Assembly (NCBI GenBank): GCA_000510425.1
Contig: AZKM01000028.1
Span: 30,920-94,919 of the forward strand
Reading direction: 5' to 3'
Length of the DNA stretch: 64,000 bases
Origin: Eubacterium nodatum ATCC 33099
GTDB taxonomy: Bacteria > Bacillota > Clostridia > Peptostreptococcales > Anaerovoracaceae
Part shown: one piece after another, positions 1 to 64,000 of the stretch
Position numbering within the stretch: position 1 is the first letter of the stretch
How the letters are laid out: each line of letters starts with the position of its first letter
Notes under the pieces: generated by a model
The model's database searches: none
Told to the model about the DNA's origin: nothing
The model's input: only the letters and a program-made list of their open reading frames with translations
Made by a program: the position numbers and the translations under genes

Positions 1-24
1 CCCCTATAAAATATTTATAATGTA

Positions 25-104
25 ATTCTACACCACTTTTCACCACTTTTCAAATATAAATCGTATTTTTTAATAATTTTACACCACTTTTCACCACCAA
101 TAAA
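25..104 (-). promoter_or_regulatory. Tandem promoter/operator with MraZ-type repeats, for a gene beyond the left edge
   Basis: Read leftward, the proximal unit has -35 TTGAAA (48-53), a 17-bp spacer and -10 TAGAAT (25-30). The spacer consists of two copies of the AGTGGTG core 10 bp apart. A second unit upstream has the same repeat at 82-97 before a TAAAAT (76-81), with a weak -35 TTTATT (99-104). Repeats of AAAGTG[T/G] plus 3 bases at one-helical-turn spacing are the published type of MraZ operator, usually found before mraZ in the dcw cluster. The gene itself is outside the window, so its identity is inferred. Confidence 0.6.
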
Positions 105-123
105 CATTTTGTCCCCTTGCATT

Positions 124-149
124 AAAAAAAGCCACTATATATAGTGGCT
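124..149 (-). terminator. Rho-independent terminator of the thioesterase operon
   Basis: A perfect 20-bp palindrome at 130-149 (10-bp stem) is followed on the minus strand by a run of T. It lies 23 bp after the stop of the thioesterase/GIY-YIG gene and just before the promoter that faces the left edge. Confidence 0.85.
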
Positions 150-172
150 TCAATAAACTCTACGCTCAATAT

Positions 173-1183
173 TTATTTTTTCATTAGATTCCTATTTGAT
201 TCTATCATTTCTTCTTTCTCTTGCTTGGAAAGCCTTTTTATTTTCGCTTCTATGCTCATAGCAGTTTCTCTGTCATCAGACGCTTCAAGATATACAAGTT
301 CTACAGGGCTCCTATTTCTTGTATACTTAGCCCCTTTGCCATTGTTGTGACTTTCAACTCTTTTTTCTATATCGTTAGTCCAGCCTGTATAAAGACTGCC
401 ATCTGCACACCTTAACATATAGGTATAATTCTTCTTTATGGTACGAACACCTATAACACATTCAACATTTCTTTTATCTTCAATGTCTGTTTTAAATCCG
501 TAATACTCTTCACCCTTCCCGTCAACAGAAGTTTTACCGGCATCTCTGCACATCTGAATACCTATATCTCTGCCCAAAAACGCCTCATGATTAAATCTGA
601 TATTGATGGATGTTACCTCCTTTTGCCCTATATCCGGTATATAATTCCAAAGCATATTATAGTAATTGGCATTATTCATATGGCCGTTCATGTCACAATC
701 ACTGTAAAAAACATGCCGCTCTCCTAAATGCTGAAACTCCATATCCTTAGGGAATCTAAATCTCTTTGGGATTGACAGTTCTACAGGTTCATCCATATCG
801 TAATTCCCCACATTCACCTCATCAGCTCTACACAGTTTACCGGTATGTCTATTACCTACTGCCCACTCTGAATATGCTGCAGCAATAACCTGTCCTTTAC
901 GCAGGATCTCATAACATCTGGGAAAAGTAGCCCCTTTGGCAGGGAGAACCCAGGTTCTAACCTTGACTTTATCATAGCCGTGAATCTGTTTGTATATTTC
1001 CACCGACATCCTTATAACAACAAAAGCTTTTCCTTCATAAAAAAAATCATAATAAGAAGGTTTCCTGTCTCTCATGTGGTGATCAGCCGTTTCCTGTAAA
1101 TAGTTAATCAAATTGGTGGGTCTTATATTATTATTTTCATCAACATCAAAGGAGTTTATCGTATATTTTTCTTCGTACTTCAT
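173..1183 (-). CDS. Acyl-ACP thioesterase fused to a C-terminal GIY-YIG nuclease domain
   Basis: 336 aa. Residues 1 to about 245 look like a bacterial acyl-ACP thioesterase with two hotdog halves, which releases fatty acids from acyl carrier protein in the cytosol. The second half carries the D-x-N-x-H-x-N motif (SDCDMNGHMNN) expected to hold the catalytic Asn and His. From about residue 253 the frame continues into a complete GIY-YIG domain of the YazA/UPF0213 type (YTYMLRCADGSLYTGWT, then GAKYTRNRSPVELVY), normally a stand-alone protein of about 90 aa. The reading frame is continuous with no internal stop. The start overlaps the stop of the upstream gene as ATGA, so the two are probably translationally coupled. 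A terminator follows. Both domain calls are firm; why they are joined is unknown. Confidence 0.85.
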   Translation of the reverse strand: MKYEEKYTINSFDVDENNNIRPTNLINYLQETADHHMRDRKPSYYDFFYEGKAFVVIRMSVEIYKQIHGYDKVKVRTWVLPAKGATFPRCYEILRKGQVIAAAYSEWAVGNRHTGKLCRADEVNVGNYDMDEPVELSIPKRFRFPKDMEFQHLGERHVFYSDCDMNGHMNNANYYNMLWNYIPDIGQKEVTSINIRFNHEAFLGRDIGIQMCRDAGKTSVDGKGEEYYGFKTDIEDKRNVECVIGVRTIKKNYTYMLRCADGSLYTGWTNDIEKRVESHNNGKGAKYTRNRSPVELVYLEASDDRETAMSIEAKIKRLSKQEKEEMIESNRNLMKK

Positions 1184-1665
1184 TTTTTTACAACCGGTTT
1201 TTCATCAGAAGTATTGGTTTCAGAATCGGATAGAACTTCTATAACCTTTGACATCAAATCAGATAGCCCCTGTAGATCTTCGGGATTTGCATATTTATCT
1301 CCCAGCAAAAGATTCTGCAATTTATTCCTTGCAATTTCAGCTTTTCTCTCTATGTCCATATATAAAGGAAAATTATCACTTTCGTGGGCATTTACATAAC
1401 CATCCAGATCCTTTTTAATCATCTCAATCAAAGCATCCGAATTATCTGGCTCTCCAAGAAAATAGGGATAAGGTGCCACTCTCTGTAAGTATATATTATC
1501 GTTTTCTTTCATTTCGTACACATATTGCACCTTGAAATCCTCAGAGAATTTAAAAGTTACTATATTGATATATGCAGGAAGCGTCTTAATCTTTGTTGCT
1601 CCCATCTGCCTCAAAACAGTGTTTACAATACTGTCCGTAATTTGATTACTTATCACAATTTGCAC
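1180..1665 (-). CDS. Hypothetical protein, 161 aa
   Basis: I do not recognise this family. It is a soluble protein with no signal peptide or membrane segment: a mixed N-terminal half with many aromatic residues (around YPYFLG), then a probably helical charged C-terminal half ending in a Ser/Asp/Glu/Lys-rich tail. It lies 9 bp after the permease gene and its stop overlaps the start of the thioesterase fusion (ATGA), so it belongs to a three-gene operon. The tight coupling suggests a job linked to the downstream enzyme, but nothing in the sequence names it. Confidence 0.7.
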   Translation of the reverse strand: MQIVISNQITDSIVNTVLRQMGATKIKTLPAYINIVTFKFSEDFKVQYVYEMKENDNIYLQRVAPYPYFLGEPDNSDALIEMIKKDLDGYVNAHESDNFPLYMDIERKAEIARNKLQNLLLGDKYANPEDLQGLSDLMSKVIEVLSDSETNTSDEKPVVKK

Positions 1666-1674
1666 CTTTCCTTT

Positions 1675-2943
1675 CTATATCCCAAATTTTATCAATAAGA
1701 AAATCATTGCAATAAACACAGTTATCATCATAATCGGTATTCCAACTTTAAGATACTGGTTAAATGAAATAGGATAGCCATTTTTACCTGCAATTCCGGA
1801 AAGCACAACATTGGCAGAAGCACCAATCTGTGTTCCGTTACCCCCCAGACAAGCACCAAGTGATATTGCCCACCAAAGCGGTGTAACATCAATGCCATGT
1901 TTTCCCATAGCGATGATTAAAGGAATTAAAGTGGCAACAAAGGGTATGTTATCTAAAATTGCTGATAGAAACGCAGATGCCCAAAGTAAAATCAGCATCG
2001 TTACGATTAAATGTCCACCGGAAATCCCCATAATCAGATTAGCAAGTTTGGAAATTACTCCGGTTTCAACCATTCCTCCTACAACTATGAATAATCCGAA
2101 AAAAAACAACAGTGTAGGCCACTCAACATCTGAAATCACCTCATCTACATCTTGTTTTCCTATAATCATCATAATAACTGCTGCCGTCAATGCAACTGCA
2201 GAACTTTCTATGCCGATAGCACCGTGAACCATAAATGCTATAACCACCATAAAAATCATAAAGATACTTATCTTCATAAGTCTCTTGTCTGCAATAGCCT
2301 TGTTTTCGTCCAGCTTCATTATATCCGCAATAGCCTTTTCGTCTGCAACCAGTTTTTTCTTATAAACAAATTTCATGCCTGTAATTACAACGATAAGACC
2401 AAACACACAAGCAAGCCCTGTATTTCTAATAAAGTCTATAAATGCAAAATCAGCAGCACTGCCAATCATAATATTAGGCGGGTCTCCAATCATGGTCATA
2501 GTACCACCTATATTTGAAGCCACAATCTGCCCAAGTAAAATTGGAATCGGATCTATCTTCATCATTTTTGCTATGGTGATGGTCATTGGTCCCATCAGAA
2601 GAACAGTGGTAACATTATCCAAAAATGCAGAGCATATAGCAGTTATAAGCATGAAAGCAACCATAATTTTCCACGGATCACCCTTTGCCATCTTTGCAGC
2701 CTTAATGGATATATATTCAAAAAGACCTGAATGTTTAATCACTGCCACGAAAATCATCATCCCCACCAGAACACCGATAGTATTAAAATCGACATAGCTG
2801 ACAGCCTTGTTAACATCTAAAATTCCCGTCAGCAGTAGCAGAACAGTTCCCGTCAAGGCGGCTGCAGTTCTGTGAAGCCTTTCGCTCATAATCGTTATAA
2901 GTACCATTGCAAAAATAATGATTGCTATAATTTCTTGATGCAA
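1675..2943 (-). CDS. ArsB/NhaD/CitM-type anion or ion permease
   Basis: About 422 aa, roughly 11 hydrophobic segments with few polar breaks: an inner-membrane transporter of the ion transporter superfamily (ArsB, NhaD and citrate/SLC13-like permeases). Family-like signatures are the SAFLDNVTTVLL loop and, in the second half, SAILDNIPFVATLIP and ACLGGNGTQIGASAN, the paired re-entrant loops of inverted-repeat permeases. The substrate cannot be read from sequence; arsenite, Na+/H+ exchange or dicarboxylate are all possible. No arsR or arsC is nearby, which argues against an arsenic operon. The Shine-Dalgarno GGAGG (2950-2954) abuts one TTG (2949) and is 6 nt from a second TTG (2943); I chose the second. 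First gene of the operon with the two downstream genes. Confidence 0.85.
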   Translation of the reverse strand: MHQEIIAIIIFAMVLITIMSERLHRTAAALTGTVLLLLTGILDVNKAVSYVDFNTIGVLVGMMIFVAVIKHSGLFEYISIKAAKMAKGDPWKIMVAFMLITAICSAFLDNVTTVLLMGPMTITIAKMMKIDPIPILLGQIVASNIGGTMTMIGDPPNIMIGSAADFAFIDFIRNTGLACVFGLIVVITGMKFVYKKKLVADEKAIADIMKLDENKAIADKRLMKISIFMIFMVVIAFMVHGAIGIESSAVALTAAVIMMIIGKQDVDEVISDVEWPTLLFFFGLFIVVGGMVETGVISKLANLIMGISGGHLIVTMLILLWASAFLSAILDNIPFVATLIPLIIAMGKHGIDVTPLWWAISLGACLGGNGTQIGASANVVLSGIAGKNGYPISFNQYLKVGIPIMMITVFIAMIFLLIKFGI

Positions 2944-3148
2944 GTCCAACCTCCAAAACTCGTAAATGCTAGTTTTACTTTATTACAAAATGTGATTTTA
3001 CCACTTTGGGATTAAACAATCAATAGCAAAAAATAAATAAAGTTTCAGCTTGCAATTTGACTTTAGAACTTACCATTATCGGTTCATTCCAAATTCTTAT
3101 AACATTATGTATAAATTTTAGACACTATTACGATATAGATTGTTATAA

Positions 3149-3697
3149 TTAATATTTTTCCATATATTCAGGCTTAAGCATAGACATTATATGCACATCA
3201 TATAAGACATCATTTTTTCTGCAATTTCCTCTAAGTACTCCCTCTTCACGAAATCCCAGACTCTTATAAAGATATTCAGCGGGATTTCCTGTATAAAAAT
3301 CCAGATAAAGGCGCTGCAGTTCAAGTTCCTCAAATGCAAATTTTATTACAGCCTTCATTGCTTGCTTTCCCAAGCCTTTTCCCCTAAGATTCGTATCTGC
3401 AATATAAATTCTCCAGAGTTCTGCCTTCCATCCATGAATTATATCAGCTAAAACTATTCTTCCTATAATTTCACCCGTAATTTTAAGGATTATAGTCATC
3501 TGCATAGAGCCTTCATCATTTTCATCAGAAAAGAATTTAGCGAAAGCCTCCTCCTCAGACTGTCCATCTTTAATGCTGAAAAATTTAGTAACCTCTTCCT
3601 GCTGCTCCCACTTATAAAACTTTTTAATATCTGCAAAAACAGTCTTTCTGATGATTAAATCCTTAGTTTCAAGTTTCAGCTCCCCGGTATTTATCAT
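3149..3697 (-). CDS. GNAT-family N-acetyltransferase
   Basis: 182 aa from the ATG at 3697, which has AGGAG 6 nt upstream; an in-frame ATG 33 nt earlier has no ribosome site. The protein fits the RimJ/RimL-like GNAT fold: N-terminal LETKDLIIRKTVFADI, central strand TGEIIGRIVL, and the acetyl-CoA loop NLRGKGLGKQAMKAV followed by the typical late motif YLYKSLGFREEGVLRG. It probably acetylates an amino group of a protein N-terminus, amino acid or small amine, with acetyl-CoA in the cytosol. It stands alone, and its substrate cannot be predicted. Confidence 0.85.
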   Translation of the reverse strand: MINTGELKLETKDLIIRKTVFADIKKFYKWEQQEEVTKFFSIKDGQSEEEAFAKFFSDENDEGSMQMTIILKITGEIIGRIVLADIIHGWKAELWRIYIADTNLRGKGLGKQAMKAVIKFAFEELELQRLYLDFYTGNPAEYLYKSLGFREEGVLRGNCRKNDVLYDVHIMSMLKPEYMEKY

Positions 3698-3820
3698 GAC
3701 AACTCCTCTCATTCTAATAGTGAAGATCAACTTTTTTCAATTAAAATTTCAACGCTGCCTAAGTATTCACTCCATAAATTCTATAAAATTCAAAGGCTCT
3801 ATAATCATAAAATTTTAATA

Positions 3821-4744
3821 CTACTTAAATATATATCTGACAAAATTGTATAGTGAGTTCTTCCACACTTTGTTTTCATGACCGCCCGGCATATGATAAA
3901 AAATGTGCTTAACTCCTTCTTTATCCATGTATGCAGACAGCTCATCCACGGATTTTCCAACTCTGTTATCCTCTGTTCCCACGGATAAAACAATCTTTTT
4001 CATTTCTTTCCTTTTATTTAATTTAAAAGTTTTCAGCAGCGGGTTTATCCAGTTTACATTCCCGTAGTCCGCAACTCTGACAGGTGCAAAAGCCCCAACA
4101 TATCCGAAAATTTCCGGATATGAAAATGCCGTATATAGTGCATTTCTGCCCCCTAAAGAATGTCCGGCAATTGCCATATTATCCCTTCCGCTTTTAATTC
4201 TATACTGTTTCTTTAATTCCGGTATTATACTGCCAACCAACTCATCTCTGGTCTTATCAAAATACTTTACAGTCTCTATAAAGTCCAATCCGCTAAGATC
4301 TTCCTTGTAATTCAAATTACTGTCAGGACACACTACTATCATCTCCGGAACGCCTTCAAAATAAGTGAGATTTTGAATTATTACATCTGCATCTTTATTC
4401 TTCCAGGTATTTTGTGTTCCGTTTAAACCGTGTAGTAAAACCAAAACAGGATATTCCCTATTTTGATTATAATTTGCTGGCAGAAAAATCTTTGAAGTCC
4501 TTTTTTTATTTAATATCTTTGAATGATACTTCATTCTTGTTACCGTAGGGTACTTATATCCCTTCTGCTTCTTCAGAAAGTAATAGTCCTTTGACATATT
4601 AAATACTCTGATGCCATTTTTGGCTGTTTTGTAATCCGAAATTTCCTTTTCTACTTTTTCCTTCACAGTTTTTCCGGTGGTTTCACTATCAGAACAGGAA
4701 AGCATGGTGATGCAAATACCGATTATCAGTGCAAAAATCACCAT
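3821..4744 (-). CDS. Putative lipoprotein esterase of the esterase D / feruloyl esterase family
   Basis: 307 aa from the first in-frame ATG. A hydrophobic stretch ends in the lipobox-like TMLSC, so the mature protein is probably lipid-anchored outside the membrane. The alpha/beta hydrolase has an oxyanion region LVLLHGLNGTQNTW, nucleophile elbow GHSLGG, probable acid in SVGTEDN and His in MPGGHE: an intact triad for a serine esterase of the PF00756 type. The annotated start lacks the positive charges of a normal signal peptide and has no Shine-Dalgarno. Upstream, the ATG at 4824 starts a Lys/Arg-rich peptide that would join this frame if one A were added to the A6 run at 4811-4816, giving about 334 aa. 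So the true 5' end is probably upstream and frameshifted here. Confidence 0.75.
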   Translation of the reverse strand: MVIFALIIGICITMLSCSDSETTGKTVKEKVEKEISDYKTAKNGIRVFNMSKDYYFLKKQKGYKYPTVTRMKYHSKILNKKRTSKIFLPANYNQNREYPVLVLLHGLNGTQNTWKNKDADVIIQNLTYFEGVPEMIVVCPDSNLNYKEDLSGLDFIETVKYFDKTRDELVGSIIPELKKQYRIKSGRDNMAIAGHSLGGRNALYTAFSYPEIFGYVGAFAPVRVADYGNVNWINPLLKTFKLNKRKEMKKIVLSVGTEDNRVGKSVDELSAYMDKEGVKHIFYHMPGGHENKVWKNSLYNFVRYIFK

Positions 4745-5124
4745 CAGATTTAAAGCCTTGAATAAATTTAGATTTTTATTGCCGTGAATTATATCATATG
4801 TAATTTTACCTTTTTTCTACTCATATACCTTCTATTTATTTTTTAAATGTCACTTGAACATGTTCCACCCTCTATCTTACAGATATATTTTATCACATTG
4901 TCTTTACTTATTCTATTATTTATACTAAAACGGATGTAATAATAAGTATTTGATATGGTAACATACAACTCTTAACATACTATATATAAAAACAGCACTG
5001 ATGAACTTTTTATTCACCAATACTATTTGACAAAGAACTCAAAAAACACTATATAGGATAGAACCCAAAAAATAAAAAAGTCGACATCCATCGAACTTAG
5101 CGTTTGCAACGGGTGTCGTCTTAA
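4745..5124. other. Intergenic stretch between the esterase and the tRNA operon
   Basis: 380 bp without a convincing complete gene. The left part probably holds the frameshifted 5' end and promoter of the esterase gene (see 4822-4834: a weak AGAAGG site and an ATG). The right end holds the tRNA operon terminator. I see nothing in the AT-rich middle. Confidence 0.5.
5067..5118 (-). terminator. Rho-independent terminator of the tRNA operon
   Basis: On the minus strand, CGACACCC (5118-5111) pairs with GGATGTCG (5089-5082), with one C-A mismatch, and is followed by two T-runs down to 5067. It begins 7 bp after the CCA end of the last tRNA (Phe). Confidence 0.75.
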
Positions 5125-5200
5125 TGGTGCCCAGTCTCGGAATCGAACCAAGGACACAGGGATTTTCAGTCCCTTGCTCTACCAACTGAGCTAACTGGGC
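5125..5200 (-). tRNA. tRNA-Phe (GAA)
   Basis: 76 nt with encoded CCA. A complete cloverleaf with anticodon loop CTGAAAA. Last gene of the 15-tRNA operon. Confidence 0.95.
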
Positions 5201-5228
5201 ACACTCTTATAAAGTGATTTTATTAAAT

Positions 5229-5305
5229 TGGTGGGCCACCAGGGACTTGAACCCGGGACCTGCCGGTTATGAGCCGGATGCTCTGACCAACTGAGCTAGT
5301 GGCCC
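5229..5305 (-). tRNA. tRNA with CAT anticodon, probably Ile2 (lysidine-modified) rather than elongator Met
   Basis: 77 nt with encoded CCA and anticodon loop CTCATAA. The acceptor stem GGGCCAC resembles isoleucine tRNAs, and the anticodon stem lacks the three G-C pairs of an initiator. Two stem positions appear mismatched: 27-43 (T-C) and one pair of the T stem (C-T). The Ile2 versus Met call is uncertain. Confidence 0.85.
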
Positions 5306-5319
5306 ACGATTTAAAAAAA

Positions 5320-5396
5320 TGGTCGGGGTGGCAGGATTTGAACCCGCGGCCCACTGGTCCCAAACCAGTTGCGCTACCAAGCTGCGCTACACCCCG
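5320..5396 (-). tRNA. tRNA-Pro (TGG)
   Basis: 77 nt with encoded CCA and anticodon loop TTTGGGA. A normal cloverleaf with acceptor CGGGGTG. Confidence 0.95.
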
Positions 5397-5455
5397 AAAA
5401 TCAGTTTCATCATCTCAACAACGATATTATAATATTTTCAAATAGTAAAGTCAAA

Positions 5456-5531
5456 TGGCAGGGGCAGAAGGATTCGAACCCTCGACACGCGGTTTTGGAG
5501 ACCGCTGCTCTACCAACTGAGCTATACCCCT
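5456..5531 (-). tRNA. tRNA-Trp (CCA)
   Basis: 76 nt with encoded CCA end. Anticodon loop CTCCAAA and discriminator G, as usual for tRNA-Trp. Confidence 0.95.
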
Positions 5532-5541
5532 ATAATAAATA

Positions 5542-5633
5542 TGGCGGAGAAGGCGAGATTCGAACTCGCGCGGCCCTAAACGAACCCTAACGGTTTAGCA
5601 AACCGTCCTCTTCAGCCACTTGAGTACTTCTCC
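5542..5633 (-). tRNA. tRNA-Ser (GCT)
   Basis: 92 nt class II tRNA with a long variable arm, anticodon loop TTGCTAA and encoded CCA. Confidence 0.95.
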
Positions 5634-5670
5634 AGGCTTTATTATCGGCGCATGTATTTGAATCCCTAAA

Positions 5671-5756
<86 letters not shown>

Positions 5757-5778
5757 ATACGATCGGCATTCGTAATAT

Positions 5779-5854
5779 TGGTGACCCATCGGAGATTCGA
5801 ACTCCGGACACCTTGATTAAAAGTCAAGTGCTCTGCCAACTGAGCTAATGGGTC
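5779..5854 (-). tRNA. tRNA-Lys (TTT)
   Basis: 76 nt with encoded CCA and anticodon loop CTTTTAA. Confidence 0.95.
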
Positions 5855-5861
5855 ATAAAAC

Positions 5862-5936
5862 TGGCTGGGGTAGCGGGGATCGAACCTGCGCATAAGGGAG
5901 TCAAAGTCCCTTGCCTTACCACTTGGCTATACCCCA
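5862..5936 (-). tRNA. tRNA-Gln (TTG)
   Basis: 75 nt with encoded CCA, anticodon loop CTTTGAC and acceptor TGGGGTA, typical of tRNA-Gln. Confidence 0.95.
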
Positions 5937-5972
5937 ACGATGCTACCATCTTTCCGATTTTGAGTTAAAAAA

Positions 5973-6049
5973 TGGTGAGCCCGCAGAGATTCGAACTCTG
6001 GACACACGGCTTAGAAGGCCGATGCTCTATCCAGCTGAGCTACGAGCCC
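5973..6049 (-). tRNA. tRNA-Arg (TCT)
   Basis: 77 nt with encoded CCA and anticodon loop CTTCTAA. Confidence 0.95.
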
Positions 6050-6061
6050 ACACAATTTTAG

Positions 6062-6135
<74 letters not shown>

Positions 6136-6140
6136 ATAAT

Positions 6141-6215
6141 TGGAGCGGAAGACGAGATTCGAACTCGCGACCCTCGCCTTGGCAAGGCGATGCTCTACCC
6201 CTGAGCCACTTCCGC
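6141..6215 (-). tRNA. tRNA-Gly (GCC)
   Basis: 75 nt with encoded CCA and anticodon loop TTGCCAA. It sits 5 bp from the Gly(TCC) gene. Confidence 0.95.
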
Positions 6216-6219
6216 ATAT

Positions 6220-6304
6220 TGGTCGAGGGAGATGGATTCGAACCATCGTAAGCTCAGCTAACGGATTTACAGTCCGCCCCCTTTAGCCACTCGGGCATCC
6301 CTCG
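6220..6304 (-). tRNA. tRNA-Tyr (GTA)
   Basis: 85 nt class II tRNA with a long variable arm, anticodon loop CTGTAAA and encoded CCA. Confidence 0.95.
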
Positions 6305-6320
6305 ATATAAGTTATTAAAT

Positions 6321-6395
6321 TGGAGCTGGCGGAGGGAATCGAACCCCCAACCTGCTGATTACAAATCAGCTGCTCTACCGTTGAGCCACGCCAGC
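6321..6395 (-). tRNA. tRNA-Thr (TGT)
   Basis: 75 nt with encoded CCA and anticodon loop TTTGTAA. Confidence 0.95.
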
Positions 6396-6412
6396 ATTTC
6401 GTAAAATCAAAT

Positions 6413-6489
6413 TGGCGACCAAGACGGGGCTCGAACCCGTGACCTCCAGCGTGACAGGCTGGCATTCTAACCAACTGAACTACTTGGCC
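6413..6489 (-). tRNA. tRNA-Asp (GTC)
   Basis: 77 nt with encoded CCA, anticodon loop CTGTCAC and discriminator G. There is one G-T wobble in the acceptor stem. Confidence 0.95.
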
Positions 6490-6522
6490 ATATCCAGTGC
6501 TGAAAGCACGACCTGAAAATTA

Positions 6523-6598
6523 TGGTGGGCGCTATAGGGCTCGAACCTATGACCCCCTGCTTGTAAGGCAGATGCTCTCCCAGCTGAGCTAAGCGCCC
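6523..6598 (-). tRNA. tRNA-Val (TAC)
   Basis: 76 nt with encoded CCA and anticodon loop CTTACAA. First tRNA of the operon, 37 bp after the -10 element. Confidence 0.95.
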
Positions 6599-6635
6599 AA
6601 ACAACCACCATGCCGTCTGCTCGACACATTTACTA

Positions 6636-6664
6636 ACTATACAGTATCACATCTGTTTTGTCAA
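6636..6664 (-). promoter_or_regulatory. Sigma-A promoter of the 15-tRNA operon
   Basis: Perfect -35 TTGACA (6659-6664), a 17-bp spacer and -10 TATAGT (6636-6641), facing the tRNA array. No other strong promoter is visible within the array, so all 15 tRNAs are probably one transcript. Confidence 0.85.
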
Positions 6665-6688
6665 TACTTTTTTTCAGTTTTACCATTT

Positions 6689-7324
6689 TTATTCTGTGCG
6701 TGGAATCTCCACATAGACCGTATCTCTATTTACAATCCACTCTTCACCAAATGTTATACTATCTATCCGGTTTATGCAAGTATCTTCTTCATTTTTTTTA
6801 CAAAAAAACTTAAAATATACATTGTCCATGTACCGGACATCTTCTATGTTCACAGCATCGCTAAAGTCCATAGCAGAAAGCTTATTAAACCCTTTATAAT
6901 CGAGTCTGCAGTCCAAACAAATTCTTTCTTCAACATCACATATTCCACTACTTAGAATGGCATTTTTGACACATGAAGTGTATGCTCTTACCAGACCTCC
7001 CTTTCCCAGCTTAATCCCACCAAAATATCTGGTTACAACAACTGCAGCATTGGTAATCCCCTCTGATACAAGCATTTGAACAATTGGTGCCCCTGCAGTG
7101 CCCTGTGGTTCTCCGTCGTCACTTGCCCATTGAACCTGAAATTTATCTCCCAGCACCATTGCAGGTACATTGTGAGTAGCGTCTTTATATTTATTCTTTA
7201 TTTCCTTAAAGAATTTCTCCGCTTTGTCTCTTGTTTTACAGGGAATAATATTGGTTATAAATCTTGATTTTTCAATCACATTCTCATCTTCACAGCTCTT
7301 CAAAATAGTACTATATAACTTCAA
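6689..7324 (-). CDS. yigZ: YigZ/IMPACT family protein
   Basis: 211 aa. The N-terminal UPF0029 domain (residues 1 to about 125) has the family signature DDGEPQGTAGAPIVQML followed by VVVTRYFGGIKLGKGGLVRAY. The C-terminal part is the smaller ferredoxin-like domain. Eukaryotic IMPACT acts on translation control; the bacterial role is poorly defined, though YigZ/YvyE-type proteins are thought to bind RNA or ribosomes. Its start lies 14 bp inside the end of hflX, another ribosome-associated factor, so the two are probably co-translated. Length is normal. Confidence 0.9.
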   Translation of the reverse strand: MKLYSTILKSCEDENVIEKSRFITNIIPCKTRDKAEKFFKEIKNKYKDATHNVPAMVLGDKFQVQWASDDGEPQGTAGAPIVQMLVSEGITNAAVVVTRYFGGIKLGKGGLVRAYTSCVKNAILSSGICDVEERICLDCRLDYKGFNKLSAMDFSDAVNIEDVRYMDNVYFKFFCKKNEEDTCINRIDSITFGEEWIVNRDTVYVEIPRTE

Positions 7325-8588
7325 ATTCTCTCAACCTCTGATAATCACTTCTTGAAATTTCTACAACGATTTCCGTTCCGTTATCTTTATAATCCATTGA
7401 AATAACATTTGTTTTTTCGCACAAATATGAGGATATATCCCCCCTGTCATAGGGAATTAAAAATTTTACGGTTGTATCATCAAAAATTCTTCTCCGCACT
7501 TCCTCCAAAAGTTCTTCAACACCCTCACCTGTTTTAGCTGAAATAAAAATTTTCTTATATTCCGATGGAGATGAATCATATTCCCTTACTATATCTATTT
7601 TATTAAATACTAATAATTTATTTTTATCTGCAACACCGATTTCTTCCAATACTTGATTTGTTACATCTATTTGAAATTGGTTGTCTTCATAACTTGAATC
7701 CACCACATGCAAAAGAAGATCTGCAAACTTCACCTCTTCTAAAGTAGCCTTAAATGCCTCCACTAAACCATGGGGTAATTTACTTATAAATCCAACGGTA
7801 TCCACCAAAATAAATTCCTGATTCGAACCCAGTTTAATATTTCTCTGTTGTGCATCCAATGTTGCAAAAAGCATATCTTTTTCTCTTACAGCCTTATCTT
7901 CTTTTTCTGCTAATGAAAGAATATTATTCATAATGGCAGACTTGCCTGAATTTGTATATCCCACTAAGGCTACAACCGGAATATCAGATTTTTCTCTCTT
8001 AGCTCTCTGAATCATTCTTGTGCTTTGAACTTTGCGAAGATCAGCTTTTATATCTTCTATGCGCTTCTCAATATGCCTTCTGTCCGTTTCAAGCTTTTTT
8101 TCTCCGGGACCTCTAGTTCCGATCCCTGCCCCCAGTCTGGATAATGATCTGCCAAACCCTAAAAGTCTGGGCATTCTGTATCTCAACTGAGCAAGCTCAA
8201 CCTGGAGCTTTCCTTCGGCAGAATCCGCTCTGGATGCAAATATATCAAGAATCAAAATTGTTCTGTCTATCACTTTTACATCTAAAGTTTCTTCAAGGTT
8301 TCTAAGCTGCATTCCGGTAAGCTCATTATTAAAGACCACCATATCAGCTTCCATTCTTTTTACCATTTCAGCAAGCTCTAAAACCTTGCCGCTTCCTATT
8401 AAAGTGGCACTGTTAGGTTTCGGAAGAATTTGTATCATTTCTCCGATCACCTGTATATTATCCGCTTCTGCAAGACCGGAAAGTTCTGCCATAGAATATT
8501 CGATATCTTCGGAGCGTGTAAAGCCAACAAGAATCGCCCTGTGTTTTTCCTCTTCAATCACTTGATTATCTTCTGTAAATCTTAGCAT
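7311..8588 (-). CDS. hflX: GTPase HflX
   Basis: 425 aa. The N-terminal HflX domain (about 1-195, with the glycine-rich GIGTRGPGEKKLE segment that contacts the ribosomal peptidyl-transferase region) is followed by an Obg-type G domain: G1 GYTNSGKS, G3 DTVGF, G4 NKID. HflX splits stalled or hibernating 70S ribosomes and is involved in heat stress in E. coli. The first gene of a two-gene unit with yigZ. All nucleotide-binding motifs are intact and length is normal. Confidence 0.95.
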   Translation of the reverse strand: MLRFTEDNQVIEEEKHRAILVGFTRSEDIEYSMAELSGLAEADNIQVIGEMIQILPKPNSATLIGSGKVLELAEMVKRMEADMVVFNNELTGMQLRNLEETLDVKVIDRTILILDIFASRADSAEGKLQVELAQLRYRMPRLLGFGRSLSRLGAGIGTRGPGEKKLETDRRHIEKRIEDIKADLRKVQSTRMIQRAKREKSDIPVVALVGYTNSGKSAIMNNILSLAEKEDKAVREKDMLFATLDAQQRNIKLGSNQEFILVDTVGFISKLPHGLVEAFKATLEEVKFADLLLHVVDSSYEDNQFQIDVTNQVLEEIGVADKNKLLVFNKIDIVREYDSSPSEYKKIFISAKTGEGVEELLEEVRRRIFDDTTVKFLIPYDRGDISSYLCEKTNVISMDYKDNGTEIVVEISRSDYQRLREFEVI

Positions 8589-8662
8589 TTTATACGCCGC
8601 CTTAATAAATTCTACACCTGTTCAGTGATGTTTCCCTTTCACATGTCCATATTGTAACACAA

Positions 8663-8688
8663 AGCTTGGAATATTCCTACTCCAAGCT
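8663..8688 (-). terminator. Probable terminator after codY
   Basis: An 8-bp inverted repeat AGCTTGGA/TCCAAGCT with a 10-nt loop, 44 bp after the codY stop. The T-rich stretch that follows on the minus strand is interrupted (TTTGTGTT), so efficiency is uncertain. Confidence 0.5.
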
Positions 8689-8731
8689 CGTTAACTTCAT
8701 TATGTATTTGCATCCTGAACCATGCAATTTA

Positions 8732-9508
8732 TTAAATATCCACCTTCTCAATTTCACTGCGCAAGAAATCATTTGTAATCTTAATTCTTGTTCCCTTCAT
8801 ACCCAAAGAACGAGATTCGATCACTCCGGCACTTTCCAATTTACGAAGTGCATTTACAATAACAGATCTTGTTATACCGGATTTATCTGCGATTTTGCTG
8901 GCAACAAGCAGACCTTCTTTTCCGTCCAGTTCTGCGAAAATCTTTGTTACAGCATCAAGTTCTGAATATGAAAGAGTCTCTAATGCCATGTTTACTGCAT
9001 TTTTTTCTCTTCCGTCTGCTTCTTCTTCAAGGGTGATTCCCCTTGCAACTTCAAGTCCGACAACGGTTGCACCGTATTCACAAATCGCAACATCTTCTTC
9101 GCTGTAAGCCTTTGACGGTCTCGCTAATAACAGAGTGGCAACACGCTTTCCTCCAAATATAATCGGAACAATTACATGATATTTATTTGCAAGCTCATAA
9201 CTATCTCCGTAAATTGCTTTGATACTGTCGTAAATCAGATTATCTTTAGTTTCTCTGAACTCCAGAAATCTGTCGTTATAAACCGATGGAAGAACCACTT
9301 TACCGTCCTCTTCAATCACCAAAGGTGCTTCCTCTCCATCTTCATACTTCGCCGCAAGAACTTTGCCTCTCTTATTTAAAATATAAATATTCGAGTTTAA
9401 CATCTCACCGATCACTTCACATAGTTCATCGAATGAAACATAACCTGTTGCGCTTTCTGACAACATCCAATTCAATTTTCTGATACGTGTTAAAAGTTGT
9501 TGACTCAT
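8732..9508 (-). CDS. codY: GTP-sensing global repressor CodY
   Basis: 258 aa. An N-terminal GAF domain binds branched-chain amino acids and GTP. The C-terminal winged helix contains the very conserved recognition stretch ASKIADKSGITRSVIVNALR and then LESAGVIESRSLGMKGT. CodY represses amino-acid uptake, biosynthesis and stationary-phase genes when nutrients are plentiful. It lies 29 bp after hslU in the order topA-hslV-hslU-codY, matching the order around codY in Bacillus, although trmFO and xerC found there are absent. Start is set by AAGGAG 6 nt upstream of the ATG. Confidence 0.97.
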   Translation of the reverse strand: MSQQLLTRIRKLNWMLSESATGYVSFDELCEVIGEMLNSNIYILNKRGKVLAAKYEDGEEAPLVIEEDGKVVLPSVYNDRFLEFRETKDNLIYDSIKAIYGDSYELANKYHVIVPIIFGGKRVATLLLARPSKAYSEEDVAICEYGATVVGLEVARGITLEEEADGREKNAVNMALETLSYSELDAVTKIFAELDGKEGLLVASKIADKSGITRSVIVNALRKLESAGVIESRSLGMKGTRIKITNDFLRSEIEKVDI

Positions 9509-9537
9509 ATCATTCTCCTTTTCTTTTTAAAAAATCA

Positions 9538-10980
9538 CTATAATATATACTTATCTATATCGTCCCTTTTTATTGTGTCCATAAACTTATTCCGAACGAA
9601 TTCCCTGTCAATTACAAATTTCCCATCTGCACTTGTTTCAGGTATTTCAAATGAAATATCTTCTAAAAGTTTTTCCAAAATAGTGTGAAGTCTCCTGGCA
9701 CCGATGTTCTCATTCTGTTCGTTCATCAGAAATGACATCTCTGCAATTTCGTCTATAGAATCCTCTGTAAATTCCAAATCGATCCCTTCTGTTGAGAGTA
9801 ATGCCTGCTGCTGCTTCGTTATTGCATTTTCAGGAACTGTTAAAATCTTTACAAAGGCATCTTTATCCAAATTTTCCAATTCTACACGAATCGGGAATCT
9901 TCCTTGCAGCTCGGGAATCAAATCAGTGGGTTTCGCTGTATGAAAAGCACCTGCACCTATAAACAAAATATGGTCTGTTTTCAATGGTCCATATTTCGTG
10001 TTCACCACACTTCCTTCAACTATGGGCAGAATATCTCGTTGTACACCTTCCCTCGATACATCGGCACCGGAAGAATATCTGCTTCCGGACGCAATTTTAT
10101 CTATCTCATCAATAAAGATAATTCCGTTTTGTTCTGCATTTTCAAGAGCTTCGTCTGTTACCTGATCCATATCAAGTAAATTCTGAGCCTCTTCTTCCCT
10201 TAAAATTTTTCTGGCGTCCTTGACACGAACTCTTTTTTTCTTTGTCTTTTTAGGGAGCATGTCTCCAAAAATATTACCGATAGCAATACTCATGCCTTCA
10301 TTACTCATGTCAAGCTGATTTCCCTTGGGGGTATCTTTCACCTCTATCTCAACAAACTGTTCTTCCAGAAGTCCTTCCTTAAGCTGCTGTCTCACCTGCT
10401 GCCTTGCCATGTCAATATCTAACGGCTCGGTTTTCTCTGATTCGTTTTTTTTCTGACTTTCCTCATACTGCTGCTTTTGGCTTATATATCCACTGTTATT
10501 TAGGAGAAAATCAAAAGGATTGGCAGTCTTATGACTGTTTTCATCCTTCTTATCTCCCGGAATCATAGCTTCAACTATCCTGTCTTCTGCCAGTTTTTCA
10601 GCAATTTCATACTTATCTTCAAGTTTACTCTGCTTTGTAATTCTAACAGAAGCTTCTGCCAAATCTCTTATCATAGAATCAACATCACGTCCCACATAGC
10701 CTACTTCCGTAAACTTAGTTGCTTCAACCTTTACAAAAGGTGCTTTCATCAATTTTGCCAGTCTTCTCGCAATTTCAGTTTTACCGCAGCCTGTAGGTCC
10801 CATCATTAAAATATTTTTAGGAGTAATCTCCTCCCTCATTTTTTCCGGAAGCAGGCTTCTTCTATACCTGTTTCTCAGTGCAATGGCAACTGACTTCTTT
10901 GCATCATCTTGACCGATAATATATTTATCTAATTCAGAAACTATTTCTTTTGGTGTCATGCTTTTGATTTTTTCAGCCAT
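9538..10980 (-). CDS. hslU: ATP-dependent protease ATPase subunit HslU (ClpY)
   Basis: 480 aa AAA+ unfoldase that forms hexamers, unfolds substrates and feeds them to HslV. Walker A GPTGCGKTE (about residue 57), pore loop GYVGRD, Walker B IIFIDEIDKIA, a long inserted I domain (about 110-245, rich in Gln/Lys/Glu) and a C-terminal sensor region ending in the short hydrophobic tail (DKYIL) that activates HslV. It starts 10 bp after hslV. All catalytic motifs are intact. Confidence 0.97.
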   Translation of the reverse strand: MAEKIKSMTPKEIVSELDKYIIGQDDAKKSVAIALRNRYRRSLLPEKMREEITPKNILMMGPTGCGKTEIARRLAKLMKAPFVKVEATKFTEVGYVGRDVDSMIRDLAEASVRITKQSKLEDKYEIAEKLAEDRIVEAMIPGDKKDENSHKTANPFDFLLNNSGYISQKQQYEESQKKNESEKTEPLDIDMARQQVRQQLKEGLLEEQFVEIEVKDTPKGNQLDMSNEGMSIAIGNIFGDMLPKKTKKKRVRVKDARKILREEEAQNLLDMDQVTDEALENAEQNGIIFIDEIDKIASGSRYSSGADVSREGVQRDILPIVEGSVVNTKYGPLKTDHILFIGAGAFHTAKPTDLIPELQGRFPIRVELENLDKDAFVKILTVPENAITKQQQALLSTEGIDLEFTEDSIDEIAEMSFLMNEQNENIGARRLHTILEKLLEDISFEIPETSADGKFVIDREFVRNKFMDTIKRDDIDKYIL

Positions 10981-10990
10981 TTCATACCTC

Positions 10991-11530
10991 CTATAGTTTT
11001 TTCACTGTTATATTATCGTTTGTATAAACGCAAATCGATGATGCAATCTTCAGCGATTCCCTTACAACATCTTCTGCACACATATCTGTGTGATTAAAAA
11101 GTGCATTCGCCGCAGAGTAAGCGTAATTTCCACCTGAACCGATTGCCACAAAATCCTGATCAGGAGCAATAACTTCTCCGTTTCCGGAAATAATCAGCAT
11201 CTGATCCTTGTCCGCAACAATCATCAATGCTTCTAAATTTCTCATACCCTGATCGCTACGCCACACACGGGCTAAATCCACTGCCGCCCGTTTTAAATTT
11301 CCGCCATGTTCAACCAGTTTTTTCTCAAATTTTTCCGTTAGCGAAAAAGCATCTGCTACTGCACCTGCAAATCCGGTTAAGACTTTATCATTAAAAATCT
11401 TCTTCACCTTGACTGCACCATTTTTCATTATGGCAGTTTCGCCCATCGTAACCTGTCCATCACCACCAATTGCCACATCATCCATACCACGGCGTACTGC
11501 ACAGATTGTAGTTGCATGAAATTGTATCAT
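10991..11530 (-). CDS. hslV: ATP-dependent protease peptidase subunit HslV (ClpQ)
   Basis: 179 aa, an N-terminal-nucleophile peptidase of the proteasome beta type. The N-terminus MIQFHATTICAV keeps a short leader as in Bacillus ClpQ, where a Ser two residues before the alanine may serve as nucleophile; here the ATT threonine is the obvious candidate after processing, so the mature terminus is not certain. GDGQVTMG, GFAGAVADAF and IGSGGNYA are family signatures. It lies 3 bp after topA and 10 bp before hslU. Confidence 0.95.
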   Translation of the reverse strand: MIQFHATTICAVRRGMDDVAIGGDGQVTMGETAIMKNGAVKVKKIFNDKVLTGFAGAVADAFSLTEKFEKKLVEHGGNLKRAAVDLARVWRSDQGMRNLEALMIVADKDQMLIISGNGEVIAPDQDFVAIGSGGNYAYSAANALFNHTDMCAEDVVRESLKIASSICVYTNDNITVKKL

Positions 11531-11533
11531 TTT

Positions 11534-13591
11534 CTACTCCTTATAGTCACATTCCTGATTGGAACATACTAATCCTTTTTCCCCTTTAGTTATCTTCTCT
11601 GTGAGCAAGCTTCCACATTTTGGGCATGCCTTATTGACCGGCTTATTCCAGTATGACATGTCACATTCCGGATAACCGCTGCATCCGTAAAAAATCTTTC
11701 CCCTCTTACTTTTCTTCTCGATTACATCTTTACCACATTTCGGACATTTCACACCTATAGCTTTCAAAATCGGCTTAGTATTCCTACATTCCGGATAACC
11801 GCTGCATGCAATAAAATCTCCATACCTTCCTGCCTTAAACACCATAGGTTTCCCGCATAGTTCGCAAACCTCCCCCGTAGGCTTATCTTCTACAACAACC
11901 TTCTCAATTGCGGCATCTGCTTTTTCAAGATCCTTTCTGAACGGACCGTAAAAATCTCTTATAATCTGTTTCCATTCATGACCTGTCGTCTCAACCTCAT
12001 CCAGTCTATCTTCCATTGATGCGGTAAATCTCACATCGACAATCTCTTTGAAATACTCTTCCATAAGGCCGGTTACCAAAAAGCCGAGTTCCGAAGGAAT
12101 TAAAGATTTCTTTTCCTTCTTTACATATCTTCTTTCCCCTAAGGTACCTACTATAGGTGCATAGGTACTGGGTCTTCCTATGTTAAGTTCTTCCAAAGTT
12201 TTCACAAGACTTGCCTCCGTAAATCTTGCAGGAGGTTGGGTAAAATTCTGTTCACCTTTTATATCTATCAGCTTCAGTTCTTCTCCTTCATTTAACTCCG
12301 GCAAAAGATTATCTTTTTCCTCATCTGCTGTTTTATACACCTTCTGATATCCGTCAAACAAACGCTTCGAGCCATTTGCCCTAAATCTGTACTTACCGTT
12401 TTCAATATCCACCTGCATACTGTCATACCGTGCTGCTGCCATTTGACTGGCTACAAATCTGGTCCAAATCAATTTATATAACTTAAACTGATCTCCTGAC
12501 AGATATTCCTTAATACCCTCCGGTTTCAAATTTACATCGCTTGGTCTGATAGCTTCATGAGCATCTTGAACATCTTTGCGCTTGCTTGAAAAGATATTAT
12601 TTGCTGAATATTCTTCCCCAAATTCTTCCGTCACATAGGAAGCTGCCGCTGCTTTTGCCTCGTCGGACACACGAACCGAATCTGTTCTGAGGTAGGTAAT
12701 AAGACCCATAGTTCCCCTCTTTCCCACATCGATTCCTTCATAAAGTTGCTGCGCCACCACCATTGTCTTTCTGGTATTGAAATTCAGTTTATTGGCAGCA
12801 TCCTGCTGCATACTGCTTGTTGTAAACGGAGCATACGGTTTCTTTACTCTGGGTTTTTCTATGATTTTGCTCACTGAATATTTGTTATATGACAGTTCCT
12901 CTAAAATCTTATCATTTTCTTCCTTACTTGAAATCTTTATTTTCTTTCCGTTCTTATAGCTCAACTTTGCTGTAAAGTTTTTCTTCTTATTAAATTCTGC
13001 TGTAATCGTCCAATATTCTTCCGGAACGAAGTTTCTGATTTCTTTCTCTCTATCGCAAATAATCTTAAGGGCTGCAGATTGTACACGACCGGCAGAAAGA
13101 CCTTTTCGCACCTTTCTCCAGAGAAGGGGACTTATCTGATAACCTACCAGTCTGTCTAAAACTCTTCTTGCCTGCTGGGCATCCACAAGACTTAAGTCAA
13201 TTGCTCTCGGGTTTTTAATAGCCTCTTTTATTCTATTTTTTGTGATTTCGTTGAATTCTATTCGACATGGACTTCCAGGATCAATTCCAAGCAAGAAAGC
13301 CAGGTGCCATGAAATAGCTTCACCTTCCCTGTCCGGGTCAGTTGCCAGATAAATTTTACCTGCCTTCTTAGCTTCCTTCTTAAGTTCCTTGATCAAGTCT
13401 CCCTTTCCTCGTATAGAAATATATTGAGGTTCAAAGTCATTCTCCACATCAATTCCAAGCTTACTCTTCGGTAAATCCCTTACATGCCCGACAGAGGCAA
13501 CCACCTTATACCGTGAACCTAAATATTTACCGATAGTCTTGGCTTTAGACGGTGACTCAACTATCACTAATGTTTTCTTTGTAGTAGCCAT
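11534..13591 (-). CDS. topA: DNA topoisomerase I
   Basis: 685 aa type IA topoisomerase that relaxes negative supercoils. N-terminal Toprim domain (VIVESPSKAKTI, then DPDREGEAI), central gate domain with the active-site Tyr in GLITYLRTDS, and three C-terminal zinc ribbons (each with two CxxC-type pairs; the third is CPKCG and CSNQEC). I chose the ATG at 13591, preceded by GGGAGG, rather than the upstream extension beginning MCYNAF. Between dprA and hslV, as in many Firmicutes. Confidence 0.97.
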   Translation of the reverse strand: MATTKKTLVIVESPSKAKTIGKYLGSRYKVVASVGHVRDLPKSKLGIDVENDFEPQYISIRGKGDLIKELKKEAKKAGKIYLATDPDREGEAISWHLAFLLGIDPGSPCRIEFNEITKNRIKEAIKNPRAIDLSLVDAQQARRVLDRLVGYQISPLLWRKVRKGLSAGRVQSAALKIICDREKEIRNFVPEEYWTITAEFNKKKNFTAKLSYKNGKKIKISSKEENDKILEELSYNKYSVSKIIEKPRVKKPYAPFTTSSMQQDAANKLNFNTRKTMVVAQQLYEGIDVGKRGTMGLITYLRTDSVRVSDEAKAAAASYVTEEFGEEYSANNIFSSKRKDVQDAHEAIRPSDVNLKPEGIKEYLSGDQFKLYKLIWTRFVASQMAAARYDSMQVDIENGKYRFRANGSKRLFDGYQKVYKTADEEKDNLLPELNEGEELKLIDIKGEQNFTQPPARFTEASLVKTLEELNIGRPSTYAPIVGTLGERRYVKKEKKSLIPSELGFLVTGLMEEYFKEIVDVRFTASMEDRLDEVETTGHEWKQIIRDFYGPFRKDLEKADAAIEKVVVEDKPTGEVCELCGKPMVFKAGRYGDFIACSGYPECRNTKPILKAIGVKCPKCGKDVIEKKSKRGKIFYGCSGYPECDMSYWNKPVNKACPKCGSLLTEKITKGEKGLVCSNQECDYKE

Positions 13592-13672
13592 TCTCCCTCC
13601 CAAAATATTTGATGAACAAAACGCATTGTAACACAAATTCTCGATTTGTCAAATATTCTAACAATTCATCAG

Positions 13673-14520
13673 CTATATTGCAAATACTTTCCCCAAAGAA
13701 CTGTCTACTAAACCCTTTATCTCTAAAATCGTTAAAATCCCATTTATTTTTTCAGGTGACATCATGGTTTCCCTGCAAATATCATCTACAGTAACTTCTG
13801 AACTTTTCATTACTGCCTTCAGAACTCGTTCTTCATCTTCTCCTAATTTTAAAATATCCCTTTTTTCTCTTTGTGGCTCAAGCCCCAGATCCCGTATTAA
13901 ATCATCAATTATAAATAAAGGCACCGCACCGTCACGAATTAACATATTAGCACCAAAACTTGACATACTGGTTATATTTCCCGGTACAGCATATACATTT
14001 CTGCCCTGAGATGCTGCCAGTTCTGCTGTGATTAAAGAGCCGGACTTTCTACCTGCCTCCACCACTACCGTGCTTTCACACAGCCCACTGATTATTCTGT
14101 TTCTCTGTGGAAAATGATATGCTCTTGGGCTTGTTCCATCCGGATACTCACTGATTACAAGACCTTCTGCCTTAATTCTATCCATCAGTCTTCTGTTTTG
14201 AGCAGGATAATACCGGTCTATTCCGCAACCTAAAACTGCTATTGTTTTACCACATGAATCCAATGCACCGAAATGTGCTGCGGTATCAATACCTATAGCA
14301 AGACCGCTAACTACTGTTATTCCCGATTCAGCCAATCTCTTTCCGATTTGTTTTGCAACAATCTCACCATACTTACTTGCCTTTCTGCTTCCCACCACAC
14401 CGACTGCCGTTTTTTTAAAATACTGACATCTCCGTCATAATAAAGTTTATCCGGTGGATCACTTATTTCTTTCAGTAATTTCGGATAATACTCATTTTCT
14501 CTATCTATAAAGTTATTCAT
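13673..14520 (-). pseudogene. dprA: DNA processing protein DprA, split by a one-base frameshift
   Basis: DprA loads RecA on incoming single-stranded DNA in natural transformation. The first frame (ATG at 14520) encodes MNNFIDRENEYYPKLL and DPPDKLYYDGDVSILKK, then goes out of frame at the A7 run (14410-14416) and stops near 14317. The rest (Rossmann core VVGSRKASKYGE, SGLAIGIDTAAH, PQRNRIISGL, PGNITSMSSFGAN and a C-terminal winged helix) continues in another frame to 13673. Adding one A gives an uninterrupted protein of about 282 aa reading KKTAVGVVGSRKA. The N-terminal SAM/HhH-like region is also very short. The start overlaps the yifB stop (ATGA). It could be a true inactivation, reversible slippage or a sequencing undercall. 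Confidence 0.9.
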
Positions 14521-16052
14521 CTGAGTCCGTCCTCTCTATACTGAATCGCCTCAGATAAATCCATAAGTTCCACCGCATCCGATTGACGCAGATCTGCAAC
14601 AGTCCTTGCCACTTTTTTAATTTTAGTCAAAGTTCTTGGATTTAATTTGTAATTTATATATGCACTTTGTAAAAAATCTTCTTCATATTTCCCAAGTGAA
14701 ACATATTTTTCAAGCAACTTTATATTCATTTGAGCGTTAACCCTTATAGATGTATTCTGAAAGCGTTCATCCTGAATCTCTCTGGCAGTTTCTATACGCT
14801 TCCTCATTTCTTTAGAATCCAGAGACTCTGCATTTCTATATTCCTCATATTTTATGTTATGCAGACGAATATGGAGATCAATTCTATCCATTATAGGACC
14901 GGATATTTTATTTCTATACCGCTCCACTTCACCTGCACTGCATGTGCATTCTCTCTCTGCATCTCCGTAGTACCCACACTTGCACGGGTTTGTTGCCGCC
15001 ACCAGTAAAAAATCTGCCGGATAAGTATATTTATTACCTAATCTGGATATATCTATTTTCTTTTCTTCCAAGGGCTGACGCAATAAATCAATAACATTTC
15101 TGTTAAATTCTCCTAATTCATCTAAAAATAAAACACCCTTATTGGCAAGAGTTATCTCTCCCGGAACAGGAGTCATTCCTCCGCCAATCAGCGAAGTTCC
15201 CGTAATTCTGTGATGAGGTCTTCTAAAAGGTCTCTGTGTAACTAATTGGTTTGATTCACTAAGCCGTCCGGAAACGGAGTAAACTCTGGTAATTTCAAGA
15301 ATTTCATCGAAATTAAGTTTCGGCATTATATTAGGAATGCGCTCTGCAAGCATGGTTTTCCCGGTGGAAGGGCTTCCGGTCATCAATAGCCCATGTCCGC
15401 CTGAAGCCGCAACCATTATAGCTCTTTTTGCAGCTTCCTGGCCTTTCACATCATAAAAGTCCGGGTAAATATTTTCCCTCTCATCTTTGACATCCGAAAT
15501 TTTCCATGGCTTTACCCTGCACATTCGGCATTTCATATTAAAATGATTCAAAACCTCTGACAGCCTATCTGCATAATAGATATCCAAATCTGCCACCAAA
15601 CCGGCTTCCTTTGCATTTCCCGAAGGGATAACTATTTTCTTGATATCACAGCCATCGGAGTTTTCTTTAAGTGCCGTTAACATTGATAATACTCCGTTCA
15701 CCCTCTTCAGTCTGCCATCTAAAGAAAGTTCACCTATGAAGCACCATGATTCCAAATCATCGGTCATAATCTGTCTGGTGTCTGCCAAAATCCCCATCGC
15801 CATAGGTAAGTCAAAATAGCTGCCCTTTTTTCTTATGTCCGCAGGAGATATATTTATTACGATTCTCTCCACGGGAAATTCATACCCCGAATTGATTATT
15901 GCAGATCTTATCCGTTCCCTTGCCTCTTTAATCGTCACATCCGCAAGTCCTACAATATAAAACCCCGGCATTCCCCTTGTAATATCTGTTTCAACCACGA
16001 CCGGCATTGCATTCAGACCGTACAGGGCAGCCGTATTAACCTTTGACAACAT
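14517..16052 (-). CDS. comM: YifB/ComM family Mg-chelatase-like AAA+ ATPase
   Basis: 511 aa. The N-terminal Lon-like fold domain (about 1-170) is followed by a Mg-chelatase AAA+ module (Walker A GSPSTGKTM, Walker B GVLFLDELGEF, sensor region LVAATNPCKCGYYGD) with a Cys pattern, and a C-terminal Mg-chelatase helical domain. In naturally competent bacteria ComM is a hexameric helicase that helps branch migration during transformation; the role elsewhere is unclear. It overlaps dprA, another transformation gene, so the pair makes sense functionally. All ATPase motifs are intact. Confidence 0.93.
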   Translation of the reverse strand: MLSKVNTAALYGLNAMPVVVETDITRGMPGFYIVGLADVTIKEARERIRSAIINSGYEFPVERIVINISPADIRKKGSYFDLPMAMGILADTRQIMTDDLESWCFIGELSLDGRLKRVNGVLSMLTALKENSDGCDIKKIVIPSGNAKEAGLVADLDIYYADRLSEVLNHFNMKCRMCRVKPWKISDVKDERENIYPDFYDVKGQEAAKRAIMVAASGGHGLLMTGSPSTGKTMLAERIPNIMPKLNFDEILEITRVYSVSGRLSESNQLVTQRPFRRPHHRITGTSLIGGGMTPVPGEITLANKGVLFLDELGEFNRNVIDLLRQPLEEKKIDISRLGNKYTYPADFLLVAATNPCKCGYYGDAERECTCSAGEVERYRNKISGPIMDRIDLHIRLHNIKYEEYRNAESLDSKEMRKRIETAREIQDERFQNTSIRVNAQMNIKLLEKYVSLGKYEEDFLQSAYINYKLNPRTLTKIKKVARTVADLRQSDAVELMDLSEAIQYREDGLR

Positions 16053-16077
16053 CTATAATCCCTCCTCTTTCGCACAT

Positions 16078-16410
16078 CTAAAAGCAAAAATAATTTTGCC
16101 TTATTAAAATTTCAACGACTTGAAATCTTATGGAGAGATTATTTATCTTATTGGAAAGTATATAAAACCTTCCTATTTTCTTTAACTTATTTTGTTTATT
16201 GCTCCCGACATTTTCTGCCGGTCTGCCATACCTCATAGAAGTTCTGGTTTTTACTTCTACCACGAAGAGCTCTTTTGAGTTTTTGCATATTATATCAGCT
16301 TCACCGAATTTGCATCTGAAATTACGCTCAAGAATTTCATAACCTTGAGCATATAACATTCCTGCAGCCATTTCTTCGCCATAATATCCTAATAGTTTCT
16401 TATCCTTCAT
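16078..16410 (-). CDS. YraN/UPF0102 family predicted nuclease
   Basis: 110 aa. The family motifs are clear: GYYGEEMAAGMLYAQGYEILERNFR, then GEADIICKN and LFVVEVKTR, the D-ExK pattern of a PD-(D/E)xK nuclease fold resembling Holliday junction resolvases. Its C-terminus (VVEILIRQNYFCF) is a little short and atypical, since family members usually end around an Asn-Ala-Phe. First of the comM-dprA-topA string, 25 bp before yifB. Function in the cell is not established. Confidence 0.85.
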   Translation of the reverse strand: MKDKKLLGYYGEEMAAGMLYAQGYEILERNFRCKFGEADIICKNSKELFVVEVKTRTSMRYGRPAENVGSNKQNKLKKIGRFYILSNKINNLSIRFQVVEILIRQNYFCF

Positions 16411-16490
16411 CTTGATACCTTCCTATGCGTTTTGCATAATACCATATAAAAACGGTTCTCTATTTTAAAGGCATCCTATCTCTTTTATAT

Positions 16491-17342
16491 TTATAAATTA
16501 TATTTTTTCCCATTTGTTGTCAATAGCTTTTTTATGGCAAAAGCTATTCCGTTTTCGTCATTTGATAATGTCACAAAATCTCCCTGACATTTAATGTGTT
16601 CCCCGGCATTTCCCATAACAACACCTATTTTTGCCATTTGAAGCATGGATAAGTCATTGGGGCTGTCACCGAATGCCATCAGATGTTCATCTGTCAGTCC
16701 CAGTTTTTCCAGCAAAAATAACAACGCATTTGCTTTAGTTGTGGTTTCTCCGCCCACCTCCAAATTATTGTGAAAAGATGATGTTATCGTAATATTATCA
16801 AGCCTGCTCAATACATGCTCCATCCTCCTTTGATCGGATAAATTTCTGAACACCATATTTATATTCTCTACGCAGGTTTTATTTTTAATCACAAAGTCGT
16901 TCAGATTTTTCACCGGATATCTTGTGTTAAGAACATAATCCGGACTTCTGAAATCAGAACCGTTTTCCTTAATATCATAGTATTCTCCTGCATCAATATA
17001 TGCTTTACCGCCAATGGAAACATCCACAGAAAAACTCTCATTTTTCAAGATTTCCATAACAGTTTCAACAGAATCCGGAGAAATCGGATTTTCATATATA
17101 ACTTCGCTGTTCAATACATCTGTAATCATTGCTCCATTACAGGTAATCACATATTCCAGACCCTTTATCTTAAAAATCTCAGAGGGCAGTTTGTCCCAAA
17201 CCCTCCCTGTACAAACTACAACATGTATACCATTAAGGTGTGCCCATTCCAATGCACCTAACGTTTCACCTGAAATAGTCCCCCTGCTGTTAAATGTAGT
17301 TCCGTCTAAATCCAGGGCAATCATTTTTATATTTTTACTCAT
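16491..17342 (-). CDS. Cof-type HAD-IIB phosphatase
   Basis: 283 aa. The HAD motifs are all present: motif I ALDLDGT, motif II CTGR, Lys in TKANAL, and motif IV GDSPNDLSML. The large cap domain sits between motifs II and III (about 85-200). These cytosolic Mg-dependent phosphatases act on sugar phosphates, flavin or pyridoxal phosphates; the substrate is not predictable. Divergent from trkA, with a shared 159-bp intergenic region that contains two near-identical repeats. Confidence 0.92.
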   Translation of the reverse strand: MSKNIKMIALDLDGTTFNSRGTISGETLGALEWAHLNGIHVVVCTGRVWDKLPSEIFKIKGLEYVITCNGAMITDVLNSEVIYENPISPDSVETVMEILKNESFSVDVSIGGKAYIDAGEYYDIKENGSDFRSPDYVLNTRYPVKNLNDFVIKNKTCVENINMVFRNLSDQRRMEHVLSRLDNITITSSFHNNLEVGGETTTKANALLFLLEKLGLTDEHLMAFGDSPNDLSMLQMAKIGVVMGNAGEHIKCQGDFVTLSNDENGIAFAIKKLLTTNGKKYNL

Positions 17343-17370
17343 TTTTCAATCCCTTATTTTGATATTGTCA

Positions 17371-17415
17371 TTTATGATATCAGATCAAATTTCTTATTTA
17401 TGATATTATATCAAA
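17371..17415. repeat. Two 19-bp near-identical repeats, putative operator between the HAD gene and trkA
   Basis: TTTATGATATCAGATCAAA (17371-17389) and TTTATGATATTATATCAAA (17397-17415) match at 17 of 19 positions with starts 26 bp apart. Each is partly palindromic (TGATAT..ATATCA). They end 6 bp before the trkA -35 element, where an activator or repressor would be expected to bind. The regulator is unknown. Confidence 0.5.
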
Positions 17416-17420
17416 ACCCC

Positions 17421-17449
17421 TTGCAAAAATGAAGTTTCGGATATAGAAT
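17421..17449 (+). promoter_or_regulatory. Promoter of the trk operon
   Basis: -35 TTGCAA (17421-17426), 17-bp spacer, -10 TAGAAT (17444-17449), about 50 bp before the trkA start. Confidence 0.7.
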
Positions 17450-17501
17450 TATTTTATTTGAGAAGTTAAAAATATAGATATTTTTAAGAGGATGTTAAAT
17501 A

Positions 17502-18854
17502 ATGAATATAGTAATTGTAGGAGCCGGAAAACTCGGTTGCAGAGTTTCAGAGGCTTTGGTGGTAGGTGACCATGCCATCACGGTCATCGACAGAAATGAG
17601 AAAGTTTTGAGGAAGCTGTCCCAACAGCTTGAACTTATGACTATAAATGATGACGGAAGAAAAATTTCCACACTTGAAAGCGTAAATATCAAGAATGTTG
17701 ATTATCTTCTTGCATGTACAGACAATGATGAATCCAACATCGTAATTGCCTCCTTTGCAAAAAAACTGGGATGCAGTCATGTAATAGCAAGGGTTAGAGA
17801 ACCCGAACACATGAACCAGTTCACCTTTATTAAAAATGCCATGGATATAGACCATATAGTAAATCCAGATATGTCTATAACCGTTGAAATCTATAAGTAT
17901 TTAGCCGAAAAATATACACTCAGCAACGGTATTTTTACAAGTGGCGGTTTCGCCATGACAGAGTTCCCAACCAGACGATTCCCTTCCCTTTCCGGACTTA
18001 CAATGTCTGAAGTCAATGAAGTTCTTCCGGAAATTTTAATTGCCGCACTTTCCAGGAACGGCAAAATTATAGTGCCCCATGGAGAAGACAAGATCTGTGA
18101 CGGCGATTTTATTTATGCTGTAGGCAATCAAGAACAGATACAGGAACTGCATCAGCAAACCAGAGAGGACGGCAAATACACCAATATTCATAAGGTTATG
18201 ATTATCGGAGGAGGAAAAACCGGGTACTATCTCGCTCAGAAACTTTCCGCTTTCGGTGCAACAGTTAAACTTGTAGAAAGAAACATTGAACGATGCAGGT
18301 ACCTTTCTACTCACTTAGATAAGGTGATGGTTCTACATGCAGATGGAACTGATATAGATCTCCTCGAAGAAGAAAATCTAGATGAAATGGACGCTTTCGT
18401 CACTGCAACCGGTTATGATGAAGAAAATCTGTTGCTTTCCCTAAGTGCAAAACAACACGGCATTGACGATGTAATCGCCAAGGTCAGCCATGAAAATTAC
18501 ATGGGTCTTGTGGAAAAAATGGGTGTTGATATGGTTCTAAACCCACTGGACATCAGTGCCAGCAATATTTTAAGATATATACAGGGTTCAAAGCGAGTAC
18601 TTTCCTCATTCCTGATCCAAGGTCAGGCTCAGATTATGGAAGTCGTAGCAAATTCAAAAATGAGGCTCATAGGGAAACCTCTGAAAGAGTTGGACTTACC
18701 TAAAGAAATCCTTTTTGTAGCCATCAAACGAGGAGACAGGGTTATAATACCTAACGGCGAAACTACAATTAAACTGAACGACAGACTTACAATCTTTACC
18801 CTTTTAAGTGGTCTCAGTAAAGTTGAAAAACTTATGAAAACAAAAAATCGATAG
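17502..18854 (+). CDS. trkA: Trk potassium uptake regulatory subunit TrkA
   Basis: 450 aa peripheral membrane protein that gates TrkH. Two tandem RCK units: RCK_N1 starts VIVGAGKLGCRVSEAL, followed by an RCK_C domain to about 220; RCK_N2 starts MIIGGGKTGYYLAQKL, followed by a second RCK_C to the end. Both glycine-rich NAD(H)/ATP-binding loops are intact. It is 8 bp from trkH and shares a promoter with it. RCK_C domains are known binding sites of c-di-AMP in Firmicutes, a possible control here. Confidence 0.96.
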   Translation: MNIVIVGAGKLGCRVSEALVVGDHAITVIDRNEKVLRKLSQQLELMTINDDGRKISTLESVNIKNVDYLLACTDNDESNIVIASFAKKLGCSHVIARVREPEHMNQFTFIKNAMDIDHIVNPDMSITVEIYKYLAEKYTLSNGIFTSGGFAMTEFPTRRFPSLSGLTMSEVNEVLPEILIAALSRNGKIIVPHGEDKICDGDFIYAVGNQEQIQELHQQTREDGKYTNIHKVMIIGGGKTGYYLAQKLSAFGATVKLVERNIERCRYLSTHLDKVMVLHADGTDIDLLEEENLDEMDAFVTATGYDEENLLLSLSAKQHGIDDVIAKVSHENYMGLVEKMGVDMVLNPLDISASNILRYIQGSKRVLSSFLIQGQAQIMEVVANSKMRLIGKPLKELDLPKEILFVAIKRGDRVIIPNGETTIKLNDRLTIFTLLSGLSKVEKLMKTKNR

Positions 18855-18862
18855 GAGTTTAC

Positions 18863-20332
18863 ATGTCAGTAGTAAATGGAAAAAATGCCTATCGTGTACT
18901 GGGATTCATGTTGACTGCAATGGGAATTTCGATGATTCCGGCATTGATTGCAAGCATATATTTTCATGAATCGAAGCAGATAGTGCCATTTTTACTCACA
19001 ATTACAGCAACTATTTTAATAGGCAACATAATTGTTGTAGCAATTCCCCCTTCAGAAAAGAAAGCAAAAGCCAGAGACGGTTTTTTTATAGTATCTCTTG
19101 CATGGATACTTGCCTCTCTGATCGGTGCCGTTCCTGCTTTTGCCAGTGGTGCCATTCCAAGTTTCATTGATTCTTTCTTCGAAACCTGCTCTGGATTTAC
19201 CACCACAGGGGCTTCCTTAATAGAGAATATAGAAATCATGCCAAAGTCAATTTTACTTTGGCGTTCTTGTGCTGTCTGGCTCGGAGGTGCGGGAATTATA
19301 CTCTTTACTGCATTTGTTCTGCCGTTTTCAAGTATACGTGGTCATAAACTTGCCCGTCACCAACTTTCCCTTCAGCATATAGGAAAATTTCACCTAAAGT
19401 TTCACGGAACGGTTTCTAAACTTTTTAGGCTCTATGTATTTTTGACACTGAGCCTTATAATATTTTTTTATCTGGGTAAAATGTCTTTATTTGATTCCAT
19501 ATTACATGGTCTCAGTACTATTGGTACCGGCGGTTTTTCGACTTATAACAATGGTCTTGCCCACTTCGGAAATCCTTTTATTAATTGGGTCTGCATAATT
19601 TTTATGTTTATAGCAGGCTCTAATTTAAACCTCTGGCTGGGACTGAAAAAATATGGCATAAAAACCTTTAGAAAGAATGCGGAGTTTAAATTTTACTTGA
19701 TCCTGATTGTTAGTGCAAGTACTCTTATAAGCACAAACACCTATTTTTCCGGAATATTCACAACACCCTGCGAAGCGATAACAAGCGGTTTCTTTCAGGT
19801 TACTTCTTTTATCTCCACTTCAGGACAAAGACTTTCGAATTTTAATGCATGGCCAACCTTTTCAAAGATGATACTTCTTGCAATCATGCTAATCGGCGGA
19901 TGCACATCGTCTCTTGCAGGAGGTCCCAAGGTTCTCAGAATCCTTACATCTATACGATTGATTCAACGAGGAATTTCTATAAAACTTCATCCAAATAAAA
20001 TCTTCGTCATTTCAATTGACAAAAAAGAACTCCCGCAAGAGGTCAGCACAAATATTGCCAATTTCATGTTTCTGTACTTCTTCACCATTTTTTCGGGCTG
20101 CCTTCTGGTTTCAATAAATGATTTTGACCTGATAACAACATTTTCCGGAGTATTGGCATGCCTAAATAATATAGGTTTGGGATTTAACCTTGTGGGACCC
20201 ACCGGGGGATTTCATATTTTCTCCGGATTTTCAAAACTTATTCTATCACTGCTTATGATTGCAGGACGACTTGAACTTTTCACGCTTCTCATGCTTTTTT
20301 CACCTCATTACTGGAATCCCGACAGAGTATAG
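18863..20332 (+). CDS. trkH: Trk potassium uptake membrane subunit TrkH (copy 1)
   Basis: 489 aa integral membrane K+ channel-like transporter with four MPM repeats. Pore loops with the expected Gly are visible: GFTTTGASL, STIGTGGFST, FISTSGQRL and NNIGLGFN. It forms a complex with the TrkA gating ring encoded 8 bp upstream. Complete and in frame. Confidence 0.95.
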   Translation: MSVVNGKNAYRVLGFMLTAMGISMIPALIASIYFHESKQIVPFLLTITATILIGNIIVVAIPPSEKKAKARDGFFIVSLAWILASLIGAVPAFASGAIPSFIDSFFETCSGFTTTGASLIENIEIMPKSILLWRSCAVWLGGAGIILFTAFVLPFSSIRGHKLARHQLSLQHIGKFHLKFHGTVSKLFRLYVFLTLSLIIFFYLGKMSLFDSILHGLSTIGTGGFSTYNNGLAHFGNPFINWVCIIFMFIAGSNLNLWLGLKKYGIKTFRKNAEFKFYLILIVSASTLISTNTYFSGIFTTPCEAITSGFFQVTSFISTSGQRLSNFNAWPTFSKMILLAIMLIGGCTSSLAGGPKVLRILTSIRLIQRGISIKLHPNKIFVISIDKKELPQEVSTNIANFMFLYFFTIFSGCLLVSINDFDLITTFSGVLACLNNIGLGFNLVGPTGGFHIFSGFSKLILSLLMIAGRLELFTLLMLFSPHYWNPDRV

Positions 20333-20416
20333 CAATATAGCGTTACAAAGTTCACAAGAATGCAGGGACTGTTTGACGAATCCAACTAAAGTATAGTAAC
20401 ATGTGAGGAATTTAAA

Positions 20417-21879
20417 ATGCAGCTTAGTAATAAATCAATTTTAAAAATAATATGTTTTTTGCTTATATTAGAAGGGGTTGCCATGCTGCCGCCTTCAGTT
20501 ATGGCTTTTCATCAGGCAGAGCAAAAGTGTGCCACATCATTTTGCATGACGGCAATAGTTTGCCTGTGTGTCGGCGTTGGAATGCGCAAAACCAAGTACA
20601 TTTCCAAAAAATATAAACCAAAAGAGGGTTTTATTCTCATACTTTTTTGCTGGTGTTTTGTCATAGTTTTGGGAGCAATTCCATATCTCATGGCTAACCA
20701 CGGATATTCTCTGATTGACAGTATATTCGAATCCGCCTCCGGCTGGACTACTACAGGAAGTTCAGCAATAGAAGGGAATCTGCCTCACTCTCTCCTTCTC
20801 TGGAAAACCATAACAGGATGGTTGGGAGGACTAATCGTAATAATTTTTTCCACGGCAATATTGCCTTACCTGGGAATAGGTGCTCAAAAACTTGCCATCG
20901 TTGAGATTCCCGGACCTGATCTGGAAAAACTGGCACCGAGATTTGAAGATGTAGCAAAAATTATAGCAATAATTTATGCTTTAGAAACATTAATATTTTT
21001 CATACTGCTTATTCCCTCCAGAATGTCGGTTTACTATGCCCTTGTGCACACACTTTCCACAGTTTCCACATCGGGAATTATTAGTTTTAATGCAGCTCAA
21101 GGCAATTTCATGATTACAAAATATGCACAGATTATCCTTACGCTTGCAGCACTCACAGGCGGTTTAAATTACTTTGTATTTTTCCTTATATATAAGAAAA
21201 ACTAAAAACAGCCATAAAAAACTATGAAGTGAGGGTTTACCTTCTTATCTTTTTAGCCTGTGGAATTCTCGTCAGCATTTCACTAATAAAAAGCGGAATG
21301 TATCAAAGCGTAACGGACAGCCTCTGTTATTCCTTTATGCAGGTTATTTCCTTTGGAACTACAACAGGGTTTAAGATGACGAATTTGACGAACTGGCCTA
21401 CTTTTACAAAAATGCTGCTCATAGTTCTTACCCTGGTCGGCGGATGTACATTCAGTGCCGGTGGTGGGATAAAAATTATAAGATTTGTAGTAATTTATAA
21501 ACTTATTGTCAGAGGCGTCTATAAGAGAATCCATCCAAAGGCCATCAAACCTGTCATGTTTGAGAAAAAACCCCTTGCAGCGGATATGGCATCTTCCATT
21601 ACATCCTTTGTCCTGCTTTATTTTGGAGTTTTCATGCTTGGCAGCATATTGATAGCATTGGAAAATTTAGATATGGAAACTACCTTCAGTGCAGTAACTG
21701 CAGCACTCAGTACCAACGGCACTGCCTTTGGTATGTTAACAAATCACAACTTCAGTATTTTCTCACCGATTGCAAAGCTGGGGCTTTCCATATTGATGCT
21801 TGCGGGAAGACTTGAGTTATATCCTGTGATTATTCTGATGACAAGATTATTCTGGAAACCGAACAAATCCAATACATAA
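20417..21879 (+). pseudogene. trkH: Second TrkH paralogue, split by a one-base frameshift
   Basis: The first segment (20417-21205, 262 aa) carries pore loops GWTTTGSS and STVSTSGI and stops right after LIYKKN. The second frame (from about 21205 to 21879) continues with VYLLIFLACGILVSI, pore loops FGTTTGFKM and STNGTAFG. Adding one A to the A5 run at 21197-21201 restores LIYKKKLKTAIKNYEVRVYLL and a protein of about 487 aa, the same size as copy 1. So this is a complete trkH apart from one missing base. It is 84 bp after copy 1. If the shift is real, the cell keeps one functional channel subunit with the single TrkA. Confidence 0.88.
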
Positions 21880-21966
21880 ACAGCAGGTTTTGCCTGCCTT
21901 GACCCTGCAAATCACAAGTGATATACTTATTGAAAATACATAATAAGAAAGACAAGGAAAGACAAG

Positions 21967-22968
21967 ATGTTAGAAACAAATTCAAAAAAAGATAGAGTTT
22001 TTTCGGGAATTCAACCTTCAGGAAATCTCCACTTGGGAAATTATCTGGGTGCAATAAAGCAATTTATTGAGTTGCAGAATGACAACGAATGTATTTACTG
22101 TGTCGTTGACATGCACGCAATTACCGTTCCCCAGGATCCGAAAGCCCTGCGAAACCATATTTTAGACTTATCCGCACTATATATTGCAGTTGGTCTGGAT
22201 CCAAAGAAATCCATTTTATTTGTGCAGTCTGATGTACCCGGACATGCAGAACTCAACTGGATTTTAACGTGCAACTCGTACACCGGCGAGCTTTCAAGGA
22301 TGACTCAATTCAAATCCAAAAGTCATATGCAGGAATCCGCTCCAACGGGGCTTTTCTGCTATCCTATACTTATGGCTGCGGATATTTTATTATATGATAC
22401 AAATATAGTTCCGGTCGGCAATGACCAAAAACAACATGTTGAGCTATGCAGGGATATTGCAAAACGAGTAAATAACACACGTAAGGAAACTTTCGTAATT
22501 CCCGAAGGAAGATTTATGAAAGCCGGGGCAAGAATTATGGCTCTGGATGACCCTGCCAAAAAAATGAGCAAATCTGCAGCAAATATTCACAGTACTATTT
22601 CCCTGCTTGATACCCCAAATAAAATAAAAAAATCCATAATGAAAGCCACTACAGATTCTGAAGGTATCATACGATTCGATATCGAAAGTAAACCCGGCAT
22701 CAGCAATCTAATGAGCATATACAGCGTACTTTCCGGAGAAAGCTTTGCTGATATAGAAACTTCATATAAGGGTAAAGGTTATGGTGATTTCAAAAAGGAT
22801 TTAGTCGGAATTGTGCAGGAGTCTCTTGCCCCGATTCAAAATCGTTACGAAGAAATTCGACATTCCGACGAGCTGATTTCCGACTTAAAAAACGGAGCCG
22901 AACGTGCGAATGAAATTGCGGAGAAAGTAATGAAACGAGTGAAAGAGAATTTTGGTCTCGGACTCTAA
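21967..22968 (+). CDS. trpS: Tryptophan--tRNA ligase
   Basis: 333 aa class I aminoacyl-tRNA synthetase. The HIGH-like motif is PSGNLHLGNYLGA (about residue 12) and the KMSKS motif is present as KKMSKSAAN (about residue 199). Length is standard for TrpRS. It follows the trk genes on the same strand with an 87-bp gap; I see no T-box leader in so short a space. Confidence 0.97.
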   Translation: MLETNSKKDRVFSGIQPSGNLHLGNYLGAIKQFIELQNDNECIYCVVDMHAITVPQDPKALRNHILDLSALYIAVGLDPKKSILFVQSDVPGHAELNWILTCNSYTGELSRMTQFKSKSHMQESAPTGLFCYPILMAADILLYDTNIVPVGNDQKQHVELCRDIAKRVNNTRKETFVIPEGRFMKAGARIMALDDPAKKMSKSAANIHSTISLLDTPNKIKKSIMKATTDSEGIIRFDIESKPGISNLMSIYSVLSGESFADIETSYKGKGYGDFKKDLVGIVQESLAPIQNRYEEIRHSDELISDLKNGAERANEIAEKVMKRVKENFGLGL

Positions 22969-22991
22969 AAAATTTTAAAAACCGCTATATG

Positions 22992-23938
22992 CTAACTATC
23001 TATATTCCCTTGACTGTCTTTCACCTCACCATAGGTAAAGAAAGAAAGCCCTATCCATATCAATGCAAAGGCTGAAAACTGGATCACATCAAAGGGTTCC
23101 TTAAAAAGAAATATTCCAAGTATAAGGCTAAGCGAGGGGGACACATATTCTGTAAGTCCCAGTGTCACAAGTGGTAATTTTGTAGCTGCTCGGGAAAACA
23201 GACCTAATGGAATTGCAGTCAGAAGTCCGCTTAAAAGCAGCAGAAAAAATTTTACTACTGCCTCTGTCCCTATACCTGCTGCAGCACATACAGCAAACGC
23301 TCCCATTCTTGCCGTTTCCAGTTTTATAATAATGATTAAAGCTATAGGCATTAAAAACACTGTTTCATAAAAAAGAGATTGTATCGGTTTCGTTTTAATA
23401 TTTTTTTTTCTATAGCTGCATATATAGAAAAGGTTCCTGCAAGCCCCAGAGAAATTAAGGGAACTTCTCTGTAACCGATAATCATTACTCCCAATCCGAT
23501 TAATGCCATCATAAGTGCTGTCTTTTTGCTTCGGTTAAGTTTTTCTTTAAAAAATATCATTCCAAAAGCACAGACAACTAAAGGCTCTAAGAAATATCCC
23601 ATGCAGGTCTGAATAACATAGTTTGCATTAACCGCCCAGATATACAAACTCCAGTTTGCGGTAATTAAAATTCCTGTGGTTATATGGGTTAAAACTAATT
23701 TTTTATCAGTAAACAGAGGCTTTACGGTATTTTTAAAACCATAAAAAAACACTGATCCTATAAAACATACTATTGCCATCATGGTGATTCTATACAGTAT
23801 TATAACTTCAGAGCTTATAGGTTTGAGACTCTGCCAATATATAGGAATAATGCCCCACAAGGTGCTGCAGCCTAAGGCTGCAATCAGCCCCTGTCTATAC
23901 GTTCTATTATCATAAATTTGTAAATTTCTTTCTTCCAT
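22992..23938 (-). pseudogene. rarD: RarD/EamA-type permease, split by a one-base frameshift
   Basis: The upstream frame (ATG at 23938) encodes the RarD start GLIAALGCSTLWGIIPIYW and about five membrane segments, then goes off at the A9 run at 23401-23409. The remaining frame, ending at 22992, encodes FLMPIALIII and the last EamA repeat ending in ALIWIGLSFFTYGE. Adding one A joins them as EKKNIKTKPIQSLFYETVFLMP, giving about 315 aa and ten membrane segments, typical of RarD. RarD proteins are predicted drug/metabolite exporters. It follows polC on the minus strand. Confidence 0.88.
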
Positions 23939-23959
23939 AATCTTAGTTATATATAAAAC

Positions 23960-26900
23960 TCAAAGCAAGTTCCACGCAATCTGATCAGTTTCCGGAAGGT
24001 CGCCGAAAACATTATGTTCTTTCAAAATATCCACAACACTTCTCCCAATCTTAGCTCTGTTCATGGCATCCTCGATCGTATCAAAAGGTTTTTCATTGTA
24101 AGCCTCCTCCAAGGCCTTTGCCGCCGTCTCTCCGACCCCGTTAAATGCAGCAAAGGGTAATATTACTTTTCCATCCTCTACCCAGAACTTTAGAGCCTTG
24201 GATTTTCCTATTTCAGCATCTACAAAGGTGAATCCGCGAGCATACATTTCATAAGCAATCTCCAGGATAAGCGCCTCGTCCTTTTCTTTCTTTGTTGCAT
24301 TTTTTCCCATGGCTTCTATGACATCATATCTCTCCAGGATAGAATTTTTACCGGCTAAGATCACATCTGCATTGAAATCCTGAATATAACTGGAAAATAC
24401 CGTAGCATAGAACTCAACAGGATAGTATACCTTATACCATGCCATTCTAAATGACATCATAACATATGCGACAGCGTGTGCTCGTGGGAACATATACTGG
24501 ATTTTTATGCAGGAATCAATATACCACTTAGGAACACCGTGTTCATCCATTACAGAGAGTTGTTCGTCTTTAAGCGGTCTGTTCTTTCTGACATCTTCCA
24601 TTATCTTAAATGACATTTCATTCTCGATGCCCTTAAGCATCAGATAATTCATAATATCATCTCGGGTAGAAATCACTTCACGCATCGTGGCAGTACCTGA
24701 CTTGATATAATCACGAGCATTATTCAGCCATACATCAGTTCCATGGGAAAATCCTGATATTCTAACCAGATCTGCCATCTTGTCCGGTTTGGTATCATCG
24801 AGCATCTGCCGTACAAATTTCGTTCCAAACTCAGGGATAGCAAATGTTCCATGTTTAAAACGATAATCTTCATCTTTAATTTCTAACGCTTCGACACCAT
24901 TGAAAATAGACAGTACCTTTCTGTCGGAAAGGTCTACACTGAGAGGATCTATGCCTGTAAGGTCCTGCAATTGTCTTATCATCGATGGAACATTATGACC
25001 TAAAATATCGAGTTTAAGCAAATTCTGATCAATCTTATGATAATCAAAATGAGTGGTTATAATACCTGATTTTGAATCATTTGCAGGATGCTGGATTGGA
25101 CAAAACTCGTAGATTTCCCTATCATCAGGAACGATAACTATACCGCCCGGATGCTGACCTGTAGTTCTTTTCACCCCTTCACAACCGGAAGCCAGCCTTG
25201 AAATCTCGAAATTATTAATGTCTCTCTGAGTTTCTTCTGCAAATTTTTTCACAAATCCCATCGCAGTTTTTTCTGCGATGGTTCCTACGGTTCCGGCTTT
25301 AAAAACATTTTTTTCGCCAAATATTTCTCCTACATATTTATGAGCATTCGGTTGATATTCCCCGGCAAAGTTAAGATCTATATCAGGCTCCTTATCTCCC
25401 TTAAAGCCCAAAAATGTTGCAAATGGAATGGTAAATCCGTCTCTATTCATAAGGTTTCCGCACCTTGGACAAACCTTTTCATCCATATCAATTCCACAAT
25501 CATATTTTGTCATATCACCCCACTCAAGTGTTTTGCAATTCGGACATATATAGTGTGGATTTAACGGGTTAACTTCTGTAATCCCTGCCATGGTGGCAGC
25601 AAACGAAGATCCCACGGAACCTCTGGATCCCACCAGATAGCCATCTTCCAACGATTTTTTTACCAGCATTTGGGCGGATACATACATAACTGCATAGCCA
25701 TTGCTTATGATAGCATTAAGCTCTGTGTCAAGGCGCTGCTGAATTACTTCCGGAAGTGGATCGCCATAAATCTCATGGGCTTTATCCATGCAGGTTTTTC
25801 TTAATATTTCTTCTGCACCCTCAATTTGGGGCGGACATTTTTCCGTAGGAACAGGTCTGATTCCATCTTCAACCATATCTGCTATAAGGTTCGTATTTTC
25901 CACAACAACTCTATAAGCATCTTCCTCTCCAAGATAACCGAACTCCTCCAGCATTTCCTCAGTGGTCCGCATATATAGCCCCTGACCGTTTTCTGCATCC
26001 TTAAAACCCTTTCCCATCATTATTATGTTCCTGTAGATTGCAGACTCCGGCTCATCGTAATGGGCATCTGTAGTTGCAACTACAGGTTTGCCCAGTTTAT
26101 CACCCAAAGCCAAAATTCTTCTGTTTATGTTGCGTAAATCTTCCTCTGAGTTCACATTTTCATATCTATCATTGTCAATCATAAATTTATTGTTAATCAG
26201 TGGTTGTATTTCAAGATAATCATAAAAAGAAGCTATTCTCTCAATTTCCTCTTCGGGGAGGTTCCTTGACACGGCACGATATATCTCCCCCGCCTCACAA
26301 GCAGAGCCGATGATTATTCCGTCTCTGAGAGATGATATTACGCTTTTAGGCAGCCTCGGTTTTCTGTAAAAATAATTTAGATGTGAGGTTGAAACTAATT
26401 TATAAAGATTCTTTACTCCCTCCTGGGTTCTTGCAATAAAGATTATGTGATTTGTAATCACCGGATTTTGTTTGTTCCCTTTATGATCAATGTTTCCCTC
26501 TTCATCAATTCTTCCTTCATCATCAAAGACATAACCCTCCATACCGAAAAGCACTTTAATTCCGTTGTTCACTCCGCATTCAGCGGCATCCGGAAAGCCT
26601 TGAACAACGCCATGATCTGTAATTGCAACAGCAGGATGTCCCCATCTTGCTGAAGTCCCCACCAGAGTACTTATCTCATTGAGTCCGTCCATATCGCTCA
26701 TTTTAGTATGGGCGTGAAGCTCAACTCTTTTCTTGCCGTGATAGTTGTCTTCCCTTTTCGGCATCGGCTTTACCTGTATAGTTTTCACCATGACACCGAG
26801 GCAATGGTCGTATTGACTCCATTCCGTCTCCCCCATAGCTTCAATATAAAATCCTGTCCTGATTTCCCTCTTGATTTTTTCCCAATAATCATTTTTTACG

Positions 26901-27733
26901 AAAAATTTAAGCATCGCAGAGGTTGTTTTATCAGTAATTAACAGAGTAACCAAAGATTTGTCGTTTCTAATAGGTCTGGAACTTATATTAAAAATCGTTC
27001 CGCCAACTACCACCTTACCGAGTTCCGGTGTGAGAGATGAGAGCGGGGTTTTATTTCCACTAACAATACCCATGACTTTTGTACTGCCTCTGCGACGTTT
27101 AGCGCCTTCGTTAAAATTCCCATTTGCTGAAAGCCCATCAGCACCATCTGAGTTTTTTAGCTTCTTAGGTGAAGTAACAGGCTGCATTGCCGCAAGCTTT
27201 TCTTCCCTCACATGTCTTTCCATTGCAATTTCACATATTCCGTATTGAGCTTCATCGTTGTAGAAATTAACATCATATCTCTTCCCTATTGCATCATATA
27301 TAAGACCGGATATAGCACCGGATTCTGTTTTATTTAAATAATCTGTTGCTACTTTTCCAAGACAAAGAATTCTAATTTCGTCTCCACAAAGAGACAATTT
27401 ATCACATTTTGCCGATTTGATCATGGAATTACTCTTATCTGATAAATATCGCTCTACAATTAATGAAATTGTCTGTTCATCATCAATCTGAAAGTCTTCA
27501 CTATCGTATTCATAAAATATTTTTACTTTCAAATCCTCTGAAGTAGACTTTCTTATTGCTGATTTAATTTTCAACTCATCAGAAATCGGCACAACAAAAT
27601 TAAGGTTTACTCGCATCATCAGAGTTCTTTCATCCCTCATGATGAAAGCATCTTCAACATCACAGGTAAGCTCGGTTCTGTCTATATTTCCCAGTTTATC
27701 CCAGTCTATGCATTTCTCAAATAAGTCATTCAT
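23960..27733 (-). CDS. polC: DNA polymerase III alpha subunit PolC, lacking the inserted 3'-5' exonuclease domain
   Basis: 1257 aa. N-terminal PolC region (about 1-200), OB fold (about 215-330), PHP domain starting RVELHAHTKMSDMDG with AITDHG, then the polymerase core (GSRGSVGSSFAATMAG, zinc site CPNCK/CPRCG, catalytic EPDIDLNF) and helix-hairpin-helix C-terminus. In Bacillus PolC (about 1437 aa) the PHP domain is interrupted by an about 170-residue DnaQ-like exonuclease with a DxETTG motif. Here KVLFGMEGYVFDDEG runs through about 20 linker residues straight into the second PHP part (NHIIFIARTQEGVKNLYKL); no DxE motif is present. The frame is continuous. It is the last gene of the conserved pyrH-ispG block, 11 bp after ispG. 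Confidence 0.96.
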   Translation of the reverse strand: MNDLFEKCIDWDKLGNIDRTELTCDVEDAFIMRDERTLMMRVNLNFVVPISDELKIKSAIRKSTSEDLKVKIFYEYDSEDFQIDDEQTISLIVERYLSDKSNSMIKSAKCDKLSLCGDEIRILCLGKVATDYLNKTESGAISGLIYDAIGKRYDVNFYNDEAQYGICEIAMERHVREEKLAAMQPVTSPKKLKNSDGADGLSANGNFNEGAKRRRGSTKVMGIVSGNKTPLSSLTPELGKVVVGGTIFNISSRPIRNDKSLVTLLITDKTTSAMLKFFVKNDYWEKIKREIRTGFYIEAMGETEWSQYDHCLGVMVKTIQVKPMPKREDNYHGKKRVELHAHTKMSDMDGLNEISTLVGTSARWGHPAVAITDHGVVQGFPDAAECGVNNGIKVLFGMEGYVFDDEGRIDEEGNIDHKGNKQNPVITNHIIFIARTQEGVKNLYKLVSTSHLNYFYRKPRLPKSVISSLRDGIIIGSACEAGEIYRAVSRNLPEEEIERIASFYDYLEIQPLINNKFMIDNDRYENVNSEEDLRNINRRILALGDKLGKPVVATTDAHYDEPESAIYRNIIMMGKGFKDAENGQGLYMRTTEEMLEEFGYLGEEDAYRVVVENTNLIADMVEDGIRPVPTEKCPPQIEGAEEILRKTCMDKAHEIYGDPLPEVIQQRLDTELNAIISNGYAVMYVSAQMLVKKSLEDGYLVGSRGSVGSSFAATMAGITEVNPLNPHYICPNCKTLEWGDMTKYDCGIDMDEKVCPRCGNLMNRDGFTIPFATFLGFKGDKEPDIDLNFAGEYQPNAHKYVGEIFGEKNVFKAGTVGTIAEKTAMGFVKKFAEETQRDINNFEISRLASGCEGVKRTTGQHPGGIVIVPDDREIYEFCPIQHPANDSKSGIITTHFDYHKIDQNLLKLDILGHNVPSMIRQLQDLTGIDPLSVDLSDRKVLSIFNGVEALEIKDEDYRFKHGTFAIPEFGTKFVRQMLDDTKPDKMADLVRISGFSHGTDVWLNNARDYIKSGTATMREVISTRDDIMNYLMLKGIENEMSFKIMEDVRKNRPLKDEQLSVMDEHGVPKWYIDSCIKIQYMFPRAHAVAYVMMSFRMAWYKVYYPVEFYATVFSSYIQDFNADVILAGKNSILERYDVIEAMGKNATKKEKDEALILEIAYEMYARGFTFVDAEIGKSKALKFWVEDGKVILPFAAFNGVGETAAKALEEAYNEKPFDTIEDAMNRAKIGRSVVDILKEHNVFGDLPETDQIAWNLL

Positions 27734-27744
27734 TGTGCATCCTT

Positions 27745-28803
27745 CTAAACTCTATATATATTTTCTTTTATTACAGAAATCAATTCATCTGCTAAATTTT
27801 CTTCCTTTACTGTCTTGATAACCTTTCCTTTTGCAAAAATAATCCCCTTTCCATCTCCTCCACAGCAACCGAAATCAGCCTCTGCCGATTCTCCGGGACC
27901 ATTTACAACGCATCCCATCACTGCTATTTTAAGACCTTTCGGAAGATTATCCATACTTGACAGACGCATATCCACCTGTGAAGCCAGTTCTTCAAGTCCT
28001 ATTCTTGTCCTGCCACAGGTCGGACATGAAATTAAATTATACCTGCTTTCCTCAAAGCCGATGCTCTCTAAAAGTTCCCTGGCAAAACGAACCTCTTCTA
28101 CGGGATCTGCCGTAAGGGAAACTCTAATAGTATCCCCGATTCCTGACAGAAGAAGTCCGCCGATTCCCGCAGCAGATTTAATCTTCCCTCGTCTCATGGT
28201 TCCTGCTTCCGTAATTCCTATATGAAAAGGGTGTTCTGTCCTTGCAGCAGCTATTTTGTGCGCCTCAAAGGTCATCCTCACATCTGAAGATTTCATTGAA
28301 ACAACAATGTTATCATAATCAAATCCTTCAATTACTTTTACATTTCGTAAAGCACTTTCTGCAAGACCTTCAGCCGTTACCCCACGATTCTTTATCAGAA
28401 TATCTTTTTCTAAAGAGCCGGAATTTACACCCACTCTAATAGGTATATTCCTAAGCCTGGCAGCATCAACTACCTTCTTAACATTTTCTAAAGTTCCTAT
28501 ATTTCCCGGGTTAATTCGTATTTTGTCTGCCCCTGCCTCAATAGACCCGACTGCAAGTCTATAATCAAAATGAATATCTGCAACCAGAGGTATATCAGTC
28601 TTGGTCCGGATATTTCTGAAAACATCCAGTGACTCTCTATCCGGAACTGCAAGTCTGATAATATCACAGCCGGCTTCCTCCAGTGCTCTTATCTGTTCGG
28701 TTATTTTCTTTTCGTTCCTTGAGTCTGCATTTGACATGGACTGAATAGCTATCGGATTTCCGTCACCAATGGCTACATCCCTTATCATGACTTTTTTACT
28801 CAT
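27745..28803 (-). CDS. ispG: 4-hydroxy-3-methylbut-2-enyl diphosphate synthase (flavodoxin) IspG
   Basis: 352 aa. It reduces MEcPP to HMBPP in the MEP isoprenoid pathway. The TIM-barrel part begins GDGNPIAIQSMSNADSRN; the C-terminal part carries the [4Fe-4S] ligands in SCPTCGR and MGCVVNGPGE. Bacterial short-form length. Eighteen bp after rseP and in the same transcript as dxr, uppS and cdsA, so this block feeds undecaprenyl phosphate synthesis. Confidence 0.96.
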   Translation of the reverse strand: MSKKVMIRDVAIGDGNPIAIQSMSNADSRNEKKITEQIRALEEAGCDIIRLAVPDRESLDVFRNIRTKTDIPLVADIHFDYRLAVGSIEAGADKIRINPGNIGTLENVKKVVDAARLRNIPIRVGVNSGSLEKDILIKNRGVTAEGLAESALRNVKVIEGFDYDNIVVSMKSSDVRMTFEAHKIAAARTEHPFHIGITEAGTMRRGKIKSAAGIGGLLLSGIGDTIRVSLTADPVEEVRFARELLESIGFEESRYNLISCPTCGRTRIGLEELASQVDMRLSSMDNLPKGLKIAVMGCVVNGPGESAEADFGCCGGDGKGIIFAKGKVIKTVKEENLADELISVIKENIYRV

Positions 28804-28821
28804 TTTCCCCTCTTTTATATA

Positions 28822-29817
28822 CTATTTAAATAATTTGATAATATCATTCCAAGTAACAAATACCATCAATGAAAGCAGCAAAACCATGCCTGCACCATGT
28901 ACCATCGCCTCCTGCTTATCCGTAATAGCTTTTCCGGTTATCATCCTTATTATGACAAAAATAATTCTCCCTCCGTCCAGTGCCGGCAACGGCAAAAGGT
29001 TGAATATAGCTAAATTCAAGCTTATCAATGCAACTAAATAAAAGAAGGATATCAGCCCCCGGGCTGCTGACTGATGAACAAGGCCTATCATTCCCACAGG
29101 CCCGGAGACATCTTTCATGGCAACATTACCGCTTGCAAGCATTCCCAGTGATTTATACATCTGCCTTGTTATATACCACGTAGACTTAAAACCTCCTATG
29201 ATAGCCTTAGAAGGACTTTTCTCTATTACAGGTGTTATCCCTATAACATATCTGTCTTTTTCTTTTCTGGGATTTATTTTAAAAATTTCATATTTTCCGT
29301 TTCTGCTAACCTTAATTTCTATTTTTTTGCCTTTGTTTCCGATGGACTTTGATACATCGTTCCAATCTTCTATTTTTTTACCTGAAATATACTCGATTTT
29401 ATCCCCTTGTTTCAGCCCTGCAATTTGAGCAGGAGATCCGTTTTCCACTTTATCAACTGTAGTTGTAGCTGTTCCTGAAATTAAAATTATTACAGACATA
29501 ACAACAGCTGCAATCAGCACATTCATTGCTGCACCTGCAATGAGCACAAGGATTTTTGCCCACCAAGGCTTATTATTGAATGCACCTTCCTGATCGGATT
29601 CTTCATTTTCGCCTTCCATGGCACAAAATCCGCCTACAGGAAAAATCCTGATAGAATATAGGGTCTCCCTCCCCTGTTTTTGCCAAACAGCCGGTCCCAT
29701 TCCAAAGGCAAATTCATTAACCTTCACTCCCACAGCCCTTGCCATCATAAAATGACCAAGTTCATGGGGAAATATTAAAAATAAAAACAATACCAATGCC
29801 AAAATAACTGTTAACAT
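28822..29817 (-). CDS. rseP: RseP-type site-2 protease (intramembrane zinc metalloprotease)
   Basis: 331 aa membrane protease. The first segment has the zinc motif HELGH (about residue 19), a PDZ domain follows (about 115-185, VENGSPAQIAGLKQGD), and the third metal ligand is in NLLPLPALDGGR near the C-terminus. In Firmicutes, RasP-type enzymes cleave anti-sigma factors and remnant signal peptides. Its start overlaps the dxr stop by 7 bp. Confidence 0.95.
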   Translation of the reverse strand: MLTVILALVLFLFLIFPHELGHFMMARAVGVKVNEFAFGMGPAVWQKQGRETLYSIRIFPVGGFCAMEGENEESDQEGAFNNKPWWAKILVLIAGAAMNVLIAAVVMSVIILISGTATTTVDKVENGSPAQIAGLKQGDKIEYISGKKIEDWNDVSKSIGNKGKKIEIKVSRNGKYEIFKINPRKEKDRYVIGITPVIEKSPSKAIIGGFKSTWYITRQMYKSLGMLASGNVAMKDVSGPVGMIGLVHQSAARGLISFFYLVALISLNLAIFNLLPLPALDGGRIIFVIIRMITGKAITDKQEAMVHGAGMVLLLSLMVFVTWNDIIKLFK

Positions 29818-30965
29818 TTAATAATTCTCTCCGTCTCTAATCTCGTAATCTTATCTACTTCAATTATATCTTCTAATGTCGGATTTTTGATGGAGTTATG
29901 CATGCTCATAATTTTTTCAACTCCTCCCTCTATATCCAAAAATCCAATTCTTTTATCCAAAAAAGCCTGAACCAAAATTTCATTGGCAGCATTCATCGCA
30001 GCAGGGTAGGTTCCTCCCAGCTTTGAAGCACAAACGGCAAGCAGCAAACATCTGAATACACTTATATCGGGTTTCTCAAATGTCATAAATCTGCCCTCCC
30101 CAAAAAAATCCAATGCCAAATCAGGAAAATCCAATCTATCCGGATAGGCAAGTGCCACCGATATAGGAATTCTCATGTCAGGGACTCCAAGCTGTGCAAG
30201 CACTGAAGAATCACTGAACTCCACCGCAGAGTGAACTATGCTCTGAGGATGAACTAAAACTTCAATTTCCTCCATCTCTACACCAAATAACCACTTTGCC
30301 TCAATCATTTCCAATCCCTTATTCATAAGGGTTGCCGAATCTATCGTAATTTTTTTACCCATTGACCAATTTGGGTGTTTGAGCGCTCTCTCCGGAGTGA
30401 TATTCTCTGTTTTCTTCCTCGTGTAGCCTCTAAAAGGACCTCCTGAGCAAGTAAGCAGTATTCTTCTGATTTTCTTGTCACCATTCCCCTCTAAGCATTG
30501 GAATACAGCACTGTGTTCACTGTCCACCGGGAGTATTTTAACATTTTTTTCCACGGCAGCACCCATAATGACAGATCCACCTGCAACCAAAGTTTCCTTA
30601 TTCGCTAAAGCGATATCATGACCTGCATTAATAGCTTTATAAGTTGGTATGAGCCCCCTCATTCCCATCAGCGAATTTAGAACCACATCACATTCCGATA
30701 TTGCAACCTCATCAATTCCCTCAGGTCCCCACAGAAATTTTGTATTCGGAAATTCTGCCGAAAGTCTTTCGGAATCATCCTTTTCAGCACATACGCCTAT
30801 TGCCGGGTTGAATTCTGCAATCTGCTTTCTAAAGAGGTCTATATTTTGGCCGCAGGTTAAGGCTTCTACCTTAAATCTATCTCTATTTTTTCTGATAACG
30901 TCAAGGCTTTGAGTTCCTATGGAACCCGTGCTTCCCAAAATCGTAATTTTTTTCATTTTAACCAC
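29811..30965 (-). CDS. dxr: 1-deoxy-D-xylulose 5-phosphate reductoisomerase
   Basis: 384 aa. It makes MEP, the first committed step of the MEP pathway, using NADPH. The N-terminal motif ILGSTGSIGTQSLDV binds NADPH; PVDSEHSAVFQCL and the segment WSMGKKITIDSATLMNKGLE hold the metal and substrate residues. Length is standard. An ATG start is at 30965, although the ATG two codons downstream also has a usable position. Confidence 0.96.
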   Translation of the reverse strand: MVKMKKITILGSTGSIGTQSLDVIRKNRDRFKVEALTCGQNIDLFRKQIAEFNPAIGVCAEKDDSERLSAEFPNTKFLWGPEGIDEVAISECDVVLNSLMGMRGLIPTYKAINAGHDIALANKETLVAGGSVIMGAAVEKNVKILPVDSEHSAVFQCLEGNGDKKIRRILLTCSGGPFRGYTRKKTENITPERALKHPNWSMGKKITIDSATLMNKGLEMIEAKWLFGVEMEEIEVLVHPQSIVHSAVEFSDSSVLAQLGVPDMRIPISVALAYPDRLDFPDLALDFFGEGRFMTFEKPDISVFRCLLLAVCASKLGGTYPAAMNAANEILVQAFLDKRIGFLDIEGGVEKIMSMHNSIKNPTLEDIIEVDKITRLETERIIKC

Positions 30966-31007
30966 CGGAAATTTAAGTAAAATCTAAAATATCATTTTGT
31001 AATAGTT

Positions 31008-31808
31008 TCATTTAAAATAAGGCATTATGAGAACGATATAATAATATACAAAAGGTGCTGTAAACAAAATACTGTCGAATCTGTCCATGATTCCGCCATG
31101 ACCCGGAATCAACCTTCCGTAGTCCTTTATGCCCATCTTTCTCTTATATGCAGAAGCTGTTAAGTCACCGCACATGGATACAGGAGCCCCTGCCAAACCT
31201 ATAATTACAGAATGAATAAAAAGATGAGGTGCTGCAAAATAGCCGAACAGACCGCATACAACTGCACTTCCCACAATTCCTCCAATCGCTCCTTCTATGG
31301 TCTTTTTAGGACTTAGATTAGGTGCCATCTTATGTTTTCCAAAAAACACTCCCGTAAAATATGCGAATATATCTGAACCGAAGGCAGCAAGCATAACAAG
31401 CCAAATCAGTGTGCGATAAGATCTCATCTCATCTATGAGAATCATGTGATATGCAAAAAAACCTATATAGACAATCCCTATAATTGTTGCCATTGCATCA
31501 ACAGGTGTTTTCTCTGTAACCTTAAACATATATATTGATCCCGACATAATTACTGCCGTAAACCACGCGAGAATAAATACAGCTCTCATATCTGTAGGAG
31601 CAATATAGTGTATTAAAAACAAAGAAATAAAAGCTGATGCCGCAATAAAGTCTGAGGGATGAATTTTCATAGCTCTGAAGCCGTTAAAAAATTCCCTCAT
31701 CCCTATTATACCTATTAAAAAGACAAGTGCGGCAAGCCAGTAATTTCCAAGATACACAATTCCAACTAAGGGTATCATACAGATTCCCGATATAATTCTC
31801 GTCTTCAT
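31008..31808 (-). CDS. cdsA: Phosphatidate cytidylyltransferase
   Basis: 266 aa, about eight membrane segments. It makes CDP-diacylglycerol, the precursor of phosphatidylglycerol and related lipids. The C-terminal signature SxxKRxxGIKDYGxxxPGHGGxxDRxD is present (SAYKRKMGIKDYGRLIPGHG then DRFDSILF). It follows uppS by 3 bp. Confidence 0.95.
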   Translation of the reverse strand: MKTRIISGICMIPLVGIVYLGNYWLAALVFLIGIIGMREFFNGFRAMKIHPSDFIAASAFISLFLIHYIAPTDMRAVFILAWFTAVIMSGSIYMFKVTEKTPVDAMATIIGIVYIGFFAYHMILIDEMRSYRTLIWLVMLAAFGSDIFAYFTGVFFGKHKMAPNLSPKKTIEGAIGGIVGSAVVCGLFGYFAAPHLFIHSVIIGLAGAPVSMCGDLTASAYKRKMGIKDYGRLIPGHGGIMDRFDSILFTAPFVYYYIVLIMPYFK

Positions 31809-31811
31809 AGA

Positions 31812-32579
31812 TTATTTCCTTCCTCCAAATCGCCTGTCCCTGTTCTGATACTTTTCTATTATCTCCTCAAATTCCTCCGGTGTAAAGTCCGGCCAAAGGG
31901 TGCTTGTAAAAGCAAATTCACTATATGCACACTGCCATAATAAAAAATTAGACAGTCTTTCCTCTCCACTGGTTCTGATAATTAAATCGGGATCAGGTAT
32001 ATTTCCGTTCTCATCTCCGGTATAAAGATATTTTGTCACCATTTCTTCACTCACCGGGAAATCAAGTTTTCCCTTCTTTTCATCAGATATTATATTGTTT
32101 ATTGCACGGACAATCTCGTTTCTGCTGCCATAGTTAAGTGCAATGTTAAATTGCAGACCGGTATTCTCCCCGGTCTTTTCCATGGTCTTTTCTAAACTTT
32201 TCTTTGCACCTTCAGGAATCACACTGTAATCACCCAAGGTCATCACTTTAACATTCTGTTCGTGGAGTTCATCTAAATCCAGCTTTACAAACTTAACTAA
32301 AAGCTTGAAAATCCCGGAAACTTCTTCGTCTGTGCGTTTCCAGTTTTCTGTAGAAAAAGCATATACCGTTAAATATTTAATCCCCAGGTCTGAAGCCCTG
32401 CGAACAATTTCCTTCATGGACTCCATTCCTGCGTTATGCCCTGAGAATCTGTTAACCTTATGTTTCTTTGCCCACCTGCCGTTTCCGTCCATTATCACAG
32501 CTACATGAACAGGCATCTTGTCAAAATCCAACATCCTATTTACATAAACGAATGTGGCTGCCCTCGCAGCCACAAACAT
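31812..32579 (-). CDS. uppS: Undecaprenyl diphosphate synthase (isoprenyl transferase)
   Basis: 255 aa. It condenses FPP with IPP into the C55 lipid carrier for peptidoglycan. Signatures: HVAVIMDGNGRWAKK, the catalytic Asp in MDGNG, YAFSTENWKR, IRTSGEERLSNFLLWQ and WPDFTPEEF. I chose the ATG at 32579, 5 nt after the strong GGAGG; an in-frame TTG one codon earlier is too close to it. A perfect 8-bp hairpin (32554-32573) lies right after the start codon. An alternative ATG at 32534 would remove the hairpin from the coding region but has no good ribosome site. Confidence 0.94.
   Translation of the reverse strand: MFVAARAATFVYVNRMLDFDKMPVHVAVIMDGNGRWAKKHKVNRFSGHNAGMESMKEIVRRASDLGIKYLTVYAFSTENWKRTDEEVSGIFKLLVKFVKLDLDELHEQNVKVMTLGDYSVIPEGAKKSLEKTMEKTGENTGLQFNIALNYGSRNEIVRAINNIISDEKKGKLDFPVSEEMVTKYLYTGDENGNIPDPDLIIRTSGEERLSNFLLWQCAYSEFAFTSTLWPDFTPEEFEEIIEKYQNRDRRFGGRK
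32554..32573 (-). promoter_or_regulatory. GC-rich hairpin at the 5' end of the uppS reading frame
   Basis: GTGGCTGC and GCAGCCAC form a perfect 8-bp stem with a 4-nt loop (GAGG in the RNA), beginning 3 nt after the uppS start codon. It has no T-run after it, so it is not a classic terminator; in the mRNA it could slow initiation or protect the 5' part. Confidence 0.5.
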
Positions 32580-32593
32580 CAATTCCTCCCCGA

Positions 32594-33142
32594 TTATACT
32601 TCTAAAATTTCTTTATCCTTTACAGCTACCAATTCATCGATTTCCTTTACTGCCTTGTCCACTTTTTTCTGAACTTCCTCAAGTTCCCCCTTCAGATCAT
32701 CTTCAGAAATTTCACCGGCTTTCTGCTGTTTTTTTAATCCGTCGTTGGCATCTCTTCTAAGATTTCTGACAGCAATCTTCGCCTCTTCTCCCATTTTTTT
32801 AGTAGTCTTTGTTAACTCTTTTCTTCTTTCTTCAGTTAACTGTGGAATCTCCATACGAATTGCCTTTCCGTCATTTGCAGGTGTTATTCCAAGATTTGCA
32901 GCATTGATAGCGTGTTCTATATCATTTATTGATTTAGGATCAAAGGGCGTAATCATAAGCATCCTTGCATCCGGAACGCTGATATTAGACAGATTTTTTA
33001 ATGGGGTGGGCGTACCGTAATAGTCAACCATAACCTTATCCAGCAATGCAGGATTCGCACGACCTGCTCTGACAGTATTCAATTCCTCTTTTAATATCGA
33101 TTTAGTCTTTTCAATTTTTTCCTGCATATTAAGCTCACTCAT
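32594..33142 (-). CDS. frr: Ribosome recycling factor
   Basis: 182 aa. With EF-G it splits post-termination ribosomes. Family segments: RAGRANPALLDKVMVDYYGTPTPL, ISVPDARMLMITPFDP, IPQLTEERRKEL. Length is standard. Thirteen bp after pyrH, the usual neighbour. Confidence 0.97.
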   Translation of the reverse strand: MSELNMQEKIEKTKSILKEELNTVRAGRANPALLDKVMVDYYGTPTPLKNLSNISVPDARMLMITPFDPKSINDIEHAINAANLGITPANDGKAIRMEIPQLTEERRKELTKTTKKMGEEAKIAVRNLRRDANDGLKKQQKAGEISEDDLKGELEEVQKKVDKAVKEIDELVAVKDKEILEV

Positions 33143-33155
33143 TTCATTACCTCCG

Positions 33156-33860
33156 CTATTTAATCAAAGTCCCTATTTTTTCTCCGCAAACTGCACGAAC
33201 CATGCTTTCATCTTCGGCAAGTCCAAACACCTGTATCTTCATGTTGTTTTCCATACAGATGGTTGCAGCTGTAAGATCCATAACCTTAAGGTTCTTATCT
33301 ATTACTTCTCGCATGGAAAGTTCATCAAATTTCACTGCATCAGGATTGGTTCTGGGATCATCTGAATACACTGCATCAATATTTTTTGCCAGTAAAATAA
33401 TGTCTGCTTGAATATTAACAGCCCTAAGAGCCGCTGCCGTGTCTGTGGAAAAGTGCGGTTCTCCTATTCCTCCACCGAATATTACAACCTCTTTCCTTCC
33501 TAATTCCTTCAATGCCCTGCGCCAGATATACGGCTCTGCAATTTCTTTCATCTCAATTGAAGTCTGAACTCTTGCAGGTACATCCTGTGCCAAAAGGGCA
33601 TCCTGAAGTGCAAGGGAGTTCATAACCGTTGCCAGCATACCGATATAGTCCGCCGTCTCACGGTTCATCTCCTGACTGCTTCTGCCTCTCCAGAAGTTTC
33701 CGCCGCCTACAACGATGGCAACCTCTACTCCCAGCTCGATAAGTTCTCTAATTTCTTTAGCAACCTTTCCTGTCATTTCTTCGTTAATTCCCGTTCTGGT
33801 CTCTCCTGCCAACGCCTCACCGCTAATCTTTAGAAGTATTCTATTATATTTTGGTTCCAT
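33156..33860 (-). CDS. pyrH: UMP kinase
   Basis: 234 aa amino-acid-kinase family enzyme that phosphorylates [15 protein letters not shown] at the N-terminus, [29 protein letters not shown] and DPRTNPDA are conserved. The ATG at 33860 has GGAAGG 7 nt upstream; an ATG 5 codons earlier lacks a ribosome site. It begins the block; rpsB and tsf, which often precede it, are not here. Confidence 0.96.
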
Positions 33861-33971
33861 GAAACTTCCTTCCATATGTTATTTCAGTGTCATTTCAGAT
33901 TTAATCCTGAATCAAATCCCTATGGGATAAGTATACCATAAACAGAACTTTTACGCTAAAGAAATTTAAAG

Positions 33972-34892
33972 TTATTCCATTCTATTTATATATTCCACTG
34001 CCCCGGCTGCCGCAACAGAGCCGTCACTTGCTGCCGTAGTCAGTTGACGAACTTTTTTGGTTCTGCAATCTCCTGCAACAAAGATTCCCTCTGCCGAAGT
34101 TACGCAGTCTTCTCCTGCATCCACATAACCTGCCGAATCCAGTTTGACCAGACCCTCAAAGGCTTTATTATCCGGAGTCTGCCCTACAGCCACGAAAACA
34201 CCATCGACCTTCAATGTTTTTTGGGAGCCGTCTTCGGTGTTTTCAACCTTCAGACCATCAACTGCAAAACCTCCTGTAATTTCAACGGGTTTGCTGTTCA
34301 AAACAAACTCTACATTATCCTTCACGGAAAGTCTCTTCACAGTGAGTTTGTCCCCTCTAAATTCATCTCTCCTGTGAACTAAATAAACTTTATTTGCAAT
34401 TCCGGACATGACTTCTGCATCTTCAAGTGCAGTATTTCCTCCGCCTATGATTGCAATATCCCTGCCTTTAAAAAAGTTCCCATCACAGGTTGCACAGAAC
34501 GATACGCCTGAACCTTTGAATTTCTCTTCGCCCGGGATTCCTAACTCTCTGTTTTTAACACCTGTTGCTATTATCACTGATTTAACTTCATACTGGCTGT
34601 CACCGGTTGATACGACAAAAACTCCATCCTTTTTTTCTACATTTTTAACCTTTTCTACTTTAAAGTCAACACCAAGTTCCACAGCCTGCTCATGTATACG
34701 CTCTGTAAATTCTGTTCCGGAAATATTTACAAACCCGGGATAGTTTTCAACTGTCGCAGTGTTGACAATCTGTCCACCGTACCCCTTTTCATCCAGAACC
34801 AGTGCCTTTTTTCCTGCTCTCTGAACATAGATTCCCGCAGTCATTCCTGCAGTTCCCGCTCCCGCAATCAATACATCATACATACATTTCAC
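33972..34892 (-). CDS. trxB: Thioredoxin reductase
   Basis: 306 aa flavoenzyme. FAD-binding IAGAGTAGMTAGIYVQRAG, redox-active CATC (in SFCATCDGNFF), NADPH-binding GGGNTALEDAEV and HRRDEFRG with the Arg residues that favour NADPH, and the C-terminal FAD motif GIFVAGDC. It reduces thioredoxin. No trxA gene lies next to it. Confidence 0.95.
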   Translation of the reverse strand: MKCMYDVLIAGAGTAGMTAGIYVQRAGKKALVLDEKGYGGQIVNTATVENYPGFVNISGTEFTERIHEQAVELGVDFKVEKVKNVEKKDGVFVVSTGDSQYEVKSVIIATGVKNRELGIPGEEKFKGSGVSFCATCDGNFFKGRDIAIIGGGNTALEDAEVMSGIANKVYLVHRRDEFRGDKLTVKRLSVKDNVEFVLNSKPVEITGGFAVDGLKVENTEDGSQKTLKVDGVFVAVGQTPDNKAFEGLVKLDSAGYVDAGEDCVTSAEGIFVAGDCRTKKVRQLTTAASDGSVAAAGAVEYINRME

Positions 34893-34955
34893 TCCTTATC
34901 TTTCTGCTATTTTTTAAGTACTTTGCCTATTTATAATTTTTCTTTATCTTCAAGC

Positions 34956-36365
34956 CTAAACTCTCTTTGCTTTTTTCAGAAAAGCAACATATCCTCTTTT
35001 GGTCTCATAGACATCTGCCTTGCTGGTGGCTTCCCAAGGTGCATGCATATTGAGAACTGCCACACCGCTATCGATTACATTCATGCCATAAAGTGCCAAA
35101 ATATATGCTATGGTTCCCCCACCGCCCAGATCCACTCTGCCAAGTTCTGCCGTCTGAAAATTTACATTCTCTGAATCCAGTATCTCTCTCAAGTGTGCCA
35201 GATACTCTGCATTAGCATCGTTTGAACCGGACTTTCCCCTTGCACCGGTAAATTTGTTAAATACCATTCCATTGCCGAGAAAAGCAACATTTTTACTATC
35301 AAAGCTGCTCTTATAAGTAGGATCATAAGCACTGCTTACATCTGATGAAAGCATAGTGCTTGCTGCAAGTGCTCTCTTAAGAGTCAGCTCACTATATTCT
35401 CCCATCAAACCTATAACCTCTGCTACTGTATTTTCAAAAAACTTAGACTGCATTCCCGTCGCACCTACACTTCCTATTTCCTCTTTATCCACCAAAATAC
35501 AGCAAGCCGTTCTGTTCACCCGGGGAACCTCAAGCATTGCCTTATAAGAAGTGTATGAACAAACTCTGTCATCCTGTCCGTATGATAAAATCATACTTCT
35601 GTCAAGCCCTGCCTCTCTTGCGGCACCTGCAGGCACCACTTCAAGTTCAGCAGAAACAAAGTCTCCTTCATCAAAATCGTAATTTTTACATAAAATTTCA
35701 AGTATAGCCTGTTTTACCTTATCTTTATCTTTATCCTTCACCTCTTCCTCTTTTATTAAAATCGGTTTGTTTCCTACTATTATGTCAAGAGCCTCTCCCT
35801 CTATGACCTTGGCAGCCTTTTTATCCATCTGTTCCTGTGCAAGATGAATCAGAAGATCCGACACGAAGAATACAGGATCATCAGTGCTCTCTCCAATTGA
35901 GATATTAACCCTGTCTCCGTTCTTCTTAATAACAACTCCGTGAAGTGCCAAAGGCATTGCAACCCATTGATATTTCTTGATACCACCATAATAATGTGTG
36001 TCTAAATAGGCAAAACCGCCCTCTTCATACAGAGGATTCTGTTTTACATCCATTCTTGGAGAATCTATATGTGCTCCCAAAATGTTAAGCCCGTTTTCTA
36101 TAGATTCTTCACCGATATTAAACATAACAACAGCCTTATCCATATTAACTGCGTAAACCTTGTCTCCGGCCTTAAGTTTAACATGCTTCTTTATCTTTTC
36201 GTCTAAAGGCAAGTATCCGGCTTCTTCTATATCCGAAACAATTTTAGAAACACATTCCCTCTCTGTTTTACAAGTACTTAAAAAATCCATATATCCTTTG
36301 CAAAACTTCTCGCAATCTTTTAACTGAACTTCACTGTATTTTTCCCATGTGTTAGTATTCTGCAT
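34956..36365 (-). CDS. M18 family aspartyl aminopeptidase
   Basis: About 469 aa. The di-zinc aminopeptidase I family: metal ligands in GAHIDSPR, YGQDDRVCSYTSY, DKEEIGSVGATG and near the end NMHAPWE. It removes N-terminal acidic or neutral residues from peptides in the cytosol. I chose the ATG at 36365, 5 nt from GGAGG, over the ATG one codon earlier. Its start lies inside the end of the GTPase-NYN gene (14 bp overlap), so the two are coupled. Confidence 0.93.
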   Translation of the reverse strand: MQNTNTWEKYSEVQLKDCEKFCKGYMDFLSTCKTERECVSKIVSDIEEAGYLPLDEKIKKHVKLKAGDKVYAVNMDKAVVMFNIGEESIENGLNILGAHIDSPRMDVKQNPLYEEGGFAYLDTHYYGGIKKYQWVAMPLALHGVVIKKNGDRVNISIGESTDDPVFFVSDLLIHLAQEQMDKKAAKVIEGEALDIIVGNKPILIKEEEVKDKDKDKVKQAILEILCKNYDFDEGDFVSAELEVVPAGAAREAGLDRSMILSYGQDDRVCSYTSYKAMLEVPRVNRTACCILVDKEEIGSVGATGMQSKFFENTVAEVIGLMGEYSELTLKRALAASTMLSSDVSSAYDPTYKSSFDSKNVAFLGNGMVFNKFTGARGKSGSNDANAEYLAHLREILDSENVNFQTAELGRVDLGGGGTIAYILALYGMNVIDSGVAVLNMHAPWEATSKADVYETKRGYVAFLKKAKRV

Positions 36366-38910
36366 CATTACCTCCAAAACTTCCCATAGCTTCTACCTCT
36401 TCTAAAAATTCCCTTGAGGACACTCTGTATGCCCCGTGGCCAAGTATTATGAGCTGCTCCAAACCATCCGAAGTAACCACTCTGACATAACTCTTATTTG
36501 CGATGGTTTTCGTAACTTTTTCTATGTACATATCGGCAGTTTCCGCCTCCTTGGTATAGACTACATCGATATTTCTTATCTTTTCCTTTGAGCCAAGCCC
36601 TCCTTTGACCTTATATGCATCAAAGACAAGTATAATCTTCTCATCAGAAAAGCCTCTGTAATTACACAGAATATCTATGAGTCTATCCCTTGCAGCTCCA
36701 AAATCGCTATCTGCCAGTTCAGACAGCTCCTCAGAAGCATAAATCAGATTATATCCGTCTATAAGCAAAAATTTATCTGAATTTGCATCAGGTCTATTTA
36801 TTTCTACCCTTAGGTTAGTTTCTTCAAACCCCGTTTTTTTCGGCGGTTTAATATTTCTCAGATGCCTGTTTTTCTTCTTTTCAATCGGTCCGTATGTACG
36901 CTCAAAAATCACCTTTAATGAAGCTTCATCAGAAGGCAGATGGCTGTGATTTTTATTGTTCAAATCAGCTTCAATTACTGATTCATCAAACTCATCACCT
37001 GTCAACATGGGAGAAATTCTGTCCCAAATCATATCCCATGCAACCGTCTGAATGCTGCCTTTACTGCAAAATATGGAACTTGAAGGGTTCTCCAAATCCA
37101 AATCCGGATTATAGCCTGAGTTTTCTATAATTTCTTCAGTATTTTGACATTCCTCGTAACCCGAAGGAAAGGATGATAATCTTCCTAGTCCTCCGGTGTA
37201 TGAATTAAGTAAAGGTGCATAATCCTTTATCTTTGCAACGGGAACTGTTCCCTTTAAAACAGATTGTGCTTCTTTAGTTTCAGGACTTGAAAACCGTCCG
37301 CCCATATTTTGGATATCTGCCATAGCCCTTCCCAGGTTTTCCATAGGAAGCTCAATTGCAAATTCACACCATGGCTCTAATAAAATGTTTTCCGCCTGCA
37401 TAAGACCCTGTCTGAGAGCCCTAAATGCAGCTTCCCTGAAGTCTCCGCCCTCTGTATGTTTTTTGTGTGCTTTTCCTCCGATTAAAGTTATCTTTACATC
37501 TGTCAGCATGGATCCTGTAAGAACTCCCTTATGCGGCTTTTCTTCCAAATGGGACAAAATCAGATTTTGCCGGCTTTTATCCAAATCATCTTCTCTGCAG
37601 TTCGATAAAAAAATATTTCCCGTGCCTCTCTCTAAAGGTTCAATCATGAGATGAACTTCTGCAAAATGCTTCAGAGGTTCAAAATGCCCTATCCCTTCTA
37701 CCGGCTTTGAACCGGTTGCTAAAGTCTCTCTATAGAGAATCTGCCCTTCTCCAAATTCCACATCATAACCAAATCGTGATTTCACAAGGGATTTCAAAAT
37801 TTCTGTCTGTACCTTTCCCATCATCTGAATTTCTATAACAGAAAGTTCGTCATTCCATGTTACCTTGAGTTTCGGATCTTCTTCGGAAATTTCCATGAAA
37901 TCTTTCAGAGCTTCATGCACATTGACTTCCCCAGGTAAAATCACATTATACAAAAGATATGACTCCATAACTTCTCCCGAAAAATCTTCTGCAGTTCCGA
38001 AGCCCTTTCCAACATATGATTTCAAAAGACCGGTTAATGCACAAATATCCCCCGCTGTCACCTTCTCGACAGGTGTAAACTTATCACCGCTGTAAAGTCT
38101 TATCTGATTTATTTTCTCGCCGTCTAAAGAGTCCTTTACCCTAATTTCACCTCCTGTAACCTTTACAAAAGTTAGTCTTTCTCCTTTTTCATCCCTTATA
38201 ATCTTATAGGTGCTGGCTGAAAAATCACCCGAATAATCGGGAAAAACAGTGTACTCCGAGAGACCGTCCAAAAACTCCTTCACTCCTTCATTTTTCAGTG
38301 CTGTTCCGAAAAAACAGGGAAATATTTCCCTATTGCAAATAGCATCACAAATCTCATCGGGTCGAATAGACTCCCTCTCCAGCATTGCTTCTGTAAGGGT
38401 TTCGCTGGCAAGACTCAGATTATCTGCGAAGCTTTCTTTATCAGAAAAGTTAACAACACCATTTCCAAACTTTTCTCTCAGGATTTCCATAAGTTCATTT
38501 TCTTTCCTGTAGGACAAGTCCATTTTATTGATAAAAATAAATGTTGGAATCCCATATTTTTCAAGTAGTTTCCACAAAGTCACAGTATGTGCCTGAATCC
38601 CATCGTTTGCACTTATAATTAAAACTCCGTAATCTAAAACAGGGAGGGTTCTCTCCATTTCTGCTGCAAAATCCACATGCCCCGGAGTATCCAAAAGGTT
38701 AAAACAAACCTCTCTCCACTGAAAAGAAGTCTGCTTTGAAAATATTGTGATACCTCGATTTCTTTCCATGGGATTCGTGTCAAAGTAAGAATTCCCTTTA
38801 TCCACTCTGCCCAAACTATTCAAATTTCCCGAGCAAAAAAGAAGGGCTTCGGACAAAGTGGTTTTCCCGGAATCCACATGTGCCAAAACTCCTATGGTTA
38901 TTTTTTTCAC
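36352..38910 (-). CDS. TetM/EF-G-like translational GTPase fused to a C-terminal Rae1/YacP-like NYN nuclease
   Basis: 852 aa. Residues 1 to about 660 are a ribosomal-protection-type translational GTPase: G1 AHVDSGKTT, G2 region NRGITI, G3 DTPGH, G4 NKMD, then domains II-V as in TetM/TetO. After a basic linker (about 680-705, rich in Lys/Arg) residues about 712-840 form a NYN domain closely resembling YacP, now called Rae1: FLLIDGYNLIYA, ILVFDAYKVKG, YTKEAETADMYIE and VVTSDGLEQ, which keep the acidic residues of the PIN-like active site. In Bacillus, Rae1 is a separate protein that cuts mRNA in the ribosomal A site. So this protein would bring GTPase and nuclease to the same site. The start overlaps the mnmA stop (ATGA). 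It is unlikely to be an acquired drug-resistance gene. Confidence 0.92.
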   Translation of the reverse strand: MKKITIGVLAHVDSGKTTLSEALLFCSGNLNSLGRVDKGNSYFDTNPMERNRGITIFSKQTSFQWREVCFNLLDTPGHVDFAAEMERTLPVLDYGVLIISANDGIQAHTVTLWKLLEKYGIPTFIFINKMDLSYRKENELMEILREKFGNGVVNFSDKESFADNLSLASETLTEAMLERESIRPDEICDAICNREIFPCFFGTALKNEGVKEFLDGLSEYTVFPDYSGDFSASTYKIIRDEKGERLTFVKVTGGEIRVKDSLDGEKINQIRLYSGDKFTPVEKVTAGDICALTGLLKSYVGKGFGTAEDFSGEVMESYLLYNVILPGEVNVHEALKDFMEISEEDPKLKVTWNDELSVIEIQMMGKVQTEILKSLVKSRFGYDVEFGEGQILYRETLATGSKPVEGIGHFEPLKHFAEVHLMIEPLERGTGNIFLSNCREDDLDKSRQNLILSHLEEKPHKGVLTGSMLTDVKITLIGGKAHKKHTEGGDFREAAFRALRQGLMQAENILLEPWCEFAIELPMENLGRAMADIQNMGGRFSSPETKEAQSVLKGTVPVAKIKDYAPLLNSYTGGLGRLSSFPSGYEECQNTEEIIENSGYNPDLDLENPSSSIFCSKGSIQTVAWDMIWDRISPMLTGDEFDESVIEADLNNKNHSHLPSDEASLKVIFERTYGPIEKKKNRHLRNIKPPKKTGFEETNLRVEINRPDANSDKFLLIDGYNLIYASEELSELADSDFGAARDRLIDILCNYRGFSDEKIILVFDAYKVKGGLGSKEKIRNIDVVYTKEAETADMYIEKVTKTIANKSYVRVVTSDGLEQLIILGHGAYRVSSREFLEEVEAMGSFGGNDAEY

Positions 38911-39971
38911 TTGATAGTTCCTCCACCAACCACTACATCATTATCATATAACACCACTGCCTGACCCGGAGTAATTGCCCTTTGAGGCTCATCAAACACC
39001 AGATGGATTTTATCCTGCCCAATAGGATACACAGTTGCAGGTTGTTCTTTCTGGCTGTATCTCACCCGTGCTTTGACTTTAAGCTCCTTTGGCGGAAACT
39101 CATGAAAAATCCAGTTAAAATCAGCTGCATCAAGTTCTCTGCTGAATAAATCGCTGTTTTTCCCAAGTATAACTCTATTTCTTTCCACATCTTTTTCCAG
39201 GACATACATTGGGTGGGAAAGTGCAAGTCCAAGTCCCTTTCTCTGCCCTATTGTGTACCTTATAATGCCTTTATGTCTTCCTAAAATCTTTCCCTCAGTA
39301 TCCACGAAATCACCGGGTTCATATTCCATACCTGTAAATCTTTTTATAGCTGATGCATAATCACCATCCGGAACAAAACATATATCTTGACTGTCTCTCT
39401 TTTCTGCATTTATAAAATTATATTTTTCTGCAACCGCTCTGGTTTCAGTCTTTGACATTTCTCCCAAAGGAAATATGGTATGTGCGAGTTGTTCCTGGGA
39501 TAAGTTATATAGAAAATAGCTCTGGTCCTTCGTCTTATCTTTGGACTTCTTCAAAAGAAAACGGTCACTTCGTTTTTCCACCCTCGCATAATGCCCTGTG
39601 ACTATGTAGTCGCATCCAAAAAGCTTTCCCTTTTCATAAAGAGCTTGAAATTTTAAGTATCTATTGCAATCTACACATGGATTTGGGGTTTCTCCCACCT
39701 CATATGAATTCACAAATCTATCTATTACACACCTGCGAAAATCACCTCGAAAATCCAAAACATAATGTTTTATTCCTATCTTGTCGCATACCGTTCTTGC
39801 ATCTTCTGCATCATCCATGGAGCAACAGGTTTTATCAGAATAAGTGCCTGAGCCTTCACTATCAAAAAGTCTCATGGTTGCCCCGATACAGTCGTAACCT
39901 TTATCCTTTATTAACTGAGCAGCTACGCTGGAGTCAACACCACCGCTCATGGCGACCAATACCTTCTTCAT
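38907..39971 (-). CDS. mnmA: tRNA-specific 2-thiouridylase MnmA
   Basis: 354 aa. It thiolates U34 of Lys, Glu and Gln tRNAs; Lys(TTT) and Gln(TTG) genes are in this window. PP-loop AMSGGVDSSVAA, catalytic Cys in TPNPCVDCNRYLKF and the second Cys in DSQDICFVPDGDY. It begins directly after the flavoprotein gene (stop at 39972) and overlaps the GTPase-NYN gene by 4 bp, giving a tRNA/ribosome-themed string. Confidence 0.95.
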   Translation of the reverse strand: MKKVLVAMSGGVDSSVAAQLIKDKGYDCIGATMRLFDSEGSGTYSDKTCCSMDDAEDARTVCDKIGIKHYVLDFRGDFRRCVIDRFVNSYEVGETPNPCVDCNRYLKFQALYEKGKLFGCDYIVTGHYARVEKRSDRFLLKKSKDKTKDQSYFLYNLSQEQLAHTIFPLGEMSKTETRAVAEKYNFINAEKRDSQDICFVPDGDYASAIKRFTGMEYEPGDFVDTEGKILGRHKGIIRYTIGQRKGLGLALSHPMYVLEKDVERNRVILGKNSDLFSRELDAADFNWIFHEFPPKELKVKARVRYSQKEQPATVYPIGQDKIHLVFDEPQRAITPGQAVVLYDNDVVVGGGTIK

Positions 39972-41105
39972 CTATATCCTCCCCATATTCTGTCCTGCTC
40001 TAATACCTGTTTCAAAAGCATGCTGCAAATTGTATCCGCCACATAAACCGTCATAATCTAAAACCTCACCTGCAAAATACAGTCCTCTTACCAGATCTGA
40101 TTCCATGGTTTCAGTATTAACTTCTCCATAATCAACCCCTCCGGAAGTGACCTGAGCAAATTCCCAGCCCCTTAAATTCTTTGGTGTTAATGTAAAACTT
40201 TTAAGCATTTTTGCAGCCTTTGAAATATCTTTTCCGGATTTTTCCTTAATATACTCTGTCAAAGCCCTCTTCACAAGGGAAATAAGGTAATTATCCTGGA
40301 GTTTAAAGCTCCTATTTTCTAAAACCTCTTCCAAATTATTAATTTCAGGCAGAAAATCAATTTTGATTCGATATTTTTCAAATCCTGATTTTAGGGGAAC
40401 TCCCTCGGGAATCACAATATATTTTGAAATATTAAAAACACATATTCCTGATATTCCATACCCTGTAAACTGGACTTCTCCATACTCTTTTCTAATAAGC
40501 TTTTCTTCATACCAAAGAGAAATCTCACATTTTTCCCTCACTCCTGCAAGAAATCCTAATTCTTCCTTAAGCTCCACCGCCGTAAGTGAAGGTACAAGCC
40601 TGGTTATACTATGGCCCAAAGATTTTGCAATCCGTGTTCCGTCTCCCGTTGTTCCGAATTTTGAGCCCGCCTTACCTCCGGCTGCAATTAAAAGGCTTTT
40701 AGACTTTATCCTATCGCCCTTTTCAATATAAATTTCAAAGTCTTCCTTATTTTTCTCAACATGTGAAACGGGAGAACTGTACTTAACCCGTATTCCCAGT
40801 CTATCCATGGATAAAACTAATGCTCTGACCACATCTTTGGCATCTTCAGAGCAGGGATAAATTCTGCCTGCTTTATCCGTTCTGGTTATAATCCCCAAAC
40901 CTTTAAAAACATTTAAAACAGCCTCATGTTGTTCACACTTTACATTTGAAATATTACACTTGCCGTTTCCCGTAGCACCAAGCTTTTTCCCCGGTACTCC
41001 AAGCTTTTCCAAAACAATTATCTTTGCATCTTTATTTTTCTGTTTCGCTGTGATTGCAGCCATCATCCCCGATGCACCGGATCCTATTATACAGATGTCA
41101 TACAA
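39972..41105 (-). CDS. HI0933/BaiN-like FAD-dependent oxidoreductase
   Basis: 377 aa. FAD-binding IIGSGASGMMAAI, GKKLGATGNGKCNISN, central LIAAGGKAGSKFGTTGDG and the C-terminal TSGGVDYGEV followed by GLYFAGEVLDYDGLCGGYNLQ are the family signatures. Between GNGKCN and GRIYPCS it is about 20-30 residues shorter than typical members (about 400-420 aa). Function of the family is unclear; a quinone or sulfur role has been proposed. It is immediately before mnmA with no gap. Confidence 0.9.
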   Translation of the reverse strand: MYDICIIGSGASGMMAAITAKQKNKDAKIIVLEKLGVPGKKLGATGNGKCNISNVKCEQHEAVLNVFKGLGIITRTDKAGRIYPCSEDAKDVVRALVLSMDRLGIRVKYSSPVSHVEKNKEDFEIYIEKGDRIKSKSLLIAAGGKAGSKFGTTGDGTRIAKSLGHSITRLVPSLTAVELKEELGFLAGVREKCEISLWYEEKLIRKEYGEVQFTGYGISGICVFNISKYIVIPEGVPLKSGFEKYRIKIDFLPEINNLEEVLENRSFKLQDNYLISLVKRALTEYIKEKSGKDISKAAKMLKSFTLTPKNLRGWEFAQVTSGGVDYGEVNTETMESDLVRGLYFAGEVLDYDGLCGGYNLQHAFETGIRAGQNMGRI

Positions 41106-41176
41106 TGCTCTGACCCCATTTCAAAATTAATATTTGGACTATATTTTATCATATTTTATCAAAGTAAAAAAGGTGT

Positions 41177-41182
41177 TATAAT
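41177..41182 (+). promoter_or_regulatory. Extended -10 promoter of dinB, 6 nt before its start codon
   Basis: TGTTATAAT is an extended -10 (TG, one base, TATAAT). The predicted transcription start coincides with the A of the dinB ATG at 41189. The -35 is weak. No Shine-Dalgarno lies at a normal distance (AAGGTG is 13 nt away), so the mRNA may be leaderless. Confidence 0.5.
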
Positions 41183-41188
41183 TATCCC

Positions 41189-42391
41189 ATGGATAAAGTG
41201 ATTTTACATTGTGATGTTAATAGTTTTTACGCCTCGGTGGAGCTTTTAGATTATCCCGAGCTTAAAGATAAACCCGTTGCGGTAAGTGGCAGCTCTGACA
41301 ATCGCCACGGTATTATATTGGCAAAAAATGAAGCTGCAAAGAGATTCGGTATAGTGACTGCCGAAACCACTTGGCAGGCAATGAAAAAATGCCCCGATCT
41401 CGTGTTGCTCCCTCCTAACCACAAAAAATACAGGGAATTCAGCATTAAATTGAACAAAAGATATAACATGTACACCAATTTGATCGAGCCTTTTTCAGTA
41501 GACGAATCGTGGCTTGATGTTACGGCAAGTCAAAAGCTTTTCGGAAACGGTGAGGAAATTGCAAACTCCATAAGAAAAAGAGTCAAAACAGAGCTTGGTC
41601 TTTCCCTTTCAATAGGAGTGTCCTTCAATAAGATCTTTGCCAAAATGGGAAGCGAATACAAAAAACCTGATGCCACTACTTTGATCACGAGAGAAAACTA
41701 CAAATCAATCCTTTGGCCACTTCCTGTAAATCAGCTTTTTTTCGTAGGCTACGCCACTTCTGAAAAGCTGAAAGCAAATGGTGTTCTAACCATTGGAGAT
41801 CTGGCAAATTCCCGGGAATCAAAGATTAAAAATCTTCTCGGAAGCCAGGGATTGGTTTTACGCAGTTATGCACGAGGGGAAGATAATTCCTCTGTAAAAG
41901 ATTTTAATCAAAGAGATAAAATTAAATCCGTAGGAAACGGAATGACTTTTCGCAGAAATATATCAGGTCAGCAGGACATATCTTTAGGACTGTCACATCT
42001 GTCAAACACTGTTGCCGTGAGATTGCGCAAATACGGACTCAAAGCTTATGGTGTAAAGGTTGACATCAAAGACCCGAAATTCAAAGTTATCTCAAGACAA
42101 ACCCAACTTGATAACGCCACAAACCTGGCAGAGGAAATACGAAATACTGCAATGCAAATCATCCAAAAATATTGGGATACGGAGGCAGAAATAAGACTTC
42201 TCACAATCACCGCAATAAATCTTGTAGATGAAAAGGAAAGCCGGCAGCTTTCCATATTTGACAATATTGAAAAATCCATAGAAAAAAGTGAATCACTGGA
42301 AAGAACTATGGATGCAATCCGAAATAAGTTCGGAGATGAGTCCATAGACTTTGCAAACATCATAGGAAACGATATCGGAATAGATTATTGA
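41189..42391 (+). CDS. dinB: DNA polymerase IV (Y family)
   Basis: 400 aa translesion polymerase. It starts MDKVILHCDVNSFYASVEL with the first catalytic Asp, has the catalytic pair in FSVDESWLD, then the HhH thumb and the little-finger domain (from about 240, KSVGNGMTFRR). The start is fixed by the conserved N-terminus. The only plus-strand gene for some distance; no LexA-type box is visible upstream. Confidence 0.95.
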   Translation: MDKVILHCDVNSFYASVELLDYPELKDKPVAVSGSSDNRHGIILAKNEAAKRFGIVTAETTWQAMKKCPDLVLLPPNHKKYREFSIKLNKRYNMYTNLIEPFSVDESWLDVTASQKLFGNGEEIANSIRKRVKTELGLSLSIGVSFNKIFAKMGSEYKKPDATTLITRENYKSILWPLPVNQLFFVGYATSEKLKANGVLTIGDLANSRESKIKNLLGSQGLVLRSYARGEDNSSVKDFNQRDKIKSVGNGMTFRRNISGQQDISLGLSHLSNTVAVRLRKYGLKAYGVKVDIKDPKFKVISRQTQLDNATNLAEEIRNTAMQIIQKYWDTEAEIRLLTITAINLVDEKESRQLSIFDNIEKSIEKSESLERTMDAIRNKFGDESIDFANIIGNDIGIDY

Positions 42392-42492
42392 TACTCCGAT
42401 TATACTGATTTAATCCCATATGCACCTTAGCAATGGGCTTTTCGAAATAATACCACTACCATCACACCTATTTTGCTTGTGCTTTTCAAAAT

Positions 42493-43071
42493 TTACAAAC
42501 AAGCCTCTACAACGGGCTTAATACTGTCATAGTCCACCAAGTCACAGCTTTTATTAAAATAGTCCAAAAGCTGCTGCCCCTCCGGGCTGTCATCAATCAT
42601 TTTTTTCGTTATGCCGATTATAAATTTGTCTAATCCTTTCACTTTCCCGGGATCAAAGGCTCCGGGAAGAAAAAAACACTTAATGGGTAGCCTCTTTTCT
42701 TTTATCAGTTCTGAAGCTGATAAATCATCTCTCCCATGGTCTTCCTCTGCGTCTGTGACAAATCTTTTCCTGAAATTTATATCCATACATTGCTCACGGT
42801 TTTCTTCTTTATCAATTGTAATTCCCACAGCAAAACACACTACTTTTTTCTCGCAAAGACCTTTGTACCAATTCTTAGTTATCAGTTCAATTCCCCGAAT
42901 TCCCCCTGAATAAATTCCGCCACCAAAAACAACGGTGTCATAGTCTTTAATATCTCTGAATTTCGTTTTTTTAGCTTCAAATAAATCTGCACCCAGTGCC
43001 TTTGCAATAAGTCTTGCATAATTTTCAGTAGTGCCGTATTTTGAATAATATATCACCGCAGTTTTACTCAT
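42493..43071 (-). CDS. Flavodoxin-domain protein
   Basis: 192 aa. The FMN phosphate loop is YYSKYGTTENYARLI and a second loop FGGGIYSGGI follows, as in Flavodoxin_5 / HemG-like proteins. It may be a flavodoxin-like electron carrier; a protoporphyrinogen oxidase role is unlikely to be deduced from sequence alone. Its start overlaps the pfkA stop (ATGA). Confidence 0.85.
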   Translation of the reverse strand: MSKTAVIYYSKYGTTENYARLIAKALGADLFEAKKTKFRDIKDYDTVVFGGGIYSGGIRGIELITKNWYKGLCEKKVVCFAVGITIDKEENREQCMDINFRKRFVTDAEEDHGRDDLSASELIKEKRLPIKCFFLPGAFDPGKVKGLDKFIIGITKKMIDDSPEGQQLLDYFNKSCDLVDYDSIKPVVEACL

Positions 43072-44030
43072 TTGCTCAATACCTCAATTAAATCAAACAT
43101 TTCTCGGTTGAAATCTCTTTTTACTTTAATTCCTTCCTCTAAATCAAACGCTATTATCTCTCCGTTTAAGATCCCTATCGCCTTGCTTTCAGAATCCTCA
43201 GCCAGAAGCTTGGCTGCTTTTGCACCGCAGGAAGTAGCCAAAAGTCTGTCTCTCATAGTAGGAGTTCCTCCTCTTTGCAAGTAGGAAAGAACCACCAACT
43301 TGGTTTCACGACCGGTTATTTTCTGAATCTCCGAAACAAGCTCGCGGCTGTCCATCTTCGCACCTTCGGACTTGATGATTATGCTGTGAAGCTTTCCGTC
43401 ATTGGCACTTATCAATATTTTTTTGCAAAGCTCATTTATATCGTATCCTTTTTCCGGAAGGAGAACAGCTTCCGCCCCTCCGGTGATCCCGGCATAAAGT
43501 GCAATGTCACCACAGTGCCTTCCCATGACTTCAATTACCGTATTCCTCTCGTGGGAAGATGATGTATCTCTGACTTTACCTATGGCTTCAAGTACGGTGG
43601 TTACAGCAGTATCGAAACCTATTGTAAAATCAGTATACCCAAGGTCATTATCAATTGTTCCGGGAAGTGCCATTATTTTTATTCCTCTTTGAGAAAGTTC
43701 ATTTGCACCTCTGAAAGTTCCGTCTCCCCCAATACAAACCAGACCTTCTATTTCAAAGGCTTCCAGTTTTAACATAGCTTTCTCCACACCTTCTTCTGTT
43801 TCAAATTCCGGACATCTTGCAGTTTTGAGGAAAGTTCCCCCTCGCTGGAGTATATCCCCCACATCACGCCTTGTCATAGCTTTAAGGTCTCCTTCTATGA
43901 GACCTTCATATCCGCGTTCTACACCGTAGACCTCTAGACCTTCCTCTATTCCACAGCGAGTAACAGCTCTAACTGCAGCATTCATTCCGGGAGAATCTCC
44001 ACCGGATGTCAATACCGCTATCTTCTTCAT
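43068..44030 (-). CDS. pfkA: ATP-dependent 6-phosphofructokinase
   Basis: 320 aa, standard bacterial length. ATP-binding TSGGDSPGMNAAVRA, GGDGTFRGA with Gly after GD (ATP rather than PPi type), catalytic GTIDNDLGYTDFTIGFDTA and fructose-phosphate-binding MGRHCGDIA. The key regulated step of glycolysis. First gene of a unit with the flavodoxin gene. Confidence 0.96.
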   Translation of the reverse strand: MKKIAVLTSGGDSPGMNAAVRAVTRCGIEEGLEVYGVERGYEGLIEGDLKAMTRRDVGDILQRGGTFLKTARCPEFETEEGVEKAMLKLEAFEIEGLVCIGGDGTFRGANELSQRGIKIMALPGTIDNDLGYTDFTIGFDTAVTTVLEAIGKVRDTSSSHERNTVIEVMGRHCGDIALYAGITGGAEAVLLPEKGYDINELCKKILISANDGKLHSIIIKSEGAKMDSRELVSEIQKITGRETKLVVLSYLQRGGTPTMRDRLLATSCGAKAAKLLAEDSESKAIGILNGEIIAFDLEEGIKVKRDFNREMFDLIEVLSK

Positions 44031-44113
44031 AATTCACCAACCTTATCCGGTTATTAAACCTTATATTAAATAGATCGAAATCGCTCGTCAACTTTATAAT
44101 AAATTCAACATTT

Positions 44114-47100
44114 TCAGTTATCAAACTTCACATTGGATGCACCAACTATTTCATTAAGCTCTTCCTTCAGATACTGTGTCATATCCACTAAAGCACTACT
44201 TCTGACTATAGTTCCGCTCTGCAGGTAAATAAGTGGTTTTATATTCCCCGGATTTTCTTTAAAAACCCTTTCTAAAACTTTTAAAACCTGTTTTTCGTCC
44301 ACACTTTCCGGGACTCTTATCTTTATCATGCGACTGCCGGCGTTTATTCCACTGTCCTCAGAAGCCTCATCTATGTCTACAACAGAATCGGCTAAAAGCT
44401 TCGGCGTTTCTCCCACTTTGAAGTCAAGCCTTCCCTTAATGATAACAACCTTGTCTTCTTGAACACTTCCTTGATATCTGCCATAAACATTAGGAAAAAC
44501 AACGACTTCCACCATGCCGTAAAGGTCTTCTAATTCCAAAAAAGCCATCATCTTATTGTTCTTTGTAATCAAAGTCTTTATATTGGAAATCATGCCCGAC
44601 ATAACAACACTCATTCCGTCATAAATTTCAGCTTCTTCATCGTTTTTGGATAAAATCTCACCTGAAAACTCTTCATTTTCCTCATGCTCACATGCTTGTG
44701 AAGCTGCCGTAAGCTCCTTTGTAGTAATTGAAATTTTATTCTTTATTTTATCAGTATACTCGTTCAAGGGATGATCGGATATATATACTCCCAGCATCTC
44801 CTTTTCCATGGATAAAAGTTCACCTGAACTGAAATTTTCAACTTGAGGCAGCTGATTGGCAGCACTCCCTGCACTCATTTCCTCATTACTTGTATCAAAC
44901 AATGAAATTTGACCCGCAATATTTTTTCTTGCATCATTTTGAGCAGAGGACATAATCTGCTCATACACAGCCATGTGAGCCGCTCTATTTGAGTTTAAAC
45001 AGTCCAGTGCTCCGGCTTTAATCAGACTTTCCACCGCCTTTTTATTAACAACCCTAACATCTATATTATTTATGAATTGAAAAATATCATCAGGTATTCC
45101 TTTGCTCTCCCTTGCCTGCATTATTTCCTCAATTGCGTTTTCACCTACATTCTTAACCCCTCTAAGTCCATACCTTATCTTACCGTCCACCACAGTATAT
45201 GACTTGTCGCTTTCGTTTATGTCAGGAGGAAGCACAGTAATTCTCATCTCTTCACAGTTTCTTATATACTTTGAGGTTTGGGTTGAATCGCCCATCACGC
45301 TTGACAAAAGTGCTGCCATAAATTCTACAGGATAGTGTTTTTTCAGCCATCCTGTTTCGTATGCAAGAACAGCATATGCTGCCGCATGTGATTTATTGAA
45401 AGCATACTGTGCAAAGGTTTCCATATCTGCAAAAATTACTTCCGCAGCTTCTTCTGTGATTCCATTTCTAAGACATCCGGGGATTTCAATATTTCCATCC
45501 TCATCAATTTTACCATGTATGAAGATCTGCTTTTCTGCAAGCATTTCTTCTGTTTTTTTCTTGCTCATAGCTCTTCTGACAAGGTCAGCACGTCCAAAAC
45601 TATAACCTGCCAGATTTCTTACAATTTGCATTACCTGTTCCTGGTAAACAAGGCATCCGTATGTTACATCCAAAATTGAAGCAAGCTCCGGAGTGACATA
45701 TTTAATCTTAGAAGGATTTTTCTTGTTTTCTATATATTTCGGAATTGAGTCCATAGGACCCGGTCTGTATAAAGAAATTCCTGCCACCACATCTTCAAAG
45801 CAGCCGGGCTTAAGATTTTTCATAAATGCAGTCATACCGCCACTTTCAAGTTGAAAGATCCCCTCTGTATTTCCCGCTGCAATCATATCGTATACTGATT
45901 TATCATCATAACCCATTTTGGCAAAATCCACAGTAAAGCCATGATTTTTCTCTATTAACGCAAGCGCATCCCGAATTACGGTTAAGTTTCTGAGTCCCAG
46001 AAAATCCATTTTCAAAAGACCGAGTTCTTCAATCGTCGTCATGTTAAATTGAGTGGCAACGCCTTTATCAGAGTAATAAAGCGGAACATATTCATCAAGT
46101 GGAAGTTTTGAAATTACCACACCTGCCGCATGGGTTGAGGCGTGTCTTGAAAGCCCCTCAAGCTTCTTTGACATATCAATTACCCTGCGTACGGCCGGAT
46201 CTTCCTCATACATGTCTGCAAGTTCAGGATTCATTTTCAGCGCTTTATCAATGGTCATTTTCAACTCAAAGGGTATTGCCTTTGCAATTCTGTCCGCATC
46301 AGTATATGACATATCCAGAGCTCTTGCCACATCTCTGATTACAGCCTTTGCCTTCATTGTTCCAAATGTTATAATCTGAGAAACATTTTCTTCTCCATAC
46401 TTTGCTTTCACATAATCGATAACTTCTCCTCTGCGTTCAATACAGAAATCAATATCAATGTCCGGCATGCTGATGCGTTCAGGATTTAAAAATCTCTCAA
46501 ATATAAGATTATATCTGATAGGATCTATATCTGTGATTTTCAAAGAATATGCGACCAAACTTCCTGCAGCGGAGCCGCGACCGGGGCCCACCATAATCCC
46601 GCTGTTCTTTGCATAGTTTATAAAATCCCATACGATTAAAAAGTACTCAACATAACCCATGTTCTCAATTACGCCAAGCTCATATTCAAGTCTTTCCTCC
46701 AGCTCATCCGTTATTTCATCGTACCTCTGTAAAAGACCTTCTCTGCACAACTTCCTCAAATATTCCTGACTTGTCAGTCCCTCAGGAGATCTAAACTCCG
46801 GAATATGATATTCACCAAATGTAAATTCTACATTACATCTCATGGCAATATCATGAGTATTATCCAAAGCTTCAGGAATTTCACCGAAAATCTCCCTCAT
46901 TTCACCTTCACTCTTAAGATAAAATTGGTCATTTGGAAATTTCATTCGTTTCTCATCGTAAATACTTGTTGCCGTTTGTATAGCAAGCAAAATATCATGA
47001 GCTGCCGCATCATCTCTATTCACATAATGCACATCGTTGGTACATACTGTCGGGATTCCCGTTTCCTTCGACAACCTAAGTAATTCGGGATTTATCAATG

Positions 47101-47647
47101 CCTCTGCCTGTAATCCCTGATCCTGCAGTTCCAGATAAAAGTTACCCTGACCGAATATATCGTTAAGCTCCAGAGCTTCCTTTTTTGCACCTTCATAATC
47201 TCTATTCAGCAGTCTGGACTGAACCTTACCTGCCAGGCAGGCTGAAAGCGCTATAATCCCGTTACTATGTTTTCTTAAAACATTCCTGTCTATTCTCGGC
47301 TTATAGTAAAATCCTTTCGTAAATCCCATAGATACTATTTTGATCAGATTTTTATAGCCTTCATTATTTTCGGCAAGCAAAATCAGATGTCCATGTTGTT
47401 TGTCTTTATTTGGGTCTCTGTCCTCCATAGTTCGTGCCGCCGTATAAACCTCACATCCTATAACAGGATGAATCCCCTGCTTTTTACACTCCTTCCAAAA
47501 GTCAACCACTCCATACATCACTCCATGGTCTGTGATTGCAAGGGAATCCATACCAAGCTCTTTGGCCCTTGACACTAAATCCTTTATCTTACCTGCTCCA
47601 TCAAGCAAACTATATTCCGTATGAACATGCAAATGAGTAAAAGCCAT
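44114..47647 (-). CDS. dnaE: DNA polymerase III alpha subunit DnaE
   Basis: 1177 aa. The PHP domain starts THLHVHTEYSLLDG and keeps its metal ligands (ITDHG, NDVHY). The polymerase part has GPGRGSAAGSLVAY, the catalytic PDIDIDFC and the second Asp region; the C-terminus holds HhH and OB folds (VVFPNVYGRYQ). The presence of OB and its length indicate the DnaE1-like group. Together with PolC this is the two-polymerase system of Firmicutes, in which DnaE usually extends primers on the lagging strand. Because the PolC here lacks its exonuclease, the intact PHP of DnaE could matter for proofreading (inference). Confidence 0.95.
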   Translation of the reverse strand: MAFTHLHVHTEYSLLDGAGKIKDLVSRAKELGMDSLAITDHGVMYGVVDFWKECKKQGIHPVIGCEVYTAARTMEDRDPNKDKQHGHLILLAENNEGYKNLIKIVSMGFTKGFYYKPRIDRNVLRKHSNGIIALSACLAGKVQSRLLNRDYEGAKKEALELNDIFGQGNFYLELQDQGLQAEALINPELLRLSKETGIPTVCTNDVHYVNRDDAAAHDILLAIQTATSIYDEKRMKFPNDQFYLKSEGEMREIFGEIPEALDNTHDIAMRCNVEFTFGEYHIPEFRSPEGLTSQEYLRKLCREGLLQRYDEITDELEERLEYELGVIENMGYVEYFLIVWDFINYAKNSGIMVGPGRGSAAGSLVAYSLKITDIDPIRYNLIFERFLNPERISMPDIDIDFCIERRGEVIDYVKAKYGEENVSQIITFGTMKAKAVIRDVARALDMSYTDADRIAKAIPFELKMTIDKALKMNPELADMYEEDPAVRRVIDMSKKLEGLSRHASTHAAGVVISKLPLDEYVPLYYSDKGVATQFNMTTIEELGLLKMDFLGLRNLTVIRDALALIEKNHGFTVDFAKMGYDDKSVYDMIAAGNTEGIFQLESGGMTAFMKNLKPGCFEDVVAGISLYRPGPMDSIPKYIENKKNPSKIKYVTPELASILDVTYGCLVYQEQVMQIVRNLAGYSFGRADLVRRAMSKKKTEEMLAEKQIFIHGKIDEDGNIEIPGCLRNGITEEAAEVIFADMETFAQYAFNKSHAAAYAVLAYETGWLKKHYPVEFMAALLSSVMGDSTQTSKYIRNCEEMRITVLPPDINESDKSYTVVDGKIRYGLRGVKNVGENAIEEIMQARESKGIPDDIFQFINNIDVRVVNKKAVESLIKAGALDCLNSNRAAHMAVYEQIMSSAQNDARKNIAGQISLFDTSNEEMSAGSAANQLPQVENFSSGELLSMEKEMLGVYISDHPLNEYTDKIKNKISITTKELTAASQACEHEENEEFSGEILSKNDEEAEIYDGMSVVMSGMISNIKTLITKNNKMMAFLELEDLYGMVEVVVFPNVYGRYQGSVQEDKVVIIKGRLDFKVGETPKLLADSVVDIDEASEDSGINAGSRMIKIRVPESVDEKQVLKVLERVFKENPGNIKPLIYLQSGTIVRSSALVDMTQYLKEELNEIVGASNVKFDN

Positions 47648-47762
47648 CTTAAACTCCTCTTTTTATATCTTCTTATATATTGTTGTTTTTATAATAACCT
47701 AACTTATTTCCGGTTTTTGTTTCATCATCCGATTATATTTTACCACAGAAATTCCCTTTTCG

Positions 47763-47791
47763 TTGCATTTCGTCAAAAACTATGCTAGAAT
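47763..47791 (+). promoter_or_regulatory. Promoter of the small gene at 47825
   Basis: -35 TTGCAT (47763-47768), 17-bp spacer, -10 TAGAAT (47786-47791), about 33 bp before the start codon. Confidence 0.7.
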
Positions 47792-47824
47792 TTCATTAAA
47801 TACAATTGAACCTGGAGGTTTACA

Positions 47825-48055
47825 ATGAACAAAAATGAAATACTTAGAAAAGCTTACATAAATGCAGTGGAAAACATGATTATCGCCGGGCTTGATAATG
47901 ATACATGTTATATAGTAATCCGCGAATCGATGAAATTATATCTTATGGGGCATAATGTGGAATGTACAGAGAGAGAAGTTGTGGAATTTATTAAGGAACA
48001 AGTTTCCGTTCTGCAAAATGCCATGTCAGACTATGACAATCCTTTTAACAGATAA
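47825..48055 (+). CDS. Small hypothetical protein, 76 aa
   Basis: I do not recognise it. It is soluble and mostly helical, with a conserved-looking pattern of hydrophobic residues (YINAVENMIIAGL, CYIVIRESMKLYLMGH) and a charged C-terminal helix. It has a good promoter, GGAGG 8 nt before the ATG and a strong terminator directly after it, so it is its own transcription unit. That makes a real small protein likely. The divergent neighbour is dnaE. Confidence 0.8.
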   Translation: MNKNEILRKAYINAVENMIIAGLDNDTCYIVIRESMKLYLMGHNVECTEREVVEFIKEQVSVLQNAMSDYDNPFNR

Positions 48056-48073
48056 AATCGACAACTGAAAATC

Positions 48074-48117
48074 TGCCCCTTGCAGTTCAGTCCTGACTGC
48101 AAGGGGCATTATTTTTT
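48074..48117 (+). terminator. Strong Rho-independent terminator after the small gene
   Basis: A perfect 13-bp stem (48074-48086 with 48096-48108), 9-nt loop and T6. It lies between convergent genes. On the minus strand only a T4 follows, so it may also act weakly for the aquaporin gene. Confidence 0.92.
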
Positions 48118-48138
48118 AACTTTATCTCTTAAACTTTT

Positions 48139-49194
48139 TTATTTAGAAGAGTCTTTCTCTTCGCTGTCTTCCTCTGATTCCTTAGTATCAGCATCTTTAT
48201 CATCTTCAGCTTCTTCATCACATTCCACTTCTTCGGAATGTTCTTCACTCTCGGTTTCTTCCGTTGCTTCTTTTTCGACTTCCGGTGTTTCCTTAGTATC
48301 ATCCTTTTCGGCTAGTTCATCGTCTTCTTTATTTTCATCTTCTGAGATTTCTACTCTTTCGTCCTTATCCTCCTCGGATATGTCATCACCATTTTCATCA
48401 TCTTCTTCAGCATCTACAGTATCTGCGTCTGAATCCTCCTCATCTACAGAATCTTTTTCATTAAGATCTTCACAGGTTTCAAATTCCGGCACCTGATCAT
48501 CACTTTTCGCTCCATCAAACAGAAGCAGGAAAAGAATCGAAGCTAAAACTCCACCCACAAGAGGTGCGATTATGAAAACAGGTAGCTGACTTAGTGCATC
48601 TCCACCCACGAACACTGCAGGACCGAAGCTTCTTGCCGGATTTACGGATGTGCCCGTAAAAGGTATTCCGAATATATGTATCATTGTTAAAGTTAGACCT
48701 ATAACAAGACCTGCAACCGAGCCGTATTCCTTCTTGGATGTTACACCTAAAACAACAAGAACAAATATACATGTCAGAACAGTTTCTAAAACAAGGGCAA
48801 CTCCCATGCTTGCTCCAATAGCACTTGCACTTCCGTATCCGTTCTGTCCGAGAGAATCCTTAGCTCCAAAGCAAAACCATAAGAACATTGCTCCGACAGA
48901 AGCTCCTGCAAACTGTGCCACGATGTATACGATGAAATCACTGAAGCTAATTCTTTTGGTAATGAACATTCCCAGTGAAACTGCAGGATTCACATGGCAT
49001 CCCGAAATATTTCCTATGGAATATGCCATAGCCACTATAGACAAACCAAAGGCAAAAGCAATCAGCAATGTAGTAAATGCAATAGGCAGTGGTACGCTCA
49101 TGCTTAAAAAAATGCTGTTTGCTGCAACTGCAGAACCACAGCCGAATGTTACCAGTACAAAAGTCCCAATAAATTCTGCAATAAATTTTTTCAT
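48139..49194 (-). CDS. Aquaporin (MIP family) with a 121-residue acidic C-terminal tail
   Basis: 351 aa. Residues 1 to about 228 are a normal channel with six membrane segments and two NPA boxes (HVNPAVS near residue 68, SVNPARS near 184). A His at about 173 (MIHIFGIP) and the Arg after the second NPA match the selectivity filter of water-type AqpZ rather than GlpF. From about residue 231 the protein is a soluble tail in which 65 of 121 residues are Asp or Glu; it is low in complexity and presumably disordered and cytosolic. Typical AqpZ proteins end at about 230 aa. The tail is in frame and ends with a natural stop. No glycerol genes are nearby. Confidence 0.92.
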   Translation of the reverse strand: MKKFIAEFIGTFVLVTFGCGSAVAANSIFLSMSVPLPIAFTTLLIAFAFGLSIVAMAYSIGNISGCHVNPAVSLGMFITKRISFSDFIVYIVAQFAGASVGAMFLWFCFGAKDSLGQNGYGSASAIGASMGVALVLETVLTCIFVLVVLGVTSKKEYGSVAGLVIGLTLTMIHIFGIPFTGTSVNPARSFGPAVFVGGDALSQLPVFIIAPLVGGVLASILFLLLFDGAKSDDQVPEFETCEDLNEKDSVDEEDSDADTVDAEEDDENGDDISEEDKDERVEISEDENKEDDELAEKDDTKETPEVEKEATEETESEEHSEEVECDEEAEDDKDADTKESEEDSEEKDSSK

Positions 49195-49262
49195 TATCTA
49201 CCTCCCGAAATTATACTTTTATTGATAAAATAAAATTGCTCTTTATTATACCATAATTTCAA

Positions 49263-49303
49263 CATTAAATAATAAAAAATAAAGGTTTTTTTATTATTTA
49301 ATG
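49263..49303. repeat. Perfect 17-bp AT-rich inverted repeat upstream of the hemB unit
   Basis: Arms 49263-49279 and 49287-49303 are exact reverse complements with a 7-bp loop and almost no G or C. It lies in the divergent region between the aquaporin and the small membrane gene, and its right end overlaps the expected -35 of a TATAAT at 49326-49331. It could be an operator or simply a cruciform-prone element. Confidence 0.6.
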
Positions 49304-49392
49304 ATACAATACTTTCTTGTCAGTGTATAATTAATGCATGTGTATGCTTACACTCAATATGTTTTGATAAGGAATAAATGGAGGAAAAAGTT

Positions 49393-49605
49393 ATGCCACT
49401 TATAATAATCGGAATAATCTTTATTACAGGCTTATTTATATTCTATTTATTTTCCACAGGTTCCGGAAATAATCATGATTCAAAGAAGAAGTCTGATTCC
49501 TCATCGGATAAAGACAAAACTACCCCTTTATTCCAACATAAAAACATATCACATAACAGTGAAAATTTTGAAGAAGAAACAAAGGAGAATAATAATGATA
49601 ATTAG
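49393..49605 (+). CDS. Small membrane protein, 70 aa
   Basis: No recognised family. An N-terminal membrane segment (MPLIIIGIIFITGLFIFYLF) is followed by a hydrophilic Ser/Lys/Asp/Asn tail, likely cytosolic or external. I chose the ATG at 49393, which has GGAGG upstream, over the one at 49378. Its end overlaps the hemB start by 11 bp, so it is cotranscribed with hemB. No function can be assigned. Confidence 0.65.
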   Translation: MPLIIIGIIFITGLFIFYLFSTGSGNNHDSKKKSDSSSDKDKTTPLFQHKNISHNSENFEEETKENNNDN

Positions 49606-50572
49606 ACCAAGAAGACTCAGGAATGGCGATTCACTCAGAAAAATGGTTAGAGAAACCCGTGTAGATTCATCTTCTCTTATTTACCCAATGTTTGTAATGG
49701 ATGGAGAAAATAAAAAAGAAGAAATTTCCTCTATGCCGGGTCAATACAGATATACTGTCGATAAACTTATGGATGGACTTGAAGAAGTGCTGAACAGCGG
49801 TGTTGATAAGGTAATGCTTTTCGGAATCCCTGATAAAAAAGACGAACACGCAAGTCAAGCCTTTGCTGACGATGGCATTGTGCAAAAGGCACTGCTTGAG
49901 GCAAGAAAAAATTTCCCTCAGCTATATCTGATTACAGATGTGTGTCTATGTGAATATACTTCCCACGGTCACTGCGGAATGCTACACGGGAATGATGTGG
50001 ATAATGATTCCACCCTTCCCATACTCGCCAGAACAGCACTTTCCCATGTACAGGCAGGAGCTGATATGGTTGCACCATCCGATATGATGGACGGAAGAGT
50101 TTCGGCAATCAGAGCGGAACTTGATAAAAACGGGTTTAACAATACTCCCATAATGTCCTATGCCGTAAAATATGCCTCTGCATTTTATGGACCTTTCAGA
50201 GACGCAGCCGATTCGGCTCCTGCCTTTGGAGATAGAAAAACTTATCAGATGGACTTTCACAACAGCAGAGAAGGAATTCGTGAAGCAGTCCTTGATGTTG
50301 AAGAAGGTGCAGATATTATCATGATAAAGCCTGCTATGGCATACAACGACATGATAACCAAAGTAAAAGAAGCAGTTTCCGTGCCTGTTGCAACTTACAG
50401 CGTCAGCGGAGAATACGCGATGGTCAAAGCCGCTGCTCAAAACGGCTGGATTGACGAAAAGAAAATAATTTCCGAAATGGCAATCGGTGCCTATAGAGCC
50501 GGTGCAAGTATATATCTAACATACTATGCAAAAGAACTGGCACAGTATTTTAAGGAAGGAATCATCGGATAA
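49595..50572 (+). CDS. hemB: Delta-aminolevulinic acid dehydratase (porphobilinogen synthase)
   Basis: 325 aa. It condenses two ALA into porphobilinogen. Zinc-type metal site in DVCLCEYTSHGHCG with three Cys; the two catalytic Lys are in SYAVKYASAFYGPF and MIKPAMAYNDM. I chose the ATG at 49595 with AAGGAG 7 nt upstream over an in-frame start 120 bp earlier that runs through the small membrane gene in another frame. No other tetrapyrrole genes are in the window, so the pathway is elsewhere or fed by scavenging. Confidence 0.95.
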   Translation: MIIRPRRLRNGDSLRKMVRETRVDSSSLIYPMFVMDGENKKEEISSMPGQYRYTVDKLMDGLEEVLNSGVDKVMLFGIPDKKDEHASQAFADDGIVQKALLEARKNFPQLYLITDVCLCEYTSHGHCGMLHGNDVDNDSTLPILARTALSHVQAGADMVAPSDMMDGRVSAIRAELDKNGFNNTPIMSYAVKYASAFYGPFRDAADSAPAFGDRKTYQMDFHNSREGIREAVLDVEEGADIIMIKPAMAYNDMITKVKEAVSVPVATYSVSGEYAMVKAAAQNGWIDEKKIISEMAIGAYRAGASIYLTYYAKELAQYFKEGIIG

Positions 50573-50600
50573 TAAAATATAGTATCGAAAGACTATAATC

Positions 50601-50645
50601 AAAAACCGGACATTATAGCGCCAAATGAGACTGCATAATGTCCGG
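50601..50645 (-). terminator. Terminator after the nitroreductase gene, also facing hemB
   Basis: Stem CCGGACATTAT/ATAATGTCCGG (50606-50616 with 50635-50645), 18-nt loop, T5 on the minus strand. It serves convergent hemB and nitroreductase; for hemB the following T-rich stretch is weaker. Confidence 0.8.
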
Positions 50646-50681
50646 AAAAATTTTATTTGTTATAAATCTTTACACTTATTA

Positions 50682-51224
50682 CTATCTAATCGTCAAAAGC
50701 TCCGATACTTCTTTGCGAGGAGGTGCTGCCGGTTCTTTCTCTGCAAACCCCACCGGAACCAAAGCTGCAACCACTTCATCTTCCGGAAGCTCTAAAGCCT
50801 CGGCAACTTTCTTATCATCGAAAATCCCCATTATCACAGTGCCATATCCAAGCTCATGGGCAGCAAGGGAAAAAGTCTGAGTTGCAATTCCCGCATCAAA
50901 AACCTCCCACTTGTCTCCCTTGTTTGTGCTTTCTTCTCCGGATTTCTCATAGCCGGATATTCCATGTTTATAGGTTACCACCACAAGAGCCGGTGCTCTG
51001 TGAATAATCTTCTGGTTAAATACAAAACCGAGAACACATTCGTCAGCAATCTTTGCTTTTAATTTCTCATCAAAAACCCCATGATACCTTGTAACTTGAG
51101 TGTTCTTCCAAGAAGGTGCATAGGATGCCAGTGCCACAATTTCTTCCAGTTGCTTGGGCGTAATCTTTCTGTCAAGGTATTTTCTGATACTTCTTCTGCC
51201 AACGATACAATCCTTTGTCTGCAT
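50682..51224 (-). CDS. Nitroreductase family protein
   Basis: 180 aa FMN enzyme. The start GRRSIRKYLDRKIT with the FMN-phosphate-binding Arg residues, ASYAPSWKNTQ, and the late ALELPEDEVVAALVPVGFAEKEP are typical. It transfers electrons from NAD(P)H to nitro compounds, quinones or flavin substrates. The ATG at 51224 has GGAGG 5 nt upstream; longer frames reach into the tRNA-Leu gene and are not real. The start codon lies 19 nt after the tRNA 3' end, so tRNA and mRNA are probably one transcript. Confidence 0.9.
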   Translation of the reverse strand: MQTKDCIVGRRSIRKYLDRKITPKQLEEIVALASYAPSWKNTQVTRYHGVFDEKLKAKIADECVLGFVFNQKIIHRAPALVVVTYKHGISGYEKSGEESTNKGDKWEVFDAGIATQTFSLAAHELGYGTVIMGIFDDKKVAEALELPEDEVVAALVPVGFAEKEPAAPPRKEVSELLTIR

Positions 51225-51243
51225 ATCTACCTCCAAAAAAAAA

Positions 51244-51326
51244 TGGTGCGGTCTAAGGGATTCGAACCCCCACGGTTTCCCACACGGACCTGAACCGTGC
51301 GCGTCTGCCAATTCCGCCAAGACCGC
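51244..51326 (-). tRNA. tRNA-Leu (CAG)
   Basis: 83 nt class II tRNA with encoded CCA and anticodon loop TTCAGGT. On the RNA strand a T9 run directly follows the CCA and is in turn followed by the Shine-Dalgarno of the nitroreductase gene. The 5' side abuts a terminator-like hairpin. Confidence 0.95.
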
Positions 51327-51373
51327 AAAAACAAACACCTCAGAAATCACTATTCAGAGCTGTCGAGGTGTTT
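51327..51373 (-). terminator. Terminator-like hairpin between the DUF1292 gene and tRNA-Leu
   Basis: On the minus strand a 9-bp stem AAACACCTC/GAGGTGTTT is followed by GTTTTT, which directly touches the first base of tRNA-Leu. It either ends the DUF1292 transcript or acts as a processing/attenuation site for the tRNA. No obvious separate tRNA promoter was found. Confidence 0.65.
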
Positions 51374-51380
51374 AGATGAC

Positions 51381-51671
51381 CTATTCCTCATTATCTGCCA
51401 TAATTTCATCAAATTCTTTGGCAACTTTATTGAACTGCTCTTCGTCCTCAATATCCTCTAATTCAAAGGTTCCGTCTTTCTCATCTTCTATATAGCCATA
51501 TAGCCATACATCATCCGAGCCGTCATCAGGAATAAGCGCTATATAGTCCTTCCCTTCGAAATCAAAGATGCCCATAATCTCGCAGTCTACAGGTTCACCC
51601 TCATCAAATTCCAAAGTGATCACTTCCGCTTCTTCCTGCTCTTCAACCCTCTTGTTCTTATCTTCAGTCAT
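51381..51671 (-). CDS. DUF1292 (YrzB-like) family protein
   Basis: 96 aa, very acidic. The DUF1292 core is VITLEFDEGEPVDCEIMGIF, FEGKDYIALIPDD and DVWLYGYIEDE. The family is common in Firmicutes and of unknown function. The ATG at 51671 lies after GGAGG; a longer start is less likely. A terminator-like hairpin follows. Confidence 0.9.
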   Translation of the reverse strand: MTEDKNKRVEEQEEAEVITLEFDEGEPVDCEIMGIFDFEGKDYIALIPDDGSDDVWLYGYIEDEKDGTFELEDIEDEEQFNKVAKEFDEIMADNEE

Positions 51672-51842
51672 TGTATCATCCTCCAACCTCAATTCCTGTC
51701 TGCCTTACTAACTATAACATTAAAGTTCTAAATATGCAATAACATAAATCAATATCTCTATTTTATTTTTAAAAAAGTAAATTCCACGATTATTTCACAC
51801 AGGTCTCCAATATACAGAAACACCTTTGGTCATTATAAGAAA

Positions 51843-53690
51843 TCAATTTCTGCTAAAATATTCAACTATGTTCTCTGCTACCTGCCGAGTTATCGAAGGC
51901 ACTTTACATAATTCCTCTGCACTTGCATTTCTAACTCGCTCCATGGTCTTAAATCTGTATAAAAGCTCATTGCGTCTTTTCGGGCCGACACCGGGTATAC
52001 CATCAAGGGCTGAATGCATAGCCCTCTTATTATGCAGATTATGGTGATATTCTATAGCGAATCTATGAACTTCTTCCTGTATAGTGCTACAATATCTGAA
52101 TAAAACAGGTCGGTCTATTAAAGAAATTTCCTCTCCGCCGGAAAAGACTATAGCTCTCGTTCTGTGGCTGTCATCCTTTGCCATGCCCACAACCGGAATT
52201 TTAAGCTCCATGGCTTTCAGAATAGTTTCTGCTGCATGTACCTGACCAAGTCCTCCGTCCATCATTATTATATCCGGAAGAATGATAAATCCCGGGTCAC
52301 CGTTTACCGCCCTCTTATATCTTCTGTATATTACTTCCTGCAAACTCCCATAATCATCAGGACCTTCCACTGTCTTTACTTTAAATCTCCTATAATCCTT
52401 CTTAACTTTGCCAAGCCCTTGGAAAACAACCATTGCACCGACAGAATCCACACCGTTTGTATTTGAAATATCGTATGATTCAATTCTGATGTCTTTATCA
52501 CTGTCTGTAATTTGTCCCCCTGCCAGGGAAAGTACAGATTGCATTTCCCTCCTGACTGCAAATTCTCTTTCTTTTTTAGTTTCAGCTTTTACCGCAAGGG
52601 TTTTACTCATTTCAATTACATCCTGCCTTGTTAAATCCAATAGTTTCTTTTTATCCCCTTTTTGCGGCAGATTGATTTTCACTTTGTGCTTATCTTTACT
52701 TAAAAACTCCTCCAACAACTCTTTATCTTTTAACTTCTCCGCCACCAGAATTTCATGGGGAACATTCGCCCATTGAGAATAGTACTGCTTTATGAATTCC
52801 GATATAATATCGCCTTTTGAGTCCTGTGATTCCGCCTGAATAGGAAACACATCCCTTCCACTGAGTTTACCATTGCGAACAGGAAAAACCACAACGAAAT
52901 TCTTTCCTGAATTTTTAATGGCAAGACAAATATCAATATCCTTTTCTCCTATCATCGTTACCCTTTGAGTTTCAGATAAAGCCTTTACCGCAGTAATTCC
53001 ATCTCTCCATTTAGCAGCCTCTTCATATTCCATATTCTTAGCAGCCTCTTTCATCTTTAACTCAAGGCGCCTTAATATCGGTCTGTCCTTTCCATTTAAA
53101 AAATTCAAAATATCATCTATATCTTTGCCGTATTCTTCTTTACCGATACCACCTATGCATGGACCGCTGCACTGCTTCAAAAAATAGTGGAGACAAGGCC
53201 TGAAATCCTTAGGAAATTTGGTGGTATTACAACTCTTAAGTTTGTAAACTTTAGCAAATAAATCAACAATCTCATTCACTGCACCAACATCACTATATGG
53301 ACCGAAATATCTATTGCCGTCTTTTTTTAAAGTTCTGGTTTTAACAACTCTGGGAAAATCTTCACTTACTGTCACCATTATATAAGGATATGTCTTATCA
53401 TCTCTCAAAAGCACATTATATTTCGGCATGTATTTTTTTATTAAATTACATTCCAAAATCAGTGCTTCCATTTCACTTGAACACTTTATATATTCAAATT
53501 CTGCAATATTTCCGGCAAGGGCTTTTACTTTCTGATTCGTATTTTGGTATGATTTTTGAAAATATTGACGCACCCTGTTCTTCAGGGAAATAGCCTTCCC
53601 AACATAAATAACCTGACCCAACTTGTCCCTATGTATATAAACCCCCGGACAATCCGGGAGTTTTTTAAGATTTTCACTTATATCAAACAT
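51843..53690 (-). CDS. uvrC: UvrABC system protein C
   Basis: 615 aa excinuclease subunit that cuts on both sides of DNA damage. N-terminal GIY-YIG domain (GVYIHRDKLGQVIYVGKA), UvrB-binding UVR motif (about 205-240), RNase H-like endonuclease domain with DISNTNGVDSVGAMVVF and IIMMDGGLGQV, and tandem HhH at the C-terminus. It begins right after the S11-like gene ends (no gap). All catalytic residues are visible. Confidence 0.96.
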   Translation of the reverse strand: MFDISENLKKLPDCPGVYIHRDKLGQVIYVGKAISLKNRVRQYFQKSYQNTNQKVKALAGNIAEFEYIKCSSEMEALILECNLIKKYMPKYNVLLRDDKTYPYIMVTVSEDFPRVVKTRTLKKDGNRYFGPYSDVGAVNEIVDLFAKVYKLKSCNTTKFPKDFRPCLHYFLKQCSGPCIGGIGKEEYGKDIDDILNFLNGKDRPILRRLELKMKEAAKNMEYEEAAKWRDGITAVKALSETQRVTMIGEKDIDICLAIKNSGKNFVVVFPVRNGKLSGRDVFPIQAESQDSKGDIISEFIKQYYSQWANVPHEILVAEKLKDKELLEEFLSKDKHKVKINLPQKGDKKKLLDLTRQDVIEMSKTLAVKAETKKEREFAVRREMQSVLSLAGGQITDSDKDIRIESYDISNTNGVDSVGAMVVFQGLGKVKKDYRRFKVKTVEGPDDYGSLQEVIYRRYKRAVNGDPGFIILPDIIMMDGGLGQVHAAETILKAMELKIPVVGMAKDDSHRTRAIVFSGGEEISLIDRPVLFRYCSTIQEEVHRFAIEYHHNLHNKRAMHSALDGIPGVGPKRRNELLYRFKTMERVRNASAEELCKVPSITRQVAENIVEYFSRN

Positions 53691-55016
53691 TTAGTATTTC
53701 CAGCCTCTCCTTCGGCATTCCTCTTCCTCTCTTATCTGTTGTTCTGCTATACGCCTTAATTTTCGCTTTCTAATTCTTTTTTTCTTCCTCATCGCCCTTG
53801 CACGGACAGAAGCTACCCATAAAAATGCTGCTATAAAAACTCCTAAAATGCTTAAAATCACAATAGTTGTTAAATTAGAAATTCCCACATACGACGGAAA
53901 CCATCCAATTCCCACATTTTCCTTTGAAACCAGAGACACCTTATTCACCACTTCATCTCCCACATAGATGTAATAATATCCAACAGTTTCTCCTGCTTTT
54001 ATGGGTGCCTGCAAATCAGCCTTCATAACCGTTTCTGTCTTTATCAATGATTTTGAACCTTCTTTCGGAAGATACGCATAACCGTCAGTGGCAGCATAGG
54101 CATTGATCCTGGTTTTTTCTCCGTGCTTTATTCTGACTTTACCCGTTTCTTTCCCTTTATAGATAACTTTATATCCATCCAATCTCCTTTTAGCATAATT
54201 GATCAAGCTTTTTACATCTGCATTCGGATTTGTGCCGTTTTTTCCAAGTAAAACTATATGGAGCTGCATACCATTGTTGAAAACATTTGTAGCAACCTGT
54301 GTTCGGTTTAATCTTTTGATTCCCGGCAAGCCGGAAAAAATCATAGTATCACTTTTAATTATATTTTCTTTTTTTAAAAATCTTTTGTCATGCTTATTGG
54401 TAGCAGAAAAGCTATGGCTATTTGCCATGCCTATTTTATATATAGTTCTGTTGGAGAATGCAACCCTTAAAATCTTCAGATAATCCTTTGCAGTGACTTT
54501 TTGTGCCCTTGCTGTCTCACCTGTCACATTTGTAAAATGAACTTTTTTACATCCTATGTTCTCTGCCGTTTTATTCATTTTATCTATAAACTTACCGATA
54601 TTGCCGTAGGCACCCTCTCCCAGAGCCATGGCGGCATCATCGCTTCCAAGCATCAAAACACCGTAGAGCAAATCCTCTACAGATATCCGTTCTCCCTTTT
54701 TCAAGCCCAGTTTATCTCCATCGTGTCCTGCCGCATTGCGAGAAACCTTTATATCCCTGTCTAATGGCAAATTTTGAGCCGCCACCAAGGCTGTCATAAG
54801 TTTTGTGACTTCACCCGGGTCTATCTTCATTTTGCTGTTTTTTTCAAATACAACCGTCCCTGTGTTCTCACAATACACAACCGCACTTTCTGCCGTTAAT
54901 ATCACTTTCTTGTTTCCGTATTCACCATAGGAAATCCCTGTAAGAGAAATGAGTATAATTAAAATCAAGAATACTAATCTTATATTTTGTGCTCTGAGTC
55001 CTTTTTTATGAATCAC
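53691..55016 (-). CDS. Inactive-looking S11 (DacA/DacF-like) DD-carboxypeptidase homologue
   Basis: 441 aa. Signal/anchor (LVFLILIILISLTGISY), S11 catalytic fold (about 35-280), C-terminal PBP5-like domain and a late membrane segment followed by a basic tail. In S11 enzymes the motifs are SxxK, SxN and KTG. Here the expected SxxK reads DPGEVTKLMTAL with Glu69 in place of Ser and Lys72 kept; SxN reads LGSDDAAM; KTG is SGLPGIK. All three lack their defining residues. The fold is otherwise well preserved and the gene is intact, so it may be a non-catalytic cell-wall binding or scaffolding protein. It is 86 bp after serC. Confidence 0.85.
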   Translation of the reverse strand: MIHKKGLRAQNIRLVFLILIILISLTGISYGEYGNKKVILTAESAVVYCENTGTVVFEKNSKMKIDPGEVTKLMTALVAAQNLPLDRDIKVSRNAAGHDGDKLGLKKGERISVEDLLYGVLMLGSDDAAMALGEGAYGNIGKFIDKMNKTAENIGCKKVHFTNVTGETARAQKVTAKDYLKILRVAFSNRTIYKIGMANSHSFSATNKHDKRFLKKENIIKSDTMIFSGLPGIKRLNRTQVATNVFNNGMQLHIVLLGKNGTNPNADVKSLINYAKRRLDGYKVIYKGKETGKVRIKHGEKTRINAYAATDGYAYLPKEGSKSLIKTETVMKADLQAPIKAGETVGYYYIYVGDEVVNKVSLVSKENVGIGWFPSYVGISNLTTIVILSILGVFIAAFLWVASVRARAMRKKKRIRKRKLRRIAEQQIREEEECRRRGWKY

Positions 55017-55101
55017 CTGAGATTCTCCTCTAAAAGGGGGCTACTACAAAGTAAAACAATGCAGCAGCCCCAAGTTATCTTATTTCTAATGTTGCAATTT
55101 A

Positions 55102-56193
55102 CTATTTCTTTGACTTGGCATATTCTGCCATCAGTTCCACTAAGGCATCTACTCCGTCTTCCGGAACTGCATTGTAAATACTTGCACGAAGCCCGCCTAC
55201 AGAGCGATGACCTTTTAGGTTAATCATTCCATTTTCTTTGGCAAGTGCAATAAATTCCGCATCCATATCGGCATCTCCTGTCACGAAGGTAACATTCATC
55301 AATGATCGGTCTTCTTTCTCAACAGTACCTTTGAATACAGGACTTTCGTCAATGGCGTTATAAAGTTTCTCCGCCTTTCTGACATCCTTTTCGTGCATTG
55401 CCGCAATTCCACCGTTTTCAAGAAGATATTTGAATACCTCACCGGCAACATAAATTGAGAAACAAGGAGGTGTGTTATACATTGATCCTTTTTCTTCATG
55501 AATCTTGTAATCAAGATATACCGGTACATCTTCAGGAGCATGTCCAATCAGATCCTCTCTGATAATTACAATTGTAACCCCTGCCGGTGCAACATTTTTC
55601 TGAGCTCCCGCCCAGATAACACCGAATTTTGATACATCAATTTCTTCACTCAGAATACATGATGACATATCTGCAACCAGAGGAATATCTCCTGTTTCAG
55701 GTATGTATGGGAACTTACTTCCGTATATCGTATTATTATAGCAAATATAAACATAGTCAGCATCGGGTCTAAAATCTTCTTTTGAAACCTTAGGTATATA
55801 TGAATATGTTGAATCTTCAGAGCTTGCCACACATTTAACATCACCGAATTTGACAGCTTCCTTATAAGCCTTCTTAGCCCACTGACCTGTCACAATATAG
55901 TCAGCTTTCTTGGAATTTCTCAAAAGATTTAGTGGAATCATTGAAAACTGCAGTGTTCCCCCTCCCTGCAGGAAAAGAACCTTGTAATTCTCAGGTATAT
56001 TCATAAGCTTTCTTAGATTTGCTTCTGCATCGTCAATAATCTTTTGATATTCCTTTGAACGATGGCTCATTTCCATAACGGATTCGCCCGTACCTTCATA
56101 ATTCAAAAGATTGTCACGGACTCTTTCCAGTACTTCTACAGGCAGCATTGACGGACCTGCAGAGAAGTTATAAACTCTTTCATATTTACTCAT
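55102..56193 (-). CDS. serC: Phosphoserine aminotransferase
   Basis: 363 aa PLP enzyme of serine synthesis. It starts YNFSAGPSMLPVEVLE; the PLP Lys lies in IWAGAQKNVAPAG; KGHRSVGGLRASIYNA is near the C-terminus. It converts 3-phosphohydroxypyruvate with glutamate to phosphoserine. Divergent from serA with a shared symmetric promoter region, so both steps are probably controlled together. Confidence 0.96.
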   Translation of the reverse strand: MSKYERVYNFSAGPSMLPVEVLERVRDNLLNYEGTGESVMEMSHRSKEYQKIIDDAEANLRKLMNIPENYKVLFLQGGGTLQFSMIPLNLLRNSKKADYIVTGQWAKKAYKEAVKFGDVKCVASSEDSTYSYIPKVSKEDFRPDADYVYICYNNTIYGSKFPYIPETGDIPLVADMSSCILSEEIDVSKFGVIWAGAQKNVAPAGVTIVIIREDLIGHAPEDVPVYLDYKIHEEKGSMYNTPPCFSIYVAGEVFKYLLENGGIAAMHEKDVRKAEKLYNAIDESPVFKGTVEKEDRSLMNVTFVTGDADMDAEFIALAKENGMINLKGHRSVGGLRASIYNAVPEDGVDALVELMAEYAKSKK

Positions 56194-56240
56194 TGCAGCA
56201 ATTCCTCCATATCTAAATTCTAAATATAAAATACAGGTTA

Positions 56241-56287
56241 ATTATATCATCTGCCATGTTGAAAGTAAAGTTTACAGATGATATACT
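56241..56287. promoter_or_regulatory. Symmetric divergent promoters of serC and serA
   Basis: Toward serA: -35 TTGAAA (56259-56264), 17 bp, -10 TATACT (56282-56287). Toward serC: -35 TTTACT (56264-56269), 17 bp, -10 TATAAT (56241-56246). The two -35 boxes share a base. An 11-bp inverted repeat TATATCATCTG (56243-56253) / CAGATGATATA (56275-56285) covers both -10 regions. Confidence 0.75.
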
Positions 56288-56330
56288 TTTACTGGTTAAT
56301 TCTAGAGAAAACTTATATGGAGGTAACAAA

Positions 56331-57461
56331 ATGTACAATATTACAACCCTAAACAAAATCTCTCCTGTGGGACTTGCTCGCTTGACAGACAAGTATACGA
56401 TTACAGAAGAAATTGACGGCACAACAGGTGTTATGGTAAGAAGCCATGATATGCACGAGATGGAGTTGCCCGAAAGCCTGCTGGCAATAGCTAGGGCCGG
56501 TGCCGGCGTTAACAATATACCGCTGCAAAAATGTGCGGAAAAGGGTATTGTAGTTTTTAATACACCAGGAGCAAATGCAAATGCAGTAAAGGAACTTGTA
56601 ATTGCCGGATTGTTACTTTCAGCCAGAAATATTCCTGCTGCCATTGATTGGGCAAAAACACTTTCAACCGATGTAGGCAAAGCCATTGAGAAAGGGAAAA
56701 AGCAATTTGCCGGACATGAAATCAAAGGAAAAACTCTTGGAATTTTAGGAATGGGTGCAATAGGTGTTCTTGTTGCAAATTCTGCATACGATTTAGGAAT
56801 GAGAGTTATAGGATATAACCCTACTATAAGGGTCAAAGCATGCCATAATGTTTACCCCGGCGTTGAGATGACAGACAACCTTGATTATACGCTGGAGAAC
56901 TCTGACTATATTTCTCTAAACGCCCCTGCAAAAGAAGAAACAAAAGGCATGGTAAATTCCGAATTTATCGACAAGATGAAAGACGGTGCAGTTCTTCTAA
57001 ACTTCTCAAGAGACAAACTCATTAACGATGCCGACCTTTTGGCTGCCTTGGAATCAGGAAAGCTTGGCGAATATGTGGCTGACTTTGGAACTGATGCCAT
57101 CATCGGAAAAAAAGGTGTAGTTCTTCTCCCTCACCTGGGTGCATCTACAGAAGAAGCTGAAGATAACTGTGCGAGCATCGCTGCTGATGAAATGATGGAT
57201 TATATTGAAAACGGAAATATCAAAAACTCAGTTAACTTCCCTGCTGTAGAGCTCCCTGTAAAGGAGGGTGAAACGCGAATTGCAGTTCTCACCAAGGGTA
57301 TTGATAACCCTGTTGACCTTGCTGTTAAGAACCTGGGGATTTCAGTAAGCGGTGCAGCCGGCAGTATAAAAGGGTCCTTCGGCTATGCTATACTAAGCAC
57401 ATCTGATTCCGTTTCAGAGGTTCCTGAAATCGCAGGGGTCATCAAATCCAGAGTATTATAA
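56331..57461 (+). CDS. serA: D-3-phosphoglycerate dehydrogenase-like 2-hydroxyacid dehydrogenase
   Basis: 376 aa. NAD motif LGILGMGAIGVLVAN; catalytic region with LLNFSRDKLINDADLL and LLPHLGASTEEAEDN. The short C-terminal part (from about 315) would be a reduced ACT-like domain, where serine could feed back. The ATG at 56331 follows GGAGG by 7 nt; an in-frame start 75 bp earlier is not needed. Its place next to serC supports the serine-synthesis role. Note the usual ARGG catalytic Arg is in SRDK here. Confidence 0.93.
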   Translation: MYNITTLNKISPVGLARLTDKYTITEEIDGTTGVMVRSHDMHEMELPESLLAIARAGAGVNNIPLQKCAEKGIVVFNTPGANANAVKELVIAGLLLSARNIPAAIDWAKTLSTDVGKAIEKGKKQFAGHEIKGKTLGILGMGAIGVLVANSAYDLGMRVIGYNPTIRVKACHNVYPGVEMTDNLDYTLENSDYISLNAPAKEETKGMVNSEFIDKMKDGAVLLNFSRDKLINDADLLAALESGKLGEYVADFGTDAIIGKKGVVLLPHLGASTEEAEDNCASIAADEMMDYIENGNIKNSVNFPAVELPVKEGETRIAVLTKGIDNPVDLAVKNLGISVSGAAGSIKGSFGYAILSTSDSVSEVPEIAGVIKSRVL

Positions 57462-57499
57462 TCGAAACAACAGAGACTAAATTTAATATCAAAACTGCT

Positions 57500-57533
57500 A
57501 AAACCACGCAGTACCTGATTATTGCGTGGTTTT
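57500..57533 (+). terminator. Terminator after serA
   Basis: An 11-bp stem AAAACCACGCA/TGCGTGGTTTT with a 12-nt loop, 38 bp after the serA stop. It may also work in the opposite direction. Confidence 0.7.
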
Positions 57534-57547
57534 CACCGATTAGGAAA

Positions 57548-57576
57548 GGCAACCTCATGCATCAATCGAGGTTGCC
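57548..57576 (-). terminator. Probable terminator after the NlpC/P60 pair
   Basis: A 9-bp stem GGCAACCTC/GAGGTTGCC with an 11-nt loop, 8 bp after the stop of the second NlpC/P60 gene; only a short T-run follows on the minus strand. Confidence 0.55.
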
Positions 57577-57584
57577 CTATCATC

Positions 57585-58610
57585 TTATCCGAATATTCTT
57601 CTTACTGTAGTAATGGGTTTCCCATTATAACCGATCCTTGAAACAGTTATGCCATGTTCCTCATCCATGGCATGAACGAGCTTATTATTTCCTATGTAAA
57701 TTCCGATGTGACTGCCATAGCAAATCAGATCACCCGGTCTTGCCTCAGATAAGGAAACTCCTTTTCCTAAATATTGATCGGCAATTGAGCCATGGGGAAG
57801 CAGAACACCGAAGTGCTTATATACTGCCATAACAAAACCTGAACAGTCTGCACCCTTTGTTAAACTTTCACCACCGTATTTATACGGATTTCCAACAAAT
57901 TTCAAAGCAAAATTCGCAACAGCTTTACCCGACTTTTTACTGTATTCCTCTCCCAAACTGCTGCTTGCAGCTCCTTTACTTGCCGGTTTTACAGCTGTCC
58001 CCGCCAAAACCACCTTATCTTTGCATTTCTCGGACACTGCAGTCTTCACGACCTCAGCGTTATCAACCTTATCATTGGTAGAAATCTGCTTTATTGTAAC
58101 AAGCTTTTTTCCATCGCTGCCGGATGATTTTTCTACAGTAGTGTTCAATAGAACATTGCTATCTGTTTTTTTGATAACTTTATGTTTTACTTTTTTAACC
58201 TTGGTCAAAACCTGAGTGGTCTTCACTTTTAACAAATTTTCTTCAGTCAAACTGTTAAATTCTTTCCGAATTTTCTTCTCATCGGACACATTAGGTTTTT
58301 TATCCATGTGACCATAGTAATTATGCTTAAGCTCAATATGAGGTTTAAGATTAACCTTAACATCTTTAGCACCGGACTCAACATATGTCTTTTCCAGTGA
58401 TGCAAGTATCTTATTAGCTTCCTTTTCCGTCTTAACAGTACCGACCAACCTGTCCGATACCTTTAGCTGCCAGTAATCTTCCGCCGCAAAGGCTCTGCTT
58501 ATGCCAACAATCGCAAAAGCAAAAATTACAAGCTCCAGTATTATAACCGGAATCATTTTTCTGGATGTTACTATAGAACCCAATTTTTCTTTCAAATTAC
58601 TTGCTTTCAT
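57585..58610 (-). CDS. NlpC/P60 (C40) cell-wall hydrolase, paralogue 1
   Basis: 341 aa. An N-terminal membrane anchor/signal (about 17-40), a region that resembles a G5 domain (about 125-205) and a C-terminal NlpC/P60 domain (from about 225). Catalytic Cys in GADCSGFVMAVY, His in SHIGIYIG, third residue in KLVHAMD. It probably cleaves stem peptides of peptidoglycan outside the cell. It begins 16 bp after the next paralogue and belongs to the same operon. Confidence 0.92.
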   Translation of the reverse strand: MKASNLKEKLGSIVTSRKMIPVIILELVIFAFAIVGISRAFAAEDYWQLKVSDRLVGTVKTEKEANKILASLEKTYVESGAKDVKVNLKPHIELKHNYYGHMDKKPNVSDEKKIRKEFNSLTEENLLKVKTTQVLTKVKKVKHKVIKKTDSNVLLNTTVEKSSGSDGKKLVTIKQISTNDKVDNAEVVKTAVSEKCKDKVVLAGTAVKPASKGAASSSLGEEYSKKSGKAVANFALKFVGNPYKYGGESLTKGADCSGFVMAVYKHFGVLLPHGSIADQYLGKGVSLSEARPGDLICYGSHIGIYIGNNKLVHAMDEEHGITVSRIGYNGKPITTVRRIFG

Positions 58611-58626
58611 AATATGTAACCCTACT

Positions 58627-59649
58627 TTAATTTCTCACAATCCTTGAAGCTCTCAATGGTCTTCCTACAAGGTACAAGCTGCTTATACAAATTCCACGGC
58701 TTCTGTTAAGGGCGTGTATAACTTTGCCTTTTCCTATGTAAATAGCCATATGCCCTGAATATGCAACTACATCTCCCGGTTTAAGCTTCCTCACAGAAAC
58801 TCTCTTTCCGACACCGGTTTGTCCGACTCTGGGAAGATCCAGTCCATGATGTCTGTATACCGCATACACAAATCCCGAGCAATCTGCACCTTTCGTCAGA
58901 CTGGTTCCTCCATACCTATATGGATTTCCCAAGAACTTCTTAGCGAATTTTACTATGTCTTTATTCTTTGTACCATCATACACTTTTCCTGAATGCACGG
59001 TAACTCTACCCGTACCTTTATGTATGATTTTGTTAACAGGCACAACTTTCTTTTTATAGGCTTTGCTGACTTTAACGGCAACTCCATTTTCTCTTGTAAT
59101 ATATTTTGAGGAGGTAACCTTTCCTCTCTTACCCCTTCGTTTAACCTTAGTTACTGTCTTTCTAAGCTTTGATGTTTTCCTTGTTATAGTCTTATATTTA
59201 AGTGTTTTTACCAGTCTGGTTTCTTTTTCAACGGTTACTACATCTGCCGCATTCCCCGCCAGAATATGTTTTGCAACTTTATCCTTAGACAGTACAGACG
59301 CCCCTTCGGTATTCTCTGCCGGTTCAACGGTCATCTTCACATTTGAAGAAAAATCGGCATCAACCAGTTTTGCATTTTTCTTCTTTAGGTGTTTATAAAT
59401 ACTATTTTCTATCTGAGCTTCATTTATCTTTTCATTAATGAAAAAAGTGTTTGTCTTTTCAATTTTCCCTTCATCATCTAAGACATCGATTTTTAGAGAA
59501 TAAATACAATGTGCTCCGTACGCTTTACTACCCAAGCAGACTCCGAAAATAAAGGTGATCAGTAAAAGAATAAATAACATTCTTACGGATGTAACATCAA
59601 AAACACCTTTGATTCTCTTGGTATTACCGAATATAAAGTGATTTTCCAT
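58627..59649 (-). CDS. NlpC/P60 (C40) cell-wall hydrolase, paralogue 2
   Basis: 340 aa with the same layout as its neighbour: membrane anchor (about 22-45), G5-like region (about 130-215, Lys/Arg-rich), C-terminal C40 domain. Catalytic Cys in GADCSGFVYAVY, His in GHMAIYIG and the third in KVIHALN. The ATG at 59649 follows AAGGA; the longer frame adds 22 residues without support. The promoter upstream has a WalR-like direct repeat. Confidence 0.92.
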   Translation of the reverse strand: MENHFIFGNTKRIKGVFDVTSVRMLFILLLITFIFGVCLGSKAYGAHCIYSLKIDVLDDEGKIEKTNTFFINEKINEAQIENSIYKHLKKKNAKLVDADFSSNVKMTVEPAENTEGASVLSKDKVAKHILAGNAADVVTVEKETRLVKTLKYKTITRKTSKLRKTVTKVKRRGKRGKVTSSKYITRENGVAVKVSKAYKKKVVPVNKIIHKGTGRVTVHSGKVYDGTKNKDIVKFAKKFLGNPYRYGGTSLTKGADCSGFVYAVYRHHGLDLPRVGQTGVGKRVSVRKLKPGDVVAYSGHMAIYIGKGKVIHALNRSRGICISSLYLVGRPLRASRIVRN

Positions 59650-59755
59650 TATCTTTCCTTTCCGTTCATCTAAAATAAACGAAAATACAAATTGATACTG
59701 ATTAGAATATTTCACATATCAAAATTCCTCATATTTCATTTATTTTGACGGAATT

Positions 59756-59784
59756 ATGCTACTTTATATACATTATGATGTCAA
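59756..59784 (-). promoter_or_regulatory. Promoter of the NlpC/P60 operon
   Basis: -35 TTGACA (59779-59784), 17-bp spacer, -10 TAGCAT (59756-59761), about 100 bp before the first start codon. Confidence 0.7.
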
Positions 59785-59799
59785 TACTTTTAAAGATTA

Positions 59800-59816
59800 T
59801 TCACATACTTTTCACA
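59800..59816 (-). promoter_or_regulatory. WalR-like direct repeat upstream of the NlpC/P60 promoter
   Basis: TGTGAA-N5-TGTGAA on the minus strand (59811-59816 and 59800-59805), just upstream of the -35. WalR boxes are TGTWAH-N5-TGTWAH and control cell-wall hydrolases in Firmicutes; here position 4 is G, so the match is imperfect. Confidence 0.4.
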
Positions 59817-59925
59817 CTTTTGCAGGATAACACTGTTGATTTTCCAAGGTTTTTACTCTTAGGATTTCATTAAGAAAACTTAAGAATTATCGTAAACCAT
59901 ATTTATATTTATTTATATTTTTGTA

Positions 59926-60855
59926 TTATATTTTCTCCTTATTCGCTTTTTCTGCGGATATATGGTGTCCGGAAACCATAATCTTAATTGCACTCTTCAG
60001 ATTGCTGACGGTTATGTTTCTAAAACCTCTTTGATATTCACCGTCTAAAGTCCATGGCATATTTTCATCTGCTTCAATCTCCAAATTAGACGAACTGAAA
60101 AACGAAATATGCGAACAATCCATATACTTATTTTGGGTTAAAGCCCATGTAATCTGTGTTAATTCAATTATATTCTTTGGAGATCTTATTAAAATCACTT
60201 CAAACAGTCCATCATTCATATCCACATAATCTTTATCCAAGGTTATGATTCCTCCCATAGAAGTGGAGTTACAAATAGCACCAAAAATATACTCACCGCC
60301 ATAAATCCCCTGTTCATTGGTAATTCTTAGCTTTAGAGGTTTGATCGAAGGAATATCCTTGATACCTTCCAGTATGTATGCAGTATGTCCCAGGAGATTC
60401 TTCATATCCTGAGGTACGCTGTATGAGGTTCGTGTAAACGCTCCAAAAGATGCAACATAAGAGAAGAATCTATCATTGAATTTACCCATATCTAATGTTA
60501 TGGGAACTCCTGTAGCTATATCTTTTGCACCGTGAATTATATCCTTGGATAAGCCCAGACTTGAGGCAAAATCATTTGTGCTTCCTGCGGGAATATAACC
60601 GATGGGAACATCATAACCGGATTCAAGAAGTCCTGATGCAACCTCATTAAATGTTCCGTCACCACCTATACAAACTATTAAATCATTACCCTTTGCCCTG
60701 GTTTTCGCAAATTCTCTCCCATCTCCGCTTTTTCCTGTTGTAACAACGGAAACTTGATATCCTGCTCTGCAAAATATGTCAATTATTTCTGCAAATCTTC
60801 TGTTTGCTTGTCTCATACCTGCACGAGGATTTAAAATAATTAAGACATTTTTCAA
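59926..60855 (-). CDS. Diacylglycerol/lipid kinase family protein (YegS/BmrU/DgkB type)
   Basis: 309 aa. The kinase motif GGDGTFNEVASGLL and ILNPRAG at the start place it with DgkB/YegS lipid kinases. It phosphorylates diacylglycerol or a related lipid at the membrane. I chose TTG at 60855, 6 nt after AAGGAG; a GTG at 60876 would overlap the upstream stop as GTGA but lacks a ribosome site. Directly after the BrkB gene. Confidence 0.88.
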   Translation of the reverse strand: MKNVLIILNPRAGMRQANRRFAEIIDIFCRAGYQVSVVTTGKSGDGREFAKTRAKGNDLIVCIGGDGTFNEVASGLLESGYDVPIGYIPAGSTNDFASSLGLSKDIIHGAKDIATGVPITLDMGKFNDRFFSYVASFGAFTRTSYSVPQDMKNLLGHTAYILEGIKDIPSIKPLKLRITNEQGIYGGEYIFGAICNSTSMGGIITLDKDYVDMNDGLFEVILIRSPKNIIELTQITWALTQNKYMDCSHISFFSSSNLEIEADENMPWTLDGEYQRGFRNITVSNLKSAIKIMVSGHHISAEKANKEKI

Positions 60856-60872
60856 ACTTATTCTCCTTTCAG

Positions 60873-61700
60873 TCACTTGGTATCTCTGTATACTTTGTTA
60901 ATAATTATTCCAAGTACCAAAACCCATGACAAAAAATAAAACCAAAACAAAAGAGCGACGATGGATGACAGCGATCCGTATATAATGTTATAATTCACGA
61001 TGTGTTCAGTATAGGCTGCGTATAAGAAAGTTACGATAACAAGACCGAATGCACCGAATATTGTTCCCGGCAGTAAATCTTTAACTTTCATTTTTTCAAC
61101 CGGCATCACAAAGTAATTGTACAACACCAAAAGAAAATAAAGAAGTGTCGCAAAGGGCCACCTCGTGTATGTCCACACCAGTGTAATGGTGTAGTTTTCC
61201 ACAATCCCCCCCACAACAGTATATAGGAGAGATTTACCATATATTAAAACTACAAGTACAAAAGAAATTGTAATGATGGTCATAGCCATCGTTCTCAAAC
61301 TCCTGATTCTTTCAGTCCAAAAATTTCCTGTAAACCTGCTGCTTGAATATGTATAGTTTGCAATTCTCATTAAAGAAAACTGTGCCCTTGAGGCAGACCA
61401 AATTGCCAATAATACAAGTAAAATGTTATTGCTTACAGAAGAACTGTCTCTCAACAGTCCCTTAATTATACGCCCCATTTCAGGAGTGATATAATTATCT
61501 ATCCATGAGTTAACAAACTCCATGGTGCTGATATTTATTACACCTAAAAGCTGTGTCATCACAACGATAGTCGGAACGACCGACAACATTATATAAAAAG
61601 CTATCTGTGCCGCAAACCCTTGATAATACGGGTCACCGAACTGCTTTATTCCAAGAAGCACCATTTTTCTGAATCTGACTTTTTTAGGTCCTAAATACAT
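60873..61700 (-). CDS. YihY/BrkB family membrane protein
   Basis: 275 aa with about six membrane segments. The family core GFAAQIAFYIMLSVVPTIVVMTQLLG and later LLPGTIFGAFGLVIVTFLY are typical. Once called ribonuclease BN; the family is now considered a membrane protein of unknown transport or envelope role. It lies 3 bp after rdgB. Confidence 0.9.
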   Translation of the reverse strand: MYLGPKKVRFRKMVLLGIKQFGDPYYQGFAAQIAFYIMLSVVPTIVVMTQLLGVINISTMEFVNSWIDNYITPEMGRIIKGLLRDSSSVSNNILLVLLAIWSASRAQFSLMRIANYTYSSSRFTGNFWTERIRSLRTMAMTIITISFVLVVLIYGKSLLYTVVGGIVENYTITLVWTYTRWPFATLLYFLLVLYNYFVMPVEKMKVKDLLPGTIFGAFGLVIVTFLYAAYTEHIVNYNIIYGSLSSIVALLFWFYFLSWVLVLGIIINKVYRDTK

Positions 61701-61703
61701 ATC

Positions 61704-62294
61704 TTAACCTTCTAACATAACCGCCAATTTTTCTAACGCTTTTGCTCTATGGCTAATCTTATTCTTTTCCTCTGCTGTTAACTGTGCAAATGTTCTCTGA
61801 TAACCCTCCGGTACAAACAGAGGATCGTATCCAAAGCCATTATCACCCATAGGTTCCGACAAAATATGACCATAGCATTCTCCCCTTGCTACAAGTTTTC
61901 TTCCATCAGGATAGACCATTGTAATAACTGAAACAAATCTTGCTTTCTTTTCTTTATAAGGTAGTCCCTCCAACAATGATAACAGCTTTTCATTATTCTT
62001 CCGGTCATTTGCATCCTCTCCCGCAAATCTGGCAGAATATACCCCCGGTGCACCATGCAGATATTCAACCTCAAGCCCGGAATCATCTGCAATCGCAATT
62101 TTACCTGTCATCTTCATTATCTCGTTTGCTTTCTTGAAGGAGTTTTCTTCAAAAGTTGTTCCGTCCTCTTCAATATCCACATCAGAAACTCCTGCATCAT
62201 CACGAGATATTATATTCAAGCCGAATCTTGATGTGATTTCATTGATTTCTCTTATCTTATGCTCATTCCTTGAGGCTGCAATTATCGTATCCAT
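61704..62294 (-). CDS. rdgB: Non-canonical purine NTP pyrophosphatase (RdgB/HAM1)
   Basis: 196 aa. It removes dITP, XTP and ITP from nucleotide pools. It starts IIAASRNEHKIREI; TTFEENSFKKA and IADDSGLEVEYLHGAPGVYSARFAG, GFGYDPLF and SHRAKAL are the family segments. The ATG at 62294 follows GGGAG by 7 nt. Confidence 0.95.
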   Translation of the reverse strand: MDTIIAASRNEHKIREINEITSRFGLNIISRDDAGVSDVDIEEDGTTFEENSFKKANEIMKMTGKIAIADDSGLEVEYLHGAPGVYSARFAGEDANDRKNNEKLLSLLEGLPYKEKKARFVSVITMVYPDGRKLVARGECYGHILSEPMGDNGFGYDPLFVPEGYQRTFAQLTAEEKNKISHRAKALEKLAVMLEG

Positions 62295-62380
62295 AGAAAA
62301 ACTCCCTTCTGACACCTACTGCAAAATCATCGATTCTCCTCGCTGCTGCCTGAAATAAAATGAAAAATAATGATGTTTTT

Positions 62381-62539
62381 TCAGATTTTCGATATATCCT
62401 TCATTTTTTTATTGAAAGGCTCACGAATCATCTTCATACACACAATACCTAGGATAGTGAATATCACGATACCACTGTATTTTGAAATAATTTTGTAGAA
62501 TAAACTCTTTGTTTCAAAATCTATATATGACATCAACAT
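62381..62539 (-). CDS. Possible small membrane protein, 52 aa
   Basis: The ATG at 62539 begins a 52-residue frame with a polar N-terminus (MLMSYIDFETKSLFY), one hydrophobic segment (SGIVIFTILGIVCM) and a basic C-terminal tail (REPFNKKMKDISKI), the layout of a single-pass small membrane protein. No family is recognised. Only a weak ribosome site (GGATG) is seen. A TATAAT promoter about 190 bp upstream faces it. Confidence 0.45.
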   Translation of the reverse strand: MLMSYIDFETKSLFYKIISKYSGIVIFTILGIVCMKMIREPFNKKMKDISKI

Positions 62540-62728
62540 ACGGAATCATCCGAAAAATATAGGTATAGCATAATAATGTATTTAGTATTGGTTATTGTCA
62601 ACCACACAATTTGCAATCGTTACAGCCATCACATCTATAAGCGGCTTTGTCACAAGCAAGAATATGTCCCCCAAACTCCTTTTTCTTCAGTTTTCACTCC
62701 AAATTTATGAATCACATATATTAGAAAT

Positions 62729-62762
62729 TATTATACCATATTTTGAAACGCTGTGGTATAAT
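62729..62762. promoter_or_regulatory. Divergent extended -10 promoters within an inverted repeat
   Basis: ATTATACCA at 62729-62737 and TGGTATAAT at 62754-62762 (approximately) are inverted. Each arm contains an extended -10 (TG, one base, TATAAT), one facing the hydroxyacid dehydrogenase at 62810 and the other facing leftward. No good -35 is seen for either. Confidence 0.5.
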
Positions 62763-62809
62763 AATATTCGTACATTTTATGTAAACCAATCTGCTAAAAG
62801 GAGAACCGA

Positions 62810-63721
62810 ATGAAAGTAGCCATATTGGATGGATATTCCATAAATCCGGGAGATTTGTCCTGGAATTCACTTAAAAGTTTTGCAGAAATAGTATGTTATG
62901 ACAGAACCTCTGAGAATCAGCTTCCTGCAAGAATGTCAGGAATGGACGGTATCTTTGTCAGTAAGTGCAAAATAACAAGAGAAATTATGCATGGATGTCC
63001 TAATCTGAAATTTATCGGTGTAACTGCAACAGGCTATGACAATATAGACTTGGAGGCTGCCGAAGAAAAAGGAATTTCCGTATTCAACACACCTGCTTAT
63101 TCAACAGAAGCAGTTGCTCAACACACCTTTGCTTTCATTCTGGAACTATTTAACCATGTTGGAGAATACAGTTCATCTGTAAATTCCGGCGATTGGCAAA
63201 AAAGTATCGACTTTTGCTATACCATCAGTCCCCTTTCACTGCTGGAAGGAAAATCGCTCGGTATCATTGGATACGGAAGAATAGGAAAAAAAGTAGCAGA
63301 AATCGGAAAAGCCTTTGGAATGAAAATCAATATTTACAGTGAAGATATAGAGGCCACTGTAAAATCCGATATTGTTTCACTCCACTGTCCTCTGACAAAA
63401 GAAAACTATGGACTCATTAATAAAGAATTTATCTCAAAAATGAAAGACGGAGCAATCATCATAAACACCGCTCGCGGAGGACTTGTTAACAGCGAAGATC
63501 TGGCTCGTGCTCTCGTATCGGGAAAACTATCCGGTGCAGGAATAGATGTATTGGAGGATGAACCCCCAATACATTCAAACCCCCTAATCGGGCTGAAAAA
63601 TTGCCTGGTCACGCCTCATATAGCATGGATGCCTATAGAAGCCCGGGCAAAGGTAATTCAAATTTGCAGAGACAATTTAGAAAGTTTTCTTAAAGGTGAA
63701 AAGACGAATAGAATCGTTTAA
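62810..63721 (+). CDS. D-2-hydroxyacid dehydrogenase (glycerate/hydroxypyruvate reductase type)
   Basis: 303 aa. NAD motif LGIIGYGRIGKKVAEIG; catalytic Arg in NTARGGLVN, Glu in VLEDEP, His in TPHIAWMP. It resembles glycerate dehydrogenase (HprA). Between GMKINIYS and SDIVSLHCPL the segment that normally holds the acidic NAD-specificity residue and a short helix is about 15 residues shorter than usual. Substrate is uncertain. AAAAGGAG is 7 nt before the ATG. Confidence 0.9.
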   Translation: MKVAILDGYSINPGDLSWNSLKSFAEIVCYDRTSENQLPARMSGMDGIFVSKCKITREIMHGCPNLKFIGVTATGYDNIDLEAAEEKGISVFNTPAYSTEAVAQHTFAFILELFNHVGEYSSSVNSGDWQKSIDFCYTISPLSLLEGKSLGIIGYGRIGKKVAEIGKAFGMKINIYSEDIEATVKSDIVSLHCPLTKENYGLINKEFISKMKDGAIIINTARGGLVNSEDLARALVSGKLSGAGIDVLEDEPPIHSNPLIGLKNCLVTPHIAWMPIEARAKVIQICRDNLESFLKGEKTNRIV

Positions 63722-63781
63722 TATATATCAGTTAAAAAAGTTAAGATATAAAAGTAATATGGAAAGAAGGGATTGGATAAA

Positions 63782-64000
63782 ATGAATTTATTTCATAAAA
63801 ACAAAAAAAATATTATATGTATTTTGATATTGATTCTCGCCGTTACCTTAGCTTTTCCTGTAATCGGATACGGTGCAAAAAAGAAAAAAAGAAAGTGATT
63901 ACCACACCTGTCAATGTGTCTACCTGTGACCTGGAAGGATATGTTACCACCAACGGTCTAAACAAAAAAGAAAGGAAACAGGGAAAAAAAGAATATAAAG
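63782..64000 (+). pseudogene. Start of a secreted protein, frameshifted and cut by the window edge
   Basis: A clear signal peptide (MNLFHKNKKNIICILILIL then AFPVIGYGA) runs into AKKKKRK and a stop at 63896-63898. Adding one A to the A7 run at 63884-63890 changes the end to AKKKKKVITTPVNVSTC and keeps the frame open to the window edge. A start site GAAAGAAGGG lies upstream. Family unknown because the rest is outside the window. Confidence 0.6.

Follow-up and report, generated by a model that had tools for sequence, protein, structure and literature searches.

The acidic residues of NYN domains are catalytic, and the YSPV motif in loop III of TetM domain IV is the one that displaces the drug. 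In eukaryotes, Ski7 and Hbs1 are EF1-type translational GTPases (trGTPases) of mRNA decay that do not bear a nuclease themselves. Passages of three reports describe Rae1 as entering and cutting at the ribosomal A site (PMC10100781, PMC12320835, PMC6613710), and parts of Atkinson 2015 (BMC Genomics 16:78, PMC4342817) cover the role of Tet domain IV loop III, Ski7/Hbs1 as eukaryotic trGTPases of mRNA decay, and a Tet-like trGTPase joined to a YacP-like NYN domain in ten clostridial species, which is filed there as Tet and taken as a possible resistance mechanism. The GTPase-NYN architecture has therefore been in print since 2015; new here are the mutual exclusivity of fused and standalone Rae1, the vacated rae1 slot with its remnants, the non-Tet nature of the GTPase, and a linker motif specific to the fusion.

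The locus lies in a window of 64,000 nucleotides (the whole stretch of DNA analyzed, from contig AZKM01000028.1 of Eubacterium nodatum ATCC 33099), with the following features:

34956..36377, minus strand: M18-type aminopeptidase-like ORF (named by eye), downstream of the fused gene and overlapping its 3' end
36352..38910, minus strand: fused gene (ORF with GTG start, Pfam), 852 aa, translational GTPase plus YacP/Rae1-type NYN nuclease
36385..36771, minus strand: NYN_YacP (Rae1-like) nuclease domain, residues 714-842
36886..36921, minus strand: fusion-specific linker motif, residues 664-675
37015..37098, minus strand: C-terminal cap, residues 605-632, S[VI]FCxxG...W
37141..38901, minus strand: GTPase domains G to V, residues 4-590, with G1 AHVDSGKT, G3 DTPGH and G4 NKMD present
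37435..37476, minus strand: domain IV tip loop, residues 479-492, GKAHKKHTEGGDFR
38907..39971, minus strand: mnmA (named by eye), upstream, its stop overlapping the GTG start of the fusion by 4 nt

The original prediction, that a GTPase and an NYN domain close to Rae1/YacP form one polypeptide with the catalytic motifs of both halves intact, held up. The single 852-aa frame carries, in this order, GTPase domains G-V, the cap, a disordered linker and the NYN domain, and Pfam recognizes GTP_EFTU (residues 4-220, E 5e-49), EFG_IV (389-506), EFG_C (510-590) and NYN_YacP (715-842, E 6e-45, 153.7 bits against a cut-off of 24.6), with domains II and III scoring below Pfam cut-offs and alignable in sequence comparisons. 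The G motifs together with domains G-V place the protein in the translational GTPase superfamily (EF2 type). Sequence comparison links the N-terminal part to TetM (3j9y, E 2e-73) and the C-terminal part to B. subtilis YacP/Rae1 (5mq9, E 1e-24); fold searches against the PDB covered residues up to 632 and returned EF-G/EF2-type folds, TetM included, the NYN half being assigned by sequence. Among 36 fused proteins the G2-G4 residues are conserved in all, and the G1 Lys and Thr in 35 (one gap). Similarly, D718, N721, D764, D793 and D815, which align with YacP D7, N10, D53, D81 and D104 (5mq9), are invariant in 36/36, the four acidic residues whose conservation in relatives was at issue included. 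The window's fusion has the Pfam domain and the acidic residues of Rae1/YacP but not the full tail, and at 852 aa it is not a small gene standing by itself between rlmB and sigH. Its NYN domain covers positions 1-130 of 166 of the NYN_YacP profile, the C-terminal tail being missing (37 residues after TSD vs. 64-73 in 18/18 standalone proteins), and 11 of 35 fused copies have a tail of 44 aa or less.

Fused and standalone forms were not found together in any genome surveyed. Among 136 genomes of one order, 46 had the fusion (one of these genes, G452, is broken, with most of domains III-V gone), 67 had standalone Rae1, none had both and 23 had neither; the three second matches in this set are fragments, two of them the slot remnants described below and the third (G524) at a contig end. 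The count of standalone copies follows the genome survey, by which L165 and L171 have standalone rae1 although the gene is missing from the ORF-filtered locus table. A single NYN_YacP, the fused one, was present in 13/13 fusion genomes. Two further orders (137 and 121 genomes) contained no genome with two copies, and neither form was found in 97/137 and 94/121 of them, respectively. In the former order, 39 of 40 copies are plainly fused, the other being a 160-aa frame ending at a contig end (G647), and several frames in that survey hold a stop; in the latter, 5/27 are fused (frames of 853-989) and 22/27 are frames of 143-420 aa, including three of 340, 370 and 420 aa. Another survey, with 150 rows classed among 208 genomes with a match, gave 20 fused and 130 standalone; of its two double-match genomes, one has two standalone copies and the other has one copy split over two contigs. 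No separate Rae1 was found in the fused genomes of these sets. These are not many independent observations, since the fusions descend from one or a few events, and the many genomes with neither form suggest either that cells can do without the function or that parts of the assemblies are missing.

The place that rae1 would occupy provides a second line of evidence. Standalone rae1 sits between rlmB and sigH (mrnC is also beside it), and the spacing between these two markers is 459-693 nt in 18 standalone loci with both, vs. -33 to +94 nt (the genes abut) in 27 of 36 such loci from fused genomes. Further, remnants of rae1 lie in sense orientation exactly in the slot of two fused genomes (E 4e-25 and 2e-12; 15 fused gaps of at least 40 nt searched, database size set to 100, residue-shuffled controls reaching at most 4.8 bits). 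The other 13 of the 15 gaps gave no remnant above controls, a match of 5.6 bits in L175 not being counted because it is near the best shuffled control. Around the fusion itself, neither the window nor the flanks of the other fused genes in the locus table gave a match to rlmB or sigH.

Hence, replacement of Rae1 by the fusion is well supported by the genomic comparison, and we consider the fusion to be probably a housekeeping, ribosome-associated A-site mRNA endonuclease mounted on a translational GTPase that has taken Rae1's place. Under this model, a GTPase of an EF-G/Tet-like subfamily would have gained a Rae1 NYN domain via a flexible linker, and the original rae1, then redundant, would have been lost from the rlmB-rae1-sigH slot. 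We infer the GTP-driven mechanism, the A-site cleavage, the order of events and the role of GTP: the GTP-bound factor would bind ribosomes with an empty or slow A site, domain IV and the cap would probe the decoding center, the tethered NYN domain would cut mRNA in or at the A site, and release would be timed by GTP hydrolysis. The decoding center would be claimed both by domain IV, as in EF-G-like factors, and by Rae1 when docked, so that cutting would have to be sequential or take place at the mRNA entry side. More tentatively, the GTPase may select stalled ribosomes and a private linker helix may hand the NYN domain to the mRNA once domain IV leaves the decoding center, i.e., a GTP-clocked A-site nuclease, which would be a bacterial counterpart in kind of the Ski7/Hbs1 idea.

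Alternatively, the fusion might be one of convenience between two independent ribosome factors, with GTP hydrolysis uncoupled from cleavage, the NYN half keeping the role of Rae1 and the GTPase that of its unfused relatives. Such relatives do exist and share the C-terminal cap with the fused proteins, and 12 of 13 genomes holding one also have standalone Rae1 (the 13 include G438, where the frame is partial, and G429, with a protein outside the subfamily in the tree; G495, cut by a contig end, was set aside). However, the link is weak by itself (12/13 vs. 55/77 genomes without a GTPase match) and this co-occurrence was set aside as evidence. The linker of about 75 residues in the window's fusion is mostly poorly predicted, in line with this reading, but its motif at residues 664-675 is present in 32/32 linkers compared (those of the 36 fused proteins picked up by the search pattern, the other four being left out) and in 22/22 of another set, and in neither unfused parent. 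The short tail of some fused copies also reads as if the GTPase had assumed a recruiting role. Trees were used to ask whether the fusion arose once. The tree of NYN domains (20 standalone and 35 fused rows) needs three label changes (shuffled mean 16.6), with supported branches forcing at least two, one change in 0/200 bootstrap trees, and standalone L173 pairing with fused L009 with support; a single fused clade is not rejected (p-AU 0.458). The GTPase tree (quick method, SH-aLRT only; fused L136 and unfused L218 carried an outgroup label in it, and its group table is not used) unites the fused rows, with support, in a single clade, which also holds L224 (cut by a contig end) and three unfused actinobacterial rows, from three genomes, that have no NYN domain. 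The GTPase therefore has a use without NYN, which is what a convenience fusion would predict; on balance, we regard such a fusion as unlikely and favor the replacement of Rae1 by an A-site nuclease on the GTPase.

A tetracycline ribosome-protection protein whose added RNase provides a new resistance mechanism, as parts of PMC4342817 propose (Atkinson 2015), is very unlikely. The domain order is that of Tet proteins, some public relatives are named TetM, TetW, TetO or TetS, and of the NCBIfam models tet_protect matches best, but at 411.5 bits vs. a cut-off of 775, and the TetM/W/O/S model gives 273.6 vs. 1100. The EF-G model (TIGR00484) falls short as well (273.5 vs. 659.4), so that the protein is not an EF-G by this measure. 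The tip loop residues H482, K484, H485 and T486 are present in 36/36 fused proteins (in a second set of 22, the last three in 22/22 and H482 replaced by Ser in 4/22), and Pro509-Val-Ser of TetM loop III aligns with Lys-His-Thr in 36/36. The curated scores and the absent YSPV-type loop III argue against membership in the Tet ribosomal protection proteins, and the "TetM-type" label of the original prediction proved too specific, because EF-G is as close (413.8 vs. 414.2 bits for TetM) and the scores are far under the Tet cut-offs. On these alignments and profiles, the GTPase is an EF-G/Tet-like subfamily of its own, with its own domain IV tip. The neighborhoods also argue against resistance, being varied (at most 5 of 35 fused loci, counting the window, share any one neighbor family) and chromosomal where contigs reach 4.7 Mb. 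The predicted tie to mnmA stood only as the 4-nt overlap in the window; a conserved mnmA neighborhood was rejected, as mnmA was found next to 0/34 other fused loci (some flanks end at contig ends). In the window, trxB is the second gene downstream of the fusion; L148 and L153 have it about 400 nt downstream, and L003 and L007 at a distance of about 6 kb, which are too few loci to count. A housekeeping role, as predicted, is favored over resistance since the fusion acts as a substitute for rae1, a gene that the corresponding operon of fused genomes lacks. Lastly, a role of the NYN half in rRNA or tRNA maturation or in ribosome assembly, with the GTPase as assembly factor, can be practically dismissed: standalone rae1 adjoins rlmB and mrnC, an earlier NYN proposal is cited in part of PMC4342817 and non-additive rae1 and yacO mutants in part of PMC6613710, but passages of PMC6613710, PMC10100781 and PMC12320835 describe Rae1 as an A-site mRNA nuclease, and the domains of the GTPase are those of a factor acting at the 70S A site.

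The fusion is no accident of one assembly, since NYN_YacP is present in all of the best 120 of 7,998 scored homologues, and a linker-plus-NYN query matched at least 7,995 proteins, all at E <= 1e-5 (search restricted to proteins 0.55-1.75 times the full length of the fused protein). Public relatives are mostly unnamed, and the few names are translation factor GTPase, elongation factor G and tetracycline-resistance protein. As the NYN domain on the GTPase appears to have replaced the separate nuclease in many clostridia, genes that sometimes carry a tetracycline-resistance label more likely encode housekeeping factors of quality control. The genomic evidence offers the testable alternative that the fused proteins are Rae1 in a different guise. 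In that case, some false resistance names would drop out of surveys, the family would show bacterial targeting of a nuclease to ribosomes by a GTPase, and unfused GTPase plus Rae1, the fusion, and GTPase alone would form a natural separation-of-function series. A GTP-clocked A-site nuclease, if real, would be a new type of quality control on ribosomes, in part concealed by gene names that refer to resistance.

Compared with known systems, the fusion resembles TetM/TetO in GTPase domains G-V, in the length of the GTPase part and in the DFR after the tip loop, but differs in its tip loop, lower curated score, cap and NYN domain. Its profile similarity to EF-G equals that to TetM, and most members have His at the EF-G H573 tip position, although K-H-T replaces V-D-S after this His, the size is smaller and an NYN domain is added. 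With B. subtilis Rae1/YacP (PDB 5mq8/5mq9) it shares the NYN domain and five active-site residues, while being GTPase-fused, in another genomic place and, in the window's copy, without the C-terminal tail. With Ski7/Hbs1 it shares no more than a concept, in which a translational GTPase links stalled ribosomes to the destruction of their mRNA; these are EF1-type, have no nuclease on the same protein, and are homologous to the fusion only at the superfamily level. Finally, the architecture is the same as that of the clostridial Tet-NYN fusion in the parts of Atkinson 2015 cited above, with ten species there and thousands of protein clusters (at least 7,995 matches) here, where it represents a distinct subfamily with unfused relatives that is exclusive with Rae1 and appears to replace it.

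The original prediction of a GTPase and a Rae1/YacP-like NYN nuclease in one polypeptide was confirmed, with both domains recognized by Pfam and PDB sequence matches in a single open reading frame:

38910..36352, minus strand of the window: fused gene, an 852-aa ORF
residues 4-590: EF-G/Tet-like GTPase part (Pfam and PDB sequence matches)
residues 714-842: NYN_YacP domain (Pfam and PDB sequence matches), aligning with B. subtilis YacP/Rae1

The fused gene's start codon and the mnmA stop overlap by 4 nt, and at its 3' end the gene runs into the next ORF (sigH was named by TIGR02859 and domains by Pfam/PDB match; all other gene names were assigned by eye). An AlphaFold2 model built from 60 sequences (mean pLDDT 79.3, pTM 0.60) has folded domains and a poorly predicted stretch at residues 637-705; strands and helices are modelled in the NYN part, where two short loops are weak. 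Named relatives, at 52% identity, are Hornefia and Aminicella. Elsewhere in the window, 15 tRNA genes are clustered at 5125-6598 on the minus strand, and a tRNA-Leu(CAG) at 51244-51326 is contained in a 222-aa ORF (50682..51350) called on its own strand, which makes it unlikely that the ORF, as called, is a real gene.

The catalytic motifs of both halves are intact, as had been predicted. Across 36 fused proteins from different genomes, the window's included, the five NYN residues aligned with YacP D7, N10, D53, D81 and D104 are invariant (as they are in 22/22 closer homologues), and so are the tested G2, G3 and G4 residues, among them the switch-II His. At G1, 35 of the 36 have the Lys and Thr (the remaining one has a gap there), and six have Asn in place of His11. 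That is, judging by conservation, neither the GTPase nor the NYN half looks dead.

The description of the GTPase as "TetM-type", on the other hand, did not hold up. The window protein falls below the cut-offs of the curated NCBIfam models for tet_protect (411.5 vs. 775 bits), TetM/W/O/S (273.6 vs. 1100) and EF-G (273.5 vs. 659.4), as do five unfused relatives for tet_protect (355-436 bits), and a 17-member subfamily profile scores TetM (414.2), EF-G (4m1k; 413.8) and TetO (413.4) almost equally; structure comparison of the GTPase part returned EF-G, EF2, spliceosomal and TetM-type chains. The domain IV tip reads A-H-x-K-H-T, its His aligned with EF-G H573 and its Lys/His/Thr with TetM Pro509-Val-Ser; H482, K484, H485 and T486 occur in 36/36 fused and 16-17/17 unfused members, and among the 22 closer homologues the last three are invariant while position 482 is Ser in four. 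Given the shortfall against NCBIfam, the even scores, the distinct tip and a cap after domain V (S[VI]FCxxG...W) common to fused and unfused members, the GTPase is best seen as a separate subfamily. Four such fusions (P0005, P0057, P0067, P0134) are publicly named TetM/TetW/TetO/TetS family resistance proteins, although the window protein scores far below that model's cut-off. Atkinson 2015 describes Tet proteins with an NYN domain from ten clostridial species and proposes RNase-based resistance for them (PMC4342817); our selective literature search found no further publication on the fusion, and Condon 2018, on Rae1 distribution by its title, may hold an earlier mention.

In the GTPase tree, fused proteins fall in one supported clade (SH-aLRT 99) with unfused Firmicute members outside. 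Nested within it are three actinobacterial GTPases without NYN, two from Bifidobacterium and one from Collinsella (L012, L014, L018), which represent secondary loss or separate transfer; a NYN_YacP search of the two Bifidobacterium genomes gave no match, and the Collinsella genome has a divergent NYN_YacP next to an rlmB-like gene. An unfused 661-aa GTPase without the cap motif (L222, genome G429) lies outside the subfamily clade, among Tet-like and EF-G rows.

The original prediction had also raised how widespread the fusion is and whether a separate Rae1 is missing alongside it; the survey bears on both. In the order of G002, NYN_YacP was found in 113/136 genomes, 46 fused and 67 standalone, and no genome had two full copies, where 22.7 with both forms would be expected by chance, a contrast whose formal probability cannot be read as a count of events because of shared descent. 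One of the 46 (L227 in G452) is a broken fusion gene that keeps G-domain pieces and the NYN, with most of domains III-V gone. In 13 fusion genomes the fused copy is the sole NYN_YacP. The order of G005 has NYN_YacP in 40/137 genomes (39 plainly fused, one cut by a contig end) and that of G010 in 27/121 (five fused, 22 with short frames). All frames are unfused in the 18 of 151 genomes of the class of G016 with a GTPase match; eight of its 20 matches are weak (507-529 bits; the only ones in six genomes) and may be other Tet-like proteins. A phylum-wide draw gave NYN matches in 208/398 genomes, with 20 fused among the 150 rows listed. The 64 kb of the window gave no match to rlmB, sigH or a second Rae1, and we infer from relatives that standalone Rae1 is absent from its genome.

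Standalone rae1 sits in the order cysS-mrnC-rlmB-rae1-sigH, and 18/22 standalone loci have both rlmB and sigH, separated by 459-693 nt. Among the 46 fused genomes in the G002 order, we read the sigH region in 39 (the others being G452 and six without a sigH match): in 36 of these rlmB lies ahead of sigH in the same orientation, and three have no rlmB match. The gap is -33 to +94 nt in 27/36; the remainder comprise one odd overlap (-623 nt), five gaps of 150-243 nt, one of 504 nt, and two large insertions (1958 and 3269 nt). Searching 15 fused gaps of at least 40 nt with a standalone-Rae1 profile, alongside controls, revealed two rae1 remnants, one in the 504-nt gap (L128; E 4e-25, stop inside) and one in a 243-nt gap (L129; E 2e-12, an N-terminal fragment followed by a weakly matching C-terminal one), both in genomes whose fused gene has an open frame (of 884 and 878 aa, respectively); the other 13 gaps gave nothing above controls. 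Compared with the GTPase tree, the 150-504 nt gaps (six genomes), the insertions (two) and the missing rlmB (three) all fall in one 12-row subclade, which suggests that rae1 was lost later there than elsewhere, and hence more than once. At the sequence level, closed gaps together with remnants are what functional replacement of Rae1 would look like. In three cases (G470:C96, G491:C2, G451:C1) the fused gene and sigH share a contig and a strand and are only ~9-12 kb apart; elsewhere the fused gene is not near sigH within the flanks read.

Standalone Rae1 starts straight at the NYN domain. The fused linker carries a motif identified by eye, [EAS]-[ILV]-x-x-[IV]-[FLIM]-x-x-[TA] (ELxxIFERTYG in many), in 32/32 linkers printed (4/36 fused proteins lie outside that set), beginning with Glu in 30, Ser in the window and Ala in L010; L665, I668-E670 and T672-G674 are invariant in 22/22 closer homologues. 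The motif is absent from the unfused GTPases examined, which end within ~35 residues of the cap. In one fused gene (L019) a G/S/T/A-rich repeat extends the linker to 217 aa. The tail after the NYN core spans 64-73 residues in 18/18 standalone proteins (those of 20 that have the anchor motif) vs. 33-78 in 35 fused copies (at most 44 in 11; 37 in the window). Loss-of-function suppressors found in B. subtilis rae1 include R166P as well as a deletion close to residue 157 (PMC6613710), which suggests a role for the tail in that protein; fused forms seem able to do partly without it.

Rae1 has been described as a nuclease that cuts mRNA in the ribosomal A site (PMC10100781, PMC12320835, PMC6613710). 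EF-G/Tet-like GTPases bind at the A site and insert domain IV into the decoding centre, as established for EF-G and TetM. In the simplest joint reading of the two halves, the GTPase would bring the NYN nuclease to the A site, with cutting taking place after or beside domain IV, and GTP hydrolysis may control the cut.
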